This document shows positions 1 to 64,000 of a stretch of 64,000 bases of DNA, piece after piece. The first letter of the stretch is position 1, and each line of letters opens with the position of its first letter. Below the pieces are notes generated by a model, which did no database searches, was not told where the DNA came from, and worked only from the letters and a program-made list of their open reading frames with translations. Both the position numbers and the translations under genes were made by a program. This DNA is from Methanosarcina sp. MSH10X1 (GTDB lineage Archaea; Halobacteriota; Methanosarcinia; Methanosarcinales; Methanosarcinaceae): the NCBI RefSeq assembly GCF_004099695.1, contig NZ_SCHL01000008.1:62001-126000 (forward strand), read 5' to 3'.

Positions 1-1
1 A

Positions 2-70
2 AAATCAACAGTTGCAGTTCTTGAAATTTCAAACCTTAACGTTGAGATAACTCAGCTTGACCTTGACTGA
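2..70 (+). CDS. 3' end of an unidentified gene entering from the left edge
   Basis: An open frame runs from the window edge to a TGA at 68-70, giving 22 residues that end EITQLDLD. The fragment is too short to assign a family. A T-rich run follows at about 85-110, as expected after a Methanosarcina gene. That this is a real gene end is inferred only from the uninterrupted frame and the following gap. Confidence 0.35.
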   Translation, partial: KSTVAVLEISNLNVEITQLDLD

Positions 71-280
71 TTTCGCTCATCTATTTTTAACGTTTTTTGA
101 ATTTGTTTTGCTTTCTAAGGCAGTGAGGCCTGATTAGCTGGCGGTAATACCGGAAATTATATTAATTCTCGCGCAATTTCCATTTCAACCTTTTTTGAAA
201 CAATTTCTTATTAAGGTTGCACCTCTGACAAAAGTGTACCTTTCATAAAGATTGTATCTCTCACCAAGGATGTAACAGCT

Positions 281-694
281 ATGAAACCAGCAGGAACTGA
301 ACCTACAGATTCTCTTCCCGGCATGTCGGATGAAAGGGAAAAGGTCTCAAGGAAAAGGAAAAATACCCTTATTTTTGCCTGTTCAGGCCTTTCTAATACA
401 GGAAAACTTACGATGCAGGCAGCATCGGCTCTTGCTTTCAGGAGGCCTGACCTGTACCGGGCTGCGGCAGCTCACAAAGGGATTGATGCTGTTGAGGATG
501 CTGTATCAGACGGTTTCAGGATTCTTGCCCTTGATGGCTGCACGGACCGCTGTGCCACAAAAAAGCTTGATGAAGCCGGATTGAAAGCTGATGCATATCT
601 GATGGTTATAGAACTGGGTATCGAGAAAACGAGACCTTCGGATGTAAAGCCTGAGTATGTGGAGAAAATTATAAAGGCTATAAAAGAAACCTGA
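281..694 (+). CDS. DGC-motif putative zinc-binding protein
   Basis: A 137-residue cytoplasmic protein. After a charged, probably disordered N-terminus comes the core ACSGLSNTG (Cys34) and then LDGCTDRCA with Asp85-Gly86-Cys87 and Cys91, the signature of the DGC family of putative metal-binding proteins; the biochemical function is unknown. The ATG at 281 follows AAGGAT by about 10 bases. A second ATG at 323 (MSDERE) would remove most of the low-complexity start and is a realistic alternative. It stands alone, convergent with a phosphoesterase gene. A paralog lies at 18165-18548 in a permease/thioredoxin operon, which suggests a shared role in metal or thiol handling (inference). Confidence 0.75.
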   Translation: MKPAGTEPTDSLPGMSDEREKVSRKRKNTLIFACSGLSNTGKLTMQAASALAFRRPDLYRAAAAHKGIDAVEDAVSDGFRILALDGCTDRCATKKLDEAGLKADAYLMVIELGIEKTRPSDVKPEYVEKIIKAIKET

Positions 695-731
695 TCAGCC
701 TTCGAGCGTTATTTTATTGCCTTTTATATCA

Positions 732-1433
732 TCAGTATCCCCGCCTGAGAATAGCTATGAGTTCATCGGCATGGGGCATTCTCTCTTTAATTTTAGTGCA
801 GACTGCGTCAATATCGTAGTCAAGGCGCAGGTTTTCTACTTTCCCGCTTTCGGTATCAAAAATGGCACAGCTTGCCCTGGGGTCTCCATCTCTTGGCTGC
901 CCTACCGAACCCGGATTTATTATTGTCAGATTCCCGAGTTTCCTGTTCATAGGAATATGGGAGTGCCCAACTATGAGAAAATCTGCTTCCAAAGGTTCCG
1001 CTGCCTCATCTATCATGTTCCGGACCTCCTCGTCTGCAGTTTCGGGTTTTATGTATTCAAACATGGAACGGGGGCTTGCATGGGTCAGGTAGAGCCTTTT
1101 TCCGCCGATTTCTTCCCGGATGAGAAGAGGAAGTTTCTGAAGGTACTCCATTCTCGCTCTGTCAAGGATATCCCAGGTATATTCCCTGGTTGCTATCGAG
1201 AGGTGCTTGTATTTGTACCCGCACTGGCAGTCTACTTTAAAAGCAACGGCGTTATCATGGTTTCCCCGTATTACTGGAATCCCTTTCATACGCAGGAGGT
1301 CAATGCATTTATCCGGATCAGGCCCATAATCAACAATATCTCCGAGACAGATGGCTCTATCATAGGGGATTGCCAGAACAGTCTCGAGAGCTTCGTAATT
1401 GGCATGGATGTCGGCAATCAGCAGGATTCTCAT
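732..1433 (-). CDS. Calcineurin-like metallophosphoesterase (YfcE/MJ0936 type)
   Basis: A 233-residue single-domain metallophosphoesterase. The metal-binding motifs appear in canonical order: D8-x-H10 in IADIHAN, GDIVDYG with D32, GNHDN at 57-61, then LTHAS and finally GHSHIPM. This order and size match the compact archaeal phosphodiesterases that use two divalent metals. The natural substrate is unknown; relatives hydrolyse phosphodiester model substrates or cyclic nucleotides. No signal peptide is visible, so it should be cytoplasmic. The gene ends close to and convergent with the DGC gene and is separated by about 120 AT-rich bases from the oxoprolinase-like gene upstream. Confidence 0.85.
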   Translation of the reverse strand: MRILLIADIHANYEALETVLAIPYDRAICLGDIVDYGPDPDKCIDLLRMKGIPVIRGNHDNAVAFKVDCQCGYKYKHLSIATREYTWDILDRARMEYLQKLPLLIREEIGGKRLYLTHASPRSMFEYIKPETADEEVRNMIDEAAEPLEADFLIVGHSHIPMNRKLGNLTIINPGSVGQPRDGDPRASCAIFDTESGKVENLRLDYDIDAVCTKIKERMPHADELIAILRRGY

Positions 1434-1550
1434 GTTTTCCCCTTTTGTAACTTCATTTTATATTTTGTTTTTCATTTTCATACTTTTGTATATTTTTATT
1501 CACACGTTTTATCATTTATATTTCTTCAATTACGTTTTTTTCACTATTTA

Positions 1551-3479
1551 TCAAACGCGTAGTCCACGCATCCCGATTCCCATTATTAGCAAATTGGTTT
1601 CCATAGGCGGATGATTCCAGCCTTCAGGCGAGATTGTCTTTCTCTCCACTGAAATTTCAACCTGGTTCCCGCTAAGGCCGCAGTCTTGCATGTAATCCAT
1701 AACAAGCTTTTTACCAAGCTCGGTAGCAGTTCCAAGGGCTTCCGTGTAGGTCTCGAACTTCAGCCTGCTGTCCGGGGCAAATACAAGGAAATCCTGTTCC
1801 GGGGACATCAGGCTTGCCGGACGTATCAGAATCTCAACTCTTTTAATACCCTTTCCTACGAGTGCTCCTACCGCGTTTCCGACCTCGGCATACTCAGGCA
1901 CCAGAATCTCTGCATCAATGAGTTCTTCCAGTTCTTTCCTGTGCGCCCGGACAGGCCCACCAAGCAACACGACCGGGATATCCAGTTTGAATCTGGCAGG
2001 ATAGTTTCCATCCAGAATTTTTTCAATGGATGCACGTGGAATGTCTGGGAGGATATACGAGAGCAGATGGAGTGCCATGTTCCTGGCGACCCGCTTCTTT
2101 ACGGCAATACAAAACTCTCCAGGAGCCATGCGCATGAGCCTTGCAAGTCTTTCTGCGCCTACCCTCGACGCATCGGCGTTCCAGGATGTGTATTCTCCAA
2201 GCACATGCAGGGCATCAGTAGGAGTGAAACCTATTGCCTGCACAAGGCGTTTTCTGATAAGGGAGTCAAGTGTCAGCGGATGCAGGTCTTTTCGGATAAG
2301 GGTTTTGATTTCGGGCACTGAGACCGGCTTTTCGCCTATAACCTCCAGGATCTCGGCTTCCGCCCTGCTCAGTTCTCCTGCCTGGTAGCCAGATCTTACA
2401 AAAAACTTTGTAGGTTGAATGTTTTCATCGAGATCTTCTCTGGGAGGCATGATTGTTCTTTTGAGATTATTCAGAAAATCCGGATACTCTACCGCAGCTA
2501 CCGCGAGGGGCATGACTCGCCTGGGACCAAGAAAAAGTTCCCTGTCTACGGTCCAGATATGGCTGTCTCCGCCTGTAGCTGTTGTTTCCATCCTTATTGC
2601 CCGGACACGGGTCTTCCAGCCCCCAACAATGGCTCCCTCGTCGCTCAGGTCAGGCACACCCATACAGATTGAGGAGATATCCGTGCTTGTGCCCCCAACA
2701 TCCACTACTGCGCAGGTCTTGAACCCTGAGAGGTAAGAAGCCCCTACAAGGCTTGCTGCCGGGCCTGAAAAGATCGTCTCGATAGGTTTATTCAGGGCAT
2801 CTCTTATACCCAGCACCGAGCCATCGCATTTGAGCATAAGGAGCCGTGCATTAATTCCACGCTTCATAATATCCGAGATAATGGACTGCACAAACTGCCT
2901 TGTTATAGGGATAAGCTGTGCATTGAGAAAAGCCGTTACCGCCCTCTCATAAGCCCCCAGTTCCTGGGAAAGCTCGTGCCCGCAAACCGCAGGCAGTCCT
3001 GTGAGCTCAAGAACGAGGTCCCTGGCTTTCAATTCATGCTCAGGATTCCTTGTACTGAAGTAGGAAGATATGGCAAAAGCTGAAACTTTGTCCTTAACCT
3101 GCATGGCAAATTTTTCGATAGCCTCAAGGTCAAGAGCAGCAACCTCTTCTCCGTTGTGGTTATGCCCGCCGGCAGTAAAAAGTACGTGTTCGGCTGGCAG
3201 TTCCTTTTCAAGCGGGTGGTCTCCTATGAGGATCAGGGCTACGGGAAAACCTGTGCCTTCAAGAATGGTATTGGTGGAAAGGGTCGTTGAAACCGAAACC
3301 AGCTTTACGTTTTCGAGATATTCAGGATTGAGCCCGTCAATTACGTTTTTAATGCCTGCAAGGGGGTCGGGATAAGTGGTAAGTGCCTTGTTCGAGTCTA
3401 TTATCTCTCCATCCGAATCCCTTATAAGCACCGCATCGGTATAAGTGCCTCCTGCATCAATCCCAAGGCTGTAATGCAT
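1551..3479 (-). CDS. Hydantoinase/5-oxoprolinase family protein
   Basis: A 642-residue protein of the hydantoinase A/oxoprolinase superfamily. The N-terminus carries the actin-like ATP-binding signature GIDAGGTYTDAV (residues 6-17) and a second one, VVDVGGTSTDI, sits in the middle, as expected for the two phosphate-binding loops of this fold. Family members couple ATP hydrolysis to opening a lactam or hydantoin ring. Here no hydantoinase B partner is adjacent, so the archaeal substrate cannot be named. The ATG at 3479 has GGAG about 10 bases upstream. It is divergent from the methyltransferase gene at 3853 and monocistronic as far as can be seen. Confidence 0.8.
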   Translation of the reverse strand: MHYSLGIDAGGTYTDAVLIRDSDGEIIDSNKALTTYPDPLAGIKNVIDGLNPEYLENVKLVSVSTTLSTNTILEGTGFPVALILIGDHPLEKELPAEHVLFTAGGHNHNGEEVAALDLEAIEKFAMQVKDKVSAFAISSYFSTRNPEHELKARDLVLELTGLPAVCGHELSQELGAYERAVTAFLNAQLIPITRQFVQSIISDIMKRGINARLLMLKCDGSVLGIRDALNKPIETIFSGPAASLVGASYLSGFKTCAVVDVGGTSTDISSICMGVPDLSDEGAIVGGWKTRVRAIRMETTATGGDSHIWTVDRELFLGPRRVMPLAVAAVEYPDFLNNLKRTIMPPREDLDENIQPTKFFVRSGYQAGELSRAEAEILEVIGEKPVSVPEIKTLIRKDLHPLTLDSLIRKRLVQAIGFTPTDALHVLGEYTSWNADASRVGAERLARLMRMAPGEFCIAVKKRVARNMALHLLSYILPDIPRASIEKILDGNYPARFKLDIPVVLLGGPVRAHRKELEELIDAEILVPEYAEVGNAVGALVGKGIKRVEILIRPASLMSPEQDFLVFAPDSRLKFETYTEALGTATELGKKLVMDYMQDCGLSGNQVEISVERKTISPEGWNHPPMETNLLIMGIGMRGLRV

Positions 3480-3852
3480 AACGAAAATAACTCCTTTTTT
3501 CTTTTTCTGTAAGTGTTTTTGAAAGGTTGTGATTTCTCTTTTAAATAATTGAGTAAAAAGATCGACTTCAGGATAAAGAAATGTTGATAAGATAATAGTA
3601 AGGCATAGTAAGGCAACAATATTTGGAATTATTAAATATAAATAGTTATTTCAATAATGTTTGAAACGGCTGGGATTAATAACTTCAGGGAAAGTATTCA
3701 ATGTTTTCCTTCAATTTACTGATTATATAAATGTCAAATAAGAAATTGTACTATCTTTGAGGAAAACCTTAATTACCTAATTTTAGAAGAGAGAAGATAC
3801 AGTAATTGAATATAAGCCAGATTAGTTAACGATTAAAAAGGATTCTATCGCT
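3480..3852. other. Divergent intergenic region
   Basis: AT-rich spacer between divergent genes. TATA-like stretches occur near 3630-3645 (TTAAATATAAATAG, usable on either strand) and 3721-3731 (GATTATATAAATG). A short direct duplication AGTAAGGCAT/AGTAAGGCAA lies at 3597-3616. No coding sequence is evident. Confidence 0.5.
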
Positions 3853-4554
3853 ATGACTTCTTCAAAACCTGCTCGGAATTTCACTCCTCATCTTCCTGAG
3901 GATTTTGATGCCCGGATTTCCAGCGTCCTCCCTTACTACTCCTGCTTTCATCAGGAAACTATCAATTTCGTTAAATCCCTGCCATCGAGCCCGAGAATAT
4001 GGATGGATACCGGATGCGGGACCGGATCTCTGGTTAATAAGGCAGTCAGGCAATTTCCAGTTACAAAATTCATTTTGCTTGACCCTTCGGAAGGTATGCT
4101 GGGTCAGGCAAGGAAAAAACTGTCATCCTGCCCTGCCGGCAGGCTGGAATTTCTGGAAGCTTCGGCTACCCAGGAATTTTCTCAGGAATTGGAGGAACAA
4201 CCGGACGTTATAACTGCAATACAGTGCCATCACTACCTTAGCCGCGAAGATAGGGCTAAAGCCACCGCTGTTTGTTACAATCTTCTAAAAGAAAGCGGGG
4301 TTTATATCACCTTCGAGAATATCAGGCCGCTAACCGAAGAGGGTATCGCAATAGGAAAACGATACTGGCGCAGTTTTCAGGAAGCTAACGGCAGGACTGA
4401 GAAAGAAATAGAGGAACACCTGAAGCGTTTTGATACGGAGTATTTCCCGATAACTGTCGAAGAGCATCTGAAGCTCCTGAGAGATACAGGCTTCAGGACA
4501 GTGGAGTTATTCTGGTATTCTTATATGCAGGCTGGATTTTACTGTATTAAATAA
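3853..4554 (+). CDS. Class I SAM-dependent methyltransferase
   Basis: A 233-residue soluble protein with a Rossmann-type methyltransferase core. Motif I is DTGCGTGSL at 52-60, the acidic motif II residue is in ILLDPSEGM (Asp77), and a later AIQCHHYL segment fits motif IV. These features support SAM binding; the acceptor is not predictable. Distant relatives methylate small molecules (ubiE/COQ5-like folds). The start follows AAGGAT with about 9 bases spacing. The gene is isolated, followed by a T-rich stretch (4553-4570) that may terminate it. Confidence 0.8.
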   Translation: MTSSKPARNFTPHLPEDFDARISSVLPYYSCFHQETINFVKSLPSSPRIWMDTGCGTGSLVNKAVRQFPVTKFILLDPSEGMLGQARKKLSSCPAGRLEFLEASATQEFSQELEEQPDVITAIQCHHYLSREDRAKATAVCYNLLKESGVYITFENIRPLTEEGIAIGKRYWRSFQEANGRTEKEIEEHLKRFDTEYFPITVEEHLKLLRDTGFRTVELFWYSYMQAGFYCIK

Positions 4555-4765
4555 TTTTATTATTTTTTGTGCAATTAATTTTGCAGATTTCGTTAGTCTA
4601 TTGCGGGCAAGGAAGCTGTCAAACTAAAGATTAGACTGAAGGCTCATAAATTTTTAATTTTACAAATCAGCCTATAAGTAAAATTCGGATAAAGTAACTG
4701 CTCCCGAAATGTATTGGATTTCCTGAAACCTTATAGTCTCAGGAATCCTGAAAAAAGAAATGGAT

Positions 4766-6511
4766 TTAGTACGAAGAATTCTTTTTCTTCGCAATTCTGT
4801 CTCTTGCGTAATTTCCGCTGTTGCTCCGAGAGCTGCTGCGAGAATCACTGCGGGAATCGCTACGAGTGCTACCACGAGAATTGCCGCGAGTACCACCGCG
4901 AGATTCACTATCAACCTTTGAGCTTCTTCCCTTTGATTTCTGGGCAAGTTCAACAAAGGGTTTTCTTCCTCTCTGCTTGTTTTTGAAGATTTCAAGTAAC
5001 GCTTCAGCCTGGGCAAAGGGTACGCTTACGAAGGAAAAGTGGGGGAAAATCTCTGCGTCCCTAATTCTCAGTTCGCTGTCTCCTGTTTCTTCCTGAATGA
5101 ACTCGCACAGCTTGTCAGGGGTCATGCCGTCGACTTTTCCCATAGCGATGAATAGCCTGGTTTTGCCTTTTCTATCTACATAAGAACTGTCGGAGATTTC
5201 TGCGTACATGCTCTCGTCAAACTGTTCTTTGAAAGCGTACTTCAGAAGTGCAGCCAAGATCTTTTCTGCAGGGTATTCATCGAGAAGCTTTTCGCTCATC
5301 TCAAGGCAGTCGCCGTATTCTTCCATTTTTATGGTAGAATCAAGTTCGGCTTTTACTCTTGTCCTTTTGGCTTTAATCACATCTTTAATCTCAGGTAGCT
5401 TTCCTTTCTTCATCTCTGAATTTGAAGTCTTTTTTATGTAAGTAAGCCGCCTGTATTCGCTGGATGTAACAAAGGTGATAGCAGTTCCCTGTTTTCCTGC
5501 TCTTCCGGTCCTTCCGATCCTGTGTACATAAGATTCAGGGTCCTGGGGAAGAGTATAGTTAATAACATGGGTCAGGTCCATGATATCGATACCTCTCGCT
5601 GCAACGTCAGTCGCCGCGAGGATGTTTATCTTCTGTTTCCTGAACCTGTTCAGAATCTTTTCCCTCTCGTTCTGGGAAAGGTCACCGTGCAGGGCATCGG
5701 CTGCGTACCCCCGGTCCCCAAGTTTCTGGGCGAGCTGGGCGGTATCGGTTTTTGTCCTGCAGAATACAAGCCCGTAGAATTCGTCTTCAATATCGATAAT
5801 CCTGCACAGGGCTTCGAATTTGTCGCTCTCCTTGACTTCGAAGTATATCTGTTCGGTCAGGTCTGCAACAAGCTCTTCTTTCTCAATAGCAACGTGCTCA
5901 TAGTCCTGCATATATTTCTTGACAATACCAAGGATCGGCTTTGGCATTGTGGCTGAGAAGAAAAGCATGCGTTTCTCAGGTCCGGTTGCCTTTAAGATTT
6001 CCTTAATCTCGTCAATAAAGCCCATATTGAGCATTTCATCGGCTTCGTCAAGCACGAAATACGCAATGTGCCCAAGGTTCAGGCTCTTCCGCTCAAGGTG
6101 GTCGATAATCCTTCCCGGGGTTCCCACAACGATGTCAACACCGCTTTTCAGCACTCTGAGCTGCTGGGTCATGGACTGTCCCCCGTATATAGGGACGATG
6201 TGCAGCTTTTTATCTCCTTTCAGAGAGTTGAGTTCTTCCGAAACCTGGATTGCCAGTTCTCGGGTTGGGGTCAGAACTATTGCCTGCACCTTTCCTGATT
6301 TTTCAGGGATTTTTTCTATAATGGGGGCTCCGAAAGCCGTTGTTTTCCCGGTTCCGGTCTGAGCCTGCCCTATAATATCACGTTCTCCTTTCAAAAAAAG
6401 CGGGATGACCTTTTCCTGAATTGGGGTTGGTTCTTCAAACCCTTTCTTTTTGAGGGCTTTTAACATACTGTCAGAAAGCCCCAATGCCTTAAATTTTGCT
6501 AATTTTTCCAT
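4766..6511 (-). CDS. DEAD-box RNA helicase with RG/SR-rich C-terminal tail
   Basis: A 581-residue ATP-dependent RNA helicase. Visible motifs are Walker A AQTGTGKT (50-57), TPTREL (81-86), DEAD (155-158), SAT (186-188) and HRIGRTGR (330-337), covering both RecA-like domains. Residues roughly 435-520 resemble the DbpA-type RNA-binding domain. The last 45 residues are built from SRGGTRG, SRSDSRSD and SRSSSRS units ending in KKK, a basic RNA-binding tail. Such helicases in methanogens unwind structured RNA, often with cold induction; cold regulation here is not shown. A TATA-like element lies near 6571-6580 upstream of the ATG. Confidence 0.93.
   Translation of the reverse strand: MEKLAKFKALGLSDSMLKALKKKGFEEPTPIQEKVIPLFLKGERDIIGQAQTGTGKTTAFGAPIIEKIPEKSGKVQAIVLTPTRELAIQVSEELNSLKGDKKLHIVPIYGGQSMTQQLRVLKSGVDIVVGTPGRIIDHLERKSLNLGHIAYFVLDEADEMLNMGFIDEIKEILKATGPEKRMLFFSATMPKPILGIVKKYMQDYEHVAIEKEELVADLTEQIYFEVKESDKFEALCRIIDIEDEFYGLVFCRTKTDTAQLAQKLGDRGYAADALHGDLSQNEREKILNRFRKQKINILAATDVAARGIDIMDLTHVINYTLPQDPESYVHRIGRTGRAGKQGTAITFVTSSEYRRLTYIKKTSNSEMKKGKLPEIKDVIKAKRTRVKAELDSTIKMEEYGDCLEMSEKLLDEYPAEKILAALLKYAFKEQFDESMYAEISDSSYVDRKGKTRLFIAMGKVDGMTPDKLCEFIQEETGDSELRIRDAEIFPHFSFVSVPFAQAEALLEIFKNKQRGRKPFVELAQKSKGRSSKVDSESRGGTRGNSRGSTRSDSRSDSRSSSRSNSGNYARDRIAKKKNSSY
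4769..4905 (-). repeat. Coding repeat encoding the RG/SR tail of the helicase
   Basis: The 3' end of the helicase gene consists of imperfect 9-15 base units that encode Ser-Arg, Arg-Gly and Ser-Asp-Arg steps. On the plus strand they read as repeated CGAG/GCTAC/CACGAG blocks. The repetition opens spurious frames on both strands. Such a repeat is prone to length change between strains. Confidence 0.6.
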
Positions 6512-7050
6512 GTACTCACTCTAATATTGACAATTATTTTTTCCAGATCGTGTAGCTTACAGACCTGCTGTTTATATACTCTGCCGCATACCCGGCAGTA
6601 TCCTTTGCGGAAGAGGCCACTTATCAAACAGGTACATGATACCAGATAAAAACAGGTAAACACGCCGTATAAATGGTTAATATCCCCGGGATGCGAGAAA
6701 GTGTGCCTAAGGACCAGGGAAATTCACAACCGATATACATAAAACTTATACAGCAAAAATTCGATTTTCTTGGATAAGTTCCGGACGCTTTTTTGAGTTC
6801 TTCCCTGTGATACAGGCAGACTGAATTATTAGATTAGATAATATTAGATTAAATAACCTTTAACAGGATAATTACCCTGTAACCCCTTTTCCTGTATATA
6901 ACCCTTTGCTATTCCTCTAACGAGGTTTTTAATGATAAAGCTTTCTATCTCCATGACAACTTTGAGCCAGAAATCAGTGGTTTTCGGAAAATGCTACTTC
7001 TATTAATACCCGCAGGATGCAGAAAATGCTCAGATACGGGCTCTTTAGTA
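6512..7050. other. Intergenic region upstream of the helicase gene
   Basis: About 540 bases without a convincing gene. It holds a TATA-like element for the helicase (GAGTATATAAACAG read on the minus strand, 6569-6582), placing transcription start roughly 40 bases before the ATG. Around 6825-6858 there is a small direct repeat of ATTAGATTA. A 34-codon open frame with an ATG at 6673 and stop at 6775-6777 has no ribosome binding site and is not called. Confidence 0.5.
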
Positions 7051-7074
7051 GTACTACTGCCTATTCAGTAGTAC
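7051..7074 (-). terminator. Perfect hairpin at the end of the 159-residue protein gene
   Basis: GTACTACTG (7051-7059) and CAGTAGTAC (7066-7074) form a perfect 9-bp stem with a 6-base loop, overlapping the stop codon of the minus-strand gene. It could act as a terminator or a 3' end stabiliser. Confidence 0.45.
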
Positions 7075-7544
7075 CATCCGTGAAAACTAAGTTCATCGGT
7101 TAGCATTTCTTTAAGAAGGTTCAGCCTGTCGATTGAATTCCTGATCTGTTCGGGCTTATCTACCATTTCCTCGCACCTGGTTTCTTCCTGTATTGTTGTA
7201 ATCCTTAAAAGCTCGGCAAAATTAACACACTCATCCAGAAAACGGTTGAACAATTTGCGGGCCTTTACAAGACCGTCCGAAGTCCTGAAGTCCGGCTGGA
7301 TGGTTTTTTCGTATTCTGCTCTCTGTTTCATATCTGAAACCAGGAGGCGCGACTCAACATAATCCCGGGTGTTCAGAAGATTCCCGAGATTTCTGAGATC
7401 AGTCCCTATATGCTGGGTAAAGTATGCGATTTCAAAAGCCCACTGCTTATCAAAATTAGTTTGCGAGCCCGTATTGGGAAAAGGAATTCTGCTCGTCAGC
7501 CGATTCATCTCCTGTTTATCTTTGCCTTTTTTCAGTATTAACAT
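7065..7544 (-). CDS. Conserved-looking hypothetical protein, 159 residues
   Basis: I do not recognise this family. The protein is soluble, charged and predicted mostly helical, with a basic N-terminus (ILKKGKDKQ) and a Trp-Tyr-Tyr end. No cysteine clusters, membrane segments or enzymatic motifs are visible. The ATG at 7544 lacks a clear ribosome binding site; MNRLTSRIPF at 7508 is an alternative. Codon use resembles neighbouring genes, which supports it as coding. It stands alone, divergent from a GNAT gene, so context gives no function. Confidence 0.6.
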   Translation of the reverse strand: MLILKKGKDKQEMNRLTSRIPFPNTGSQTNFDKQWAFEIAYFTQHIGTDLRNLGNLLNTRDYVESRLLVSDMKQRAEYEKTIQPDFRTSDGLVKARKLFNRFLDECVNFAELLRITTIQEETRCEEMVDKPEQIRNSIDRLNLLKEMLTDELSFHGWYY

Positions 7545-7813
7545 GCTGGAAGAAAGAATAAAAGCTTAACTAAATTCTCAGGCTCTATAATATGTTTTCT
7601 GGAATTTGTTTCGGGATATCCGCAGGATTATATGTTTTTCTGAAATTTTTCCTGACTCGGTCCAGCCAGCTACCTGACTTCTGCCCTGAGCCCTGCTGTA
7701 TATAATTCTTATTCGAATCCGGTTTAGAGGATTCACTCTGATCTACTGTCATGCCTGGGGTTATGCTTTAATATGGTCATGTTGATTTTTTCTTAAAAAA
7801 GGGATTGGGTAAA

Positions 7814-8338
7814 ATGCAAATGGAATTCAGTGTCAGAGGAGCCGAGCTTTCGGATCTGTATAAGATTATGGTGCTTTACAGGGCTGTTGCAGCCCGTTCG
7901 GGTGGAATCGCAAGACAGGCCGATGAAGTCACCGAAGCCTATGTCCGAAACTTCATCGAGCGATGTCATGAGACAGGCATTATTCTGACAATTGAGGAAC
8001 CTTCAAATTCCGGAACCCTGATTGCGGAAGTTCATACTTGCAGCCCGGGTATAAAGGTCTTTTCGCATCTTTTCAGCGATCTTACAATAGCTGTGCATCC
8101 GGACTATCAGGGTAAGGGAATAGGTTCATTGCTGTTTCGGACCCTTTTGCAGGAAATCAAATCAAAGCATCCTGAAATCCTCAGGGTTGAACTAATTGCA
8201 AAAGAGAGCAATCAGAAAGCCATAAGATTTTACAAAAAATTCGGTTTCAGGGCTGAGGGCAGGCTTGAAAAGCGAATTTCCGGCAAAACAGGAGAACTGG
8301 AAGCTGACATTCCCATGGCCTGGATCCGGCAGGGATAA
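7814..8338 (+). CDS. GNAT-family N-acetyltransferase
   Basis: A protein of about 174 residues with a complete GNAT fold. The acetyl-CoA-binding loop VHPDYQGKGIGSLLF matches the Q/R-x-x-G-x-G/A motif A, followed by ESNQKAIRFYKKFGFRAEGR, the usual C-terminal motif B of acetyltransferases in the RimI/PhnO range. The substrate amine is unknown. I chose the ATG at 7814, preceded by GGGATTGGG; a TTG at 7805 and an ATG at 7820 are also in frame. The gene is monocistronic and probably cytoplasmic. Confidence 0.8.
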   Translation: MQMEFSVRGAELSDLYKIMVLYRAVAARSGGIARQADEVTEAYVRNFIERCHETGIILTIEEPSNSGTLIAEVHTCSPGIKVFSHLFSDLTIAVHPDYQGKGIGSLLFRTLLQEIKSKHPEILRVELIAKESNQKAIRFYKKFGFRAEGRLEKRISGKTGELEADIPMAWIRQG

Positions 8339-8497
8339 GAACAGCAATAACTCATAAATAAAAGAGGTTAGGCTTTCTAATTAAGAATTTCATATCAGAT
8401 TTCACTATCTTAAAACTTAGACCGGTATCAAATTTTTTTGATTTTTGGCTTTCGGTATTTTATAAGTTCGAGTCCTTGAATGTATCGGAGGATGAAA

Positions 8498-8845
8498 ATG
8501 TCATTTCTGAACGATATTTTACCCGATACTGCTGAAGCATTTGGAAATTTGAGAAATTCCGTTTTTGAGAACGGCGCACTTGACCGCAAGAGCAAAGAAT
8601 TGATTGCAGTTGCTTCTTCAGTCCTTATGCGCTGCCAGTTTTGTGTTGACGCCCACGCGCAAAGGGCTCTTGCACATGGAGCCAGCAAACAGGAAATCGC
8701 TGAAGCCATTGCCGTTGCCATGTTTATAGCAGCCGGTTCCCAGATCGGCTGGACAAACATTTACGACAAAAATATTTATGACTCGATCTTTGAGGAGGAA
8801 GCTGGTAAACCCGAAGAAAAGAAAGGGTGCTGCTGTAGCGACTGA
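8498..8845 (+). CDS. AhpD-like/carboxymuconolactone decarboxylase family protein with Cys-rich tail
   Basis: About 115 residues in the alkylhydroperoxidase D-like fold. The catalytic segment CQFCVDAHAQRAL carries the CxxC and downstream His expected of AhpD-type peroxidases or thiol reductants. The start at 8498 (MSFLND) is favoured because GGAGG ends six bases upstream; upstream in-frame ATGs at 8480 and 8492 lack this spacing. The protein ends KKGCCCSD, an unusual triple-Cys tail after a charged linker, which could bind metal or serve as a resolving thiol (inference). In a strict anaerobe it probably belongs to oxidative-stress defence. Confidence 0.8.
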   Translation: MSFLNDILPDTAEAFGNLRNSVFENGALDRKSKELIAVASSVLMRCQFCVDAHAQRALAHGASKQEIAEAIAVAMFIAAGSQIGWTNIYDKNIYDSIFEEEAGKPEEKKGCCCSD

Positions 8846-9177
8846 TGTGGGAACTGCAGGAGAGATAAGGGCAATATTTTGATGAAGTTCAAAAATAAGT
8901 AAAAACTGTATTAGTGGATCGGCACTCATTCTGAATGTACTCATTAGAAAACGTATTTATTACAAACATGCTCATTAAAATAAAACACTCTAGATATACT
9001 CATTGAAAAGCAATCGTAAGTAATAAGTATTATTTTATCGTGGCTTTTGAGGGAATCCCTGTTAGGAATTCCCTTAGCTGCCACATTTAGACCGGAGAAC
9101 ATTCAGTATTGTTTTTCAGGTATCTTTTTTTAAAGTTAAAAGCATTATCAAAAAAGAATAAATTTAAAATTAAATTC
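8846..9177. other. Convergent intergenic region
   Basis: AT-rich spacer between the AhpD-like gene and echF. ACTCATT-type heptamers recur at 8924, 8939, 8970 (GCTCATT) and 8998. A hairpin at 9041-9082 may terminate transcription from both sides. No gene is seen. Confidence 0.5.
9041..9082. terminator. Candidate bidirectional terminator hairpin
   Basis: GGGAATCC (9051-9058) pairs with GGAATTCCC (9065-9073) with one bulge, and flanking TGGC/GCCA extends the stem. It sits between convergent genes. Confidence 0.45.
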
Positions 9178-9546
9178 TTATTTTGAAGCTGCTTTCGGTG
9201 CTTTTGGTTTGTCTACTATCGGAACTACTACTTTAACAGTTTCTTTCGCACCGGTTTTTACTCTTTCATTAGATATCGATAGACAGTCTTTCGGGCAACC
9301 AACAACGCATTCGGTGCACATAATGCATCGAAATAGATTAATTTCCCACATTTTGTCGGCTTTGGTGACTGTAATTGCATCCGGTGGACATTTCTTCTGA
9401 CATATCCCGCAGAGAATACAGTTTCCAGGATCGAAAACAATCCTTCCTTTAAACTCTTTGAAAGGTTCCCTTATCTCGAAGGGGTAAAGTCTGGTAGCCG
9501 GTTTACGAGAAATGTTTGTTAGAACAAGATTTAACATACCCATCAT
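9178..9546 (-). CDS. echF: Ech hydrogenase subunit F (2x[4Fe-4S] ferredoxin-like)
   Basis: A 122-residue polyferredoxin subunit with two CxxCxxCxxxC clusters, Cys43/46/49/53 and Cys74/77/80/84. In Ech it carries electrons between ferredoxin and the hydrogenase module on the cytoplasmic side of the membrane and is homologous to NuoI. A Lys/Ala/Pro-rich C-terminal tail follows the cluster domain. It is the last gene of echABCDEF, 13 bases after echE. The assignment rests on the two clusters and on gene order. Confidence 0.93.
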   Translation of the reverse strand: MMGMLNLVLTNISRKPATRLYPFEIREPFKEFKGRIVFDPGNCILCGICQKKCPPDAITVTKADKMWEINLFRCIMCTECVVGCPKDCLSISNERVKTGAKETVKVVVPIVDKPKAPKAASK

Positions 9547-9559
9547 ATCACCCTTCTCT

Positions 9560-10636
9560 TTATCTTTCAGTGCAGCTAATGCAGGGATCTATAGTAAGCA
9601 CGACTATAGGCACATCTGCGAGTCTAACGCCTGGGAGCATCAGTAACAGTGAAGGTATATTTGCAAAGGTAGGGGTTCTTACTTTAAGCCTTTCCAGGTT
9701 TTTAGTACCATTACCTTTCACATAGTATACAACTTCACCTCTGGGCTGCTCTGTTCTCATAATTGCTTCACCGGTTGGGAAGCCCTTTATGGGTGTTGCA
9801 ATATCACCATTAGGCAGCTTGGAGATCGCATTTCTTATCAGCTTAATAGACTCATATAATTCATCTATTCTTACTTTAGTCCTGCCGTAGCAATCTCCCT
9901 CTTTCGCGACAGCTGTCTTAAAACCGAGATCCTTATAAATATCCCAGTCCGCTGTCTCTCTTACGTCGATGGCGTTTCCGCTTCCTCTAAGTGTAGGACC
10001 GGCAGTTCCAGCCTCATATGCAAGCTGCTTTGACATTGTAGCTAGGCCTACAAGTCTTTGCTTAACCGTGTAATTGTTTACGAACACTTTTTCAATGTCT
10101 TTAATTTTGGGTTCCAGCGAATCACACATTTTCAGAAGCATGTCAATGTTCTCTTTAGTCAAATCTCTGCTGACTCCTCCGACTTTGGATATTGAATGTA
10201 TGACTCTGTTTCCAGTGATTCTCTCCGCTACATCCAGTACTTCCTCTCTGTACTTCCAGCATTCGTAAAAGAGACTTTCAAACCCGAAGCCATCGGCAAA
10301 CAGACCGAGCCAGAGAAGGTGACTGTGAAGTCTGTTGAGTTCACCAACTATTACTCTTATATACTCTGCCCTTTCAGGAATCTCGGCATCGAAAAGTTTT
10401 TCGACTGCCTTTGTATAGGTTATTCCGTGGAGGGCACTGCATATTCCGCAAATTCTCTCGCAAATATATGTGGTTTGATTATAGTCCTTTGTGTCTATAA
10501 ATTTCTCAAGCCCTCTGTGAACGTAGCCCAGTGAGGGAAGTGCTCCAACAACAACATCGTTATCAATCTCAAGTTTTAACGATACTGGTTCGGGTAAAAC
10601 GGGATGTTGAGGACCAAACGGTATTACGGTTGTCAT
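9560..10636 (-). CDS. echE: Ech hydrogenase large subunit ([NiFe] catalytic)
   Basis: A 358-residue NuoD/[NiFe] large subunit. The Ni ligands are visible as RICGIC (Cys63, Cys66) and DPCISC (Cys352, Cys355). The protein ends three residues after the last Cys, so there is no C-terminal extension for a maturation protease to remove, as known for Ech-type enzymes. It catalyses reversible proton reduction or hydrogen oxidation coupled to ferredoxin and ion translocation. It lies between echD and echF in the operon. Motifs and context make the call secure. Confidence 0.96.
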   Translation of the reverse strand: MTTVIPFGPQHPVLPEPVSLKLEIDNDVVVGALPSLGYVHRGLEKFIDTKDYNQTTYICERICGICSALHGITYTKAVEKLFDAEIPERAEYIRVIVGELNRLHSHLLWLGLFADGFGFESLFYECWKYREEVLDVAERITGNRVIHSISKVGGVSRDLTKENIDMLLKMCDSLEPKIKDIEKVFVNNYTVKQRLVGLATMSKQLAYEAGTAGPTLRGSGNAIDVRETADWDIYKDLGFKTAVAKEGDCYGRTKVRIDELYESIKLIRNAISKLPNGDIATPIKGFPTGEAIMRTEQPRGEVVYYVKGNGTKNLERLKVRTPTFANIPSLLLMLPGVRLADVPIVVLTIDPCISCTER

Positions 10637-10658
10637 GTGATTCTCCTCTCAAATTGCT

Positions 10659-11009
10659 TTAAGCTAAGGGAGCTTTCGGACTGTTTGGCGTTAAGTAGAG
10701 GTGTCCCTTGTAATCTATTGCTAAACCTTCGAAGGTCAATCCAAAGAGGTCCTGGTACTCATTCTCGATCAAAAGTGCACAGAGATAAATGCCTGATACA
10801 CTCTTGGGCTTCTCGCCTGGTTTCACAAAGTACCTTAGATTTTTTAATTTATTGTCTTTCTCAAAGACATATATAAAATCATGACCTTCGTTAGCTTTCA
10901 GGCATATCATAGTAGAGTATCGATAGCCATCACTTTTTAAACCCTCAATGGTTTTTAGCAGTTCTCCACTGCTTTTAATCTCTGTGGCTTCTATGGTATT
11001 CTCAAGCAT
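10659..11009 (-). CDS. echD: Ech hydrogenase subunit D
   Basis: A 116-residue hydrophilic protein with a NuoC-like fold (YRYSTMICLKANEGHDF region and a QDLFGLTFEG segment typical of the 30-kDa complex I subunit). It bridges catalytic and membrane parts and has no cofactor ligands visible. The start overlaps the echC stop by about 8 bases, consistent with translational coupling. Confidence 0.9.
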   Translation of the reverse strand: MLENTIEATEIKSSGELLKTIEGLKSDGYRYSTMICLKANEGHDFIYVFEKDNKLKNLRYFVKPGEKPKSVSGIYLCALLIENEYQDLFGLTFEGLAIDYKGHLYLTPNSPKAPLA

Positions 11010-11472
11010 TCGATGGCACCTCTTTCCCTTTCAATTTTACTTCTTTTCCTTTAATGTTCCCTTTCTTCTTGTTCTCAAGTATTGAAAGTGCCGCTACTAC
11101 GCCATCAAGTATGGCTTCAGGTCTTGGGCAGCATCCGGGAACATATGCATCTACGGGTATGACCTGGTCCACTCCGCCTATCACATTGTAGCAGTTATGG
11201 AATATCCCGCCTGTGGATGCACAGGCGCCGACTGCTAAAACAACTTTGGGATCAGGAATCTGGTTATAGATGTTCTTGATCACATTTACGTTTTTATAAT
11301 TCACCGAGCCTGTAACCACCATTATATCTGCTTGTTTGGGAGTACCAATGTTTAAAACACCAAATCTTTCAGCATCATATAGAGGAGTAAGACAGGCTAC
11401 TACTTCAATATCACAGCCATTACAACTGTTACAATTTACATGTATAATCCATGGGGATTTTGCCAAACTCAT
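11002..11472 (-). CDS. echC: Ech hydrogenase small subunit
   Basis: A 156-residue NuoB-like subunit. Cys residues for a single [4Fe-4S] proximal cluster are seen in CNSCNGC (14-20), GACAST and GCCPRP. It passes electrons between EchF clusters and the EchE Ni-Fe site. The order echB-echC-echD and the overlap with echD support the call. A Lys-rich tail (KKKGNIKGKEVKLKGKEV) follows the fold. Confidence 0.94.
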   Translation of the reverse strand: MSLAKSPWIIHVNCNSCNGCDIEVVACLTPLYDAERFGVLNIGTPKQADIMVVTGSVNYKNVNVIKNIYNQIPDPKVVLAVGACASTGGIFHNCYNVIGGVDQVIPVDAYVPGCCPRPEAILDGVVAALSILENKKKGNIKGKEVKLKGKEVPSNA

Positions 11473-11484
11473 AAGTCTCCCTCT

Positions 11485-12354
11485 TTACATTATTGTGGCT
11501 TCACTAAAGTACAGGAATGCTATGTTTACAATGGAAAGTATCAGTAAAACCGACCAGCTCAGTTTGAGCATCCACTGCCAGTAAACTCTTGCAGTAATGT
11601 TATCTATAAGAGTTACAAAGAAGAATGCAGCCGCAGATATGATCAAACCTATCAATGGGTTTACTGCCCAGAATACGAAAATAAGTCCTGTCAAGAACAC
11701 GTATTCATAGAAGTGCCCAATCTCAATTCCTGCCATACCTGGTCCCGAATATTCGGTAAGCATACCTTTAACCAGCTCCTGGTGAGCATGGTGAGAGGTC
11801 GAATAGTCAAAGGGTGATTTTTTCAGCTTTATATTCAGGACAACTATCATTGCTATGAATATAAGAGGCGTATATACCAGGAGAGGGGTTGATGCATCTA
11901 CTACTGCAGATAGCTTAAAAGTACCTGTAAGCAAGTATATTGCAAGAGCATACAATATTAAAATTGGTTCATATGCCAGTATAGCCATAATCTCCCTTGA
12001 ACTTCCTACCCTGGCGTATGGAGAACCAGTGCTCATTCCTCCTACTATGAGAGCTATTGATGATACTGTGTATACAAATATTATCATCAGAATATCTGCT
12101 CTAAACACTAACATCAAGAGGCTCAATATTAAGAAGGCTACGTATACTACCACGTAGAAGTTTTGAGATGGGTTTACAACCATGTTGTCTTTGCTGAGGA
12201 GTTTCTTGACATCGTAATATGGCTGCAAAAGAGGAGGGCCGACTCTACCCTGCAATCTTGCGGTAATTTTCCTGTCAATTCCTGCGTACAGGCAGCCGAT
12301 TATAGGAGCTACAAATATAACAAGAGCGGCTATTAAAATATCGGTCATATTCAT
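11485..12354 (-). CDS. echB: Ech hydrogenase membrane subunit B (NuoH-like)
   Basis: A 289-residue integral membrane protein with about eight hydrophobic segments. It contains the NuoH signature region GRVGPPLLQPYYDVKKLL near residues 36-53 and a SPFDYSTSHHAHQELVKG loop near the middle, both characteristic of the quinone-channel subunit homologs in Ech. It forms the interface between the hydrophilic arm and the ion-pumping membrane arm. Its start overlaps the echA stop by four bases. Confidence 0.95.
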   Translation of the reverse strand: MNMTDILIAALVIFVAPIIGCLYAGIDRKITARLQGRVGPPLLQPYYDVKKLLSKDNMVVNPSQNFYVVVYVAFLILSLLMLVFRADILMIIFVYTVSSIALIVGGMSTGSPYARVGSSREIMAILAYEPILILYALAIYLLTGTFKLSAVVDASTPLLVYTPLIFIAMIVVLNIKLKKSPFDYSTSHHAHQELVKGMLTEYSGPGMAGIEIGHFYEYVFLTGLIFVFWAVNPLIGLIISAAAFFFVTLIDNITARVYWQWMLKLSWSVLLILSIVNIAFLYFSEATIM

Positions 12355-14267
12355 ATCAATACTCCTCCCGCTAATGCAATTATGATAAGTATTATGGAAA
12401 TTGCATATCCGAGTGTTGTAAGTTTACTTTCTCCAAAAGTATTCTGGAGGTAAATGTTAGATACACTGCTCTTATCATAGCTGCAAAGTCCGTTTCTGAA
12501 CATTAATTTGTCCATCTCCATATTGTTTTCCCCACACATATAATAGCCAGCTGTACGCGGGGTGAACATATTTCTGGTAGCGAAATAAATCACGAAAGCC
12601 AGAGCAAGCGCTACAAATATTGCGGCGTAGGCAAATGCCCCAATCTCGGAAGTGAATTGTCCAGCCTGCCCTGAGACGGTAGGAGCAGTGTTGAGTAAGA
12701 TCTCGACCTGAGGTCTAATGAAATAGTCGTATATTGTAAATACAAGTATACTTGTAGCCACTATAGCTAGTCCAAGGAAGGACAGTGGGAAGTATGTTTC
12801 CGGTTTTTTGTGGTGAACTGCATTTTTATCCATGCTGGATGATAGGATTGTTCCCATCCACTTAGCATAATAAACTGTAGTGAGTGCACTTCCAAGTATA
12901 AGGAAGACTATCACAATAGGATTGCTTGATGCAGCTTCCATTGATACCCATTTTGTAAGCAGTACCCCAAAAGGAGGTAACAGCATGGATACCATTCCCA
13001 GAGCTGCAAGTGTGGTGAGAAGAGGAGCCTTCTTTACTAATCCTGACATGTCCTCGATATCTCGGCTTCCTATAGTGTGCTCGATTTCACCTGTGCACAG
13101 GAAGAGAAGAGCTTTTGATATTGCGTGGAACAGAATCAGCATAATCGCAGCAGCTACAGCAAGAGGTGTGCCGATTCCAGCGCTTGCGATAATTAATCCC
13201 AGGTTTGCAATAGTGGAGTAAGCAAGTACTCTCTTGGCATTTCTCTGGGATAAGGCTAAAGCCGAGCACATAACGAAGGTAAAGCTACCGTAAACTGCAA
13301 TGGCTGTTCCGAGACTTGATCCTGCAAAAGCCGGCACAAGTTTGACAACTAAAAACACACCAGCATTTACCATCGTGCTTGAGTGCAGTAAGGCAGAAAC
13401 CGGGGTTGGAGCTACCATTGCGCCCAAGAGCCAGCTCTGGAAAGGCATCTGAGCAGATTTCGCAAAGCCTCCGATACAGAGTAGGGCAACAGGAAGAGCT
13501 ACAACGGCCATTGCTGCTGCGTCAGTTCCAGCGTAAACTCCAATTCCAGAAAGGGTAGCGATATCATTAGTAGCGAGAAGAATTATGCCTACAGAAAAAG
13601 CAATTCCACCTACAAGGTTCAAAGCCAGAGCCCTGAAACCGTTATTTATTCCTTCTTCATCCATATTGTATGAGATCAACACGAACGAACACAGAGTTGT
13701 CAGTTCCCAGAAAAGGAACAGCCATCCCAGTGTGTCAGCCATTACAAGACCGTTCATGGCTGCCAGGAAGAAGCTCATTGTAAAGTAGAAAGTTTTTTGT
13801 CTGTTTAAATGCCTGTGCTCTTCATATTCATCCATATAACCGGTTGCAAATAAAATAATTGCAGTACCGACTATATTCACAATTAATATCATTATCTGGG
13901 AAAATTGATCGATATTAAAAGAAGCACCTTCGGCATGTGGCGCATTGGTAAAAGTGTAAGCAAATATAGCTGCTGAAATTATTCCCAGTGCAAGTGTAGG
14001 CCAGTTTTTATATTTTGCTGACACAGCAATAATAAATAGTATCACCAGTACTTCGAGTATAAGGACAATGTTTTCAAACATTGCGAAATTTGGTTCGCCA
14101 ATTTCAACTACTCCAGTACCATCTAATACTAAATTAACTGATAAAGCTACTCCAATTATGAAAAAAGCCCAGGCCAAATACTTATATAGAGATTTGGGAA
14201 GGGCTACGAATAAAAGCGAAAACAGTATGGGTACTGCAATTAATAGCATAACAGTGTTTTCTATCAT
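12351..14267 (-). CDS. echA: Ech hydrogenase membrane subunit A (NuoL-like antiporter)
   Basis: A 638-residue Mrp/NuoL-type antiporter subunit with about 15-16 transmembrane helices. The conserved core includes the FWELTTLCSF segment and PTPVSALLHSSTMVNAGV, with Lys and His residues in the proton path. It probably translocates the coupling ion. It is the first gene of the operon. The ATG at 14267 is preceded by GGAGGAT, and an identical GATCGGAGGAT sits 16 bases further upstream. Confidence 0.95.
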   Translation of the reverse strand: MIENTVMLLIAVPILFSLLFVALPKSLYKYLAWAFFIIGVALSVNLVLDGTGVVEIGEPNFAMFENIVLILEVLVILFIIAVSAKYKNWPTLALGIISAAIFAYTFTNAPHAEGASFNIDQFSQIMILIVNIVGTAIILFATGYMDEYEEHRHLNRQKTFYFTMSFFLAAMNGLVMADTLGWLFLFWELTTLCSFVLISYNMDEEGINNGFRALALNLVGGIAFSVGIILLATNDIATLSGIGVYAGTDAAAMAVVALPVALLCIGGFAKSAQMPFQSWLLGAMVAPTPVSALLHSSTMVNAGVFLVVKLVPAFAGSSLGTAIAVYGSFTFVMCSALALSQRNAKRVLAYSTIANLGLIIASAGIGTPLAVAAAIMLILFHAISKALLFLCTGEIEHTIGSRDIEDMSGLVKKAPLLTTLAALGMVSMLLPPFGVLLTKWVSMEAASSNPIVIVFLILGSALTTVYYAKWMGTILSSSMDKNAVHHKKPETYFPLSFLGLAIVATSILVFTIYDYFIRPQVEILLNTAPTVSGQAGQFTSEIGAFAYAAIFVALALAFVIYFATRNMFTPRTAGYYMCGENNMEMDKLMFRNGLCSYDKSSVSNIYLQNTFGESKLTTLGYAISIILIIIALAGGVLI

Positions 14268-14274
14268 ACAGCGT

Positions 14275-14301
14275 ATCCTCCGATCTATTAATCCTCCGAT
14301 C
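14275..14301 (-). repeat. Tandem duplication of the echA ribosome-binding segment
   Basis: ATCCTCCGATC occurs at 14275-14285 and again at 14291-14301 (plus-strand reading), i.e. GATCGGAGGAT twice with a 16-base period. The proximal copy is correctly spaced for the echA ATG; the distal copy has no start codon behind it. Confidence 0.7.
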
Positions 14302-14440
14302 CGTTTATTCTCTGACTATGTGGCGGAATTTATACAGTTGAAAAACAAATCAATTATGTATGACGTTTTTATAACCCTTTTTTTATATCCCGAAAGGTTT
14401 TTATATTGATTTCTCAGCCCAACTGCGCAATTCCTGAGTA

Positions 14441-14488
14441 TATAAGAATATGGACTAATAGTCCACTAATATTATAATATTCTTATAT
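14441..14488. promoter_or_regulatory. Nested inverted repeat with TATA-like arms upstream of ech
   Basis: TATAAGAATAT (14441-14451) and ATATTCTTATA (14478-14488) are perfect 11-bp arms; inside, TGGACT-AAT-AGTCCA (14451-14465) forms a second perfect inverted repeat. Both outer arms contain a TATA-like core, so this could be a promoter with a dyad operator or an RNA structure in the leader. Confidence 0.45.
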
Positions 14489-14519
14489 CAAAATCACAAG
14501 AAATAATAATATGCGAATA

Positions 14520-14540
14520 ATGTCGATATAAATTCGACAT
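14520..14540. promoter_or_regulatory. ATGTCGA/TCGACAT dyad
   Basis: ATGTCGA (14520-14526), TATAAAT spacer, TCGACAT (14534-14540): a perfect 7-bp inverted repeat whose spacer is a TATA-like sequence. A regulator-binding site is plausible. Confidence 0.4.
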
Positions 14541-14561
14541 GTTGCCAATTCTTAATTATAG

Positions 14562-14606
14562 CAAAGGCATATTTAAAGATAGTGATTTTCTTTTCAATTT
14601 TATATT
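14562..14606. repeat. Upstream ech element, copy 1
   Basis: Begins CAAAGGCATATTTAAAGATA, continues AGTGATTTTC and a T-rich part ending TTTTATATT. Similarity to copy 3 extends about 17 bases further left (CCAAT...TTAATTATA). Confidence 0.7.
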
Positions 14607-14748
14607 ACTAAGAAGAATAATGGACAAAATAGCCCCCAAATATTGTTTTTTTCCGATTTTCTTTTTTATAGTAACAATGCTACTCAATGCTAATATGTGC
14701 TACCAGGTAACTTCAATATCCTACTAAAGTTATGTAAATTAGCATGCA

Positions 14749-14793
14749 CAAAGCCCTATTTAAATATAGTGGTTTCAGTTTATTTTTATATTG
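14749..14793. repeat. Upstream ech element, copy 2
   Basis: Begins CAAAGCCCTATTTAAATATA and continues GTGGTTTCAG to TTTTTATATT. It is the most divergent of the three copies, 187 bases from copy 1 and 153 from copy 3. Confidence 0.65.
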
Positions 14794-14901
14794 CTCCTGA
14801 GATTTATTTTTTAATAGCCTTCAAATCTCACAGTTATCCAAATCTAAAGACCGAAATAAAAAATAAACAATAATATCAAATTATTCCAATAATTAATATA
14901 A

Positions 14902-14948
14902 CAAAGGCATATTTAAAGAAAGTGATTTTATCTTTATTTTTATATAAT
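14902..14948. repeat. Upstream ech element, copy 3
   Basis: Begins CAAAGGCATATTTAAAGAAA, continues GTGATTTTATC to TTTTTATATAAT. It is nearly identical to copy 1 over the first 30 bases. Confidence 0.7.
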
Positions 14949-15107
14949 TCTTGTTATATACTGGAATAAACAGTCACATCGAACATAAAAAATGTTATTT
15001 ACAGGCCATTTCACAAATAACTTAGATAGGTGTATATAATTAAGCGCATTCCTGTCTGTCTATTCCATAAAGGGATAGGAAAACTTTTGAACTTATCTTC
15101 TGAATTT

Positions 15108-16178
15108 TCAAAATCTGAACTTATCTTTATTTTTTCTCATAATCCTAACCAGGGAAAGCATTACAGGAACTTCCACAAGCACACCCACTACAGTAGCAAG
15201 GGCTGCTCCCGAATTCATCCCGAAAAGGATGAGAGCCACTGCTACAGCCAGCTCAAAGAAATTGCTCGCTCCTATGAAAGTAGAGGGAGCAGCTTCTCTA
15301 TAGGAAATTCTAAGGTATTTCGCTCCTGCATACCCAATCCAGAAGATAAGGTAAGTTTGCAGTACAAGAGGGATTGCAATCAGGAGGATATGTAGAGGAT
15401 AATTTATAATATTCTCTCCCTGAAAAACAAAGATAAGGATAAGAGTAACTAAGAGACCAAGAGGGGTTACCCACTCAATTCTTCTTATCAGCCTGTTCTC
15501 AAACCAGGTAATGCCTTTTTTCCTTATCACTACCTGCCTTGTCAGCACAGCCAGACCGAGCGGCAGTGCTACATAAAAAACAACGGAAACGAATATAGTC
15601 ATCAGAGGCACAGGAAAATCGGTTGTGACCCCCAGGAGAAATTTCCCAAGAGGAGCAAAGAGAATCAGGATAATAAGATCATTTATTGATACCTGAATAA
15701 GTGCATAATTGATATTAGCCTTTGCAAGATAGGTCCAGACAAGTACCATTGCCGTGCAAGGGGCAAGTCCTAGCAGGATCATGCCTGCGATATACTGGTC
15801 CCGTAAATCCGCAGGAATAAACGATGCAAAGATTACACGCATGAAGAGCCATGCAATGAAAGCCATGGTAAAGGGCTTTACTATCCAGTTTACAGCAAGG
15901 GTTAGCAGAAGGGGCTTTAAATTTGCTTTAACATTCAGGATCTCTTCAAAGTTTATTTTCAACATGATAGGGTACATCATAATAAGAAGTACAACAGCTA
16001 CAGGTATGGAGACATTCGCAAGCTCGATTCTCCCTAGGGTATCCGCAAAACCCGGGAAAACGTAGCCGACTGCGGTTCCCAGTACTATGCAGATGGCAAC
16101 CCAGATAGAAAGATATTTACTGAAGAAGTCGAGTTCCCGTTCCTCCTCAAATTCTATTTTCTCTCTTTCTCCGGACAT
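15108..16178 (-). CDS. acr3: Acr3-type arsenite efflux permease
   Basis: A 356-residue membrane protein with about ten transmembrane helices in the bile acid/arsenite transporter fold. The Acr3 signature GLAPCTAMVLVW contains Cys141, the conserved membrane Cys that Acr3 pumps need. It exports arsenite (and possibly antimonite) using the membrane potential. The charged N-terminus (EREKIEFEEERELDFF) is cytoplasmic. Its ATG immediately follows the stop codon of the upstream UspA gene, so the two are translated from one message. No arsR or arsC is adjacent. Confidence 0.93.
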   Translation of the reverse strand: MSGEREKIEFEEERELDFFSKYLSIWVAICIVLGTAVGYVFPGFADTLGRIELANVSIPVAVVLLIMMYPIMLKINFEEILNVKANLKPLLLTLAVNWIVKPFTMAFIAWLFMRVIFASFIPADLRDQYIAGMILLGLAPCTAMVLVWTYLAKANINYALIQVSINDLIILILFAPLGKFLLGVTTDFPVPLMTIFVSVVFYVALPLGLAVLTRQVVIRKKGITWFENRLIRRIEWVTPLGLLVTLILIFVFQGENIINYPLHILLIAIPLVLQTYLIFWIGYAGAKYLRISYREAAPSTFIGASNFFELAVAVALILFGMNSGAALATVVGVLVEVPVMLSLVRIMRKNKDKFRF

Positions 16179-17054
16179 TTATTCTCCCTTCCTTCTTTCT
16201 CCCTCTCTTCCCCTGCTTGCCGGGATTAAAAGTACAGGTTTTATGGTTTGCCGGAGTACTTTCTCTACGGTACTTCCAAGCAGCAGTTCCTTCACTTCTC
16301 CCCTCCCTCTGGCAGTCAGTATAATAAGGGTAATATCTTCTGTTTCGGCAAGCCTGGTAATTTCTTCAGACGGAACCCCTTGAGGAATGCTGTACCTGAC
16401 ATTAACTCCCGAAAAACGTTTCCCTAGCTCTTGAAGTCGGCTGATTGTTTCTGCCCTCTGCTCGTCAAGCAGATCGAAATCTTTTATATTATCTATAACA
16501 TGGACAAACACAATCTCTTTCAGGATTTCAGTAAACTCCTGAAGCTGCTCAACCGCCCTTATGGATTCTTTTGAGAAATCAAGAGGCACGAGAATTCTGG
16601 AAAAAGTTGTTCGGCAGGCTTTCCCGTAAACTTCCTTTCCTTCTCTCAGAACGTTATATTTTTCGATAAGAAGCATCCTTTCGGATCTGTGAGTTATATA
16701 TTCCGTAGTTCTTCCCAGCAATCTGCCCTTTATAAGTCCTTCAGTGGTTGCTCCCATTATGATACAGTCAACGTGGTTCTGGTTGGCAACCTCTATTATA
16801 ACCTTTTTGACCTCTCCGACCACAACCAGTGCTTCGGCTTCAAGCTCAAGGGCTGTGGCAAAGTCCGCATAATGTTCAATCTCTTCTTTTGCATGCCTCT
16901 CAAACATCGGGGCAAGCCCCTGAGCTTTATGGATATCTATCACATGCAGCAGAATGACTCTCTTTAGTCCGGCATTTTTCAATTCCCCTATGCAGCCGAG
17001 CAAATCTTCCGTTTCTATGGTGAAATCAGTAGGAACAAGCACTCTTTCAATCAA
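16179..17054 (-). CDS. Tandem-domain universal stress protein (UspA family)
   Basis: A 291-residue protein with two UspA domains, about 1-140 and 150-285. Each begins with the hydrophobic strand and Asp (RVLVPTDF, RILVPLDF) and ends with a G-x9-GS/T nucleotide-binding segment (ARGRGEVKELLLGST in domain 2). Such proteins bind ATP or AMP and respond to stress. The frame starts at a TTG (17054) behind a GGGGG run; a GTG at 17042 is an alternative. It is directly joined to acr3, which suggests co-expression under arsenite or general stress. Confidence 0.85.
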   Translation of the reverse strand: MIERVLVPTDFTIETEDLLGCIGELKNAGLKRVILLHVIDIHKAQGLAPMFERHAKEEIEHYADFATALELEAEALVVVGEVKKVIIEVANQNHVDCIIMGATTEGLIKGRLLGRTTEYITHRSERMLLIEKYNVLREGKEVYGKACRTTFSRILVPLDFSKESIRAVEQLQEFTEILKEIVFVHVIDNIKDFDLLDEQRAETISRLQELGKRFSGVNVRYSIPQGVPSEEITRLAETEDITLIILTARGRGEVKELLLGSTVEKVLRQTIKPVLLIPASRGREGERRKGE

Positions 17055-17739
17055 TCCAATGCCCCCGGTTTCAGAGGATACCCCAAAAGCTTCTTCACTT
17101 CACTGTCTCTTCCTCTTCAAGACTCCTTTTTATAGTATATTTTTGCAGCATAAATAGGTATAATAATGACTCTACCTGGGGTCGGAAACATGTAACTTAA
17201 GGTTATAACTGTTGATAAGGTAAAAAGATAGAATGCCTCCTCTGCTGACGCCTATAACTATATGTATCCATACCTTCCCCACGGGTGTCTTTTATGTTTT
17301 CAAAGGTAAAGCCCAGTCTTTCCTTTACTGTCAGCTCTTCGGGATTTCCAGTCTGCTGTCCTGCTTCTATCTTATAAATAAAGTCCTCCGTATACTCTCT
17401 TTAGAATATGAACTTTATTTTTGATTAATCATGGTCTTTCAGTTTCCCTTAATTTTTGTATTTTTCATTTCGTTTATCTATCAATATACATTTATATGTT
17501 TATTTGAAGTATAATTCTATCGCTTTAAGTAAATCTTTTTATAATAATACCTGAGTTAGAGTGAGCATCTTACTACAGCAAGACTCAAAACAGATCCGTT
17601 TCAGGTTTACGTTCAGAGTTTAATGTATACCTGCTAAAAAGTAAGAAGACCTTTAGGGATGCACTGGTTTGAGAAAATCAATTGAAAAGTTGAAAACGGT
17701 TAAATTGCATTTTTGAAAAATACTTATTGAGGGTCACAT
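17055..17739. other. Intergenic region with the usp-acr3 promoter
   Basis: A TATA-like element (ACTATAAAAAGG on the minus strand, 17124-17140) fits a promoter for usp-acr3. The remainder is AT-rich with no coding frame I can support. The right end holds the ribosome-binding site of the Cys-rich miniprotein. Confidence 0.5.
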
Positions 17740-17898
17740 ATGGTTAAATGTTCTATTTGCGGAAAGGATGAAAACTCACTGCTTAGAGTAAAGCACAGGA
17801 GACTTGGCATAATAAAACTCTGCTTTGAATGCTGGGAAGTGGAGAGTAGCAACAAGAATCTTCTTCCTTCATGTGGTGGATGCGGCTGCTGTAAGTGA
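17740..17898 (+). CDS. 52-residue Cys-rich miniprotein (zinc-ribbon-like)
   Basis: A short gene with ATG at 17740 and TGA at 17896-17898, preceded by GAGGG six bases upstream. The product has eight cysteines: CSIC (4-7), CFEC (28-31) and a C-terminal CGGCGCC block (45-51). The first two pairs look like a treble-clef or zinc-ribbon metal site; the end could bind another metal or a cluster. It lies between the usp-acr3 and permease/thioredoxin/DGC operons, so a role in metal or thiol stress is plausible by context. I do not know a named family for it. Confidence 0.7.
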   Translation: MVKCSICGKDENSLLRVKHRRLGIIKLCFECWEVESSNKNLLPSCGGCGCCK

Positions 17899-18030
17899 AT
17901 CTGCTGTCAGGTTATTTCTTAAGCTCTTTTATCTTCCATTTTACAGCCTGTTAACTTTTGTACAGGATTCTTGATCCTTTACCTCCAGTTTCCCCTCAAA
18001 GGAATTTTGAAACCTGTGGATTCGCTTCCC

Positions 18031-18054
18031 TATCAATATCTAATGATATTGATA
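18031..18054. repeat. Perfect 10-bp inverted repeat
   Basis: TATCAATATC (18031-18040), TAAT loop, GATATTGATA (18045-18054). It lies between the miniprotein gene and the DGC gene, which converge, and could act as terminator or operator. Confidence 0.45.
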
Positions 18055-18095
18055 TATTTAAAAATAAAAACTCCCTGATATCAGTATCAAAACCA

Positions 18096-18121
18096 GGACA
18101 GGGAAATAAAAATCCTTGTCC
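18096..18121 (-). terminator. Hairpin downstream of the DGC gene
   Basis: GGACAGGG (18096-18103) pairs with CCTTGTCC (18114-18121) with one wobble, loop A-rich. A second small dyad CCGGG-TG-CCCGG follows at 18125-18136. Both lie just after the last gene of the permease operon. Confidence 0.45.
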
Positions 18122-18164
18122 GGACCGGGTGCCCGGAATCGAATAAAAAAAGCAGGTTGAAAAT

Positions 18165-18548
18165 TTACTCGGACTGGAGTATATCCCCAACTTTCTCAAG
18201 AACAAGAGCGATTTCTTCGTCCTTCAGATCCATATCTCTCGTTTTCTTAATCCCCAGCTCGGAAATTATTATGTGTCGGTCTACGTTAAAGCCTGCAAGC
18301 TCAAGGGTTTTTCTGGCGCAATTCACCGGACAACCGTCAATAGCCATGATCTTTTCGGAAGATTCTGCGGATTTCATAAGACCTGGCGCTCGAGCTCCAA
18401 TTCCCACTGTGCACATCATGTTTCCGACTTCCTGCCGGGCAAGCTCGATTGCAATTTTATTTGAAATCTGTCCAGTGTTCGAGGCTCCCGCACAGGGAAA
18501 AATTGCGATATTAGCTGCTCCGCATGCACATTTCATATTTTCTGCCAT
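18165..18548 (-). CDS. DGC-motif putative zinc-binding protein (second copy)
   Basis: A 127-residue paralog of the protein at 281-694. It has an N-terminal CAC pair (Cys7, Cys9), Cys19 in PCAGASNTG, Cys46, and the family motif Asp71-Gly72-Cys73 with Cys77 (AIDGCPVNCA). The extra cysteines at the N-terminus are absent from the other copy. It is the third gene of a permease, thioredoxin, DGC operon whose promoter carries two palindromes, so it probably binds or senses a metal or metalloid together with those partners (inference). Confidence 0.8.
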   Translation of the reverse strand: MAENMKCACGAANIAIFPCAGASNTGQISNKIAIELARQEVGNMMCTVGIGARAPGLMKSAESSEKIMAIDGCPVNCARKTLELAGFNVDRHIIISELGIKKTRDMDLKDEEIALVLEKVGDILQSE

Positions 18549-18624
18549 AATGCTACACTCTCCTGGTTGTACTTTATATTCTGGAATTTATTAAAAATCT
18601 ATATCCGGAGAATTACTTAGTTTA

Positions 18625-18867
18625 TTATTTTTTAATCCATTTTTTAATATCATCCACGCTTGGGACTTTTCCTGCGACCTTAACATCCCCATCAATAACG
18701 AGAGCAGGCGTGACCATGACCCCGTATGCAAGAATTTTGTCGAAGTCCTCTACCTTTACGATCTCAGCATCTACACCTGCTTCCTTAACGGCTTTCTCAG
18801 CTATTTCTTTCGTCTTTTTACACTTTGCACATCCCGTGCCCAGTACTTCGATCCTCATATTTTTCAC
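18625..18867 (-). CDS. Small CxxC thioredoxin-like redox protein
   Basis: An 80-residue protein of the MTH895-type mini-thioredoxin family. The active site is GTGCAKCKK (Cys13, Cys16) after the first strand, and VMVTPALVIDG contains the cis-Pro loop of the thioredoxin fold. It would exchange disulfides in the cytoplasm. It sits between the permease and the DGC gene. Such proteins are often encoded beside COG0701 permeases, where they may reduce or deliver the substrate. Confidence 0.88.
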   Translation of the reverse strand: MKNMRIEVLGTGCAKCKKTKEIAEKAVKEAGVDAEIVKVEDFDKILAYGVMVTPALVIDGDVKVAGKVPSVDDIKKWIKK

Positions 18868-18973
18868 CTCAACTTTTAAATTAAACTTACTCGATCTTTT
18901 TATCAGTCGATTTTGTTGATTCTATAGCTCTAATTTCTTCATAGATTATTTTAAGTTTTGTTTGCATTCCTGT

Positions 18974-20026
18974 TTACGCAATCATAGTCCCGAATATGTA
19001 GCCTGAGATAGTTGCAATCAACACAACCAGGAAAATATAACTCATCCCTTTTTTTACTCCCATTACCCTGTTGATTACAATCATACTCGGAAGACTGAGT
19101 GCAGGGCCTGCAAGCAGCATAGAAAGAGAAGGGCCTTTTCCCATTCCAAGCAGGGTAAGAGCGTTGATTATTGGCACCTCCGTAAGAGTGGAGAAGTACA
19201 TCAGGGCTCCTGTAATGGATGCAACAAAGCTGGAAGCAAAGGAATTTCCTCCTACGAAATATGCTACAATCTCTTTTGGGAGCACTTCAACTATAATGCC
19301 TGCGAAAAATACCCCTATCAGGAGCAGAGGGGTAATTTGTCGGATCAGGAACCAGGTCTCACCCATCCAGCTTTCAAGTTCCTCTTTTGAGAACCACTTA
19401 AAAGACAAATATGCAGTAAGCCCTATCAAGGGTGTCCAGGCAATTATCTGAGTTATGTATTTCCATCCCCAACCGGACATAATTTCCGGAGCCACAAGAA
19501 CAATAATGAGCAAAATGAAAAGCTGAGAACTATATCTATGCTCTTCTTCTCCAAAAGTTTTTATGGAACTGCGTTCCGTTTCTTTCTTTTCGTAAACTAG
19601 AGACATTGTCATGCCTATAAGTACTGAAAGAAGAACAGCCGAAAAAGCTCTTGCAGCCCCAAGGTCATATCCCAGGATTTTTGCGGTATAAACAACTGCA
19701 AGAATATTGATTGCCGGGGCAGAGAATAGGAAAGTGGTTGCAGGGCCTATACCCGCCCCTCTCTTGTATATTCCCGCAAAAAGAGGAAGAGCCGTACAAC
19801 TGCAGACTGCAAGAAGGCAGCCTGAAGCCGCAGCTACGGTATATGAGATGTATTTTGGGGTATCTGCTCCAAAGAACTTCAATACGGATTCTTTGGAAAA
19901 GAGGGAGGCTATCGCTCCAGCCAGAAAAAAGGCAGGTAGAAGGCACATCAAGACATGCAGGGCCAGATATTCCTGCAGTGACTGAACCCCGACTGATATA
20001 AGATATAGGAAATAGTCCAGACTCAT
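18974..20026 (-). CDS. COG0701-type permease (ArsP/YraQ-like)
   Basis: A 350-residue membrane protein with about eight to ten hydrophobic segments in two repeated halves. The signature GCLLAVCSCTALPLFAGIY holds Cys75 and Cys77, typical of the DUF318/COG0701 permeases that include the organoarsenical exporter ArsP. The second half has the matching segment ALMYFSTLTEVPIINAL. Substrate is not proven; arsenicals, other metalloids or thiols are possible. First gene of a three-gene operon with a well-defined promoter. Confidence 0.85.
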   Translation of the reverse strand: MSLDYFLYLISVGVQSLQEYLALHVLMCLLPAFFLAGAIASLFSKESVLKFFGADTPKYISYTVAAASGCLLAVCSCTALPLFAGIYKRGAGIGPATTFLFSAPAINILAVVYTAKILGYDLGAARAFSAVLLSVLIGMTMSLVYEKKETERSSIKTFGEEEHRYSSQLFILLIIVLVAPEIMSGWGWKYITQIIAWTPLIGLTAYLSFKWFSKEELESWMGETWFLIRQITPLLLIGVFFAGIIVEVLPKEIVAYFVGGNSFASSFVASITGALMYFSTLTEVPIINALTLLGMGKGPSLSMLLAGPALSLPSMIVINRVMGVKKGMSYIFLVVLIATISGYIFGTMIA

Positions 20027-20050
20027 TTTTTCCAGATCCTGAATTGTTAT

Positions 20051-20066
20051 TTCAAATATATTTGAA
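20051..20066. promoter_or_regulatory. Perfect 16-bp palindrome, downstream operator
   Basis: TTCAAATATATTTGAA is fully self-complementary. It lies between the TATA-like element and the permease start, about where transcription should begin, which suits repression. The TTCAA...TTGAA pattern is like ArsR/SmtB operators. Confidence 0.7.
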
Positions 20067-20070
20067 GAGA

Positions 20071-20087
20071 GCTATATAAAATTTCCT
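20071..20087 (-). promoter_or_regulatory. Core promoter of the permease operon
   Basis: Read on the minus strand, AGGAAATTTTATATAGC gives a BRE-like purine stretch followed by a TATA box. It lies exactly between the two palindromes. Confidence 0.6.
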
Positions 20088-20107
20088 ATTTCAAATTATT
20101 TTGAAAT
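20088..20107. promoter_or_regulatory. Second palindrome, upstream operator
   Basis: ATTTCAAA (20088-20095), TTAT, TTTGAAAT (20100-20107): perfect 8-bp arms. The centre is 39 bp from the first palindrome, and both share TTCAAA/TTTGAA arms. Confidence 0.7.
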
Positions 20108-20282
20108 GGCTTCCTGGCTATATCTCATTGATAAAACGATATAATTCTGTAGATTAACTGGCTGCAAAGTTTAGATCCTCTTGTATACTATTCTCTCATA
20201 ATTTTAAAAAGGCTGGCATTTCAATAAATCAGAGTAGCCGTACATCATTGTACTTATATATTTCTAGTAGTATTTTGAGAGT

Positions 20283-20663
20283 ATGGTTAAAATCGAATCA
20301 AGATGCGTCTCCAGAAAAAGGTGTTTTACATACACCATTCTCCTGTTTATCCTTGCAGGTATTTTTGAGATCGGGGGAGGATACCTTTTGTGGCTATGGC
20401 TGCGTGAAGGCAGGGAACTTATCTTTGCGCTTTTGGGAGCAATTGTCCTGTTTTTATATGGAGTCGTGCCTACTTTCCAGCCGTCTTACTTCCACAGGAT
20501 ATATGCAACTTATGGTGGCATTTTTGTTGTCATGTCCCTTTTATGGGGCTGGATCTTCGATAAAATCCCTCCCGATACTTATGATCTCATAGGCGCCCTG
20601 ATTATTCTTATCGGAGTGTCAATTATTTACTACTGGCCAAGAGAGGATGAGAACATTGATTGA
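20283..20663 (+). CDS. YnfA/UPF0060-type small membrane protein, first of a pair
   Basis: A 126-residue protein with four hydrophobic segments. Family signatures are FEIGGGYLLWLWLRE, GVVPTFQPSYFHRIYATYGG and an acidic loop DKIPPDTYD before the last helix. YnfA proteins belong to the SMR-like drug/metabolite transporter superfamily and probably work as dimers. The N-terminus has four basic residues (K3, R7, R11, K12), suggesting it faces the cytoplasm. It overlaps the next gene by 17 bases, and the two are clear paralogs. Confidence 0.85.
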   Translation: MVKIESRCVSRKRCFTYTILLFILAGIFEIGGGYLLWLWLREGRELIFALLGAIVLFLYGVVPTFQPSYFHRIYATYGGIFVVMSLLWGWIFDKIPPDTYDLIGALIILIGVSIIYYWPREDENID

Positions 20664-20985
20664 TCCCGCTCTTTCTCTTGCTTTATTTTTTCTGGCTGCC
20701 CTTTTTGAGATCGGAGGAGGTTATTGTATCTGGCTCTGGCTAAGGGAGAATAAAGGAGCAGCATTCGGGCTGCTCGGAGGACTTACATTAGCGATTTACG
20801 GGATAATTCCTACTTTCCAGCCTGCGCACTTCGGCAGGGTTTATGCTGCCTACGGAGGAATCTTTATTGTTTCGTCCCTGATCTGGGGAGTTATTGTCGA
20901 TAAGAAAAATCCCGATAAATATGAAATTATAGGGGCATTGATCGCACTTGCAGGTGTGATGATAATGTTCTACGTGCCTCGTTAA
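20647..20985 (+). CDS. YnfA/UPF0060-type small membrane protein, second of a pair
   Basis: A 112-residue paralog of the preceding protein, with the same four-helix layout and motifs (FEIGGGYCIWLWLRE, GIIPTFQPAHFGRVYAAYGG, DKKNPDKYE). Its N-terminus is short with one Arg, and it ends YVPR. Paired paralogs of SMR-like proteins often form heterodimers with opposite membrane orientation; the different terminal charges here are compatible with that, but this is inference. Translation is probably coupled to the first gene. Confidence 0.85.
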   Translation: MRTLIDPALSLALFFLAALFEIGGGYCIWLWLRENKGAAFGLLGGLTLAIYGIIPTFQPAHFGRVYAAYGGIFIVSSLIWGVIVDKKNPDKYEIIGALIALAGVMIMFYVPR

Positions 20986-21002
20986 CGGGTAAGTATAAAG
21001 GA

Positions 21003-21029
21003 AGGATCAGGTTTTATCCTGACCCTTTT
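21003..21029. terminator. Hairpin between the YnfA pair and the amt gene
   Basis: AGGATCAGG and CCTGACCCT (21003-21026) form a stem with one mismatch, followed by TTTT. It is positioned between convergent genes. Confidence 0.45.
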
Positions 21030-21063
21030 ACTTAACTGAATTAAGCCTTTCTCTTTAGTTTTT

Positions 21064-22278
21064 TCAATGAATCGTATCATAGGCACATTCGCCGTGAAGA
21101 GAAATATCAAGACCTACAAGCTGCTCCTGGTCTGTAGCTTTTACCGGAGTAATTGCATTTATCAACATCAGCATAATGTAGGTAAATACGAATGCGTAGA
21201 CTGAAGTAGCTACAACGACCACAACTTCTTTGATAAAGAATGCAGTGCCTCCATAAAGCAGTCCGTCAGTTCCTGCCGGGTTTATAGCCGTTGAAGCAAA
21301 GATTCCAAGGAGAATTGTCCCTGTAACGCCTCCGATTCCATGTACACCCCATACATCAAGTGCATCGTCCCATTCCATCCTGTTTTTAAGGTGTACTGCA
21401 TAGTAACAGACAATTGATCCGATGATACCCATCAGTGCAGCCACAGGTAAAGAGACAAGGCCGGCTGCAGGTGTAATTGTTGCAAGGCCTGCAACTGCCC
21501 CTGTCATGAGCCCGACAAATTTCGGTTTTCTTTCCCTGGACCATTCTATTATCATCCAGGTAACAGCTGCAAAAGAAGCTGAAACATCGCTGTTCAGGAA
21601 TGCGAGTGCGGTAATTCCGTCAACATTGAGTTCACTTCCGGCGTTAAAGCCATACCATCCGAACCAGAGAAGAGCAGTGCCAATTGCCATTAAGGGAATA
21701 CTGTTCGGTTTTCCTCCTTTATACCTTCTTGTGCCTACATAAAACACCGAAGCAAGGGCTGCAAATCCGGCTGTCGCATGGACCACGATCCCGCCTGCAA
21801 AGTCAATTATCCCCATTTCCGCAAGCAGGCCACCTCCCCAGATCATATGTACAAAAGGATAGTAAACAAAAAGCTGCCAGAGAATAAGGAAAATAACATA
21901 AGCTTTGAAAGTGACCCGGTTTGCAAATGCTCCCGTAATCAGAGCCGGTGTAATAATTGCAAACATCATCTGGTAAGCCACGAACACGAGCTCAGGAAAT
22001 CCCGTATCTTTGAACATCATAGTTGGGGTAATTCCGTTCAGAAATATTTTGTCCAGGTTTCCTATGATTGCACCTTCTCCCCCGCTAAAGCACAGGGAAT
22101 ACCCGACAATAAACCAGAGAACAGTTGTCACTCCCATTGAGACAAAACTCTGCATCATAATTCCTAATATGTTTCGCTTACAGGAGAGCCCCCCGTAAAA
22201 GAATGCAAGACCAGGAGTCATGAGCATTACAAGACTTGTGGCAAGCAGCATAAAGCCTGTTGAACCAGTATTTAACAT
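21064..22278 (-). CDS. amt: Ammonium transporter (Amt/Rh family), not GlnK-linked
   Basis: A 404-residue channel protein with eleven expected transmembrane helices. Conserved elements are AFFYGGL near the N-terminus, the first pore His in GGIVVHATAG, WFGWYGFN, and the second pore His in WGVHGIGG. It conducts ammonium or ammonia when nitrogen is limiting. A TATA-like element (ATCATATAAAAG, minus strand, 22295-22306) lies only about 22 bases from the start codon, so the message may have almost no leader. It has no adjacent PII gene, unlike its paralog. Confidence 0.95.
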   Translation of the reverse strand: MLNTGSTGFMLLATSLVMLMTPGLAFFYGGLSCKRNILGIMMQSFVSMGVTTVLWFIVGYSLCFSGGEGAIIGNLDKIFLNGITPTMMFKDTGFPELVFVAYQMMFAIITPALITGAFANRVTFKAYVIFLILWQLFVYYPFVHMIWGGGLLAEMGIIDFAGGIVVHATAGFAALASVFYVGTRRYKGGKPNSIPLMAIGTALLWFGWYGFNAGSELNVDGITALAFLNSDVSASFAAVTWMIIEWSRERKPKFVGLMTGAVAGLATITPAAGLVSLPVAALMGIIGSIVCYYAVHLKNRMEWDDALDVWGVHGIGGVTGTILLGIFASTAINPAGTDGLLYGGTAFFIKEVVVVVATSVYAFVFTYIMLMLINAITPVKATDQEQLVGLDISLHGECAYDTIH

Positions 22279-22808
22279 CTTTTCATCCCATCTACTTTTA
22301 TATGATAACTAGGAAATCTCAAATATCTTGCCTTTTTCCTACCTAATTTTACTTAAATATTTCTACCATTCATATTACAGGAAATATAATTTCAAGGAAT
22401 TTTCACGGGAAAAGATGACTAAAAATTGGATTTCACAATGCGGAAAAGTAGAAAATTCCAGATAAATGCGGGATAGGATGATTGAAGATAGAAAACATAA
22501 GTTTCATGGAAGTGATTTTACTATCCATAAAACTCAGCTTCCTGTAAAATTCACGTTTTTGTTTTCGTTTTTTGTCCTTAATTTCTTTATCTTCACAGAA
22601 ACAAAACAGGATTTTAATGCAGCCTTTTTTCACCTGCGATTGCGAAGTCAAGATGTCCGATCCAGCCAGCAGATTCGTCAGACCCGGTTAATTTGAGTTC
22701 AGCCCGAAGGTTTGTAAGCTTGATTGTATGAGTCTAGAGAGTCTTTTCCTCTATTGTTCCGTATCAAGGTAAAAAATTGGAAAATTGAAAGTAAAGAGTT
22801 CCTGCAAC
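22279..22808. other. Intergenic region between the two amt genes
   Basis: About 530 bases. The left end holds the promoter of the left amt gene. The rest shows no supported gene, repeats or strong hairpins. Some moderately GC-rich sequence at 22630-22735 has no recognisable feature. Confidence 0.4.
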
Positions 22809-24002
22809 TCATACGTTATAAGCGGCTTCACCATGCTGTGTTTTGTCAAGCCCGATATTTTCTTCACTTTCAGTTACCTTGAGCCCTATAGTCCTGTTGA
22901 GTACAAACCCGATCAGGAGGGTACAGGCACTTGCATATATAATTGTAAGGACTACGCCTTCAAGCTGAATCATCAGCTGGCTGGAGTTCCCAAGGAGAAG
23001 GCCTTCGCCTCCTACGCTTGCATATACGCCTGTTAAAAGTGCACCGATTATTCCGCCTACTCCATGAACTCCGAAGGCATCGAGCGAATCATCGTACCCA
23101 AACCTGTTTTTGAGCATCACGGCCTGATAGCATATAAAGCTTGTAATCGCACCTATTGGAATTGCTGCCATTGGCGTGACAAACCCGGCAGCCGGAGTTA
23201 TTGCAACAAGCCCTGCCAGAACCCCGGTTGCGAATCCCAGAGCAGTTGGATGTCCCAGGTGATGCCATTCCACTGCCATCCAGACAAACCCTGCTGCTGC
23301 TGGGGCTACCAGCGTTGTAAGGAATGCGAGGGTTGCGATTTCATTTGCAGCAAGAGCCGAGCCTGCGTTGAACCCGAACCATCCAAACCACAGAATTCCG
23401 GCGCCAAGAAGTGTCAGAGTAATGTTATGTGGCTTCAGGGTATCAACGCCATATCCTCTTCTCTTTCCGAGGTAAGTCAGTATTGCAAGCGAGGACATAC
23501 CTGCTGTTATGTGAACAACCGTACCGCCTGCAAAGTCCAGAGCTTCCCCAGTGAGGAATCCGCCGCCCCACACCCAGTGACATACAGGTGCATAGACTAT
23601 GAGTCCCCACAGCGCAATGAACGCGATGTAAGACTTGAACTTAACACGTCCCACAATTGCACCTGAAATAAGAGCAGGTGTAATTATTGCAAACATTCCC
23701 TGAAATGCTACAAATGCATAAGTTGGAATTGTGCCAGTTACCGAATATGCGTCAATCCCTTTAAGGAATGCGTATTCAAGGTCGCCCACAAACCAGTTGC
23801 CTTCTCCAAAAGCAAGCGAGTAGCCTGCTAACACCCATACCAGAGCCATAACGCCCATTGCAACGAATGAATGCATCATGCTGCTCAGGACGTTTTTGCG
23901 CTGGACAAGCCCGCCGTAGAAAAGCGCCAGTCCGGGAACCATTAGTAATACCATTGCAGATGAAATCAGTACCCATACTGTGTCTGCAGCTTCGATAGCC
24001 AT
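22809..24002 (-). CDS. amtB: Ammonium transporter linked to GlnK
   Basis: A 397-residue Amt with the same pore motifs as its neighbour (ALFYGGL, GGTVVHITAG with the first His, WFGWFGFN, FGVHGVGG with the second His). The C-terminal tail KVTESEENIGLDKTQHGE is the cytoplasmic region that contacts PII in related proteins. It starts 10 bases after glnK ends, so the PII regulator and its channel are made together. The protein imports ammonium under nitrogen limitation. Confidence 0.96.
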   Translation of the reverse strand: MAIEAADTVWVLISSAMVLLMVPGLALFYGGLVQRKNVLSSMMHSFVAMGVMALVWVLAGYSLAFGEGNWFVGDLEYAFLKGIDAYSVTGTIPTYAFVAFQGMFAIITPALISGAIVGRVKFKSYIAFIALWGLIVYAPVCHWVWGGGFLTGEALDFAGGTVVHITAGMSSLAILTYLGKRRGYGVDTLKPHNITLTLLGAGILWFGWFGFNAGSALAANEIATLAFLTTLVAPAAAGFVWMAVEWHHLGHPTALGFATGVLAGLVAITPAAGFVTPMAAIPIGAITSFICYQAVMLKNRFGYDDSLDAFGVHGVGGIIGALLTGVYASVGGEGLLLGNSSQLMIQLEGVVLTIIYASACTLLIGFVLNRTIGLKVTESEENIGLDKTQHGEAAYNV

Positions 24003-24012
24003 ATTTATCCCC

Positions 24013-24357
24013 TCATAAAGCTTCAGGTCCGCTTTCGTTCGTTCGAATCCGTATTACGTCATCAAGTGGAAGCACAAATATCTTGCCGCTTCCGATGTAC
24101 CCGTCATTGCCCATTGCTCCGGTTTTTATTGCTTCAACAATTGGTTGAAGAAAATGATCTTCAACTGCGATTTCAATCTTAATTTTCTCAAGCAGGTTTG
24201 CTTCATATTCCGTTGCCCTGTATATTTCCAGATGCCCTTTCTGTGCACCATAACCTGCAACGGATGAGACTGTTAATCTGTTTACCTCAAGTTTCTGAAG
24301 TTCTCGTTTGACCGCATCAAGTCTTTCCGGCCTTATCATAGCGATTATGTATTTCAT
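24013..24357 (-). CDS. glnK: PII nitrogen regulatory protein GlnK
   Basis: A 114-residue PII protein. The T-loop runs GYGAQKGHLEIYRATEYEA with Tyr51 conserved, and the later segment GYIGSGKIFVLP is the B-loop. The sequence VLPLDDVIRIRTNESG matches the C-loop. GlnK binds 2-oxoglutarate and nucleotides and blocks the Amt pore when ammonium is sufficient. I chose the ATG at 24357 (MKYIIAMIRPE) behind GGTGG; a TTG four codons upstream is less likely. An ACC-AATC-GGT dyad lies at the expected transcription start. Confidence 0.95.
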   Translation of the reverse strand: MKYIIAMIRPERLDAVKRELQKLEVNRLTVSSVAGYGAQKGHLEIYRATEYEANLLEKIKIEIAVEDHFLQPIVEAIKTGAMGNDGYIGSGKIFVLPLDDVIRIRTNESGPEAL

Positions 24358-24364
24358 CTCAACC

Positions 24365-24374
24365 ACCAATCGGT
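24365..24374. promoter_or_regulatory. Candidate nitrogen-repressor dyad at glnK
   Basis: ACC-AATC-GGT (24365-24374) is an inverted repeat overlapping the ribosome-binding region and the predicted start of glnK transcription. Methanosarcina NrpR operators are, to my memory, ACC/GGT-type dyads. Confidence 0.4.
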
Positions 24375-24390
24375 AGCTTGTATCCTATCC

Positions 24391-24405
24391 TATTATATTT
24401 AAAGA
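24391..24405 (-). promoter_or_regulatory. TATA box of glnK-amtB
   Basis: TCTTTAAATATAATA on the minus strand, about 25 bases upstream of the dyad at 24365-24374. Confidence 0.5.
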
Positions 24406-24414
24406 TATCTATCA

Positions 24415-24483
24415 AGGGTTCTGTAACGTCTGCGTCAGTTCTGAACTGTCAAAAATGAGTGTAACATATCGTCTGGTTTTGAG
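24415..24483 (+). repeat. Left terminal inverted repeat
   Basis: Begins AGGGTTCTGTAACGTCT and ends CGTCTGGTTTTGAG. See the element entry for the match to the right copy. Confidence 0.75.
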
Positions 24484-24650
24484 GAAAAGTTTGTGCAAAA
24501 TAATTAAAATTACAGTCAGAGAATATTAATTCGTCTATCCTCAATTATTATTGTTAGAAGGTTACATCGAGATAAGATCGATTAAAATCAAAAAGTTTAA
24601 TTCCATACACTGAATTTCCATACATAAGTACGAAAACTAGAGGATTAAAA

Positions 24651-24977
24651 TTGAACATTGCTGATATTGTAATGTCAAGTGCGAAAAACAACACTATCAT
24701 CAAAACTTGGCATTATATGGAGCAAGTCACATTACGTCAAGACTCCGTAGTTCCCGATGATGATGGTGTTCAGGCTTTACTCTCAAGTAAAAAACCTGTT
24801 TGCATAGCGAAAGGTAAAACCGACGATAGTTTTATACTCTTCTACGACGTAGATGTTGTATATGACTTGATGATAGTAATATCTGTTAAATCTATTAAAA
24901 AATCGAGTTCATACCAAATTTTTTTATTAACTATCCATAGACAAAATGCAAAAAGGAGACCGAAAGCAGATGAGTGA
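24651..24977 (+). CDS. Small unassigned protein, possible toxin partner (DUF4258-like)
   Basis: A 108-residue basic protein starting at a TTG (24651) behind GAGGA with good spacing. It has a His-Tyr near the N-terminus (TWHYMEQVTLRQDS), a central strand region (FILFYDVDVVYDLMIVISVK) and a basic end (IHRQNAKRRPKADE). The layout of an N-terminal His helix, a beta core and basic C-terminus is similar to DUF4258 proteins, which are often paired with DUF2283 proteins; I regard this as tentative. It overlaps the next gene by 8 bases and lies inside the TIR-bounded element. Confidence 0.55.
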   Translation: MNIADIVMSSAKNNTIIKTWHYMEQVTLRQDSVVPDDDGVQALLSSKKPVCIAKGKTDDSFILFYDVDVVYDLMIVISVKSIKKSSSYQIFLLTIHRQNAKRRPKADE

Positions 24978-25338
24978 TTTTAAAAGAGAAATAAATCTCT
25001 GGAATTATGATGCCGAAACCGATATTTTATTTTTCCGCGACAATAGAATAAAATATCATTCATCTATTCTTTTGGGAGACCTAATCGTAGAGCTTGATGA
25101 AACAGAGACGCCTATGGGTATGGAATTACTTAATGCATCTGTTAATTTTAGGATATCGAAAACAGTATTGAGGAATATTAAAAAAATAAGCGCTGAAGTA
25201 GATATATCTAAAGAAGAAATAAAAGTAAAAATGAAAATATTCGTTATAAGTAGAAACGCAAGAATTGAAAAAGTAAGTACTGCATTTGGAATAAATGATA
25301 TAAATTTGCAGCCAGTACAAACGGCTATGGTTTATTAA
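24970..25338 (+). CDS. DUF2283-like protein, partner of the upstream gene
   Basis: A protein of about 122 residues, starting at ATG 24970 behind GGAGA. Its N-terminal half shows the DUF2283 pattern: WNYDAETDILFF, then GDLIVELDETETPMGMELLNAS, where the ELLNAS end is the family hallmark. The C-terminal half is a charged strand-rich extension not typical for the short DUF2283 domain. DUF2283 proteins are found as small partners of putative toxins. Overlap with the upstream gene suggests a co-translated pair. Confidence 0.65.
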   Translation: MSDFKREINLWNYDAETDILFFRDNRIKYHSSILLGDLIVELDETETPMGMELLNASVNFRISKTVLRNIKKISAEVDISKEEIKVKMKIFVISRNARIEKVSTAFGINDINLQPVQTAMVY

Positions 25339-25367
25339 TAAAAGATTTCAATATCTTTTTTATTCCT

Positions 25368-25670
25368 TTATTCATTTGTCTCTTCTTTTGGCACTGTAAC
25401 GACAATTATCAATTTATTTTTCCTCGGTTCTATATTCCATTCTAATTTATCCCCCTCTTTTAAGTCAAATTGTTTTATCCCCGATTGTTGTATCCTGAAA
25501 TAATTTCGCAGATTCAAAGCTATTTGAAAGTTCGATACACGATACAACAGCAGGGGGCACAAAAAGTTAAACGTTGAGCAAGTTTCAATTCCATTTTGGT
25601 ACTGTGGAATAATCATGTAAAATGAAACAAGTTCGAAATAGGAGTAAAATAGTGGGTCAACTGTATACAA
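25368..25670 (-). pseudogene. AbrB/SpoVT-like domain remnant
   Basis: Only the C-terminal half of this frame resembles a known domain: FQIALNLRNYFRIQQSGIKQ followed by FDLKEGDKLEWNIEP and a beta strand KLIIVV, the AbrB/MazE-type swapped-hairpin DNA-binding fold. The N-terminal 50 residues look non-coding (hydrophobic and Tyr-rich), and no good start or ribosome-binding site is seen. I read it as a decayed or 5'-truncated antitoxin-like gene convergent with the DUF2283 gene. A short intact gene starting at an internal TTG is the alternative. Confidence 0.4.
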
Positions 25671-26191
25671 TATGTAATTGAAATAAAAGAAATTAAAAAG
25701 CGAAATAATTTTAGGTCGTGCATTAGTACGTGGTTGATATTTTGTTTGTGAATGTTTTTGCTTAGTTGCATCTGTTTTCTAAGCTCACCTGTGTACAGGA
25801 AATTGAGTGTACATAAAGCAGAAAATGAAAGCAGAATGCGAATGTACGAATACTCTGGAAAATATCAACTGATTATTGGCGGACCACCAAAATGTTATGG
25901 TAATATAATATAAAATAAATATTTCTCAACCTCTTTTAAAATATTTATCAAATACATCCTCCATTTCGATTATATATTGGCATAAACTAAATAATTATAA
26001 TAAAATCTATATATAACGTGTTTAGCGTATATATTATATACATTTTGGTGTATGCCTCACGCTTGAAAAAATATTAATAAAACTCGATGGTATAAATTTC
26101 TGGCAAGCAGCGCGAAAGTATTGTTTTATTCTAAACAAATTAAAAGAAAAGGTTTAGACACTTAGTTTTACTTTTCTTAATATTAGTGTTA
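25671..26191. other. Non-coding right part of the TIR element
   Basis: Very AT-rich, no supported gene. A dyad GTATATA-T-TATATAC occurs at 26027-26041. If the element once encoded a transposase, it is not recognisable here. Confidence 0.4.
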
Positions 26192-26259
26192 CTCAAAACA
26201 GACGACACGTTACACTTGTTTTAGACCGTCCTGAACAGACGAAGACGTTACAGAACCCT
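26192..26259 (-). repeat. Right terminal inverted repeat
   Basis: Read on the minus strand it starts AGGGTTCTGTAACGTCT and ends CGTCTGTTTTGAG, the inverted copy of the left end. Confidence 0.75.
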
Positions 26260-26473
26260 ATCAGGGCATTAAATATTCATACAGTTTGGCAAAAAAATGG
26301 TAAAGTAAATGGCTTTTTTCCTCAATTATAGATCCCAGGATAAGTTTTTCGTGGTCTTTGTGGCTACTGTAGCTATCTAAAATTAGAATTCGGACTGTCT
26401 TATGTGAGTCAGCTTTCCTTTCTCCGGGCACGCTGTAAGAGACCTTTTATTCCCCGAAAGCAAACTTAGAGCT

Positions 26474-27355
26474 ATGTTCGGAGAAATTGGAAGCATAAGA
26501 AACAGGGCTGATGAGGTTTCCCTGCAAATTCTTGCCCTTTTCAGGGAGAGCATTAGTGAGATTCACCTGAATGAGCCTGAGTCCGTATCAGACTATTTCA
26601 AGCCGGAATACTCCCATTATATTGTGGTACATACGCCCCTGGACATCCGGTTCCCTGAGAAAAGGGAAGAATGGAATATGCGTTTTTGCGGGAATGCAGG
26701 AGTTTCGGTTGTGGAATGTATTATGGCTGAGACAGACCGGATTTACGTAAAAGGGCTTATTGCGGTTAACGGCTCAAAGGTCTATGCCATCCTTCCCTTT
26801 ACGACAATAGATGCGGAAAAAACGAAACAGGCAATGTTTCCTGAAGACCGCATGGCCCGTATCCGGGCTCAGGTGCTTCCTGCCGTGCTTCCTGACATAA
26901 TAGGGGAAACAATCCTCGATATTGGCAGCGGTTTCGGAAGCCTTACAATGGAGCTTGCAAAAAACAACCCGGATTCGAAGGTTTACGGGATCGATATTCA
27001 TGACTCTCTTACCGGACAGTCACAGATGAATGCCGATATCCTTGGAGTGTCGAATGTGGAATTCAGGACAGGAAGTGCCTATGCCCTGCCTTTTGAACCT
27101 AAATCTGCGGACGTGGCTACCTGTTTTTTCATGCTTCACCACCTCGAAGACATTAAATTTGCCCTATTCGAGATTAAAAGAGTGCTTAAAAGCGGCGGCC
27201 TGTTGATTGCAGTCGAGCCGCTTGCCCACCAGCACCACCACGGTCCCCAGTTCTCGGAAACTGAATGGAAAACGCTTTTTGAAGATGTCGGCTTCGCAGT
27301 CGAGGTTGAGAATATGGAAGGAGCAGCGATCTTAAGAGCTGTAAAAAGAATGTAA
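26474..27355 (+). CDS. Class I SAM-dependent methyltransferase with N-terminal extension
   Basis: A 293-residue protein. Residues 1-130 form an unrecognised N-terminal region; the second half is a Rossmann methyltransferase with motif I ILDIGSGFGSL, acidic residue in VYGIDIHD, motif IV ATCFFMLHHLED and post-motif RVLKSGGLLIAVEP. A run of five His (HQHHHG) near residues 251-256 is unusual for the family and might bind metal. Substrate is unknown. It lies just right of the TIR element and convergent with modC. Confidence 0.75.
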   Translation: MFGEIGSIRNRADEVSLQILALFRESISEIHLNEPESVSDYFKPEYSHYIVVHTPLDIRFPEKREEWNMRFCGNAGVSVVECIMAETDRIYVKGLIAVNGSKVYAILPFTTIDAEKTKQAMFPEDRMARIRAQVLPAVLPDIIGETILDIGSGFGSLTMELAKNNPDSKVYGIDIHDSLTGQSQMNADILGVSNVEFRTGSAYALPFEPKSADVATCFFMLHHLEDIKFALFEIKRVLKSGGLLIAVEPLAHQHHHGPQFSETEWKTLFEDVGFAVEVENMEGAAILRAVKRM

Positions 27356-27496
27356 TACGAAATGTAGTATAGATAATCAGGGCGAAGCTCCCTTACCCTT
27401 ATTCACTGCAAAGGAAGCTCTCCCTGTTTAAAAACAATCGAGTTCCCGCTAAAATACTGCTATATATTAATTAAAATTGGATCATAACTTATCGAA

Positions 27497-28651
27497 CTAG
27501 AATACAATCATATCCGAAGTCCTGACCCTTACCATGCATTCATCTCCTTTCCCTATTTTTAACGAGTCAAAAATATGGTTCGTAACTTCAACATTGAGAA
27601 ATGCCCCGCTGTCTTTTAATTTCATGGACATAACCCGGCTGCTGCCTTTGTTAATGACGTTCCTTATCACGCCGTCAAACAGATTTTTCCTGTCTTCTTC
27701 TCGGGATGCATGGATATTTCCGCTGTCTATAATCTCTACATTCTCAGGCTTTATTCCCCAGCTTACCTTATCTCCTGCCATTCGCCTTATATAGGGAGCC
27801 GTAATCTCCGTACCCAGGGACCAGAGAAAAGTGCACTCCTCTCCATGTCCTTCTACTACAGCATCGTCAAAGAGGTTAGAGAAGCCTACCAGCTCCGCCA
27901 CGTAGCGGGTTTTCGGGTGATAGAATACATCCTCAGGTGAGCCAAGCTGCTGTACTCTGCCGTTATCGAAAATCGCAATCCGGTCTGCCATCGTAAAAGC
28001 TTCGACAGGGTCATGGGTGATAAAGACTACAGGAATCCCGAGCCTTTTCTGGATCACTCTCAGTTCTTTCCGTAATTTCAGCCTTACTACTGTGTCCAGG
28101 GATGAAAAGGGCTCATCCAGGAGCAGGATTTCCGGGTCGGGAGCAAGAGCTCTTGCAAGTGCAACTTTTTGCTTCTGGCCGCCTGAAAGTTCTTCCGGGT
28201 ATGCAAACTCAAACTTCTCGATTCCCACAAGATCCAGCATTGCAGAAACTCTTTCCAGTTTCTCTGCCGGGTGCATGCCTTTTAACCCGAACTCAATGTT
28301 CTGCCGGACATTCATGTGCGGGAAGAGCGCATTTTCCTGAAACATATATCCGATTTTCCGCTTCTGAGGAGGCAGGTTTATTTTCTTCCTGCCGTCAAAA
28401 CACAGGGTATCGTTTATCTTTATAGTTCCTGCATCCGGTTTCTCAAGTCCTGCAATGCAGCGGAGAGCCGTGGTTTTTCCCGAACCCGAGCAGCCGAACA
28501 GGACCACGAAATCAGAGTCGGCATCAAAGCTGCACTGCATTGAAAAGCTGGGTTTTTCTCCTTTTCTTTTTATATGCTTCCTTCCATAGAATTTCTTTTC
28601 AATGTCAACTTCAACGGGCATTCCTGCTCTCACCTTATTTTTCTTTATCAT
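27497..28651 (-). CDS. modC: Molybdate ABC transporter ATPase
   Basis: A 384-residue ABC ATPase. Walker A is GCSGSGKTT (53-61), followed by the Q-loop YMFQENALFPHM, the signature LSGGQKQKVALARALA and Walker B LLLDEPFSSLD. The C-terminal third is a TOBE-type regulatory domain, as in ModC. It energises molybdate (or tungstate) import. The start overlaps modB by four bases (ATGA). With modB and modA it is downstream of nifN in the same direction, so the transporter is placed to supply the nitrogenase cofactor. Confidence 0.93.
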   Translation of the reverse strand: MIKKNKVRAGMPVEVDIEKKFYGRKHIKRKGEKPSFSMQCSFDADSDFVVLFGCSGSGKTTALRCIAGLEKPDAGTIKINDTLCFDGRKKINLPPQKRKIGYMFQENALFPHMNVRQNIEFGLKGMHPAEKLERVSAMLDLVGIEKFEFAYPEELSGGQKQKVALARALAPDPEILLLDEPFSSLDTVVRLKLRKELRVIQKRLGIPVVFITHDPVEAFTMADRIAIFDNGRVQQLGSPEDVFYHPKTRYVAELVGFSNLFDDAVVEGHGEECTFLWSLGTEITAPYIRRMAGDKVSWGIKPENVEIIDSGNIHASREEDRKNLFDGVIRNVINKGSSRVMSMKLKDSGAFLNVEVTNHIFDSLKIGKGDECMVRVRTSDMIVF

Positions 28652-29310
28652 TCTCCGAGTTTACTGGTAGCTGCAATAGTTATGAGGGATATGACAATCA
28701 GGACAAGCACAAGCAGGTTCGCAAGTTCATTATTTCCTGCCTGGTATGCCCCGTAGATCGAAAGGGGCATGGTACTGGTTTTTCCCTGGATATTTCCTGC
28801 GACCATCAGGGTCGCTCCGAACTCTCCCACAGCCCTTGCAAAACTCAATATGCAGCCTGCAATTATTCCTTTCTTTGCGAGGGGCAGGGTTATGAAGAGC
28901 GCAGTCTCGAATTCGCTTCTCCCGAGAATGCAGGCAGCCTCCTCAATATTCCGGTCAACTGCCCCGATAGCCGAGGTGGCGGTTTTTACCATCATGGGCA
29001 AAGAGACGACAAAAGCTGCAACGGCTGCCGCCTGCCAGGTAAAGAGTATTCCATCCCCGGTAATTCTGAAAAAAATACCTCCGAAAACTCCGTTTTTCCC
29101 CAGCAAGAGTACAAGGATATACCCGGTTACAGTAGGAGGCAGAACCAGGGGCAGGGTCACGAGCACATCAGCCAGCCATTTTCCGGTAAACTCCCGCTTT
29201 GCCAGTACATATGCAATTAGAATTCCCAGCAGTGTCACAAATAAGGATGAAACGGTAGCAATCCTGAGTGTGAGCAGGAGCGGAGTTATGACCGATTGAA
29301 GCGTTTCCAT
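28648..29310 (-). CDS. modB: Molybdate ABC transporter permease
   Basis: A 220-residue membrane protein with about five to six helices. The EAA loop EEAACILGRSEFETALFITL is the contact point with the ATPase, and the N-terminal region PLLLTLRIATVSSLFVTLLG is the first helix. It forms the channel of the ModABC transporter. It starts about 150 bases after modA and overlaps modC. Confidence 0.93.
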   Translation of the reverse strand: METLQSVITPLLLTLRIATVSSLFVTLLGILIAYVLAKREFTGKWLADVLVTLPLVLPPTVTGYILVLLLGKNGVFGGIFFRITGDGILFTWQAAAVAAFVVSLPMMVKTATSAIGAVDRNIEEAACILGRSEFETALFITLPLAKKGIIAGCILSFARAVGEFGATLMVAGNIQGKTSTMPLSIYGAYQAGNNELANLLVLVLIVISLITIAATSKLGE

Positions 29311-29460
29311 TAAATCCCTCTCTGTCTAATTCCATATTTTCCTGTGCCGGGTATTCTCACTCTTTCCGGTTTTTGGCTTCTTTTCTTCCTTCTGTCCAGG
29401 ACTCTTCTGTCCAGGATTTGTTTTATAATAATGCTCATGATAAAGTTCTATGATAATGTT

Positions 29461-30249
29461 TCATGGTGAATTGAAACCATATTTTGCCAGGATCTCCTGT
29501 CCTCTGGCTCCAGTTACGAAATCCGTAAACTCCTGAGCTTTATCCTTATTTTCCGCTGTACTGACAATTGCTATAGGGTAGGAAATCGGTTGACTGACTG
29601 GAACAGTGCACGCTATTCTGTAAAGGACTCGATTCCCGCTTTCAGCATCAGTCATGTATACGAAACCTGCATCGGCTTCTCCTGCCTCTACATAAGTGAG
29701 GATCTGTTTGACATTCTCCGCAAAGATGGTTTTATCGTCGATTACTTGACGAATACCGGCTTCTTTCAGCGCCAGGTCGGCATATTTTCCTGCAGGAGCG
29801 CTTTCAGGGGCTCCGATTGCAATCCTTTCTACATTTTCCGCAGTCAGGTCTTCCAGGGTTTCCGGGGCTTCGGAACCGCTATTTGCAGGCACTATCATCA
29901 CAAGGGTATTTCCTGCAAAGTCTTTTCTTGAATCTTCTTCAATCAGGTTTTTCTCCGAAAGGGCATCCATATGATCTTCGGAAGCCGACGCGAATACATC
30001 AATAGGCGCCCCGGCTTCAATCTGCATTCGAAGCGTACCTGAGCCTGCAAGGTTAAGCTCAACCTTCGTATCAGGATGGGCAGCTTCAAACTCTTTTGCA
30101 ATCTCAGTAAATGCTTCAGTAAGGCTTGTAGCAGCTGAAACCGTAATTGTTGTAGGCTGCTCTTCTGATTCCTGAGAGACTGCGAGTACTGTTACAAGGC
30201 AAAGGCAGAGTAATGCTGCAAGGACCGAAAGCATCAGTTTTCCTGCCAT
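29461..30249 (-). CDS. modA: Molybdate-binding protein
   Basis: A 262-residue exported protein. The first 26 residues form a signal peptide or anchor (KLMLSVLAALLCLCLVTVLA), without a clear lipobox. The mature part begins TITVSAATSLTEAF, the first ligand loop of ModA/WtpA proteins, and contains GSGTLRMQIEAGAPIDVFAS, a hallmark of the family. It captures molybdate or tungstate outside the cell. It begins three bases after the nifN stop, indicating co-transcription with the nif cluster. Confidence 0.93.
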   Translation of the reverse strand: MAGKLMLSVLAALLCLCLVTVLAVSQESEEQPTTITVSAATSLTEAFTEIAKEFEAAHPDTKVELNLAGSGTLRMQIEAGAPIDVFASASEDHMDALSEKNLIEEDSRKDFAGNTLVMIVPANSGSEAPETLEDLTAENVERIAIGAPESAPAGKYADLALKEAGIRQVIDDKTIFAENVKQILTYVEAGEADAGFVYMTDAESGNRVLYRIACTVPVSQPISYPIAIVSTAENKDKAQEFTDFVTGARGQEILAKYGFNSP

Positions 30250-30252
30250 AGC

Positions 30253-31857
30253 TCACTCATCCGCCCCTTTAACACATTCTTCCTCAATTCGCTTTCCGGT
30301 GTATGCTGTAGATCCTACCTGTACCGGTGCTGTGAAGGTATCCGTTGCTTCAAGAATCGCATTGGTAAGCCTGTCCAGCAGTTCCATAGCTCCCCTGTAC
30401 CCCACAGTAAGAATACGCTGTGCGCCTACTCTATCATGTATTGGCAGGCCGACCCTTACAAGTGGAATATCCCTTGCTTTTGCAATATATCTCCCGTTGG
30501 AGTTTCCTATCAGGATCTCAGGGTTGCATTCAGTAATCGCATCATTGAGACTATCAAAATCAATTCCATCCAGAGCCGAATATTTTAATTCCGGCTTTTC
30601 TTCAAAAACTTGCTCGATTCTCTTCCCAAAGTCCCGGCTTTCACTCCCTGTAGCTATCAGCACAGGATGCATCCCGAGTTCCAGCATAAAGGTCGTCAGG
30701 CTAAATACCAGGTCAGGATCTCCGTAGACCGCGGCTTTTACACCATAAAGATACTTATGCACATCCACCATTGCATCGAGAAGCCTGCCCCTTTCTCTCT
30801 GGTACTTCTCAGGAATGGGGCAGCCAAAGATGTGTGCCAGTTCAGTAAAGAAACTGTCCGTATTTGAAAGCCCGATAGGGATAGGAACATTGCGCCCGGG
30901 TACACCATGCGATTTTCGCAGGTATTCAAGTGCGAGGTTCTTGCTGACTATGCCCAGGCCAAGGCTTGCCCGGCTGTTCGGCATATCGGCAATCTCGGAA
31001 AGAGGAGTGCCGCCCTTTGCAATCCTCGGGAGATCCTCTCTCAAAGGAGCGTCAAAGGTTTCGGAAATGTCAGGCATGAAAACATACTCTCCAGCCATAA
31101 TCTCAAGGATTTCTTTCAATTCCCGTATATCGGCTGGAGAGAGACTCTCGACAGGGATAACATTGAGTTTGCCTTTTGCGAGTTCTTTCGTATCAAAACC
31201 TTCCGCTTCCAGTGAAGTTCCTTCAGCCTTCCCTTTTTCCATGATCTCTGTATATTCCATAATTTCCATGCTTTCCATGTAATCCATGATCTCAATGCCT
31301 CTGGAAAGTTTAGTTCTCTCCGGTTTTTCTGCTTTCTCCGTTTTCTCTGGCTTTTCTGGCTTTCCCTGTTCTTCCTGTTTTTCTGCAAACTTCCTGACAA
31401 CAGCATCCAGGGCTTTTATATACCCGCTTACATGGCTTTCCCCGTAACTGGGAGTGGAAACGGGAATGATTATTATATCTTTTTCAGGGTCGTCTCCGAG
31501 CCCTTCCTCTTCTTTGAACTCCCGGATAATCGCAGGCACATCATCTCCTATTGTTTCGGCAAGGCAGGTAGTGGCAACTCCTATCACTTTCGGGTTGTAC
31601 CTGTTGATCACGTTTCTCAACCCTTTTTTCAGGTTTTCCCTGCCTCCGTATACTGCCCCTTTTTCACTGAGAGCACTTGATGCAATATCCACAGGTTCCC
31701 TGAAGTGATGGGCAAGATGCAGGCGCATATAGGTACTGCAGCCCTGGGAACCGTGGTAGAGAACCATTGTGTTTTCAATCCCCCTGAACGCAAGGGCACT
31801 TCCCATGGGCTGGCACATGACACAGGGGTTTACGGTAGCATAGTTTCTTTTGGTCAT
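30253..31857 (-). CDS. nifN: Nitrogenase cofactor scaffold subunit NifN, with inserted repeat segment
   Basis: About 534 residues, starting at ATG 31857 (MTKRNYATVN) behind GAGGAGGG; an upstream ATG at 31887 is less well placed. NifK-like motifs include CVMCQPMGSALAF, HGSQGCSTYMR, TTCLAETIGDD and VSTPSYGESHVSGY. NifN forms the NifE2N2 scaffold on which the FeMo-cofactor matures. It is longer than the usual 440-460 residues because residues about 159-229 are a charged insertion made of PEK/TEK and ME-I-M repeats. The NifK-like fold resumes at LNVIPVESLSPADI. Confidence 0.9.
   Translation of the reverse strand: MTKRNYATVNPCVMCQPMGSALAFRGIENTMVLYHGSQGCSTYMRLHLAHHFREPVDIASSALSEKGAVYGGRENLKKGLRNVINRYNPKVIGVATTCLAETIGDDVPAIIREFKEEEGLGDDPEKDIIIIPVSTPSYGESHVSGYIKALDAVVRKFAEKQEEQGKPEKPEKTEKAEKPERTKLSRGIEIMDYMESMEIMEYTEIMEKGKAEGTSLEAEGFDTKELAKGKLNVIPVESLSPADIRELKEILEIMAGEYVFMPDISETFDAPLREDLPRIAKGGTPLSEIADMPNSRASLGLGIVSKNLALEYLRKSHGVPGRNVPIPIGLSNTDSFFTELAHIFGCPIPEKYQRERGRLLDAMVDVHKYLYGVKAAVYGDPDLVFSLTTFMLELGMHPVLIATGSESRDFGKRIEQVFEEKPELKYSALDGIDFDSLNDAITECNPEILIGNSNGRYIAKARDIPLVRVGLPIHDRVGAQRILTVGYRGAMELLDRLTNAILEATDTFTAPVQVGSTAYTGKRIEEECVKGADE
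31171..31383 (-). repeat. Low-complexity insertion in nifN
   Basis: Encodes two blocks: a Lys-Pro-Glu-rich block (GKPEKPEKTEKAEKPE) and a Met/Ile/Glu block (MDYMESMEIMEYTEIMEK). At DNA level the second is a repeat of TCCAT-containing units (plus-strand reading). It is absent from the NifK in the same cluster. Confidence 0.7.
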
Positions 31858-31870
31858 TTCGGTTCCCTCC

Positions 31871-33448
31871 TCATGCCTGGCTTTCAACTGCAGTATCCGG
31901 CTCCGGGTTCAGAAAGTCCGGCTCGATACCTGGTCCAATGGTTATTTCTTTATACTCTCCGGCGTACGGTTCGCCTGGAATCTTTTCTTTTACTTCTGGT
32001 CTTTTTGTTCTCCCTGACCTTTCCTCTGATTCTTTTGCTTCGGGTTTCAGAATTCTCTGTCTTACAGCTTTCCAGACAGGGCTGTTGATAGAAGCATCTA
32101 CTTCCCGTGCAAAGTTCACAAAGCCATCAAAACCTTCGAACTCCACAACCCTGTCATGGTTGAAGTCGCAGAAAGCAACTCCCAGTTTGTATGCGATAAA
32201 TCTCTCTTTTACGCCTGCAACCATAAGGTCGGCTTTCTGTTTCACAAGCAACTCGGCAAGCTCAAGCGGGTTTGCATCGTCCACAATGACCGTTCCCTCC
32301 CTGACCGAGTAACTGATCTGTTCGTAATCCTCTTTTTTCCCGGTCTGGGTCCCGATAATGACTACTTCCATGCCCAGTTCTGAAAAACCTTTGATAAGTG
32401 TAAGAGCTTTCGCAGGCCCTCCCATGTAAATGGCGGCTTTTTTTCCTCTTACCCTTTCCTTAACTCGCAAGATTTCAGGCATTATACGGCTTATCTCGGA
32501 TTCCAGAAACTTCTCAGCATGTTCTTTCATAAGTTCGGAGCCGAAATAATCCGCAGTCTTACGCAGAGCCAGGGAAATATCCTCGATTCCGAAGAAACTC
32601 ACTGTTAAGTACGGGATCCTATACTCTCTCTGCATCCATTTAGCAAGATAGGTCATAGACCCGCTGCACTGGACGAGATTAAGGTCGGCTTCAGCAGCTC
32701 TTGAAATGGAGTTTGCAGTCGAATCCCCTGTCATTGAGACTATGACCTCGATTCCCATCTGTTCAAAGAGGGGCTTTATGAGCCAGACATCGCCTGCCAC
32801 GTTGAAATCCCCCAGGATGTTAATCTTCGATTTTATAGTTTCAGGATGCCTGGGGCTTTTTTTCGTGATTTCACCTTCGCCTGGCCTTCTAATCAGCTTT
32901 TTTAAGGCGTCACAGGCAGCCTTGTACCCGTCGGACTTGTTGCCTTTGAAGCCTTCGGATTTAACAGGGATTACAGGGATTCCGTGTTTCTGGCTTGCAG
33001 TTTTGCATACGGACTCCAGATCGTCTCCTATAATCCCGACTATGCAGGTGGAATACACGAAAATAACAGGCGGGCGGTATAGTCCAACCAGTTCGTCGAT
33101 CGCGTTTGAGAGTTTTTTCTCTCCTCCGAATACTACATCGAGCTCTTTCATATCCGTGCTGAAGCTGGTACGGTTCGTCTCAATCCCGCTCGATTTTGCA
33201 CCCCTTATATCCCAGGTATAGCCTGCACAGCCTATAGGTCCGTGGACGAGATGAACGGCATCGGTTACCGGGTTTAAGATAACCCTGGCTCCCGAATATA
33301 CACAGGCTCGCTGGCTAATCGCTCCTGCAAGGGAATTGTTATCACAGGCAAGGGGGATTTCCTGCCCCTTTTTCTGTTTTCTGGCAATATAGGGCTTTCT
33401 TTCTTCGAGAGTATCCACTATCTCAATTTTCTCTTTCACTTCCTTCAC
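31871..33448 (-). CDS. nifE: Nitrogenase cofactor scaffold subunit NifE
   Basis: A 525-residue NifD paralog. Cluster-binding residues occur in SQRACVYSGARV, VHGPIGCAGYTW and YSTCIVGIIGDD, matching the three P-cluster-like Cys positions. GDFNVAGDVWLIKPL and CSGSMTYLAKWM follow NifE order. It partners NifN. The first start (GTG, 33448) lies just behind AGGAGA; a GTG at 33439 has better spacing. The C-terminus is extended by about 60 Glu/Lys-rich residues. It overlaps the region just upstream of the nifN start. Confidence 0.93.
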   Translation of the reverse strand: MKEVKEKIEIVDTLEERKPYIARKQKKGQEIPLACDNNSLAGAISQRACVYSGARVILNPVTDAVHLVHGPIGCAGYTWDIRGAKSSGIETNRTSFSTDMKELDVVFGGEKKLSNAIDELVGLYRPPVIFVYSTCIVGIIGDDLESVCKTASQKHGIPVIPVKSEGFKGNKSDGYKAACDALKKLIRRPGEGEITKKSPRHPETIKSKINILGDFNVAGDVWLIKPLFEQMGIEVIVSMTGDSTANSISRAAEADLNLVQCSGSMTYLAKWMQREYRIPYLTVSFFGIEDISLALRKTADYFGSELMKEHAEKFLESEISRIMPEILRVKERVRGKKAAIYMGGPAKALTLIKGFSELGMEVVIIGTQTGKKEDYEQISYSVREGTVIVDDANPLELAELLVKQKADLMVAGVKERFIAYKLGVAFCDFNHDRVVEFEGFDGFVNFAREVDASINSPVWKAVRQRILKPEAKESEERSGRTKRPEVKEKIPGEPYAGEYKEITIGPGIEPDFLNPEPDTAVESQA

Positions 33449-33537
33449 TCTCCTCTGCTTCGGTTTTCAGGTTTGCAGCGGCAGTTTTCCGGTTATCAGG
33501 TTAATCCGGTCGTTCGGTTTATCTTCTAAAAGGTGCT

Positions 33538-34908
33538 TTACTGGATGGTCTCAAGCAGCCAGTCAGGGGCATCCCTGTCTTTCCTGTCAAGCAGGGTATT
33601 TCCTATACGCTCTACCAGTCTTGCAGCCCCTGCGTATCCCATGATCGGGAAGTAGTGCAGGTTCGCCCTGTCCATAATCGGGAAGCCCACCCTTACAAGG
33701 GGCACATCCTCTGCCCTTGCTACGAATTTCCCGTAGGTATTCCCTATAAGGAGATCCACAGGTTTTCGCTTGATTATTTGATGGAGTGTGAAAAGGTCTC
33801 CTCTGGAGATGATATCAGCTTCCGGGTACTCAGAGCCTATAAGTGCCTCTATCTCTTTTTCAAACTCCGAACTCTGGGTTCCCGTGAGCACAACACCAGG
33901 TTCCATACCCATTTCCAGCACAAGACTGGTCAGGCCTGCAATGATATCAGGGTCTCCATATAATGCTACTTTCTTCCCATGATAATGAGGGTGCGCATCA
34001 GTCATCATATCTACAAGCCTTCCCCTTTCATCCTCAAGTTCGGGAGGAATCGCCACACTGGCAAGCTTTGCTGCATTCATGATGAAACGGTCGGTATTTC
34101 GGATACCTATGGGAGTGGGTCCTATTTTTGCCGGGACTTTGTAGCGGTTTTCAAGGATTTTTGCAGGCGAGCCTCCTGCCATCCTGCAGAGCGCGATTGT
34201 TCCTAGAGAGTTTGCAGAATCCTCTATATCCCCTATTGGAGTCCCACCTTTCGGATACATACGGCTTTCTCCGGTTAGAGGGGCATCGAAGACATCAGTC
34301 GTGTCCGGGAAAACAATACTTGAGATTCCCATAATTGAGAGTAAGCGTTTGATTTCCCGGATATCCGCAGGCTCCACAAAACCCGGAATAATGTTGAGTT
34401 TCCCGTTCGGCTTGCTCTTCTTGGCAAAGGTGGTCACGAAGCTCTTAACCATATTATCATAGCCAGTGACATGAGTACCTACATAACTCGGGGTTGAGGC
34501 TGCACATACCTTTATTGAGGGGTCGATTAACTCTTCTGCCTTCACATCTTCTATAATTACTCCCACATCATCGCCTATGGTTTCGGCTACGCAGGTGGTG
34601 TGGATGGCAATTACTTCGGGTTTGTAGATTGCAGTCAGGTTTCCAAGGGCTTCCTTGAGATTTCCTGCCCCTCCGAAAACGGCAGTCCCTTCCGAGAAAC
34701 TGCTGGTCGTAGCCATAGCGCTTTCACGGTAATGCCTGCTCAGGCACATGCGCAGGTAAGAAAGACAGCCCTGGGACCCGTGGCTGTGCGGCATGCAGTT
34801 ATGTACGCCGAGGGCTGCATAAACTGCGCCTATAGGCTGGCAGATCTTTGCAGGGTTAATAGTTACGGCTTCTCTGGTTACTTCTTCACATGAGGTGTAG
34901 TCTAACAT
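33538..34908 (-). CDS. nifK: Nitrogenase MoFe protein beta chain
   Basis: A 456-residue beta subunit. P-cluster cysteines are visible in AKICQPIGA, HGSQGCLSYLR and IHTTCVAETIGDD. It lacks the long N-terminal extension of some bacterial NifK, starting MLDYTSCEEVTREAVTINP. It pairs with NifD to form the dinitrogen-reducing heterotetramer. The gap to nifD is 12 bases. Only the molybdenum system is encoded here; no vnf or anf gene is seen. Confidence 0.97.
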   Translation of the reverse strand: MLDYTSCEEVTREAVTINPAKICQPIGAVYAALGVHNCMPHSHGSQGCLSYLRMCLSRHYRESAMATTSSFSEGTAVFGGAGNLKEALGNLTAIYKPEVIAIHTTCVAETIGDDVGVIIEDVKAEELIDPSIKVCAASTPSYVGTHVTGYDNMVKSFVTTFAKKSKPNGKLNIIPGFVEPADIREIKRLLSIMGISSIVFPDTTDVFDAPLTGESRMYPKGGTPIGDIEDSANSLGTIALCRMAGGSPAKILENRYKVPAKIGPTPIGIRNTDRFIMNAAKLASVAIPPELEDERGRLVDMMTDAHPHYHGKKVALYGDPDIIAGLTSLVLEMGMEPGVVLTGTQSSEFEKEIEALIGSEYPEADIISRGDLFTLHQIIKRKPVDLLIGNTYGKFVARAEDVPLVRVGFPIMDRANLHYFPIMGYAGAARLVERIGNTLLDRKDRDAPDWLLETIQ

Positions 34909-34920
34909 TTTTCTCCCTCC

Positions 34921-36519
34921 TTACTCCATTTCTCCGGCTTTCCAGGGCGGGCGTATGAATCTCCAAGTTGGGCTGTGCAGAGCCATGTCAATATCCCTTG
35001 CGAAATTCAGGACCCCGGAAAACCCAGTATACCTTCCGCTGTAGTCGTAAGAATGGATCTGCCTTGAAGGGATTCCAAGCTTCTGGGCCCAGTACTTATC
35101 CTTGATTCCGGAGCAGAAGATGTCAGGTTTAAGGGCTTTTACTAGGACTTCTGTCTCGTGATGGTTAAGGTCATCAATAACAATGGTCCCATCTTTCATC
35201 TCAGGGAAAAGCCCTTCATAGTCCATGAGCCCGATTTTCTTTTTCAGCTCCTCAATCCGTTCCGGGCTAACTGCGGGTTTGATATTCTCATCTCTGTCAT
35301 AGTGTACATCCTCCAGAATCGAGCCAAGCGCGTTCTCCTTAATCTGGGGTATAATCTGCCTGCCTTCATAGTCGTCCCTGTGGGCGAACTGGTAGCCTGC
35401 AACAACAACTTTCATGCCAAGTTCTTCGAAGAGGTTAGCATAATGATGACTTCTGGAGCCTCCAGAATAAATAAAGGCGGTTTTTCCCTGGAGCTTTTTC
35501 CTGTATCTTTCGATTTCAGCTCCGTATTTCGCTTTTTCTTCGGCAATAGTTTCCTCGGTTTTTCTGGTAATCTCAGGATCATCAAAGAACTCTGCCATTT
35601 TTCGGAGGGATTTTGCAGTAGCTTTTGTACCTATGTAGTTGACCTTTAACCAGGGAATCCCGTATTTTTCTTCCATCATGCGGTTTGTGTAATTGATGGA
35701 TCGATGGCAGAGCAGGATGCTGAGTTTTGCTTTATGTGCCTGTGCAAGCTTATGGAAAGATCCATCGCCTGTGAAGGTCGATACAATCCTGTATCCTATT
35801 TTTTCAAGGATAGGCTTTACTTCCCAGAAATCTCCTCCTATGTTATATTCTCCGAATACGTTAATGTCAAAGGGTGTTGGGTTTTCAAGCTCCTCGGTTC
35901 CGATCAGATTTTCCATCAGGGCGTTGCTTGCAATGTGGTGGCCTGCCGACTGGCTGACTCCCCTGTACCCTTCACAGCGGGAGGGGATTACCTTGATCCC
36001 GTACTCTTTTTCAGCCTGCCTGGCAACGGCTTCGATATCGTCTCCGATAAGCCCTACCGGGCAGGTTGCAGAGATACTGATTGCTTCGGGCTTGAAGATC
36101 TTTACAACCTCGTCAATAGCTTTCTTTAGTTTTTTCTCGCCACCAAAAACAATGTCAGTTTCCCTCATGTCCGTGCATACGCAGTAGTTACTGAAGTTAT
36201 CCTCCCCTTCCTCAGCTTTTGCAAGGTTTCGTCTGGTTCCCCAGGTAAAGTATGCACAGCCAATGGGACCGTGGACCAGATGTACCATGTCCTTGATCGG
36301 CCCAAAAACCACACCTTTTGAGCCTGCAAAAGCACATCCGCGGTTTGTAATGATGCCAGGGATTACCTTGTCGTCGGCTTCGATATGCTGTTCGGCGGAA
36401 CAGTCCCTGACAACGATGTGCTTTCTCCTGTTCCTTGCAGCTTTTTCCGGGAGCACCTTCAGCGTGTCGTCAACAAGCTTCTGTCTATCTTCAATTCCCT
36501 GGTCGATTTCAGCTCCCAT
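34921..36519 (-). CDS. nifD: Nitrogenase MoFe protein alpha chain
   Basis: A 532-residue alpha subunit. P-cluster ligands lie in NRGCAFAG, GPIGCAYFTW and SATCPVGLIGDD; the FeMo-cofactor Cys is in LLCHRSINYTNRM and the cofactor His in RQIHSYDYSGRY. An extra segment around residues 380-425 (VHYDRDENIKPAVSPE) is typical of methanogen NifD. Its ATG overlaps the nifI2 stop (TAATG), so translation is coupled to the PII pair. Confidence 0.97.
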   Translation of the reverse strand: MGAEIDQGIEDRQKLVDDTLKVLPEKAARNRRKHIVVRDCSAEQHIEADDKVIPGIITNRGCAFAGSKGVVFGPIKDMVHLVHGPIGCAYFTWGTRRNLAKAEEGEDNFSNYCVCTDMRETDIVFGGEKKLKKAIDEVVKIFKPEAISISATCPVGLIGDDIEAVARQAEKEYGIKVIPSRCEGYRGVSQSAGHHIASNALMENLIGTEELENPTPFDINVFGEYNIGGDFWEVKPILEKIGYRIVSTFTGDGSFHKLAQAHKAKLSILLCHRSINYTNRMMEEKYGIPWLKVNYIGTKATAKSLRKMAEFFDDPEITRKTEETIAEEKAKYGAEIERYRKKLQGKTAFIYSGGSRSHHYANLFEELGMKVVVAGYQFAHRDDYEGRQIIPQIKENALGSILEDVHYDRDENIKPAVSPERIEELKKKIGLMDYEGLFPEMKDGTIVIDDLNHHETEVLVKALKPDIFCSGIKDKYWAQKLGIPSRQIHSYDYSGRYTGFSGVLNFARDIDMALHSPTWRFIRPPWKAGEME

Positions 36520-36899
36520 TACATCAGCTCCTTACTTACGGTCGATTCTCCGCTTTCTCCTGTCCGGATGCGGAGCGCTTCACCAATATCTGACACGAAA
36601 ATCTTCCCGTCTCCGACATTCCCGGTCTGGTTTACCTCGATGATTTTCTGAACTACTTCATCGACACTTTTATCGTCCACTACAACCGTGAACATCCTTT
36701 TCGGAATGAAGCGAATACAGGTTTCGGACTCCTTATCTCCGGGATCAGGTAGGGGAGGATCAAATTCAAAGCAGAGCCCTTTTTGCTTTCCCCGGCCCAT
36801 TACCCTTCTTACGGTGAATGAAGGAAAGCCACATTCCAGAAGGACGTCTTTGGTTTTCTGGACTTTATTCATCCTGATTATCGCAGTAATCTCTTTCAT
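36519..36899 (-). CDS. nifI2: Nitrogenase-associated PII-like protein NifI2
   Basis: A 126-residue PII-family protein between nifI1 and nifD. The core strands [10 protein letters not shown] and [10 protein letters not shown] and the B-loop [12 protein letters not shown] are seen. The T-loop region ([20 protein letters not shown]) is longer and differs from GlnK, as known for NifI2. With NifI1 it inhibits dinitrogenase directly when ammonium is present, relieved by 2-oxoglutarate. Confidence 0.95.
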
Positions 36900-36924
36900 G
36901 GGATTCTCCTCCGAAAATCCGGGT

Positions 36925-37242
36925 TTAAAGTCCTGCCTTTCCAGTCCTTATGGTATAGGCTTCTTCTACCGGGCTTACGAAGATTCTCCCATCTCCGTAT
37001 TTTCCGGTTCTTGCGGATTCCATTATGGTTTCTACAACCATGTCCTTGTGTTCATCCTCAACCACTATCAGAAGCATGGTTTTCTGAAGTTCGTCATAGT
37101 GGATATCGGCTATATGGATTCCTTTCTGTTTTCCTCTTCCGAAGACTTCCATTTTTGTAAGGGAAATACAGCCCTCTTTTTCCAGGCTCTCGACAACTCT
37201 GGTTTCCATGCCAGGCCTGATAATTGCACGTATCATCTGCAT
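36925..37242 (-). CDS. nifI1: Nitrogenase-associated PII-like protein NifI1
   Basis: A 105-residue PII-family protein. [12 protein letters not shown] opens the fold, [15 protein letters not shown] is a short T-loop without the GlnK Tyr, and [20 protein letters not shown] is the B/C-loop. GAGAGG lies six bases before the ATG at 37242. It forms the NifI1-NifI2 complex that switches nitrogenase off after ammonium addition. It follows nifH by 43 bases. Confidence 0.95.
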
Positions 37243-37285
37243 CGTTTTCCTCTCCTCTGTATTTCAGCAATTATAGCTCCACAAT

Positions 37286-38110
<825 letters not shown>

Positions 38111-38146
38111 TTAACCTTTCTTTTTATTTGCTTTCCATCAGCCATG

Positions 38147-38190
38147 GGAAGCCGGTAACCGTTGTACTATTTGATATTATTTATAACTTT
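38147..38190 (-). promoter_or_regulatory. nif promoter and candidate NrpR operator
   Basis: On the minus strand, AAAGTTATAAATAATATC (38173-38190) supplies the TATA box. About 25 bases downstream is CGGTTACCGGCTTCC (38147-38161), which contains the palindrome CGGTAACCG (38153-38161) and ACCGGCTTCC. The latter resembles the ACC/GGT-type NrpR operator I recall for Methanosarcina nif. Repressor binding there would cover the transcription start. Confidence 0.5.
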
Positions 38191-38309
38191 CTATTCATTG
38201 AAAAAAATCTCTTATTATTAATTGCATTTATTTGTGAGCATCAGGAAAGGATTAATAAATAGTTCCCAGTAAATTGAGACTCAAAAAATGAATAACAGGA
38301 AGACCCATT

Positions 38310-39500
38310 ATGACACCCGAAGCCTCTTATGATGTAATTGTGGTAGGCGCAGGTCCTGCAGGCTCTACATCCGCTCTCTATGCTGCAAAAAGCGGCGCTT
38401 CGGTGCTTTTCCTTGACAAAAAAAGAGAGATAGGCAGCCCTATTCAGTGTGCCGGCTTTCTTCCCGATGCTTCGGAAGTCCAGGCTTTGCTCCGTGATTC
38501 CACGCTGCCGGATACGCTGAGGAACTATCCCGATTCCTGCGTACTGCAGCGGATTAATACTCAGCGCATTATCCCTCCCAACTGCAGTATAAAAGAGTTC
38601 GCTGTCAGGGGCGCAGTGCTTGACAGGCGCAGGTATGACCAGTTCCTTGCCGAGGAGGCAGCAAGAGCAGGGGCTGAGCTGATGGTCAAAACCCGCGTAA
38701 CGAAAATTGAGGACACGACGGTTGAAATCTCAGGAATCTTCGGGAAACACAGAATTAAAGCAAAGGCTATCATAGGAGCCGACGGTCCCAATTCCCTTGT
38801 AGCAAGATCAAAAGGGCTTGTCCTTAAACCCGAATCAAGAGAAACCTCGGTTGCTATAGAATACCAGGTCAGGAACGTGGATATCGACCCCTCTGCTCTG
38901 GAGATGTATTTCGGAAAGGATTTCGTGCCTGGCGGTTACGCCTGGATTTTTCCCGAAGGCAAAGACCGGGCAAATGTGGGAATTGGGATCCGGAGCGGAA
39001 TGGCTGAGAGAGGGATCTCTGCAAAAGAATATCTGCATCGTTTTATGAGGGATCATCCTTTTGCAGGGCCGAAATTAAAAAACGGCATAGTAATGAATGT
39101 GATTGCAGGCATTATCCCTGTAAACGGCGCTCCGAAAAGGACCGCAACCTGCGACTCTCTGATTGTAGGGGATGCGGCAGGCCAGATTTTCGCAACAAAC
39201 GGCGGTGGAATTCCTCCCGCAATGATTGCCGGAAAGATAGCAGGAGAAACTGCAGCCGAGTTTGCAGCCGGAAAGTGCAGGCTTGATGAGTATGACCGCA
39301 GATGGCGGGCTCAGTTCGGATCCGCACTTGAAACATCGGTACAGGCAAGGCAGCTTATGGATGGGGTTATGAAATCCGATACTCTCATGAATACAGCTTT
39401 CAAACTCATCTCCCCTGAACAGATGAAAGTTATGCAATGCGGGAAACTCCCTGCTCCTGTAAGACTGGGACTGCAGGCACTGAACCGGGGAAAAAAGTGA
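38310..39500 (+). CDS. Geranylgeranyl reductase-family flavoprotein
   Basis: A 396-residue FAD-dependent oxidoreductase. The dinucleotide-binding motif VVGAGPAGSTSALYA is at the N-terminus, followed by IQCAGF, a variant of the Cys motif near the flavin, and IVGDAAGQIFATNGGGIPPA, the second FAD motif. Members reduce the isoprenoid double bonds of archaeal membrane lipids or other prenyl chains. This particular one could also act on a prenylated cofactor. AGGAAG precedes the ATG. It is divergent from nifH. Confidence 0.85.
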   Translation: MTPEASYDVIVVGAGPAGSTSALYAAKSGASVLFLDKKREIGSPIQCAGFLPDASEVQALLRDSTLPDTLRNYPDSCVLQRINTQRIIPPNCSIKEFAVRGAVLDRRRYDQFLAEEAARAGAELMVKTRVTKIEDTTVEISGIFGKHRIKAKAIIGADGPNSLVARSKGLVLKPESRETSVAIEYQVRNVDIDPSALEMYFGKDFVPGGYAWIFPEGKDRANVGIGIRSGMAERGISAKEYLHRFMRDHPFAGPKLKNGIVMNVIAGIIPVNGAPKRTATCDSLIVGDAAGQIFATNGGGIPPAMIAGKIAGETAAEFAAGKCRLDEYDRRWRAQFGSALETSVQARQLMDGVMKSDTLMNTAFKLISPEQMKVMQCGKLPAPVRLGLQALNRGKK

Positions 39501-39631
39501 AATTCGGAAAACCTGGAAAAAAATAATCTGCATGGAAGGGAGAGAAATAATCTTCATGGAAAAAGGAAGACCGGTATTATCCGATAAAAGGCGAGGTAGA
39601 ATAAAAGAGCTTGAGAAATAATCTTCCCTTT

Positions 39632-39997
39632 TTACGTCTCCTTCCTTTCCACAGTTCCTTCTTCTCCCTTCTCTCCGGCTTTTGCTTCGGATGCCTTTAT
39701 CTTTCTTAATTCGGTTTCTGCATCTTCCTTGTTGTATTTCGCTTCCGGGTAGACAGGCCGGATCTCAAGGGCTTTATCAAAGGAAGCAATAGCTTCTTCG
39801 TACCGTTTGAGGACTACGAACTCAAGCCCTCTCAGGTTCCAGACTCCTGCGAAATCAGGTTTCAGCTTCAGAACCTTATCGAAATACTCGATCTTTTTTT
39901 CGGGATCGTTTTCCCTGACCCCAAGCGCATACCATTCCTCTGCGGTTTTGCCTTCTACTTTCTTCTTGAATAAGCTGTCCAGAAATCCCAATGGCAT
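39632..39997 (-). CDS. Small TPR-repeat protein
   Basis: About 121 residues, starting at ATG 39997 (MPLGFLDSLFKKK) behind GGGAAG; an ATG six codons further upstream has no such site. Two to three tetratricopeptide units are visible: AEEWYALGVRENDPEKKIEYFDKVLKL region, then GVWNLRGLEF...EAIASFDKALEI, then a final YPEAKYNKEDAE. TPR proteins mediate protein contacts. The Lys/Glu-rich end (ASEAKAGEKGEEGTVERK) is probably flexible. Convergent with the reductase gene. Confidence 0.8.
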   Translation of the reverse strand: MPLGFLDSLFKKKVEGKTAEEWYALGVRENDPEKKIEYFDKVLKLKPDFAGVWNLRGLEFVVLKRYEEAIASFDKALEIRPVYPEAKYNKEDAETELRKIKASEAKAGEKGEEGTVERKET

Positions 39998-40142
39998 CAC
40001 TTCCCATTCTAACATTGTCTGACAGGTAGAAATAGATATTTATTCTGTTGACCGGGACAGCAAAAACATAGTGTAATCTGGACTGTCAAATCGAAAATAA
40101 ATTCCAATACAGGATAAGGTAATTAAAAATTTAGAGTATTTT

Positions 40143-40232
40143 AAGAAGGAACTATTTAATGAAGAGATGTTTAAAGAAGGATATTCAAGGAAAAACTATT
40201 CAAAGAAGAGATATTCAAAAAAGAAAAAAGTT
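40143..40232. repeat. 15-bp-period degenerate tandem repeat
   Basis: Units AAGAAGGAACTATTT, AATGAAGAGATGTTT, AAAGAAGGATATTCA, AGGAAAAACTATTCA and AAGAAGAGATATTCA follow each other without gaps from 40143 to 40217; a sixth, A-rich unit ends at 40232. On the plus strand the repeat is open in one frame and encodes pentapeptides such as YSKKR, but no start codon or ribosome-binding site supports it. Confidence 0.7.
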
Positions 40233-40238
40233 GAAAGC

Positions 40239-41147
40239 TTACTGTGCAAGCAGCTGTGTTTCATTAAGTAAGCTTCCAAAGTCGGAGGTTATTACTAATT
40301 TGGTAATCTCTCCTGACATAGTCACGTTATAGGTTACACCGCGTTCGGTAGAGTTTGCCTGCAGGGCCTGGATTTTTTCAATTAATTTTGGTTCGGGATT
40401 CAGGTAAATGGATGTCTGCCTGTAATTTCCGTCATCCTGCTTTTTAAATTCCATATAGGCTTGATCGGCCGGGATGTCAGTTAAATTCGTTTTTGTAGCA
40501 ACTTCCTGGTAGAAGCTTCCTTCCGGATTCGCCTGGCTCAGGAGGTTATCATATTCGGTTGTAGCAGTTGCATTTCCTTCCAGCACGTCAATTACTTCTT
40601 TCACGCTCTGGCGGGAGCCAAGAATCACAGGGCTTCCTACCACATTCCATATGTCATGGGTATTATTTGTCCTTGCAAGGAAATTATACTCATCGTACGA
40701 GATTGCTCCCCAGGGCATGAGGATCTTCTGCTCCGGAATCTGGTGAAGTTCGAATTCTTTTCCGTCAGCATAACTTGAGCCGTAGAATCTTGTTACATCT
40801 GCCCCATAAAAAGAATCCATCATTGTTACATTCCCGAAGATTTGTTCAAATGGGGTGCCTGTCGTTTTCTGCAGGTCTACATATCTAGCAATTATTACCC
40901 CTTCGGGGGTCATGTTCAACCCGTCAGCAATGGAATTGAACTTATGGTGAACCTGCTTGCCAGGGATTTGAGAAAAAGAAACCGTAAGATTTCCCTCTCC
41001 GTTCTCTGTAGCGGAAACATCATTATCGCTATCATTATTTGAGTCTCCTGAAAAGAGGATCATAAAGACTGACATAAGCATTGTAAACGCCAAAAAAACA
41101 GCCAGATATTTCTGGTTTTTTGTTGCTGGGTCCTTTCGTTTCATCAA
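40239..41147 (-). CDS. Exported or membrane-anchored hypothetical protein
   Basis: A 302-residue protein I do not recognise. Residues 14-33 (LAVFLAFTMLMSVFMILFSG) form an uncleaved anchor or signal, preceded by basic residues, followed by an acidic Asn/Asp linker. The outer domain is strand-rich with several N-x-T/S sequons (NVT, NNT, NLT, NST), compatible with glycosylation on the cell surface. The start could be either of two adjacent ATGs (41147 or 41144). It lies downstream of pyk in the same direction but with a 195-base gap. Confidence 0.65.
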   Translation of the reverse strand: MMKRKDPATKNQKYLAVFLAFTMLMSVFMILFSGDSNNDSDNDVSATENGEGNLTVSFSQIPGKQVHHKFNSIADGLNMTPEGVIIARYVDLQKTTGTPFEQIFGNVTMMDSFYGADVTRFYGSSYADGKEFELHQIPEQKILMPWGAISYDEYNFLARTNNTHDIWNVVGSPVILGSRQSVKEVIDVLEGNATATTEYDNLLSQANPEGSFYQEVATKTNLTDIPADQAYMEFKKQDDGNYRQTSIYLNPEPKLIEKIQALQANSTERGVTYNVTMSGEITKLVITSDFGSLLNETQLLAQ

Positions 41148-41342
41148 TGAAACCTCATAAAATAAAGTTAATTTTTCTGACAGTAGAGATCATGCACTTG
41201 GTCTCTAAATATATTGTCTAAATATTCTGGTTTGAGATCTATAACATAAGAAGTTTTCTAATGTTTTCTCCCCAACTGGATTCTGTATATTTGACTGAAA
41301 GGGTTTCTGAAGTCTTTTGCCCTGAACAATCTGCCGCCTTTT

Positions 41343-42776
41343 TCACTCAAGGGTGAGAATTTTAAGCATATTCGTGCCTCCGGGTTTTCCTAAAGAGGGA
41401 CCCTGTGTGAATATGACGATATCCCCGCTTTTTACAAAACCCAGTTCTTTGGCTTTTTTCGTAGTTTCCTTTTCCCAGCTCTCTATTGTTTCTTTTACAA
41501 GAACAGGATAAACTCCATAGGATAGAGAGAGAAAGCCGCAGGCTCCGGGTACACGGCTGAACGCAAGAATCCAGGTTTCGGGCTTGAAGCGTGAAATCCT
41601 GCGCGGGGTTGCTCCGCTTCTTGTGGGGGTCAGTACGGCTGCAACCGGCAGTTTTTGCAGGGCTTCATGCACCTGCAGGGTTATTACCTCATCCACTGAC
41701 ATTTCCTTTTCCGTTATACCCTTGATAATCGTGTCAAGTCCCCATTTCGTCCGGGAACGCCAGTTTTCTGTGGTTTTTGCAATTTTTGCCATCATCTCAA
41801 CGGCTTCTACAGGATAATCACCAACCGCCGTTTCTTCTGAAAGCATGACCGCATCCGTGCCGTCAAGGATTGCGTTGGCAACATCTGTCGCCTCTGCGCG
41901 GGTAGGTCTTATATTATCGGTCATTGAAGCCAGCATATGAGTGGCTGTAATTACCGGAATTCCGAGAAGTTTCGCACTCTGGATAAGCTCTTTCTGGACT
42001 GAGGGCACTTCCTGAATAGGGATCTCGACTCCGAGATCTCCTCTGGCAACCATAAGTGCATCGGTTTCTTTTAGAATCTCCTGAATGTTTTCTACAGCCT
42101 CCCTGCGCTCGATTTTAGCAACAATATATACAGACTTTCCTCTGGCTGCAGCGAAATCCCGGACCTTACGAATATCCTCAACATTTTCTATGAAAGAGAT
42201 ACTGAAAGTGTCAACCCCCTCATTCATAGCGAACTCAAGGATTTTAAGGTCCTTTCCGGTTACAGGGTCAACGAAGATCTTTGCCCCGGGCAGGTTCAGC
42301 CCTTTTTGAGAATAAAGCTGTCCCCCCACAAGAACCTCGCAAAATACATCTTTTCCAGAAACCTCCAGGCAGCGGAGCTGGATAAAACCATCACTCAAGT
42401 AAATAAGGCTCCCCGGAGATACACTTTCGGGAAGCTGTTTGTAGCCAACGGGAATGCGTTTCTCATTTCCGAGAATTTCGTCAACCGTAAGGGTCACATA
42501 GTTTCCTTTGTGAAGCATAATCGGTTCTTTTTCCAGCTTTCCTATACGGATCTTCGGGCCAGGCAGGTCGGCAAGAATCGCAATTGTCCTGTCAAGGTCA
42601 GCTGCGACCCTGCGGACTCTACGGATTACCTCGCTATGGCTTTCAAAGCTTCCGTGGGAAAAGTTGATCCTTGCTACATTCATGCCAGCAAGCACAAGTT
42701 CCCTGATTACTTCCTCGGAAGAGGAAGCCGGGCCTATGGTGCAGACGATCTTTGTCTTATGGTCCGGAATCTGCAT
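41343..42776 (-). CDS. pyk: Pyruvate kinase
   Basis: A 477-residue glycolytic enzyme. Key segments: TKIVCTIGPASSS at the start, NFSHGS, the catalytic Lys region VAKIERREAVENI, the metal-binding MVARGDLGVEIP, and TATHMLASM. The C-terminal domain has the usual allosteric-site layout. It converts phosphoenolpyruvate and ADP to pyruvate and ATP. In Methanosarcina it serves glycogen breakdown and pyruvate formation. The aldolase gene lies 75 bases upstream in the same direction, which fits a shared sugar-metabolism transcript. Confidence 0.96.
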   Translation of the reverse strand: MQIPDHKTKIVCTIGPASSSEEVIRELVLAGMNVARINFSHGSFESHSEVIRRVRRVAADLDRTIAILADLPGPKIRIGKLEKEPIMLHKGNYVTLTVDEILGNEKRIPVGYKQLPESVSPGSLIYLSDGFIQLRCLEVSGKDVFCEVLVGGQLYSQKGLNLPGAKIFVDPVTGKDLKILEFAMNEGVDTFSISFIENVEDIRKVRDFAAARGKSVYIVAKIERREAVENIQEILKETDALMVARGDLGVEIPIQEVPSVQKELIQSAKLLGIPVITATHMLASMTDNIRPTRAEATDVANAILDGTDAVMLSEETAVGDYPVEAVEMMAKIAKTTENWRSRTKWGLDTIIKGITEKEMSVDEVITLQVHEALQKLPVAAVLTPTRSGATPRRISRFKPETWILAFSRVPGACGFLSLSYGVYPVLVKETIESWEKETTKKAKELGFVKSGDIVIFTQGPSLGKPGGTNMLKILTLE

Positions 42777-42851
42777 ATTTACACGGCCTTTTATGTTTAA
42801 TCCCTGATCAATGCCGTCTTCCTGCTTCTAATCAGGTATTCTTGGTCTTTT

Positions 42852-43775
42852 TTATTTGCCTTTATATATCTTAAGGGCATCTTCGACGCTTGAGTCTTCA
42901 ACAGTGACTGCGTAGACAGCATTGCACATGCGTACAGCCTCATCCAGAGGTTTCTGGTGAATATTTCTTCCGGTTGCATTTCCCTGCGCTCCGGAAATAT
43001 GGATCTGGTCATAGAGCTTCTTCAGGAAAGCTTCGGCTTCGTCACTCGTACCGCCTGCGCAAACCACTCTGGTACGCCCTGCGGCTTTAATGGCTTCCTT
43101 GAAGATCTCGGCAGACTTTGCCCCTTCCTTTTTCGGATAATTGACCTTTACAAAGTCCGTACCGAGACAGGCTCCGACTCCGGTTGCTCCTGCAATAAGG
43201 TGCGGGTCCTTTTCGTCTTTTACTGCAGTCCCACGCGGGTAAATCCAGAGTACGGATAACATGCCGTGCTGGTGGGCATCGTAAATTATCTGGGCTGCCT
43301 GCACAAGCATTTCGGCTTCAAACTCGCTACCGAGATAGATTGTATATCCTACGCCAAGGATTTTAAGCCCGCTGTTTTCTTTGAATTCAACTACCTGGTC
43401 AACATCGTACCATAGGTTGCTAAAAGGATCAGCCTGTGCGGTATCAACAAGATTTGTCTTGGAGTTTATTTTTACAAGATAGGGTACGTCCCTGTAATCC
43501 ATGCCGTAGCGAGCAATAAGCCCTAGCTGCGTTGCAAAAACTCCGATTTTTGCCCTGGACGCTATCCTGAAAAGGTGTTCCGGGTCAGCATCGTCCTCAG
43601 GCACGCCTTCTCCGTAAAAATCGTCGTTAAGATGCTCTACCTTCTGGTCGCCTGCAAAAAGCATTAGCTTGCCGGTTCCCTTTGTCATTTCCATATAATT
43701 GTTGACGTATGTCTCACGCATTGCTTTCGGGACGTCTAAAGGTACAATAACATCCTCTTTATCAATTGAAACCAT
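42852..43775 (-). CDS. Archaeal class I fructose-bisphosphate aldolase (DeoC/LacD family)
   Basis: A 307-residue Schiff-base aldolase of the archaeal DhnA type. LMLFAGDQKVEHL opens the barrel, TDFVKVNYPKK carries the presumed Schiff-base Lys, and VVCAGGTS and GAQGNATGRNIHQ are the phosphate-binding loops. It interconverts fructose 1,6-bisphosphate with triose phosphates. GAGG is eight bases before the ATG. It directly precedes pyk. Confidence 0.9.
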   Translation of the reverse strand: MVSIDKEDVIVPLDVPKAMRETYVNNYMEMTKGTGKLMLFAGDQKVEHLNDDFYGEGVPEDDADPEHLFRIASRAKIGVFATQLGLIARYGMDYRDVPYLVKINSKTNLVDTAQADPFSNLWYDVDQVVEFKENSGLKILGVGYTIYLGSEFEAEMLVQAAQIIYDAHQHGMLSVLWIYPRGTAVKDEKDPHLIAGATGVGACLGTDFVKVNYPKKEGAKSAEIFKEAIKAAGRTRVVCAGGTSDEAEAFLKKLYDQIHISGAQGNATGRNIHQKPLDEAVRMCNAVYAVTVEDSSVEDALKIYKGK

Positions 43776-44273
43776 ATGTATAAACCTCAGTTTTATTCGA
43801 TGACAATTAGTTGGATGGTAGTAATACTGTGAAACTGTATTTATCTATAATCCTTCTTACTACCTTATCCCCGTTCCGACATTTATAATTTTTCTATTAA
43901 GTCTCAGCAAGTTTGTTCAGGGATCGCATTTGTCAATACTCTCCTGAAATATCTGACTCCCCCTGTATGAATATAAAAACTATTCAATTAAAAACTGGTA
44001 TGTTCCGAAAATTTAAAAATTTAATCAATAGGCTGGCTGGTTAATTTAGAATATCCTGAAGCGAATTCAGGTAAAGTGAACCTAAACTAAGTTCGGGTAA
44101 AATAAAATCTTAAGCGAGTCCATAATTAAAATAAGCTTTGAGCAGGTTGAGATAATAGAAACAGCACTAAAGCAGATTCAAGTAAACTAAGCTCCAAGTC
44201 CCCTTCTCAATGGACAGGAAGTAAAAATGGCAAGAGCATAATTACTTTACACAAATCAAAAAGTAAGATTTTA
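43776..44273. other. Intergenic region between aldolase gene and tRNA cluster
   Basis: No gene supported. Loosely repeated GAATTCAGGTAAA/GTTCGGGTAAA/GATTCAAGTAAA segments at 44060-44195 give it a weak periodic character. Promoter elements of the aldolase gene should lie at the left end. Confidence 0.4.
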
Positions 44274-44346
44274 CGCCGCTTGCAGGGCTCGAACCTACGA
44301 CATTCTGGTTAACAGCCAGACACTCTACCAACTGAGTTAAAGCGGC
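44274..44346 (-). tRNA. tRNA-Asn (GTT), copy 1
   Basis: A 73-base gene: acceptor GCCGCTT pairs with AAGCGGC, D-arm contains AGTTGGTA, anticodon loop CTGTTAA with GTT, T-loop TTCGAGC, discriminator G. No CCA is encoded. Identical to the copy at 44603-44675. Confidence 0.95.
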
Positions 44347-44419
44347 TTTGTGGGGGAAAACATTCCCGGTATCACCTTCGAATCTTCTTATACAAGAGAT
44401 TCTTTGGATATAAAGTTTA

Positions 44420-44494
44420 TGGGCCTGACCGGATTTGAACCGGTGACCGCTCGGTTATGAGCCGAGCGCTCTAACCTGACTGAGCTACAGGCCC
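44420..44494 (-). tRNA. tRNA with CAU anticodon (Met elongator or Ile2)
   Basis: A 75-base gene: acceptor GGGCCTG/CAGGCCC, D-arm AGTCAGGTTA, anticodon stem CTCGG/CCGAG around CTCATAA, T-loop TTCAAAT, discriminator A. The CAU anticodon is shared by elongator tRNA-Met and archaeal tRNA-Ile2 (agmatidine-modified). The GGGCC acceptor and TTCAAAT loop look more like the Ile2 type, but I cannot decide from sequence alone. Confidence 0.9.
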
Positions 44495-44602
44495 TTATTG
44501 ATTTTATAAGGCTATTAGTAGCTTTTTGTTGACTTTAATTATAATGTTTTTGAAAGTGTATTTTTTATTATGGAAAGAATAGTAAAAAATACAAAGATTT
44601 TA

Positions 44603-44675
44603 CGCCGCTTGCAGGGCTCGAACCTACGACATTCTGGTTAACAGCCAGACACTCTACCAACTGAGTTAAAGCGGC
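44603..44675 (-). tRNA. tRNA-Asn (GTT), copy 2
   Basis: Identical in its 73 bases to copy 1, including a few flanking bases on each side (AAGATTTTA on one side, TT on the other), so it is a recent duplication. A TATA-like element lies about 65 bases upstream. Confidence 0.95.
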
Positions 44676-44737
44676 TTACGTTATCGGATGTGCCCGTTTT
44701 GCCCACCCTGTCGCGAACACTCCTAAAGCGATGATAT

Positions 44738-44751
44738 TATTTATATATTTC
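44738..44751 (-). promoter_or_regulatory. TATA box of the tRNA cluster
   Basis: AAATATATAAATAA on the minus strand, about 65-75 bases upstream of the first tRNA. It probably drives all three tRNAs as one precursor. Confidence 0.5.
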
Positions 44752-45453
44752 GCTTGAAACCGTTCTCAAAACAACCTCCGGGCTGAAGAATCTGAAAATG
44801 CGAGCGTTTTAAGTCTGACAACGTGAGGGTTTGTTAACGCGGAGCAGTACAGGCACTTTCAGTATCTGCTTCTTCCGTTTCGCTATTTTCACCCTTCAAC
44901 CATTTACCGCTAATTCGATGAATACCTTTATTTGATTCCTGTACAATTTATTATTCATCCAACTAATATTATTCAATCTCTATGTAATTAATAAAATTAA
45001 ACTGATACTTATTAAATTAACATTATTTACTTGTGTTGATAAAACTGATATTTCTTTCTCCTTTTATATAGCCCTTCGCTAAGAAACACCCTCTTCCACC
45101 AGGAGGTAACCTTTTGCCTCTTTATCATATAAAAAATAGTTCTTTTCGACCCAAAACTTATATCCTTTCAGGAATAATATATTTGATTACTTGTTGTAAT
45201 ATTATGCAGCGAGATCGGGCAGGTCTGATTTTTAAGCAATATCTCGTTTAGCTTAAAACGCCTTTATCTGTGGTCCTGTCCAGGGGAATTAATGTGTGTC
45301 AGCTAAAGGTTAAAAACAGCCTTCAAATGTAACTTCAAGGTTTGGGGTCAGTTGCTTTTCCGTACCTGGGTATCCTTTCGGATAATTTATGTGTTGTCAG
45401 GGTATCTTTTTGGTTTCCGGGCGTTTGACTATCTGAATCTTGTAGTTTTAAAA
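44752..45453. other. Intergenic region left of the zinc-ribbon pair
   Basis: About 700 bases, mostly AT-rich. A TATA-like element (CTTTTATATAG, 45062-45072) is followed by AGGAGG at 45101-45106 and a TTG at 45114 that opens a 45-codon frame to a TAG at 45249-45251. The frame has no recognisable features and may be chance. Another TATA-like site lies near 45160. Confidence 0.4.
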
Positions 45454-45618
45454 ATGGAAATTCAAGGGGGTTTATTTACGAAACGGCTAAAAATATGTCC
45501 AAAATGCCATGCTAAACTGAAAGTGAGCTCAGATGGAGAGACCCAGTACTGTAGCATTTGCAAGTACTGGACAAAGGTGGGTACTGCAAGACTGGATTCG
45601 ATCATGATTTACGGATGA
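45454..45618 (+). CDS. 54-residue zinc-ribbon miniprotein
   Basis: The likely product begins at ATG 45454 (MEIQGGLFTKR); the frame extends further left but with an implausible hydrophobic N-terminus. It has CPKCHAK and CSICKYW, two CxxC knuckles 18 residues apart, giving a classical zinc ribbon. No other domain is present. It is followed 10 bases later by a second zinc-ribbon gene, and the pair is probably co-transcribed. Function unknown; such miniproteins often bind nucleic acid or protein partners. Confidence 0.6.
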   Translation: MEIQGGLFTKRLKICPKCHAKLKVSSDGETQYCSICKYWTKVGTARLDSIMIYG

Positions 45619-45628
45619 GGACTTTGCA

Positions 45629-45850
45629 ATGGGGAATGCAAGTATTTCCATGTTTTGCGGTGTATGCCAGACAGAGTTGAAACGCCAGGTCCTGGGTTCT
45701 AATACCTTTTACTACTGCCGGAGCTGTGGATGTGTGAGTTCGGAAGCGTATTTATCAAGGGGGTTAGACGTCCTCCAATCCCAGAAACCGACATCTGTGA
45801 ACAGGGCAGCTTTACCTTTGAACACTATAAAGGCGCCCGAATCGCTTTAA
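45629..45850 (+). CDS. 73-residue zinc-ribbon miniprotein
   Basis: ATG 45629 follows GAGG with about eight bases spacing. The zinc knuckles are MFCGVCQTEL and YYCRSCGCVSSE. A roughly 30-residue tail (SRGLDVLQSQKPTSVNRAAL...) is probably disordered. It resembles a rubredoxin-like or transcription-factor type ribbon without other motifs. It pairs with the gene just upstream. Confidence 0.65.
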   Translation: MGNASISMFCGVCQTELKRQVLGSNTFYYCRSCGCVSSEAYLSRGLDVLQSQKPTSVNRAALPLNTIKAPESL

Positions 45851-46016
45851 TTGTGCCTGACCTGGAAAAAAGGAGCTATTGTTAGAAAAGTAGAGAAATT
45901 CAGCTTTTAAAGAGCATCAACGGCTCATAAATTCAGTTTTTAATTTTTAATAATTTTACTTCTTATTTCTCTTTTCTTTATTGTATTTTCCTATGTTTAT
46001 TTTAGAAAGTAATTAT

Positions 46017-46080
46017 TTTTTTCCATTTATTAAATTACTTTTTTCCATTTATTAAATTACTTTTTTTCATTTATTAATAT
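46017..46080. repeat. 22-bp tandem repeat, three copies
   Basis: TTTTTTCCATTTATTAAATTAC occurs at 46017-46038 and 46039-46060, with a diverged third copy at 46061-46080. T-runs in each unit may help terminate the zinc-ribbon transcript. Confidence 0.75.
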
Positions 46081-46172
46081 CGTATAGCCCATACAGATCT
46101 CTCCGGATGAAAAAAGAGATGAAAATATTCCTTCAAAGGAAGCTTATTTGAAAAAAAAGAACTATGAAATAA

Positions 46173-46223
46173 ACTGGTTTTACCAGATACATAAAATTTC
46201 TGTGTATATTCTGTAAAACCAGT
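46173..46223 (-). terminator. Long hairpin downstream of cobT
   Basis: ACTGGTTTTA (46173-46182) pairs perfectly with TAAAACCAGT (46214-46223); inner partial pairing (ATACA/TGTAT) continues the stem. It follows the cobT stop by about 15 bases. Confidence 0.55.
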
Positions 46224-46237
46224 CAGAAAGCGCTGTC

Positions 46238-47287
46238 TCAGTGCCCTGCTTTGAGCAGTTTGCAGACGTTTTCTACTTCGGACCTGAAATCTTCCTGCGT
46301 GATCCCATAAAGCCCCGCAAGATACATGGCGCCGCCAGCACCTGCCCCTTCCTTGATTGTGCCGGTCTCATACCTGTGAAGTCCCTTGAGTTCGGACTTC
46401 CCAAATCCGGGGTCTGCGACGTAGACTACGGGTACGCCAAGCTCTCTGGTAAGCTCGGTAAAGTTTGCCGACTTATCTTCCACAACATAACGGGTGGTGG
46501 CAAGTGCCAGCTTTTCCGTATTGAATCCCAGATGTTTAATCACGGCATATACTGCTGCCATCTGGGTCCCGCCTGCAAGCACGACACTGATATAACTGTC
46601 CTGGAAACCTGCAACAAGACCTACAACAGCAGGCATCATCGGGTCTCCCATGCAGGCAATAGCTTTCATTGGGTCATCTTTCAGGCATCCGAAGGTTAAG
46701 CCTGAGGCTTTCATGCCTTCTTCTACAACTCGCTTCTTCAGTTCAAGAGGATTCTCATCGGCACTGCTGCTAACGTTTCCATTATACCCAAGGGCCATTA
46801 AAACTCCCATCGCAGTTGTTGTGCCGCCGGGAATACTTTCTCCAATAACCACATGGTCTACCTGGTTTCTGAGCCTTCTGGCAAAGAACTTTGCCCGTTC
46901 GTAAATTCCCTGTACATCCCTGACTGCAACCGGTTCCCTGATATCTTCTCCGGGCTTAGCCTTCAGGTCAATGCAAGGGACTTCCGGAGTTACAATAAGG
47001 CCGGAATTAATAAAGTGATAAGGAATGTCCGTAAGCTTCAGTGCCGAACGGGTCATGATTGCAGGAGTAGGGGTATCATAAGGAGGAGTCATGGGAAGAA
47101 CTGGCACGCTGATAATATTTCCAGTCTCCATAAGTTCCGCATCTCCTGCAGGTGTATAGTCCGTAAGTTCAGCTGTTTTCCCTGCGGCTGAGAGCTTTGG
47201 GATATGTGCGGTTTTGGTATTGGAAAGCACGCATAAAAACATCGGTCTTCTGGGTTTTCTGGTTACTTCCGGTTCGATCCAGGCCAT
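46238..47287 (-). CDS. cobT: Archaeal CobT-type (UPF0284) protein, cobamide lower-ligand activation
   Basis: A 349-residue protein related to nicotinate-nucleotide:base phosphoribosyltransferases. Gly-rich loops [19 protein letters not shown] and [15 protein letters not shown] fit the CobT fold, and [14 protein letters not shown] near the end contains the Glu that acts as base in bacterial CobT. It probably makes the alpha-riboside phosphate for methanogen cobamides, essential in methyltransfer. AAGGAGAT precedes the ATG with ideal spacing. Upstream lies a GC-rich structured segment (47328-47363) and hairpin repeats. Confidence 0.85.
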
Positions 47288-47795
47288 ATCGTATCTCCTT
47301 AATGGATAAAGTACAGTAGCTCTGCAAGCGTGGCGTCGCGACCGTTGCGCCGGTCGATCACGCTCCGGCTATGCTGGTTTAGATAAATCATGAGTTTTCG
47401 CTCAAGCCTTTTTTGAAAAGGCTTGCGCTCAAACATTTTTTTGAAAAGGCTTGCGGCTGAGATAAATATTAATTCTTTCGGAAATCTTATGAGAATTCTT
47501 CAACTTACTATTTAATATTTATCCACGAACAAATATAATTTAATATTAATCAAGTTAAGTTTACTTTAGTTCTCTCTTTTTTCATACTCAGCCGCTCGAT
47601 AACTGGCAAGTCTATATTAAAGATCAATTGAGTGCATACTCAGATATAACTGAATTTTCAGACTCTTGTTTTCGGACTTACTCAGATTGTGGAGATCTGT
47701 ATAGTAACCTTCGTAGAATAAAAAAGAAAAGAATGAAAGCCAGAGCAGGTTCGATAAGCGGCTTTCAGGTTATTTGTGCCAGAACGGCTTTTTAT
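47288..47795. other. Structured region upstream of cobT
   Basis: Left third is GC-rich and structured, then two related hairpin-containing copies (47403-47456), then AT-rich sequence that likely holds the cobT promoter and the end of proS. No gene is supported. Confidence 0.5.
47328..47456. repeat. GC-rich stem and duplicated CAAGCCTTTT hairpins
   Basis: GCGTG...CGACCG-TTGCGC-CGGTCG-AT-CACGC (47328-47363) folds as a stem with an internal loop. It is followed by CAAGCCTTTT-TTG-AAAAGGCTTG (47403-47425), a perfect 10-bp hairpin, and a diverged copy (47426-47456) that shares GCGCTCAA...TTTTTTTGAAAAGGCTTGCG. The composition contrasts with flanking DNA; it looks like a dispersed intergenic repeat or structured RNA. 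Confidence 0.6.
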
Positions 47796-49238
47796 TTAAT
47801 AAGTTCTTGCTACGTACACGCGGGTTTCGGTTTCTCCGCCGCAGACAGGGCATTTCTCTTTGCGGTCTTTTTTCTGCTCCATAGGAATTCCTAGAATGCC
47901 TGCACCTATTTTATCTTCCATAACAAGCCCGCATTCCTTGTTCCCGCACCAGGGAATCGTTGCAACCCCCTTCTGGATTTTCTCCTTTACTTCTTCAAAT
48001 CCAGTACATTCAAATATGCGGTTTTCAAGTTCGATCTCGGCTTTTTTATAGAGGCTTTCGTGGATGGTCTCAAACCTTGAGCGAACGGTAGCCTCGATCT
48101 CAAGAAGCGGAATCTGCTCTTTTTCTCCGGTGTCTCTCCTGACAGCCACAGCAACATTATTTTGCAGATCTCTGGGCCCGATTTCGAGCCTCATGGGCAC
48201 ACCTTTCATTTCCCATTTATAATACTTTGCTCCGGGGCGGAGATCACTTGCATCAATCTCAACTCTCATCCCGGCTTTTTTCAGGCGTTCCTGCACATCC
48301 CTGCAGGCTGCAAGCACCTCTTCTGCTCCCTTCTTGAAGATAATCGGGATAATTACAACCTGTACTGGTGCGATCTCAGGGGGCAAAATCAGTCCTTTGT
48401 CGTCTCCGTGGATCGAAATCGTAGCTGCAATCGATCTCTCTGAAATCCCGTAACAGGTCTGATGAGCATAACGCTGCTCTCCGTCGGGAGCTTCATACTT
48501 AATATCAAAAGTCCTTGCGAAATTATCTCCCAGGTGATGAACGGTACCTATCTGAAGAGTCTTTCCATCAGGCATAACCGCGTCAATAGCATCGGTGTAA
48601 TCTGCACCCGGGAACTTGTCCCAATCAGGTCTTCTTGACCGGAGCACGGGGACTCCAAGCCTGCGGTATATCTCAGTATAGAGCCTGACAGCTTCTTTAA
48701 CCTGAGCCTCCGCATCTTCCCAGGTGGCATGCACGGTATGGGCTTCTTTAAAGGAAGTAATCTCTCTGAGCCTTATCAGGGGGCGGGTGTGTTTTGTCTC
48801 GTAACGGAAAGTGTTAACTATCTGATAGAGCTTGACAGGAAAATCCGCATGAGATCTGACCCACATTTTGTACATAGGGTAAATAGCAGTCTCACTTGTC
48901 GGACGGAGAGCAAGAGGGATGTCAAGAGGATCTCTTCCTCCGTGGGTTACCCAATATACTTCATTCTCAAAGCCTTTGATATGTTCGGCTTCTTTCATGA
49001 ACTCATTTTCAGGGATAAGCTGCGGGAAAAGAGTTTCCTGGTGCCCGCTGTTGTCAAGGATTTCCCTTATAATATTATAAGTATTCCTGCGAATTGCAAA
49101 GCCGAAAGGATACCAGACATAGAGGCCTTTTACAGGATAGCGGACATCCATTATTTCGGCCATCCACAGGAGTTCGTTGTACCATTCGCTGAATTCCCCT
49201 TTTGGAGGGAGTGCTGCTTCTTTTTCACTTTCTGCCAT
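47796..49238 (-). CDS. proS: Prolyl-tRNA synthetase (archaeal/eukaryotic type)
   Basis: A 480-residue class II synthetase without the bacterial editing insertion. Motif 2 is [16 protein letters not shown] and motif 3 is near GARCEVRIGPRDL-like LEIGPRDL. The anticodon-binding domain follows, then the C-terminal zinc domain with Cys in CTGFEE, CGNKECG and CPVCGG, ending in the conserved Tyr. It charges tRNA-Pro. GAAGGT precedes the ATG. The region upstream is a long AT-rich, faintly periodic spacer. Confidence 0.96.
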
Positions 49239-49790
49239 ACCTTCACCGTATTATCGCAATTTGAAATAATCTTAAATTCTTGAGTTAGTTAGATAAATCC
49301 TGAATCAATTAAATAAATATTAACGTCATTATAAATCCTAAATTATTAAAATAATTCTAGCTAATTTAATACTTTTTAACTGATTAGGTGTACTCTTAAA
49401 TTGCTTAGACAAATTTTTAGATTGGTTAAATAAACTCCTGGATCAGCTAAATATACTCTTAAGTTGTCGAGCTTTGAGCAGCGTGAATTCCTGCATCACG
49501 TTTGAGTGCCAATGGTAATCTTCAGGATAAAAACGCACAGTTTGCCGGGATATTTAGTGGCTTGCTCTCATACAGATACGATACCTGCAGTTGTGCCTTT
49601 CTCCTGAAACCTGCAGGGGGTTTTCCGGGCGGTCACATCCGCAGATATGAAATCCTGATGAATGCGGCACCCTCATGTGAGATTGCCTGCATAGCCCGTA
49701 GTATCCTGCCTTTATTGGAATAAAAGTAAATAACTATATTGGAAGTATGCCCCCGGAATCTGTCAGGCTGTGAAAAACCGGAAAAAAGAA
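49239..49790. other. Intergenic region with degenerate 21-23-bp periodicity
   Basis: From 49265 to 49465, segments such as ACTCTTAAATTGCTTAGAC, TTAGATTGGTTAAATAAACT and CCTGGATCAGCTAAATATACT recur at roughly 21-23 bases. The following 49500-49725 is more GC-rich and open in one plus-strand frame without a ribosome-binding site; it may be a gene remnant or chance. Confidence 0.45.
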
Positions 49791-50435
49791 TTAATCTCCT
49801 CCAAGGGGCTGAACATTGTCTGAAATATCGTGTACGAGTTCGGATTTGTCAACGTCGAAAACAATCATGCCGGTATTTAGTTTCTCGGCTTCTTCTTTAG
49901 AGAGCTTGACAGCCTTGACTTTCTTTGAAATAATTGCGCTGTTTCCAAGGGGATCTTCGACTATGACTGTGATTTTTCTCTTGCCCTGAATTACTTCTTC
50001 GAGCATACACAGGAGTTCCTGGCTGCGGGAAGTTTTCTCTTCGTCCCCCTGCACCCACCTGCTCGCGGTCATCAGGACATCCCGTACCCGGTGCAGTATA
50101 CCTTCTATATTCGTTACATAAGACTCCGATGCCGTTCCGGGCTCGATAGTAACCCCCATTTCCGGGATGCGGATTGTTCCTGAGGTTGAACGGATAACCC
50201 TTGCATCAAGGTCCTCCCGGGTTTCAACTGGCATCTCATAGCGCATGGGCTCCTTACTCGAGAGGATCATAGTATCTGCAAAACGGAAGCTGCACTGGCA
50301 CCTTGCACTGATATGCATGATCTCCCCGAAGTAGGGGATATTATCTCTCTGCCAGTTCATAACAAGATCTCTCTGGCACAGAGGGCAGCAGATTCTTGTC
50401 TCAAACCTTTCCTGTTTAAAAAAATCCGGATTCAA
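49791..50435 (-). CDS. ZPR1-type zinc finger protein
   Basis: A 214-residue protein with one ZPR1 module: zinc ligands CCPLC (17-20) and RCQCSF (46-48), followed by the double-psi-like beta domain (SGTIRIPEMGVTIEPGTASE). The archaeal ZPR1 relative has a single module against two in eukaryotes. It probably acts as a chaperone-like factor for translation elongation components, by analogy. Start is a TTG at 50435 behind GGTGG, overlapping the sepF stop (TTGA), so the two genes are translationally coupled. Confidence 0.85.
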   Translation of the reverse strand: MNPDFFKQERFETRICCPLCQRDLVMNWQRDNIPYFGEIMHISARCQCSFRFADTMILSSKEPMRYEMPVETREDLDARVIRSTSGTIRIPEMGVTIEPGTASESYVTNIEGILHRVRDVLMTASRWVQGDEEKTSRSQELLCMLEEVIQGKRKITVIVEDPLGNSAIISKKVKAVKLSKEEAEKLNTGMIVFDVDKSELVHDISDNVQPLGGD

Positions 50436-50812
50436 TATTTTCCACCAGTTATTTTAGATCTGTCGATTTTAACGCCTGTAGGGGTCACTATCACGGTATT
50501 TCCTTTGACACCGGCGATATCCCCGTGGACATCGACAATAACATCTTTTAGCTCTTTTAAAACTCTGTCTCTCAGCAGGTCATCGCCCCTGATATTCGAA
50601 ATATCTATCATCAGGATATTTCCGTTATAGATCTCCTGCTTTAGCTGGGAAACCTGGTTAAGATTCGAAACTTCTGCTATCTTTACATAAGTTTCTGCAG
50701 GCTCTTCCTCGAGAACTTCCTCATACTTGCTGAGATCAATTTCAGTATAATCCTCGGGGCTGGTTGGACTTTTTACATTGCTGCCAAGGAGTTTGTCTAT
50801 GAGTTTTGCCAT
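50432..50812 (-). CDS. sepF: Archaeal SepF, FtsZ membrane anchor
   Basis: About 126 residues, starting at ATG 50812 (MAKLIDKLLG), an amphipathic N-terminal helix suitable for membrane binding. An acidic linker (YTEIDLSKYEEVLEEEP) precedes the SepF core with VKIAEVSNLNQV, LMIDISNIRGDD and GDIAGVKGNTVIVTPTGVKI. In archaea with FtsZ1, SepF tethers FtsZ to the membrane at the division site. ftsZ itself lies at 61117-62298. Coupled with the ZPR1 gene. Confidence 0.92.
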   Translation of the reverse strand: MAKLIDKLLGSNVKSPTSPEDYTEIDLSKYEEVLEEEPAETYVKIAEVSNLNQVSQLKQEIYNGNILMIDISNIRGDDLLRDRVLKELKDVIVDVHGDIAGVKGNTVIVTPTGVKIDRSKITGGKY

Positions 50813-50988
50813 TTTGTGCACACCTTTCTTATTTTTTAAAATTCGGATAGTATTGTCCTATATTGAAATCTATATTAATTAATTTTGCTATTATAAAGCT
50901 GATCCTGATTTTCTTTCTGTCTCAGGAAGTTTTCGTTCCCTGCCCGCAGGTTTCGTTTAATGAAAATATATTTTATTCTATGGAACTC

Positions 50989-51474
50989 TCAGAACTCCAT
51001 ATTCCAGAGTTTGTCTCCTACATGGGTTATTGATTTTATGGCTTTACCTGAAGTAGCCTCGACCATCTCCGGTCCTTCCATAAGGGCTTTTCCGATTGCA
51101 AGCGGTTTCCGATGAGTCTCTTCCACAATGATTACAAGATCTCCATCTTTTATTTCGGCATCGGCAGCCACAACCCCCGGAGCCATTATATCCGCACCAT
51201 TTGAAACAAAACGGATAGCTCCTTTATCTACGGTTACGACGCGTTTTTGAAGTTCCATCTCAAGAGCTCCGCGAACAGTAGGAAAAAGATGTCCTTCAAT
51301 CTCGAAAAGCAACGGCTTGCCATCCACAAGGATAATTGAATATTCTTCAAGGGTAATTTTTTCAAGGGTTTTATTTTCCAGCTCTGACATCTCTTCGCCG
51401 AAAGTGGATACAAGGTCTTTTAACATTTTATTCCTGATATTCTTCCTCAACTGAACTCTTGATTTTACTTTCAA
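50989..51474 (-). CDS. PUA-domain RNA-binding protein
   Basis: A 161-residue protein with an N-terminal alpha/beta region (about 1-75) and a C-terminal PUA domain (VVTVDKGAIRFVSNGADIMAPGVV, then DGDLVIIVEE and PLAIGKALMEG). It resembles archaeal MCT-1/DENR-like or pre-PUA proteins that bind tRNA or ribosomes. The start is a TTG at 51474 behind GGTGG. It is 175 bases upstream of sepF in the same direction and may share its transcript. Confidence 0.85.
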   Translation of the reverse strand: MKVKSRVQLRKNIRNKMLKDLVSTFGEEMSELENKTLEKITLEEYSIILVDGKPLLFEIEGHLFPTVRGALEMELQKRVVTVDKGAIRFVSNGADIMAPGVVAADAEIKDGDLVIIVEETHRKPLAIGKALMEGPEMVEATSGKAIKSITHVGDKLWNMEF

Positions 51475-51624
51475 TTAACCACCGGATTTCAAATGTTATA
51501 TATTGTTTATAGCATAGGGTTTTTGTGCCTTTTAAAGCTTATGTGAAACTCTATGGCTCCCCAGGCAGATTTCTCTTTTCTGCTGTATTTTCTCATTTTA
51601 TTCAGGTATTTATTCAGGGCATTT

Positions 51625-52779
51625 TTACTCAAGTTCTACAAAGAGCATTGCAAGCAGTATAAAGGCACTTCCCAGAAATACGGTCTCATAACCGAAAGGC
51701 TCCAGAAAGAAACTTCCAAAAACCGGGCCCAGCCCGAGCCCGGCGTAAATTCCGGTATTGAAAAGCCCCATTGCAAAGCCACTTGAGCTGACTCTGGAAA
51801 CTGCCATAATCAGCCCTACGACTGCGGCCCCTCCTCCTGCCCCCATCAGGAAGAAGGCCAGCAAGGGCAGTTTTACCGAGAGAAGGATACCTGCTGATGC
51901 AAGGATTATCCCTATCTTTATTATATTCTTTGAGTTAATAGCTGCCCTGCCTGCGAGCAATGAACTAAGCATTGCTGCTGCATAAGAAGTTGAAATTGCC
52001 AGTCCGAGTTCGGGCTTTGTCAGGAAACCAGCACTGTAATCCGCGTAGTTTGCTGTTAACAGGCCTGTCGTCCCATAAACAAGCACTGCAATTCCCCAGA
52101 TTTTCCCGAAATCCGTTTTAAACAGCGTTTCACTGGCTTTTTCCAGGTAACTTTTCAGTTCGGGGAGTAGAGGAGCATTCTGCTGCTTCATCACGAGATT
52201 TTCACTCTCCGCAAGCGCAAACTTCTGCTGTCTGTTATTATGGGCAAGAAGTTTTCCGGCTTTCGATAGAAGTAAAATACAGGAAACGCCTGCCAGGAAG
52301 GTGAAGCTAATTATTGCGGTTTTAATCCCAATCCCTGCAAGCATCCCGGAAAAGAAAACACCTGCAGCCAGCCCGGCGTTTAGCAAAAAGTTAAATTCCC
52401 CAAGGCTTTGCTGGCTGTCTTTCCATTCTGCAATTATAGAGAAAGCTGCAGGAAAAAAAGCTCCGCATCCCACTCCTTCCAGAAATCTGAAAATTCCAAT
52501 AATCAAAGGGCTGTCAGAAAATATGATAAAAAATCCCGAAAGGACAGTCAGCAGCATTCCAAACCTTAGCACCTTCAGGTTCCCTACTCGGTCTGCCAGG
52601 ATTCCGAATGGCACGAGGGCAAGCAGAGCTCCCATAAAATATCCGGAAAATATAAGGGTTGAAACTGCAGAACCTCCGTTGTCTCCTCCGGCAAGTTCCG
52701 GAAGGACGGGGATTACTGAGTTTGAGAGGCCCTGGAGCGCAAAAACTGAAGAATAGAGTGCTAGTTTTTTGGGGTTCAT
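51625..52779 (-). CDS. Major facilitator superfamily transporter, paralog A
   Basis: A 384-residue membrane protein with 11-12 helices. The MFS loop 2-3 signature is PFGILADRVGNLKVLRFG. The central cytoplasmic loop carries a charged HNNRQQKFALAESENL segment. Substrate unknown; drug or sugar efflux types share this size. It is clearly related to the protein encoded at 53054-54172 across its entire length (same motif order, e.g. NAGLAAGVFFSGML against NAGLAAGAFLSGLL). Confidence 0.88.
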   Translation of the reverse strand: MNPKKLALYSSVFALQGLSNSVIPVLPELAGGDNGGSAVSTLIFSGYFMGALLALVPFGILADRVGNLKVLRFGMLLTVLSGFFIIFSDSPLIIGIFRFLEGVGCGAFFPAAFSIIAEWKDSQQSLGEFNFLLNAGLAAGVFFSGMLAGIGIKTAIISFTFLAGVSCILLLSKAGKLLAHNNRQQKFALAESENLVMKQQNAPLLPELKSYLEKASETLFKTDFGKIWGIAVLVYGTTGLLTANYADYSAGFLTKPELGLAISTSYAAAMLSSLLAGRAAINSKNIIKIGIILASAGILLSVKLPLLAFFLMGAGGGAAVVGLIMAVSRVSSSGFAMGLFNTGIYAGLGLGPVFGSFFLEPFGYETVFLGSAFILLAMLFVELE

Positions 52780-52870
52780 AGGCTTTTCGATTTTATGTTT
52801 TCAGCCTTATACCGGTCATTTACTCGATGCTTATTTTTCCTGGTTTCTCAATTTACCCTTAATTGAAACA

Positions 52871-52942
52871 TTACTCTGATCTCTAAGATTGCTCTCGCCT
52901 CTAAGAATACTCTGATTCCTAAAAATACACTTATCTCTATAA
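52871..52942. repeat. 18-bp-period tandem repeat, four copies
   Basis: TTACTCTGATCTCTAAGA, TTGCTCTCGCCTCTAAGA, ATACTCTGATTCCTAAAA and ATACACTTATCTCTATAA follow each other exactly, between the two MFS genes. Decay increases toward the right. Confidence 0.8.
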
Positions 52943-53053
52943 ATCTTCCTGAATATCAGGAAATCTCGTGGAATAAATATCTTACGCAATATGCTGCATT
53001 ATTCGGCTGGAATGAGCCTGTGGTAGAAGCCTGGCTAAACCTGCTGGTGCTCT

Positions 53054-54172
53054 TCACTCTCTCAATATCAGGGCACCTGCCAGAATACAGCCGTTTACGA
53101 TAAACAGCTTTTCAAAACTCATAATGTCTGTAAAAAGCCCCGCAATAATCGGAGCAAAGGAAAGCCCTGCATAGGTGGTCGTATTAAAAAGTCCCATTGA
53201 AAGCCCCCTATAGGCATTCATTCGGGCAACAGCCAGGGCAAAACCTACAGTTGCAACTCCGGAACCTCCGCCAAGGCTTGAGAATCCAAGCAGGGGATAT
53301 TTTATTGCAGAGAGGGCTCCGAGGGTGGAAAATCCTATCCCTATTCGAATTAAGGTTTCCTCTTTTACCTTGAAGCGTCCACCAAGTAGGGAAGTAAGCA
53401 TTGCACAGACATATAGACTGGAAATCGAGATGCCAAGCTGGGCTTTCGTTATAGTGCCGAAGCTGTAGTCTGGATAGTAGGCTACAAGCACTCCAACTGC
53501 TCCGTTAAGTAGAAAAGAACTGAGCCAGATCCCTGAGTTGTCACGGCTCAAGAGCTTCTTAATATCTCTGTAAGGTTTTCTGAAAAGGTCGGAGCCTTTC
53601 AATGCATCTGGTCTTTCTTTGCTCTCAGGATAAGCCAGTTCTCTGTATCTTGAAAACAGGTAAGTGGTTAAAAGTGAAGTAAGAATTGTAAAGATAAGGA
53701 TTGCTCCTTTCAGGTAGGTTTCTGCCAGCAATCCTGAGAGAAAAGCTCCTGCTGCCAGACCTGCATTGAAAAGGAAGGTAAATTCCCCTATATAACGTCC
53801 CGGATTACTGAATTTTGAAAGTATTGTAAAGGCAGCCGGGAAAAAAGCTCCACAGGCAGAACCTTCTATAAACCTTGCAATCAAAAGAATCCAGAGGTCC
53901 TCCGAGAACAGAATTATCAACCCTGAAGTGGCAGTCAGAACGATACCTAGCCCTATGAACTTTAAATTTCCGAACCTGTCCGCTAGAATCCCAAATGGAA
54001 GCATTGTTACCAGGGCTCCGAGGAAATAGGCTGAAAAGAGCAGGCTTGACGCAAATTCTCCAGAGGAACTGTCACTCAGGTTCGCAAGCTCCGGAAGGAT
54101 AGGGATAACTGCATTAGAGAGCCCCATTATAGTAAAAGCTGCTCCGTAAATCAAGAGCCTATCAAGGTTCAT
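53054..54172 (-). CDS. Major facilitator superfamily transporter, paralog B
   Basis: A 372-residue MFS protein, about 12 helices, with PFGILADRFGNLKFIGLG as the loop signature and a charged central loop (SRYRELAYPESKERPD). It is the tandem paralog of the preceding gene. Both begin with a similar N-terminus (MNxxxLxxYxxxFxxxGLSNxVIPxLPELA). Function is unknown; duplication suggests diverging substrates. It lies on the same strand 275 bases upstream of paralog A. Confidence 0.88.
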   Translation of the reverse strand: MNLDRLLIYGAAFTIMGLSNAVIPILPELANLSDSSSGEFASSLLFSAYFLGALVTMLPFGILADRFGNLKFIGLGIVLTATSGLIILFSEDLWILLIARFIEGSACGAFFPAAFTILSKFSNPGRYIGEFTFLFNAGLAAGAFLSGLLAETYLKGAILIFTILTSLLTTYLFSRYRELAYPESKERPDALKGSDLFRKPYRDIKKLLSRDNSGIWLSSFLLNGAVGVLVAYYPDYSFGTITKAQLGISISSLYVCAMLTSLLGGRFKVKEETLIRIGIGFSTLGALSAIKYPLLGFSSLGGGSGVATVGFALAVARMNAYRGLSMGLFNTTTYAGLSFAPIIAGLFTDIMSFEKLFIVNGCILAGALILRE

Positions 54173-54798
54173 AGCACTAAAAATCCTTAATTAAGTATAT
54201 AGTTTCTCTTTGTATCAGTTTTCTGAAATCCACCTGCCGAATGCTAAAACTTCCCAGAAAAGTCCTTAAGGGTTTCTTCACTCCCCTGCAGGATTTTTAT
54301 CCGTTGCACAGTAATATAATCTACATTAAAAATATTGATTTCTGGCTGCTAGACCGTGCTCACTACCGCAACATCACGGTTTTATTATAATATACCGGAT
54401 AGAATGCATAGCTATTTATATAATTAGTTTGAATAGGGGTAATGTAAGTAATGTGAGCGGGAAACTTTTTTCACATACCATACCCCCCACTCCCCATATG
54501 ACCCCCCACTCCCCAACCCGCTCACACTACTTCTACTTATCAATTTAATGAGTAACAATGGAACTCTTTTCCTAATTTTTTAAACTCTCAGCTCACTATT
54601 TCTTTCGGATTTCAGTTCTGTTTCTTCCGAGTTTCAGTTCCTGTTTCAGTTCCTATTTCTTTAGCTTCCCAATTCTCTTTTTATCTACTATAACTGATAA
54701 AAAAGATTCATAATGGGTTATTTCTATGAAACTGAGGAAGGTTTAATGCCTCTCATGGGACTCCCGTACTTCCTTACTTTAGGAAACACCTTTGCCTA
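54173..54798. other. Intergenic region with hairpin and G-quadruplex motif
   Basis: Includes the inverted repeat 54446-54531 described separately. The remainder is AT- and T-rich. No gene is supported; the plus-strand frame at 54713-55033 is the complement of a pseudogene. Confidence 0.5.
54446..54531. repeat. 15-bp inverted repeat enclosing duplicated C/G-run sequence
   Basis: AGTAATGTGAGCGGG (54446-54460) and CCCGCTCACACTACT (54517-54531) pair with one mismatch. Between them ACCCCCCACTCCCCA is duplicated (54482-54496 and 54501-54515), giving four G-runs on the minus strand with loops of 3, 6 and 3 bases, a potential G-quadruplex. Confidence 0.75.
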
Positions 54799-55030
54799 TC
54801 ATAAGGGGGAGAAGAGTATTGCTATCGTGTTTAGGACTTTATCAGGGCGTAGAGGGCAGGCCGGCAGTGTCCTTGGAAGGATCACCTACAGCATCCCCTA
54901 TTGCAGCTTTATGGGCTTCACAGATTTTCTCCATGCGCTCCATCTTCGGTCAGTTTTTTTGCGTTATCCCGCTTCTCTCGTTATCCATAAGAGGAGCAAT
55001 AACGAACCCTGCTACTATGAGCTCTATCTT
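54799..55030 (-). pseudogene. Decayed C-terminal remnant of a membrane pyrophosphatase
   Basis: On the minus strand, broken frames read IELIVAGFVIAPLMDNERSG, then (after a TGA) EAHKAAIGDAVGDPSKDTAGL, then (frameshift) VLNTIAILFSPL. The middle piece is the pyrophosphatase motif [19 protein letters not shown] with substitutions, and the last piece matches the final helix of the intact protein ([12 protein letters not shown]). In-frame stops and shifts show it is dead. It is separate from the larger remnant at 55130-55798. Confidence 0.75.
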
Positions 55031-55129
55031 TAAAGAAAAAATACCCGGAGAATAGAAAAAGAACTTTCGGTTCGTATCTCATGTGGAAGAAGCCTTACAA
55101 CATCCGGGATATTGTAAGGCTTGTCCCGG

Positions 55130-55798
55130 TTATTCTTGATCAGCAGCCGGTTCCTTCATTACTTCCCTGCTGGGACTTTCATTCCTTAGAGGGATTCTCA
55201 TTCCATAGAATGAGCGCCAGACAAAGAAGAACGCAACCAGAAGGAATATGCCTCCTACATAGGGAGCCATATTTCGGAATGACTCCGAGATAGCGATTTC
55301 CATCGCTAACAGGCCGAACAGGGTAGTGAACTTGATAATCTGATTCAGGGCAACTGATGAGGTATCTTTAAACGGATCGCCGACAGTGTCACCTACTACG
55401 GTTGCTTCATGTAAACGTGTGCCTTTTTCCTGAAGGTCTGCTTCGACGACTTTTTTGGCATTATCCCAGCACCCACCTGCATTTGCCATGAAAACAGCCT
55501 GGAACAGTCCGAATACGGCAATAGAGATCAGATAGGAGCTAAATAATGCCACAGAGTCTTTTCCGGCTATGGGGGCAGAGAGGCAGGAAAATGACAGAGT
55601 AAAGGAGAATATGGCGATGAATATATTGAACATTCCCTGCTGCGCATACTGGGTGCAGATTTTTACCACTTCTTTTGATTTTTCCGTGGCTGCTTTCTGG
55701 CTGGCGTTTTCATCAAGCTGTATATTCATCTTGATATATTCAACTGCCCTGTAAGCTCCAGTAGTTACAGCCTGAGTTGATGCTCCGGTAAACCATTA
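55130..55798 (-). pseudogene. Truncated membrane pyrophosphatase, C-terminal third only
   Basis: The readable frame extends left to a TAA at 55796-55798. From there it codes TGASTQAVTTGAYRAVEYIK, then CTQYAQQGMFNIF, ANAGGCWDNAKKV and [16 protein letters not shown], all C-terminal motifs of ion-pumping pyrophosphatases. The N-terminal two-thirds, with the substrate-binding Asp motifs, are absent upstream. An ATG-initiated 199-residue frame (to 55729) remains open but cannot be an active enzyme. It differs from the intact copy in extra C-terminal residues, so it derived from a second pyrophosphatase type. Confidence 0.85.
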
Positions 55799-56655
55799 AT
55801 TTGAAGTATATTTTTATCCTGATAAAAGACCAAAACTGGAGCTTCAGGTTTTTTCTACTTTGTTTATGGTCTATTTAATCCGGGCTGCAACTCTCTCAAG
55901 ATATTTTCAATAAATCGACTTTGAATTGTTAAAACATCGTTTCTACAAAAGCGTAAACAGTTGTTTTTTATATGTACTTTTTACCCCTTTCCCGGGTAAT
56001 AACTCTAACTTAATTCTCAGAAAGCCCTTCTCTTTCTACTAATAGTATATGTTTTCCGGCCGACGAAACCAGACTGGTTACAATTCATAGCCTATCGCTG
56101 AGGCAATACAAAGAACTGGAATTGGAATAATAGCAGTTTGTTGAGGGCCTAATCCTGTAGATTTTACCTTTTAAAGGGCTTGTCCTGTGTTTTTTCAGTT
56201 AAATTCCTCTAAATTATAAAGATATCGGTAAAATTCAGATAGAAAAAAGAAATTCTATTTGTAAAATCGCATTCACTAGGCATTTATATACTAAGTTAAT
56301 AAGGTAATAAGTTTCCGGGTTCCGGGACAATATTGTAGAAAAACGAAGTTTTTTATTCTGATTACATAACAATAACTTTTGAAAGACCACATTGGTAGAA
56401 AAAATACTAAAGAAACGTTACTTATAAATCTAGCTGCATAATACTGTGAAGTAGATTTATATAAGATGCCCATTACTACGTGTGTGCTCATATTGAAAAA
56501 CGAGAATTATTCCGAAATTGAATTGGGCAGTTTCCGTAGATCTCGACTAAACTATCAGTATGAGTTTAAACAACTAAACAATTATTTAAAAAGTACTTCG
56601 AGTACCCAGCATCCAAAAAGATTTTTGCGATGTTTTCCGGAGGACGGTTGAATTT
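55799..56655. other. Intergenic region upstream of hppA
   Basis: No gene supported. A TATA-like sequence (GATTTATATAAG, 56454-56465) fits the hppA promoter with a leader of about 165 bases. A 61-codon frame beginning at 56466 overlaps that promoter and is rejected. Confidence 0.5.
56454..56465 (+). promoter_or_regulatory. TATA box of hppA
   Basis: GATTTATATAAG on the plus strand; transcription would start near 56490. Confidence 0.5.
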
Positions 56656-58689
56656 ATGGATGTGTTAATCTACCTTGCACCAATATGTGCCCTTATTGGT
56701 CTGATTTTTGCAGGTGTATCCTATAAAAATGTCCAAAAAGAAGGCGAAGGGAATGATGTTATCAAAAAAATTACTGCGTCAATTCACCACGGCGCCATGG
56801 TTTACCTTAACAGGCAATACCGTGCGATCGCTGTTTTTGTCGTTTTGCTTTCGGTTATAATTGCATTAGTTCTTCCTAATGGAATTCTTACTGCAGCATG
56901 CTTTGTCTTAGGCGCAGTGTTCTCTGCAGCAGCCGGGTATGCAGGTATGCTTACAGCTACTATTGCAAACGGCAGAACAACAAATGCTGCCGCAAGAGGC
57001 ATCGGTCCTGCGTTCAGGGTTTCATTTGCGTCAGGCACGGTTATGGGAATGAGCGTTGTGGGTCTCGGCTTGCTCGGGCTATCAACTTCATTTATAATTA
57101 TTTCAAATTATTTCACAGATCTCAATTTTACTACCGTAATGAATATCATTGCAGGTTTCTCACTCGGGGCTTCGTCTATTGCTCTTTTTGCCCGCGTAGG
57201 TGGCGGTATATTTACCAAAGCTGCGGATGTCGGAGCTGACCTCGTAGGCAAGGTGGAAGCCGGAATTCCTGAAGATGACCCGAGAAATCCTGCTGTAATT
57301 GCTGACAATGTAGGCGATAATGTCGGAGACATTGCGGGCATGGGAGCCGATCTATACGAATCCTATGTCGGCTCTATAGTCGCAACAATGCTTCTTGCAA
57401 CATCAACAGCAGCTATAACCTTTCCCGGCGTTTCGATTGAGAATGTCATTCTGGTTCCACTGCTGATTTCCGCTGCTGGAATTCTTGCATCCATTATAGG
57501 TACTTTTTTTGTCCGTACGAAAAAAACCGAGGCTTCGGCAATTCATATGGCATTCAACCTTGGATTGATTTCTGCAATTATCCTGACAGTTATTGCGTCA
57601 TATTTTATTACGTCTCAGCTTCTCGGAGAGTACGGATTAGAGGTCTTTTTTGCAAGTGTTGCAGGGCTTGTTTCCGGGTTCCTTATCGGGCAGATTACGG
57701 AGTACTATACATCGTATGAGAGAAAGCCGACCCGAGCGGTTGCAGATTCCTGTTTAACCGGCGCGGCTACAAATATTATCACAGGTTTTGCAAAAGGGAT
57801 GGAATCGACAGTCTGGCCTGTTATCATCATCAGCGCTACAATCTATATTGCATACCTGCTTTCCGGCCTCTATGGCATAGCTATCGCAGCCGTAGGAATG
57901 CTTGCTACGCTCGGGATCTCACTGTCAGTTGATGCCTATGGTCCTGTAGCCGATAACGCAGGCGGTATTGCCGAGATGTCCCACCAGAAAAAAGAGGTAC
58001 GTGAGATTACCGATACCCTTGATGCGGTAGGAAATACGACCGCAGCTATTGGCAAAGGTTTCGCGATCGGGTCGGCAGCTCTGACTGCACTTGCCCTCTT
58101 CTCTTCTTATAGTATTGGAGTAAATCTTACTGCTATCGATGTTATGAACCCGAACGTGTTCATCGGGCTTATAATCGGTGCAATGCTGCCTTTCCTCTTC
58201 TCGTCAATGACTATCCTGGCTGTCGGAAATGCCGCAGGGGAAGTTGTTATGGAAGTGAGGAGACAGTTTAAAGAGATCAAAGGTCTCATGGAAGGCGAAG
58301 CCGAGCCTGACTATGGCAAATGTATCGCAATCTCAACGCATTCTGCCCTGAAAGAGATGATCGGGCCCGGCATACTCGCAGTCGTTTCACCCCTTGCCGT
58401 CGGACTTATACTCGGGCCTGGTGCACTTGGAGGGCTGCTTGCAGGCTCTGTAGTTTCAGGCTTTATGCTTGCAATTACGATGTCCAACGCAGGCGGGTCA
58501 TGGGACAATGCCAAAAAGTTTATTGAGAGCGGAAATTTTGGTGGAAAGGGTTCGGATGCACATAAGGCAGGTGTAACAGGAGATACTGTAGGAGATCCTT
58601 TCAAGGATACTGCAGGTCCGGCAATCAACATCCTCATAAAGCTCATGAGCATTGTTGCGGTTGTGTTTGCACCCCTGTTTATCGTCTGA
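56656..58689 (+). CDS. hppA: Membrane-bound, K+-dependent ion-translocating pyrophosphatase
   Basis: A 677-residue protein with about 16 helices. Catalytic segments are [46 protein letters not shown] and [13 protein letters not shown]. The position that distinguishes potassium dependence reads [10 protein letters not shown], with Ala where K+-independent enzymes have Lys, so it is of the K+-dependent kind; members in Methanosarcina include a sodium pump. It uses pyrophosphate from biosynthesis to build an ion gradient. It is divergent from two pyrophosphatase remnants. GGAGG lies about 13 bases before the ATG. Confidence 0.95.
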
Positions 58690-59015
58690 TATCCTTTTTT
58701 TCTTTTTTCCTTTTTTCTTCCTTTTTTCTTTTTTGATTCTTTTTTCTTCATTAATTAAGCTAGTTTCAAAGTTAGGGTTGTTTAATCTACCAGTGAAGTA
58801 TTTAATTTACTTTCTCTCTAATAGGAAAGCGTATTCCTATTGGAAAGAACTCAATTAAAAACTTTTTGCTTCAGATGGTCCGAAGCAGATGCTAAGATCC
58901 GGTTGATAAGGAAAAAACAGAAACAATAGTAAATTAAATGGATAAAAATTACTTTCTGTACTTTTCCGGCCAAAGCAGTAGATATACCGGTTAAAGCCTG
59001 GAAGGTCGGGAGAGC
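58690..59015. other. Convergent intergenic region with pyrimidine tract
   Basis: From 58691 to about 58750 is a nearly uninterrupted run of T and C, read as terminator of hppA. The rest is AT-rich without genes. Confidence 0.5.
58691..58750 (+). terminator. Polypyrimidine terminator of hppA
   Basis: A 60-base T/C-rich tract of repeated TTTTTTCTTC units follows the stop codon by two bases. T-rich tracts terminate archaeal transcription. Confidence 0.6.
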
Positions 59016-59501
59016 TCAGTTAACTCCCCTAACCTGCAGTAGCTGGAACTCTATTTCGTCCGGGACTGTGGCGAGGAAAATAAATGTATTGTACCCTAGC
59101 TTTTGAACTTCTTTAATCGCACCTGCCTGGGCTTCGGTTAAATCCCTTGAGTCGCTCACAAGGCAGAAAGATTTCCGGTTTCCTGTGTTGACAAGGAAAT
59201 TAAAAACACTCCCATGGGTATTCAGGAATGCGACGAGATTTTTAAGCTCTTCCCAGGTGCTGCACATGTGAACGTTTTTGGATCCCATGTTTTCCACATA
59301 CCAGTCCTTGCTCACGTAAGAGTACGACGCGTACTGTTCATTCAACTCATCATGGGCTTTGAGGATCTTGCTAGCATCTTTTCTCAGGTTTACCCATTTC
59401 CAGCTCTGCGTTGTGAAATAGCGGGCTGCCACTATCTCAAAAATTGCTTGTTTATCGTCGTTTTCGAGTCTCATTTTTTTCACGTCTCTATTTGTCTGCA
59501 T
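59016..59501 (-). CDS. Conserved hypothetical protein downstream of the DHPS-like gene
   Basis: A 161-residue soluble alpha/beta protein that I cannot assign. It has a basic start, a helical first half (FEIVAARYFTTQSWKWVNLRKDA) and a second half with alternating strands and helices (VFNFLVNTGNRKSFCLVSDS, YNTFIFLATVPDE). It may resemble a nucleotide-binding or VRR-type core, but no catalytic pattern is clear. It follows the DHPS-like gene by nine bases and is likely cotranscribed, so a link to pterin or one-carbon metabolism is possible (inference). Confidence 0.6.
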   Translation of the reverse strand: MQTNRDVKKMRLENDDKQAIFEIVAARYFTTQSWKWVNLRKDASKILKAHDELNEQYASYSYVSKDWYVENMGSKNVHMCSTWEELKNLVAFLNTHGSVFNFLVNTGNRKSFCLVSDSRDLTEAQAGAIKEVQKLGYNTFIFLATVPDEIEFQLLQVRGVN

Positions 59502-59510
59502 TTCTCACGC

Positions 59511-60992
59511 TCAGAACTCATCGTCCTGGGCATAGCTTCTGTTAAACTGCAGGGCAAGTTCGGCTTTTTCAAGTTCCCTTCCCAGATATGCGGCATGATC
59601 CAGACGGGAGACCAGTTCCAGTTCAAGCAGGCTGTCCATAACTTCCCTGGCGTTTTTTCCCACGACTGAAGCTTTCTCGTGTTCGGCTACAATTAATCCG
59701 CCGTTTCCATTTCTGATGTCCGGTACTATACGTATGCGGACAGGGCCTGCAGGGTCTACACGCCAGATTTTCGAAGGTCTGGCCTGGATCGCATTTTCCG
59801 GGAGTGGAAAATCAGGCCGCCTGCGTTTTTCCTTTATGCAGAGGAGGTCAAGCCCCAGGTCTTTTGGAGAACTTTCCCTAACACTGGAAAGCATCATCAT
59901 CTCCGATGCTCTTTTGAGCTCCCTGATCGAACCCTGCGCCTTGTCACTGAATTCGGGGGTGAAGAGGATACTTGCTCCGGCTTCTGCTCCTATCCCACAG
60001 AGCATGGCATTAACTCCTATCGTATCTACATCCATAAGCTCAGTAACATTACCGACCCCGAGGAATACGGGAATCTCAGGATACATCCTGTGAAATTCAT
60101 AATAGCGTACAATGGATTCGGTAATGTTGTGACCCACTGGATCAAGAACCGGATCGGCTATAATTTTCTCAATCCCAAGCCTGCGGGCAGCTTCGACATT
60201 CCTGACAAAGCTTTCCAGACTCCTTTCCTCATCCGGGATTATAACGGCTGCAATCCCTGCTCTGGCAATGATGGGGCCTGCGGTCTCAAGATTGGTGCTA
60301 TTAAGACTCAGGACAAGGTCTGCTCCTGCTTCTACCCCTTCTTTTATCAGTTCAGGATCAAGAGTATCTATGCTTATCGGGGCTTTTGTAAAGGTTTTTG
60401 CAAGGGATACGGCTCTTTTAGCCTGCTCCGGAAGGGTATTAAGGGTAGCCCCAAGATCGATTATATCTGCTCCCCGGGCGATAAAAGCTTCGATTTTTGC
60501 CTGGAGTGCCGGAGCATCCATTTCCATAGCTCCTACAATCTCTCCCATCACCTTCATGCGAGCCTTTCCTCCGATTTTCACACCTCTAAGTGTAAGGGGC
60601 GAGAGGGCTCCTTCTTCAGTTTTTCTTATTAACTCAATAGCCATCTCCTTACGGACATCAGCCAGGAGTTCACAGGCAGGGACTTTTTCGGAAAATTCTA
60701 CTTTTCCGGCAAACTGGAGTACAAAACCAAGGTCGTAAGCATGCTTCGGTCCAAGCCGGATTTTACACCCCAGTTCCTCAGAAGCTTTCGAAAAATCTCC
60801 TGCCACAAGCCCCGAAAGCAGGATAAAATCATAAATTTTCGAAAGTCCGGCTTCCTGAAAAGCCATAATCAGCTTTTTAGGGGTGATAAAGGCGGCAATG
60901 TCAATATCAGCTACGAGGATGTCAGCTTTTTCCCCGATTGCTTTTCTGACGGTATTTTCCGCAAGCCGCCCTGTTGCAATCAAAATCTTCAT
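59511..60992 (-). CDS. Dihydropteroate synthase-like protein (methanogen type)
   Basis: A 493-residue protein. The first 150 residues form an N-terminal domain beginning MKILIATGRLAENTVRKA. The centre is a TIM barrel with DHPS landmarks: GADIIDLGATLNT, PISIDTLDPEL and IIADPVLDPVG. The C-terminal 100 residues are an extra domain. Orthologs occur in methanogens and are thought to work in the tetrahydromethanopterin/sarcinapterin pathway, though they differ from true DHPS. The start ATG is at 60992. Confidence 0.85.
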   Translation of the reverse strand: MKILIATGRLAENTVRKAIGEKADILVADIDIAAFITPKKLIMAFQEAGLSKIYDFILLSGLVAGDFSKASEELGCKIRLGPKHAYDLGFVLQFAGKVEFSEKVPACELLADVRKEMAIELIRKTEEGALSPLTLRGVKIGGKARMKVMGEIVGAMEMDAPALQAKIEAFIARGADIIDLGATLNTLPEQAKRAVSLAKTFTKAPISIDTLDPELIKEGVEAGADLVLSLNSTNLETAGPIIARAGIAAVIIPDEERSLESFVRNVEAARRLGIEKIIADPVLDPVGHNITESIVRYYEFHRMYPEIPVFLGVGNVTELMDVDTIGVNAMLCGIGAEAGASILFTPEFSDKAQGSIRELKRASEMMMLSSVRESSPKDLGLDLLCIKEKRRRPDFPLPENAIQARPSKIWRVDPAGPVRIRIVPDIRNGNGGLIVAEHEKASVVGKNAREVMDSLLELELVSRLDHAAYLGRELEKAELALQFNRSYAQDDEF

Positions 60993-61064
60993 GTTTTTTA
61001 GATAGAAGCGCTAATAAAAAAGAGTATCTGTTTGAAACGAATAGGTTAAAAATTATCAGGGATG

Positions 61065-61103
61065 AAAAGCCCGAACTTTTCAGCTTGGAGAACCCGGGCT
61101 TTT
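61065..61103 (-). terminator. Hairpin downstream of ftsZ
   Basis: AAAAGCCCG (61065-61073) and CGGGCTTTT (61095-61103) pair perfectly; the terminal T-run follows on the appropriate side. It lies 14 bases after the ftsZ stop. Confidence 0.6.
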
Positions 61104-61116
61104 ACTTGAGCCTGAT

Positions 61117-62298
61117 TTAATTTATAAAATCAATGATTGACTCGTCATGCTTCTTTCTAAGAGCCCCTGCCCCAGTCCTTAACCGGTCTGCAGGTGACAT
61201 TTTCCCGAACCTTCTTTCCTGCATGAAGTCAGTCTCGGTTCTGGCTTCCAGGATTCCGGTTACTGTCTGAGGACCAAGTATCTGGGCCGACTGCACACCT
61301 GTCATGATTGCCATTACCCTGACTTTGCCTTCATAATCCTCTCTGATCCTTGCGCCCCAGATGACGTTTGCACTTGGCGAAAGTTCGTAGGTAAGCATGG
61401 ATGCAATTTCCTCAGCTTCCTTGAGGCTCAGGTCCGGTCCGCCGGTTACATGAACAAGGCTTCCGGTAGCGCCCTTGTAGTCAACATCAAGCAAGGGGTG
61501 GTTTAAAGCAGTCCTCACCACTTCAGTGCTCTTATCCTGGCTTTTTGACTCACCAACCAGCATAACTGCAACGCCGCCACAACTCATTATAGTCCTGATG
61601 TCGGCGTAGTCAAGGTTTATAAGGGAGGGCACTGTGATTGTCTCGGTTATTCCCTTTACGGTTTCGGCAATCAGCTGGTCCATTACCGAAAAAGCCTGGT
61701 CGATAGGAAGGTTAGGCACGTAGTTAAGCAGCCTGTTATTATCCAGGACAATTACTGTATCGGCTGCCCTGCGCAGGTCTTCAAGTCCTTCTTCGGCTTT
61801 GAAAATCCGGGCTCTTTCAACCCTGAAGGGGCTGGAGACCATCCCTACAACGATTGCTCCCTGTTCCTTTGCAACTTCGGCAACTACAGGAGCAACCCCT
61901 GTCCCGGTACCTCCGCCAAGGCCTGCAGTGATGAAAACAAGATCTACGTCCTTCAACACTTCTTCAAGAGTACCCCTTGCAAGTTCCGCAGCTTTCTTTC
62001 CTGTCTCGGGGTAACCGCCTGCACCCAGTCCTCGCGTGAGGGTTTTTCCCACGAGGATTTTCTTGTCAGCTCTAACATTATCAAGGTGCTGCTTATCGGT
62101 ATTGATACAGACCGTTTCTGCGCCTTCGATTCCTATATTAAAGAGGCGGTTCACTGTGTTATTCCCGGCACCCCCGCATCCTACAATCATGATCCGCGGC
62201 TGACCGAACTCTTCGAAGTCGTCATCAGAGGAGGAATTCTTCCGATATTCCTTCTCTTTTTCGCTGAATTTCATTGCTTCCTGTACTATAGATTGCAA
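61117..62298 (-). CDS. ftsZ: Cell division GTPase FtsZ
   Basis: A 393-residue tubulin homolog. The GTP loop is [12 protein letters not shown] with GGGTGTG at 128-134; [21 protein letters not shown] and [15 protein letters not shown] are further family marks. The N-terminal 30 residues are charged and Ser/Asp-rich. It starts at a TTG (62298) behind GAGGGG with six bases spacing. It polymerises at the division site and is anchored by SepF, whose gene is at 50432-50812 in this window. Confidence 0.96.
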
Positions 62299-63272
62299 TT
62301 CTATCCCCTCGACTGGATTTGTGTCTGATGTTTACTTTTGACTCCCCACCCTTTACATCGGGGGTCACATACCTTTCAATACTCTGAGTGGAGTTATGAG
62401 ATAACTTTTAAAACATACTAAAGATTTTCATCCGTTATCTTTAATAAGTTGGCACTCTTGCGAACTTAAATATTTCGGACGTATTTAAACAATACTTTTA
62501 AATTGTTTATCAAGTTTAAATATGTCACCCATAAATCTCATATATTCACTCTCTTACTTCCTTTAACATTTAATTCTCAAAGATGCAGGGTGAGGAACTG
62601 CCAAAATGTTTATATATATCAACTTAATTTTTTATAGGGAGTCTTCTTCCTCTCAGCAATGCTCTCCTGATTCTCCAAGTCAGGGCAATTTTTCCGATCT
62701 AATCTTCTCCATTCTTTTATGCCATGCCTGGCTTCAGGGACCAGCACTGTAATCCTTTGATTCTTTTTGATAATATTTTCGACCGGAATTCTTTCAATTT
62801 AATGAGACTGTTTATATTATTACTTTTAAGTAGAATTCTCCTATTAAAAACTGTTTCGGTATTATTCCGAGATTTCGGGGCTCTTGCTTGATTTTTTGGA
62901 TTAATGTTCCTTAAATTAATATAGGTGTTTCCATATTTATGGTTCACCAGCAATAAATTTCAGGGAATCTCCTTAATTTTATTTATCTGGATATCTTCAA
63001 ATTAATTTATTCAGTATCTCGCCGAAAACCAGATCTTTAATGAATAGACCACTAACATTCGAAAGAGGCACTATTAATAAAATATGTTAGATTCGCAAAA
63101 GCCGTGTTATATTTATAAGAGCATAATTAAAACTGTACCTATCCCAGGAATTTTCCCGGGAAAGCTTTAAAGTCTCAAAGTCATTTTTATCTTAATTCCG
63201 GGAATCCTGGTTGCATTAATTCCTGTGAATCTAAATCCAAAATTATTCAGTTTTCATTCTGGAGTCAGAACC
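62299..63272. other. Long intergenic region between ftsZ and the HAD gene
   Basis: About 970 bases. ftsZ promoter elements (TTTTAAAAGTTA, minus strand) are near 62401-62412. A TATA-like sequence readable on both strands (TTTATATATATC) occurs at 62610-62621 away from any gene and may drive an unseen RNA. A 78-codon minus-strand frame at 62717-62953 has no recognisable features and is not called. A TATA box for the HAD gene is near 63108-63121. Confidence 0.45.
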
Positions 63273-63935
63273 GTGTTAAAAGCGTTAATTTTCGATATGG
63301 ATGGCGTTCTCGTGGATTCCATGCCCTTCCATGCAGCAGCCTGGAAAAAGGCCTTCCTTGATATGGGTATGGAAATTCAGGACAGGGATATTTATGCAAT
63401 CGAAGGTTCAAATCCCAGGAATGGGCTTCCCCTGCTTATCCGAAAAGCCAGGAAAGAACCTGGAGCATATGATTTCGAAGCTATTACCTCAATTTACAGG
63501 CAGGAATTCAAAAGGGTCTTTGAGCTGAAGGCTTTCGAGGGAATGAGAGAATGCCTTGAGGTGCTTAAAACGCGCTTCTTGCTTTCAGTAGTTTCGGGCT
63601 CTGACCACCTCATTGTTCACAGTATCGTTGACCAGCTTTTTCCAGGCATATTCGATATTGTGGTCACAGGAGACGATATTATAAACTCAAAGCCTCATCC
63701 CGACCCTTTTCTTAAAGCTGTCGAACTCCTTAATGTGCAGCGGGAAGAATGTGTGATAATAGAAAACGCTATTCTGGGTGTAGAAGCTGCAAAAAATGCC
63801 GAAATTTACTGCATAGGGGTTCCCACGTATATCGAGCCTTCACAGCTTGATAGGGCAGATCTTGTAGTAGGAGATCACCGACAGTTAATGCAACATCTTC
63901 TAGGTCTTGAGCCTGATAACGGGCTCAGGGCATGA
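63273..63935 (+). CDS. HAD-superfamily phosphatase (beta-phosphoglucomutase-like)
   Basis: About 220 residues, starting at GTG 63273 with GGAG eight bases upstream; a GTG at 63225 extends the frame but adds non-typical residues. Motif I is FDMDGVLVDS (Asp8, Asp10), motif II VVSGSDH, and motif III/IV KPHPDPFLKA with IIENAILGVEAAKNA. The cap domain is helical as in beta-phosphoglucomutase/PGP phosphatases. It probably hydrolyses a small phosphate ester; substrate unknown. Confidence 0.85.
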   Translation: MLKALIFDMDGVLVDSMPFHAAAWKKAFLDMGMEIQDRDIYAIEGSNPRNGLPLLIRKARKEPGAYDFEAITSIYRQEFKRVFELKAFEGMRECLEVLKTRFLLSVVSGSDHLIVHSIVDQLFPGIFDIVVTGDDIINSKPHPDPFLKAVELLNVQREECVIIENAILGVEAAKNAEIYCIGVPTYIEPSQLDRADLVVGDHRQLMQHLLGLEPDNGLRA

Positions 63936-64000
63936 AAAATTTTATTCTTTTCTTCAAAAAGAGAATTGTGGCCCCTGGGGGTCACAGCAACCTTACGGTT
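63936..64000. other. Right edge of window
   Basis: AT-rich start followed by GTGGCCCCTGGGGGTCAC (63968-63985), an imperfect dyad that could be the start of a terminator or a repeat. Nothing further can be said. Confidence 0.3.

Follow-up and report, generated by a model that had tools for sequence, protein, structure and literature searches.

The permease-thioredoxin-DGC operon and its neighbors

The window, a 64-kb stretch of contig C54 of genome G000, carries on its minus strand an operon whose first gene (18974-20026) encodes an ArsP_1/COG0701 permease (PF03773, E 1.9e-80). This gene is followed by a mini-thioredoxin of the MTH895/ArsE family (18625-18867; TIGR00412, 112.9 bits relative to a cut-off of 62; PF13192) and a DGC domain protein (18165-18548; PF08859, E 6.9e-36). 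These matches bear out the three gene calls made in an earlier sequence-only reading of the same DNA. A universal stress protein gene (USP, 16179-17054; PF00582) lies 1.1 kb below the operon on the same strand and is probably transcribed separately from it. Beside it is the gene for an ACR3 family arsenite efflux transporter (15108-16178, minus strand; TIGR00832, 379 bits, cut-off 283). The USP-ACR3 pair is also present in the operator-containing cluster of G060 and in other relatives. Recognized ars genes are thus located both in and near the operon: the ArsE-family thioredoxin, the ArsP_1 permease, and ACR3. The permease resembles the SO_0444 and SaoE exporters of the ArsP/COG0701 group in its Pfam ArsP_1 domain and in its grouping with an ArsE-type thioredoxin and ACR3, but it scores below the NCBIfam equivalog cut-offs for both SO_0444 (copper/zinc) and SaoE.

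Divergent from the operon are two overlapping tandem genes for YnfA/UPF0060 small membrane proteins (20283-20985), and a YnfA gene is also found near the same promoter in relatives (L111, L113, and L118). Just past the DGC gene is a palindrome with 10-bp arms, TATCAATATC-TAAT-GATATTGATA (18031-18054), which resembles either a terminator or an expanded version of the ATATCAA-type site described below. A second, paralogous cluster on contig C44 of the same genome (L108:9006-11810) contains genes for an ArsR protein (ArsR-C), permease2, an ArsE thioredoxin, a DGC protein, and a DUF6951-like protein.

Two palindromes flank the core promoter

Read along the minus strand, the promoter consists of a palindrome, the BRE AGGAAA (20087-20082), the TATA box TTTTATATA (20081-20073), a second palindrome, and a short leader ending at the permease ATG at 20026. 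The upstream palindrome, ATTTCAAATTATTTTGAAAT (20088-20107), has the form ATTTCAAA-N4-TTTGAAAT, with 8-bp arms around a 4-bp core (ATTTCAAA-TTAT-TTTGAAAT; center 20097.5), and lies directly upstream of the BRE. The downstream one, TTCAAATATATTTGAA, is a perfect palindrome of two 8-bp arms at 20051-20066 (center 20058.5), which extends to 20049-20068 in a 20-bp register. The coordinates given for both palindromes in the earlier reading are exact, as is the distance of 39 bp between their centers; the TATA box, described there as exactly between them, is centered at 20077, 1 bp off the midpoint at 20078. Archaeal promoter geometry would place the transcription start at about 20050-20052, 25-27 nt below the TATA box, where the downstream operator in its 20-bp register overlaps or abuts it. 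Both dyads flank the BRE/TATA segment (20073-20087), and with the downstream one at the predicted start they overlap the core promoter in the manner of ArsR/SmtB operators.

The palindromes are under selection

Across its 64 kb, the window holds just nine perfect palindromes whose arms reach 8 bp or more around a core of 4 bp or less. In sequence drawn from a Markov model of intergenic composition, about 0.05 close pairs of such palindromes are expected per 64 kb. A stronger argument against chance comes from comparison across genomes. In the promoters of the orthologous permease from 15 Methanosarcina genomes, both palindromes are kept in 14; the downstream one is present in all 15, and the upstream one is missing from G025 (L007) alone. 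The arms are 96% and 94% conserved, relative to 32% for the 100 bp upstream, a difference that demonstrates selection, and the intervening BRE/TATA stretch is 93% conserved. The 4-bp core of the upstream palindrome drifts (68%) while its arms are retained, as expected of an operator.

A search for the double site (39-bp spacing, at most three mismatches) in 112 Methanosarcinaceae genomes found it in 36 of them, representing 6 of 14 genera, whereas a reversed-pattern control gave one match; variants spaced 37, 38, or 40 bp apart are also present. Where the flanks could be read, nearly all double sites precede a permease1, ArsE thioredoxin, or TauE/SafE gene. The 18-mer TTTCAAATATATTTGAAA, with at most one mismatch, was found in 62 genomes.

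Within G000, searching for the same palindromes, as the sequence-only reading had proposed, was informative for the longer form of the site only. The extended 20-mer with at most one mismatch has two matches and its control none, but the single 16-mer with up to two mismatches occurs at seven places compared with eight for its control and is not enriched. The operator is nearly private to the permease promoter in this genome; its one further copy lies at C44:49652 (L108:15653-15672) and has a single mismatch; it is about 90 bp upstream of a weakly matching CMD/AhpD-like gene, and a similar sequence is found at G016:C61:43465. The lack of 16-mer enrichment is what one would expect if the palindromes had arisen by chance or if AT-rich DNA simply formed hairpins or terminators here. 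We give that explanation practically no credence: the conservation footprint already refutes it, the spacing is nearly fixed at 39 bp over six genera (37-40 bp in a few cases), close pairs are expected at the low rate given above, and the upstream copy precedes the BRE and so should stay untranscribed from this promoter.

The half-sites match the ArsR/SmtB operator consensus

The published operator consensus for the ArsR/SmtB family is TAxAxTCAAATAxxTATTTGAxTxTA (PMC6555750). TTCAAATATATTTGAA is an inverted repeat with the TCAAATA/TATTTGA half-sites of this consensus, as is the family consensus, TTATTTCAAATATATTTGAAATAA. The two half-sites abut (TCAAATA-TATTTGA) and do not have the canonical 2-bp spacer (12-2-12). 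Since this spacer is missing and the members of the published consensus are themselves variable, we describe the sites as ArsR-type and not as canonical. Besides the half-sites within an AT-rich dyad, they share with the arsRBC, cadCA, smt, and other operators of the family a core-promoter position and linkage to metalloid transport genes; they differ in lacking the spacer, in that a pair of dyads spaced 39 bp apart encloses an archaeal BRE/TATA, and in that the regulator gene is unlinked in the genome of the window. In relatives, arsR genes share the operator region, and single operator copies precede the ACR3 transporter gene in G076, G082, and G088 (L262, L268, and L273); arsenate-reductase-like genes adjoin ACR3 in L262 and L268. 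Taken together with the half-sites, these findings make the identification of the palindromes as ArsR/SmtB-type operators, originally suggested by their arms and spacing, well supported.

The operator is conserved over genera in which the neighboring ArsR genes differ, and the survey of regulators took in part of the DNA-binding families; a family-wide regulator of another type, such as an MsvR, TrmB, MarR, or Lrp protein, could therefore be considered. We think this quite unlikely, given that the half-sites equal the ArsR/SmtB consensus (PMC6555750) and that the regulator genes recurring at the operator are all of the ArsR type. MsvR of Methanosarcina acetivorans offers a parallel, as a repressor from a methanogen whose wing-helix domain is ArsR-like and whose boxes lie at the BRE/TATA, but it is a larger protein with a V4R domain, and both of its boxes lie upstream of the TATA box (PMC3729527). 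It was rejected on its motif, TTCGN7-9CGAA (PMC3729527), which differs from the TTCAA...TTGAA of the window sites.

A candidate repressor encoded at an unlinked locus

The earlier reading held that the window encodes no ArsR-type repressor, and a PF01022 search of the whole of contig C54 indeed gave no match. Its further proposal that the regulator acts from elsewhere agrees with this result and can be narrowed to a specific candidate among the several short ArsR proteins encoded elsewhere in G000. This is the protein encoded at C14:45123-45485 (PF01022, HTH_5, 47.4 bits, cut-off 22; metalloregulator subfamily NF033788, 72.9, cut-off 55), which has SmtB and CzrA among its best structure matches and is unlinked to the operon. 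It is the only member in G000 of a clade composed of two sister groups, clade B and its relative in Methanosarcina, L039. The two groups join with support of 97/95 in a tree that has few columns and some long branches and serves as a guide. Their recognition helix, S[A/K]LSYHL, is unlike that of the other ArsRs compared. A CxC motif in helix 3 is invariant in all aligned members of both groups, and the helix-3 cysteines of the C14 candidate are predicted to be capable of binding As(III).

Genetic linkage connects this clade with the operator in other genera. In seven genomes a clade-B arsR gene adjoins the operator, with three different operons on the opposite side: permease1 in five genomes, an MFS gene in G073, and Trx-DGC-permease2 in G083. 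In most of the seven, a DUF6951 gene and arsR diverge from a shared operator region. The cluster of G060 combines an L039-clade arsR and the operator with two permeases, Trx, DGC, USP, ACR3, and DUF6951 genes. The candidate repressor clade lies beside its target in some genera and probably operates from a remote locus in others. The promoter of the C14 candidate gene itself contains no palindrome of this kind.

A B or L039 gene is present in every genome that has the double site, and the co-occurrence of site and clade gives a Fisher p of 1e-4, calculated over genomes that are related and in some cases incomplete. The clade is present without a recognized double site in G002, G015, and most of genera g7 and g10. 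Among Methanosarcina genomes that do not have operator sites, no L039 gene was found in G013 or G018, and stop codons interrupt the gene in G012 (C9, L276) and G024 (C3, L277). One of the G024 stops is a TAG, a codon that this genus could translate as pyrrolysine; the neighboring frame also looks disturbed. As judged from these sequence comparisons, the phylogenetic profile is consistent with clade B/L039 supplying the regulator but is not decisive.

The operators might instead be bound by another ArsR of G000, above all ArsR-C (C44:45501-45794). ArsR-C also has a CxC motif, and every Methanosarcina that bears the double site carries it. Its gene forms part of the permease1 operon of at least four species (G001, G008, G010, and G020), and this operon membership made it the first candidate. 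In G000 it adjoins the paralogous permease2-ArsE-DGC cluster. It was dropped on two grounds: the palindrome in its own promoters in several species, and in the G000 permease2 promoter, is of another type (ATATCAA-N6-TTGATAT), and genera g10-g12 have the double site but lack ArsR-C. Control by one of these other ArsR proteins is accordingly rated as unlikely. ArsR-A, whose gene lies some 0.8-0.9 kb away from permease1 in G022 and G038, is without a close relative in G000, which bears the sites. When promoters were read by eye, that of ArsR-D showed ATATCAA-type sites, and those of ArsR E and L035 showed other palindromes. Compared with ArsR-A, C, D, and E and with MsvR, all of which fit worse, clade B/L039 appears to be the best candidate regulator.

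The second operator type was observed at the ArsR-C, ArsR-D, and permease2 promoters (L038:1799-1818 and 2015-2034; L113:15900-15940; L043:1144-1163). It shares a TCAA-N6-TTGA core with the window operator and differs from it in the flanks.

A model for repression and induction

We consider it probable that the palindromes are operators of a dimeric ArsR/SmtB-family repressor, most likely the C14 ArsR, from which the operon would be derepressed by a thiol-seeking metalloid. DNA binding, repression, the inducer, and the identity of the acting protein in G000 are inferred from the arrangement as follows. One repressor dimer would bind directly upstream of the BRE, a second would occupy the transcription start together with the downstream edge of the core promoter, and the two would fence the BRE/TATA segment and exclude TBP, TFB, and RNA polymerase. 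Binding of As(III), Sb(III), or another ligand that likewise seeks thiols to the CxC of the repressor, in G000 most likely the product of the unlinked gene at C14:45123-45485, would then release the DNA and allow the permease-thioredoxin-DGC export operon to be transcribed.

A position upstream of the BRE is one at which archaeal activators can bind, and only the upstream dyad is lost in G025; the sites could thus be activator sites or a mixed switch in which the upstream dyad recruits and the downstream dyad represses. ArsR/SmtB proteins are repressors in most cases, and the start region lies under the downstream dyad, making such an arrangement very improbable. With repression by an ArsR-type protein as the preferred reading, the earlier account of this locus was right in its observations and largely right in their interpretation.

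ArsR control of metalloid export is a known kind of system, and the instance in the window appears to be undescribed: no report of the operator was found in the open-access literature searched. Metalloid sensing in methanogens has hardly been described. The present analysis adds a set of targets across the family and puts a name to one candidate repressor, orthologs of which occur in genetically tractable species and include L280 of M. acetivorans, and it names the geometry of two dyads fencing an archaeal BRE/TATA.

Additional targets of the operator

Operator copies also precede genes of other kinds. In L256, L260, and L267, from other genera, they lie before a gene for an FmdE-domain protein, with the gene for a TauE/SafE-like exporter next in line, a hint that the regulon may have another branch. 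Another copy precedes a DUF169-permease operon in L255, and others precede methyltransferase genes in G009 and G020. It is conceivable, though doubtful, that a methanogen-specific ArsR clade and its double operator constitute a family-wide regulon for a signal other than inorganic arsenite, such as reactive sulfur or methylated metalloids that the methanogens themselves produce, which would account for the TauE, FmdE, methyltransferase, and thioredoxin genes among the targets. Pattern matches in L252-L254 look like chance and were set aside. At positions 182-201 of the window, ATTTCAACCTTTTTTGAAAC has near-identical counterparts in G006, G014, and G016 and could represent a conserved element that belongs to a different gene.
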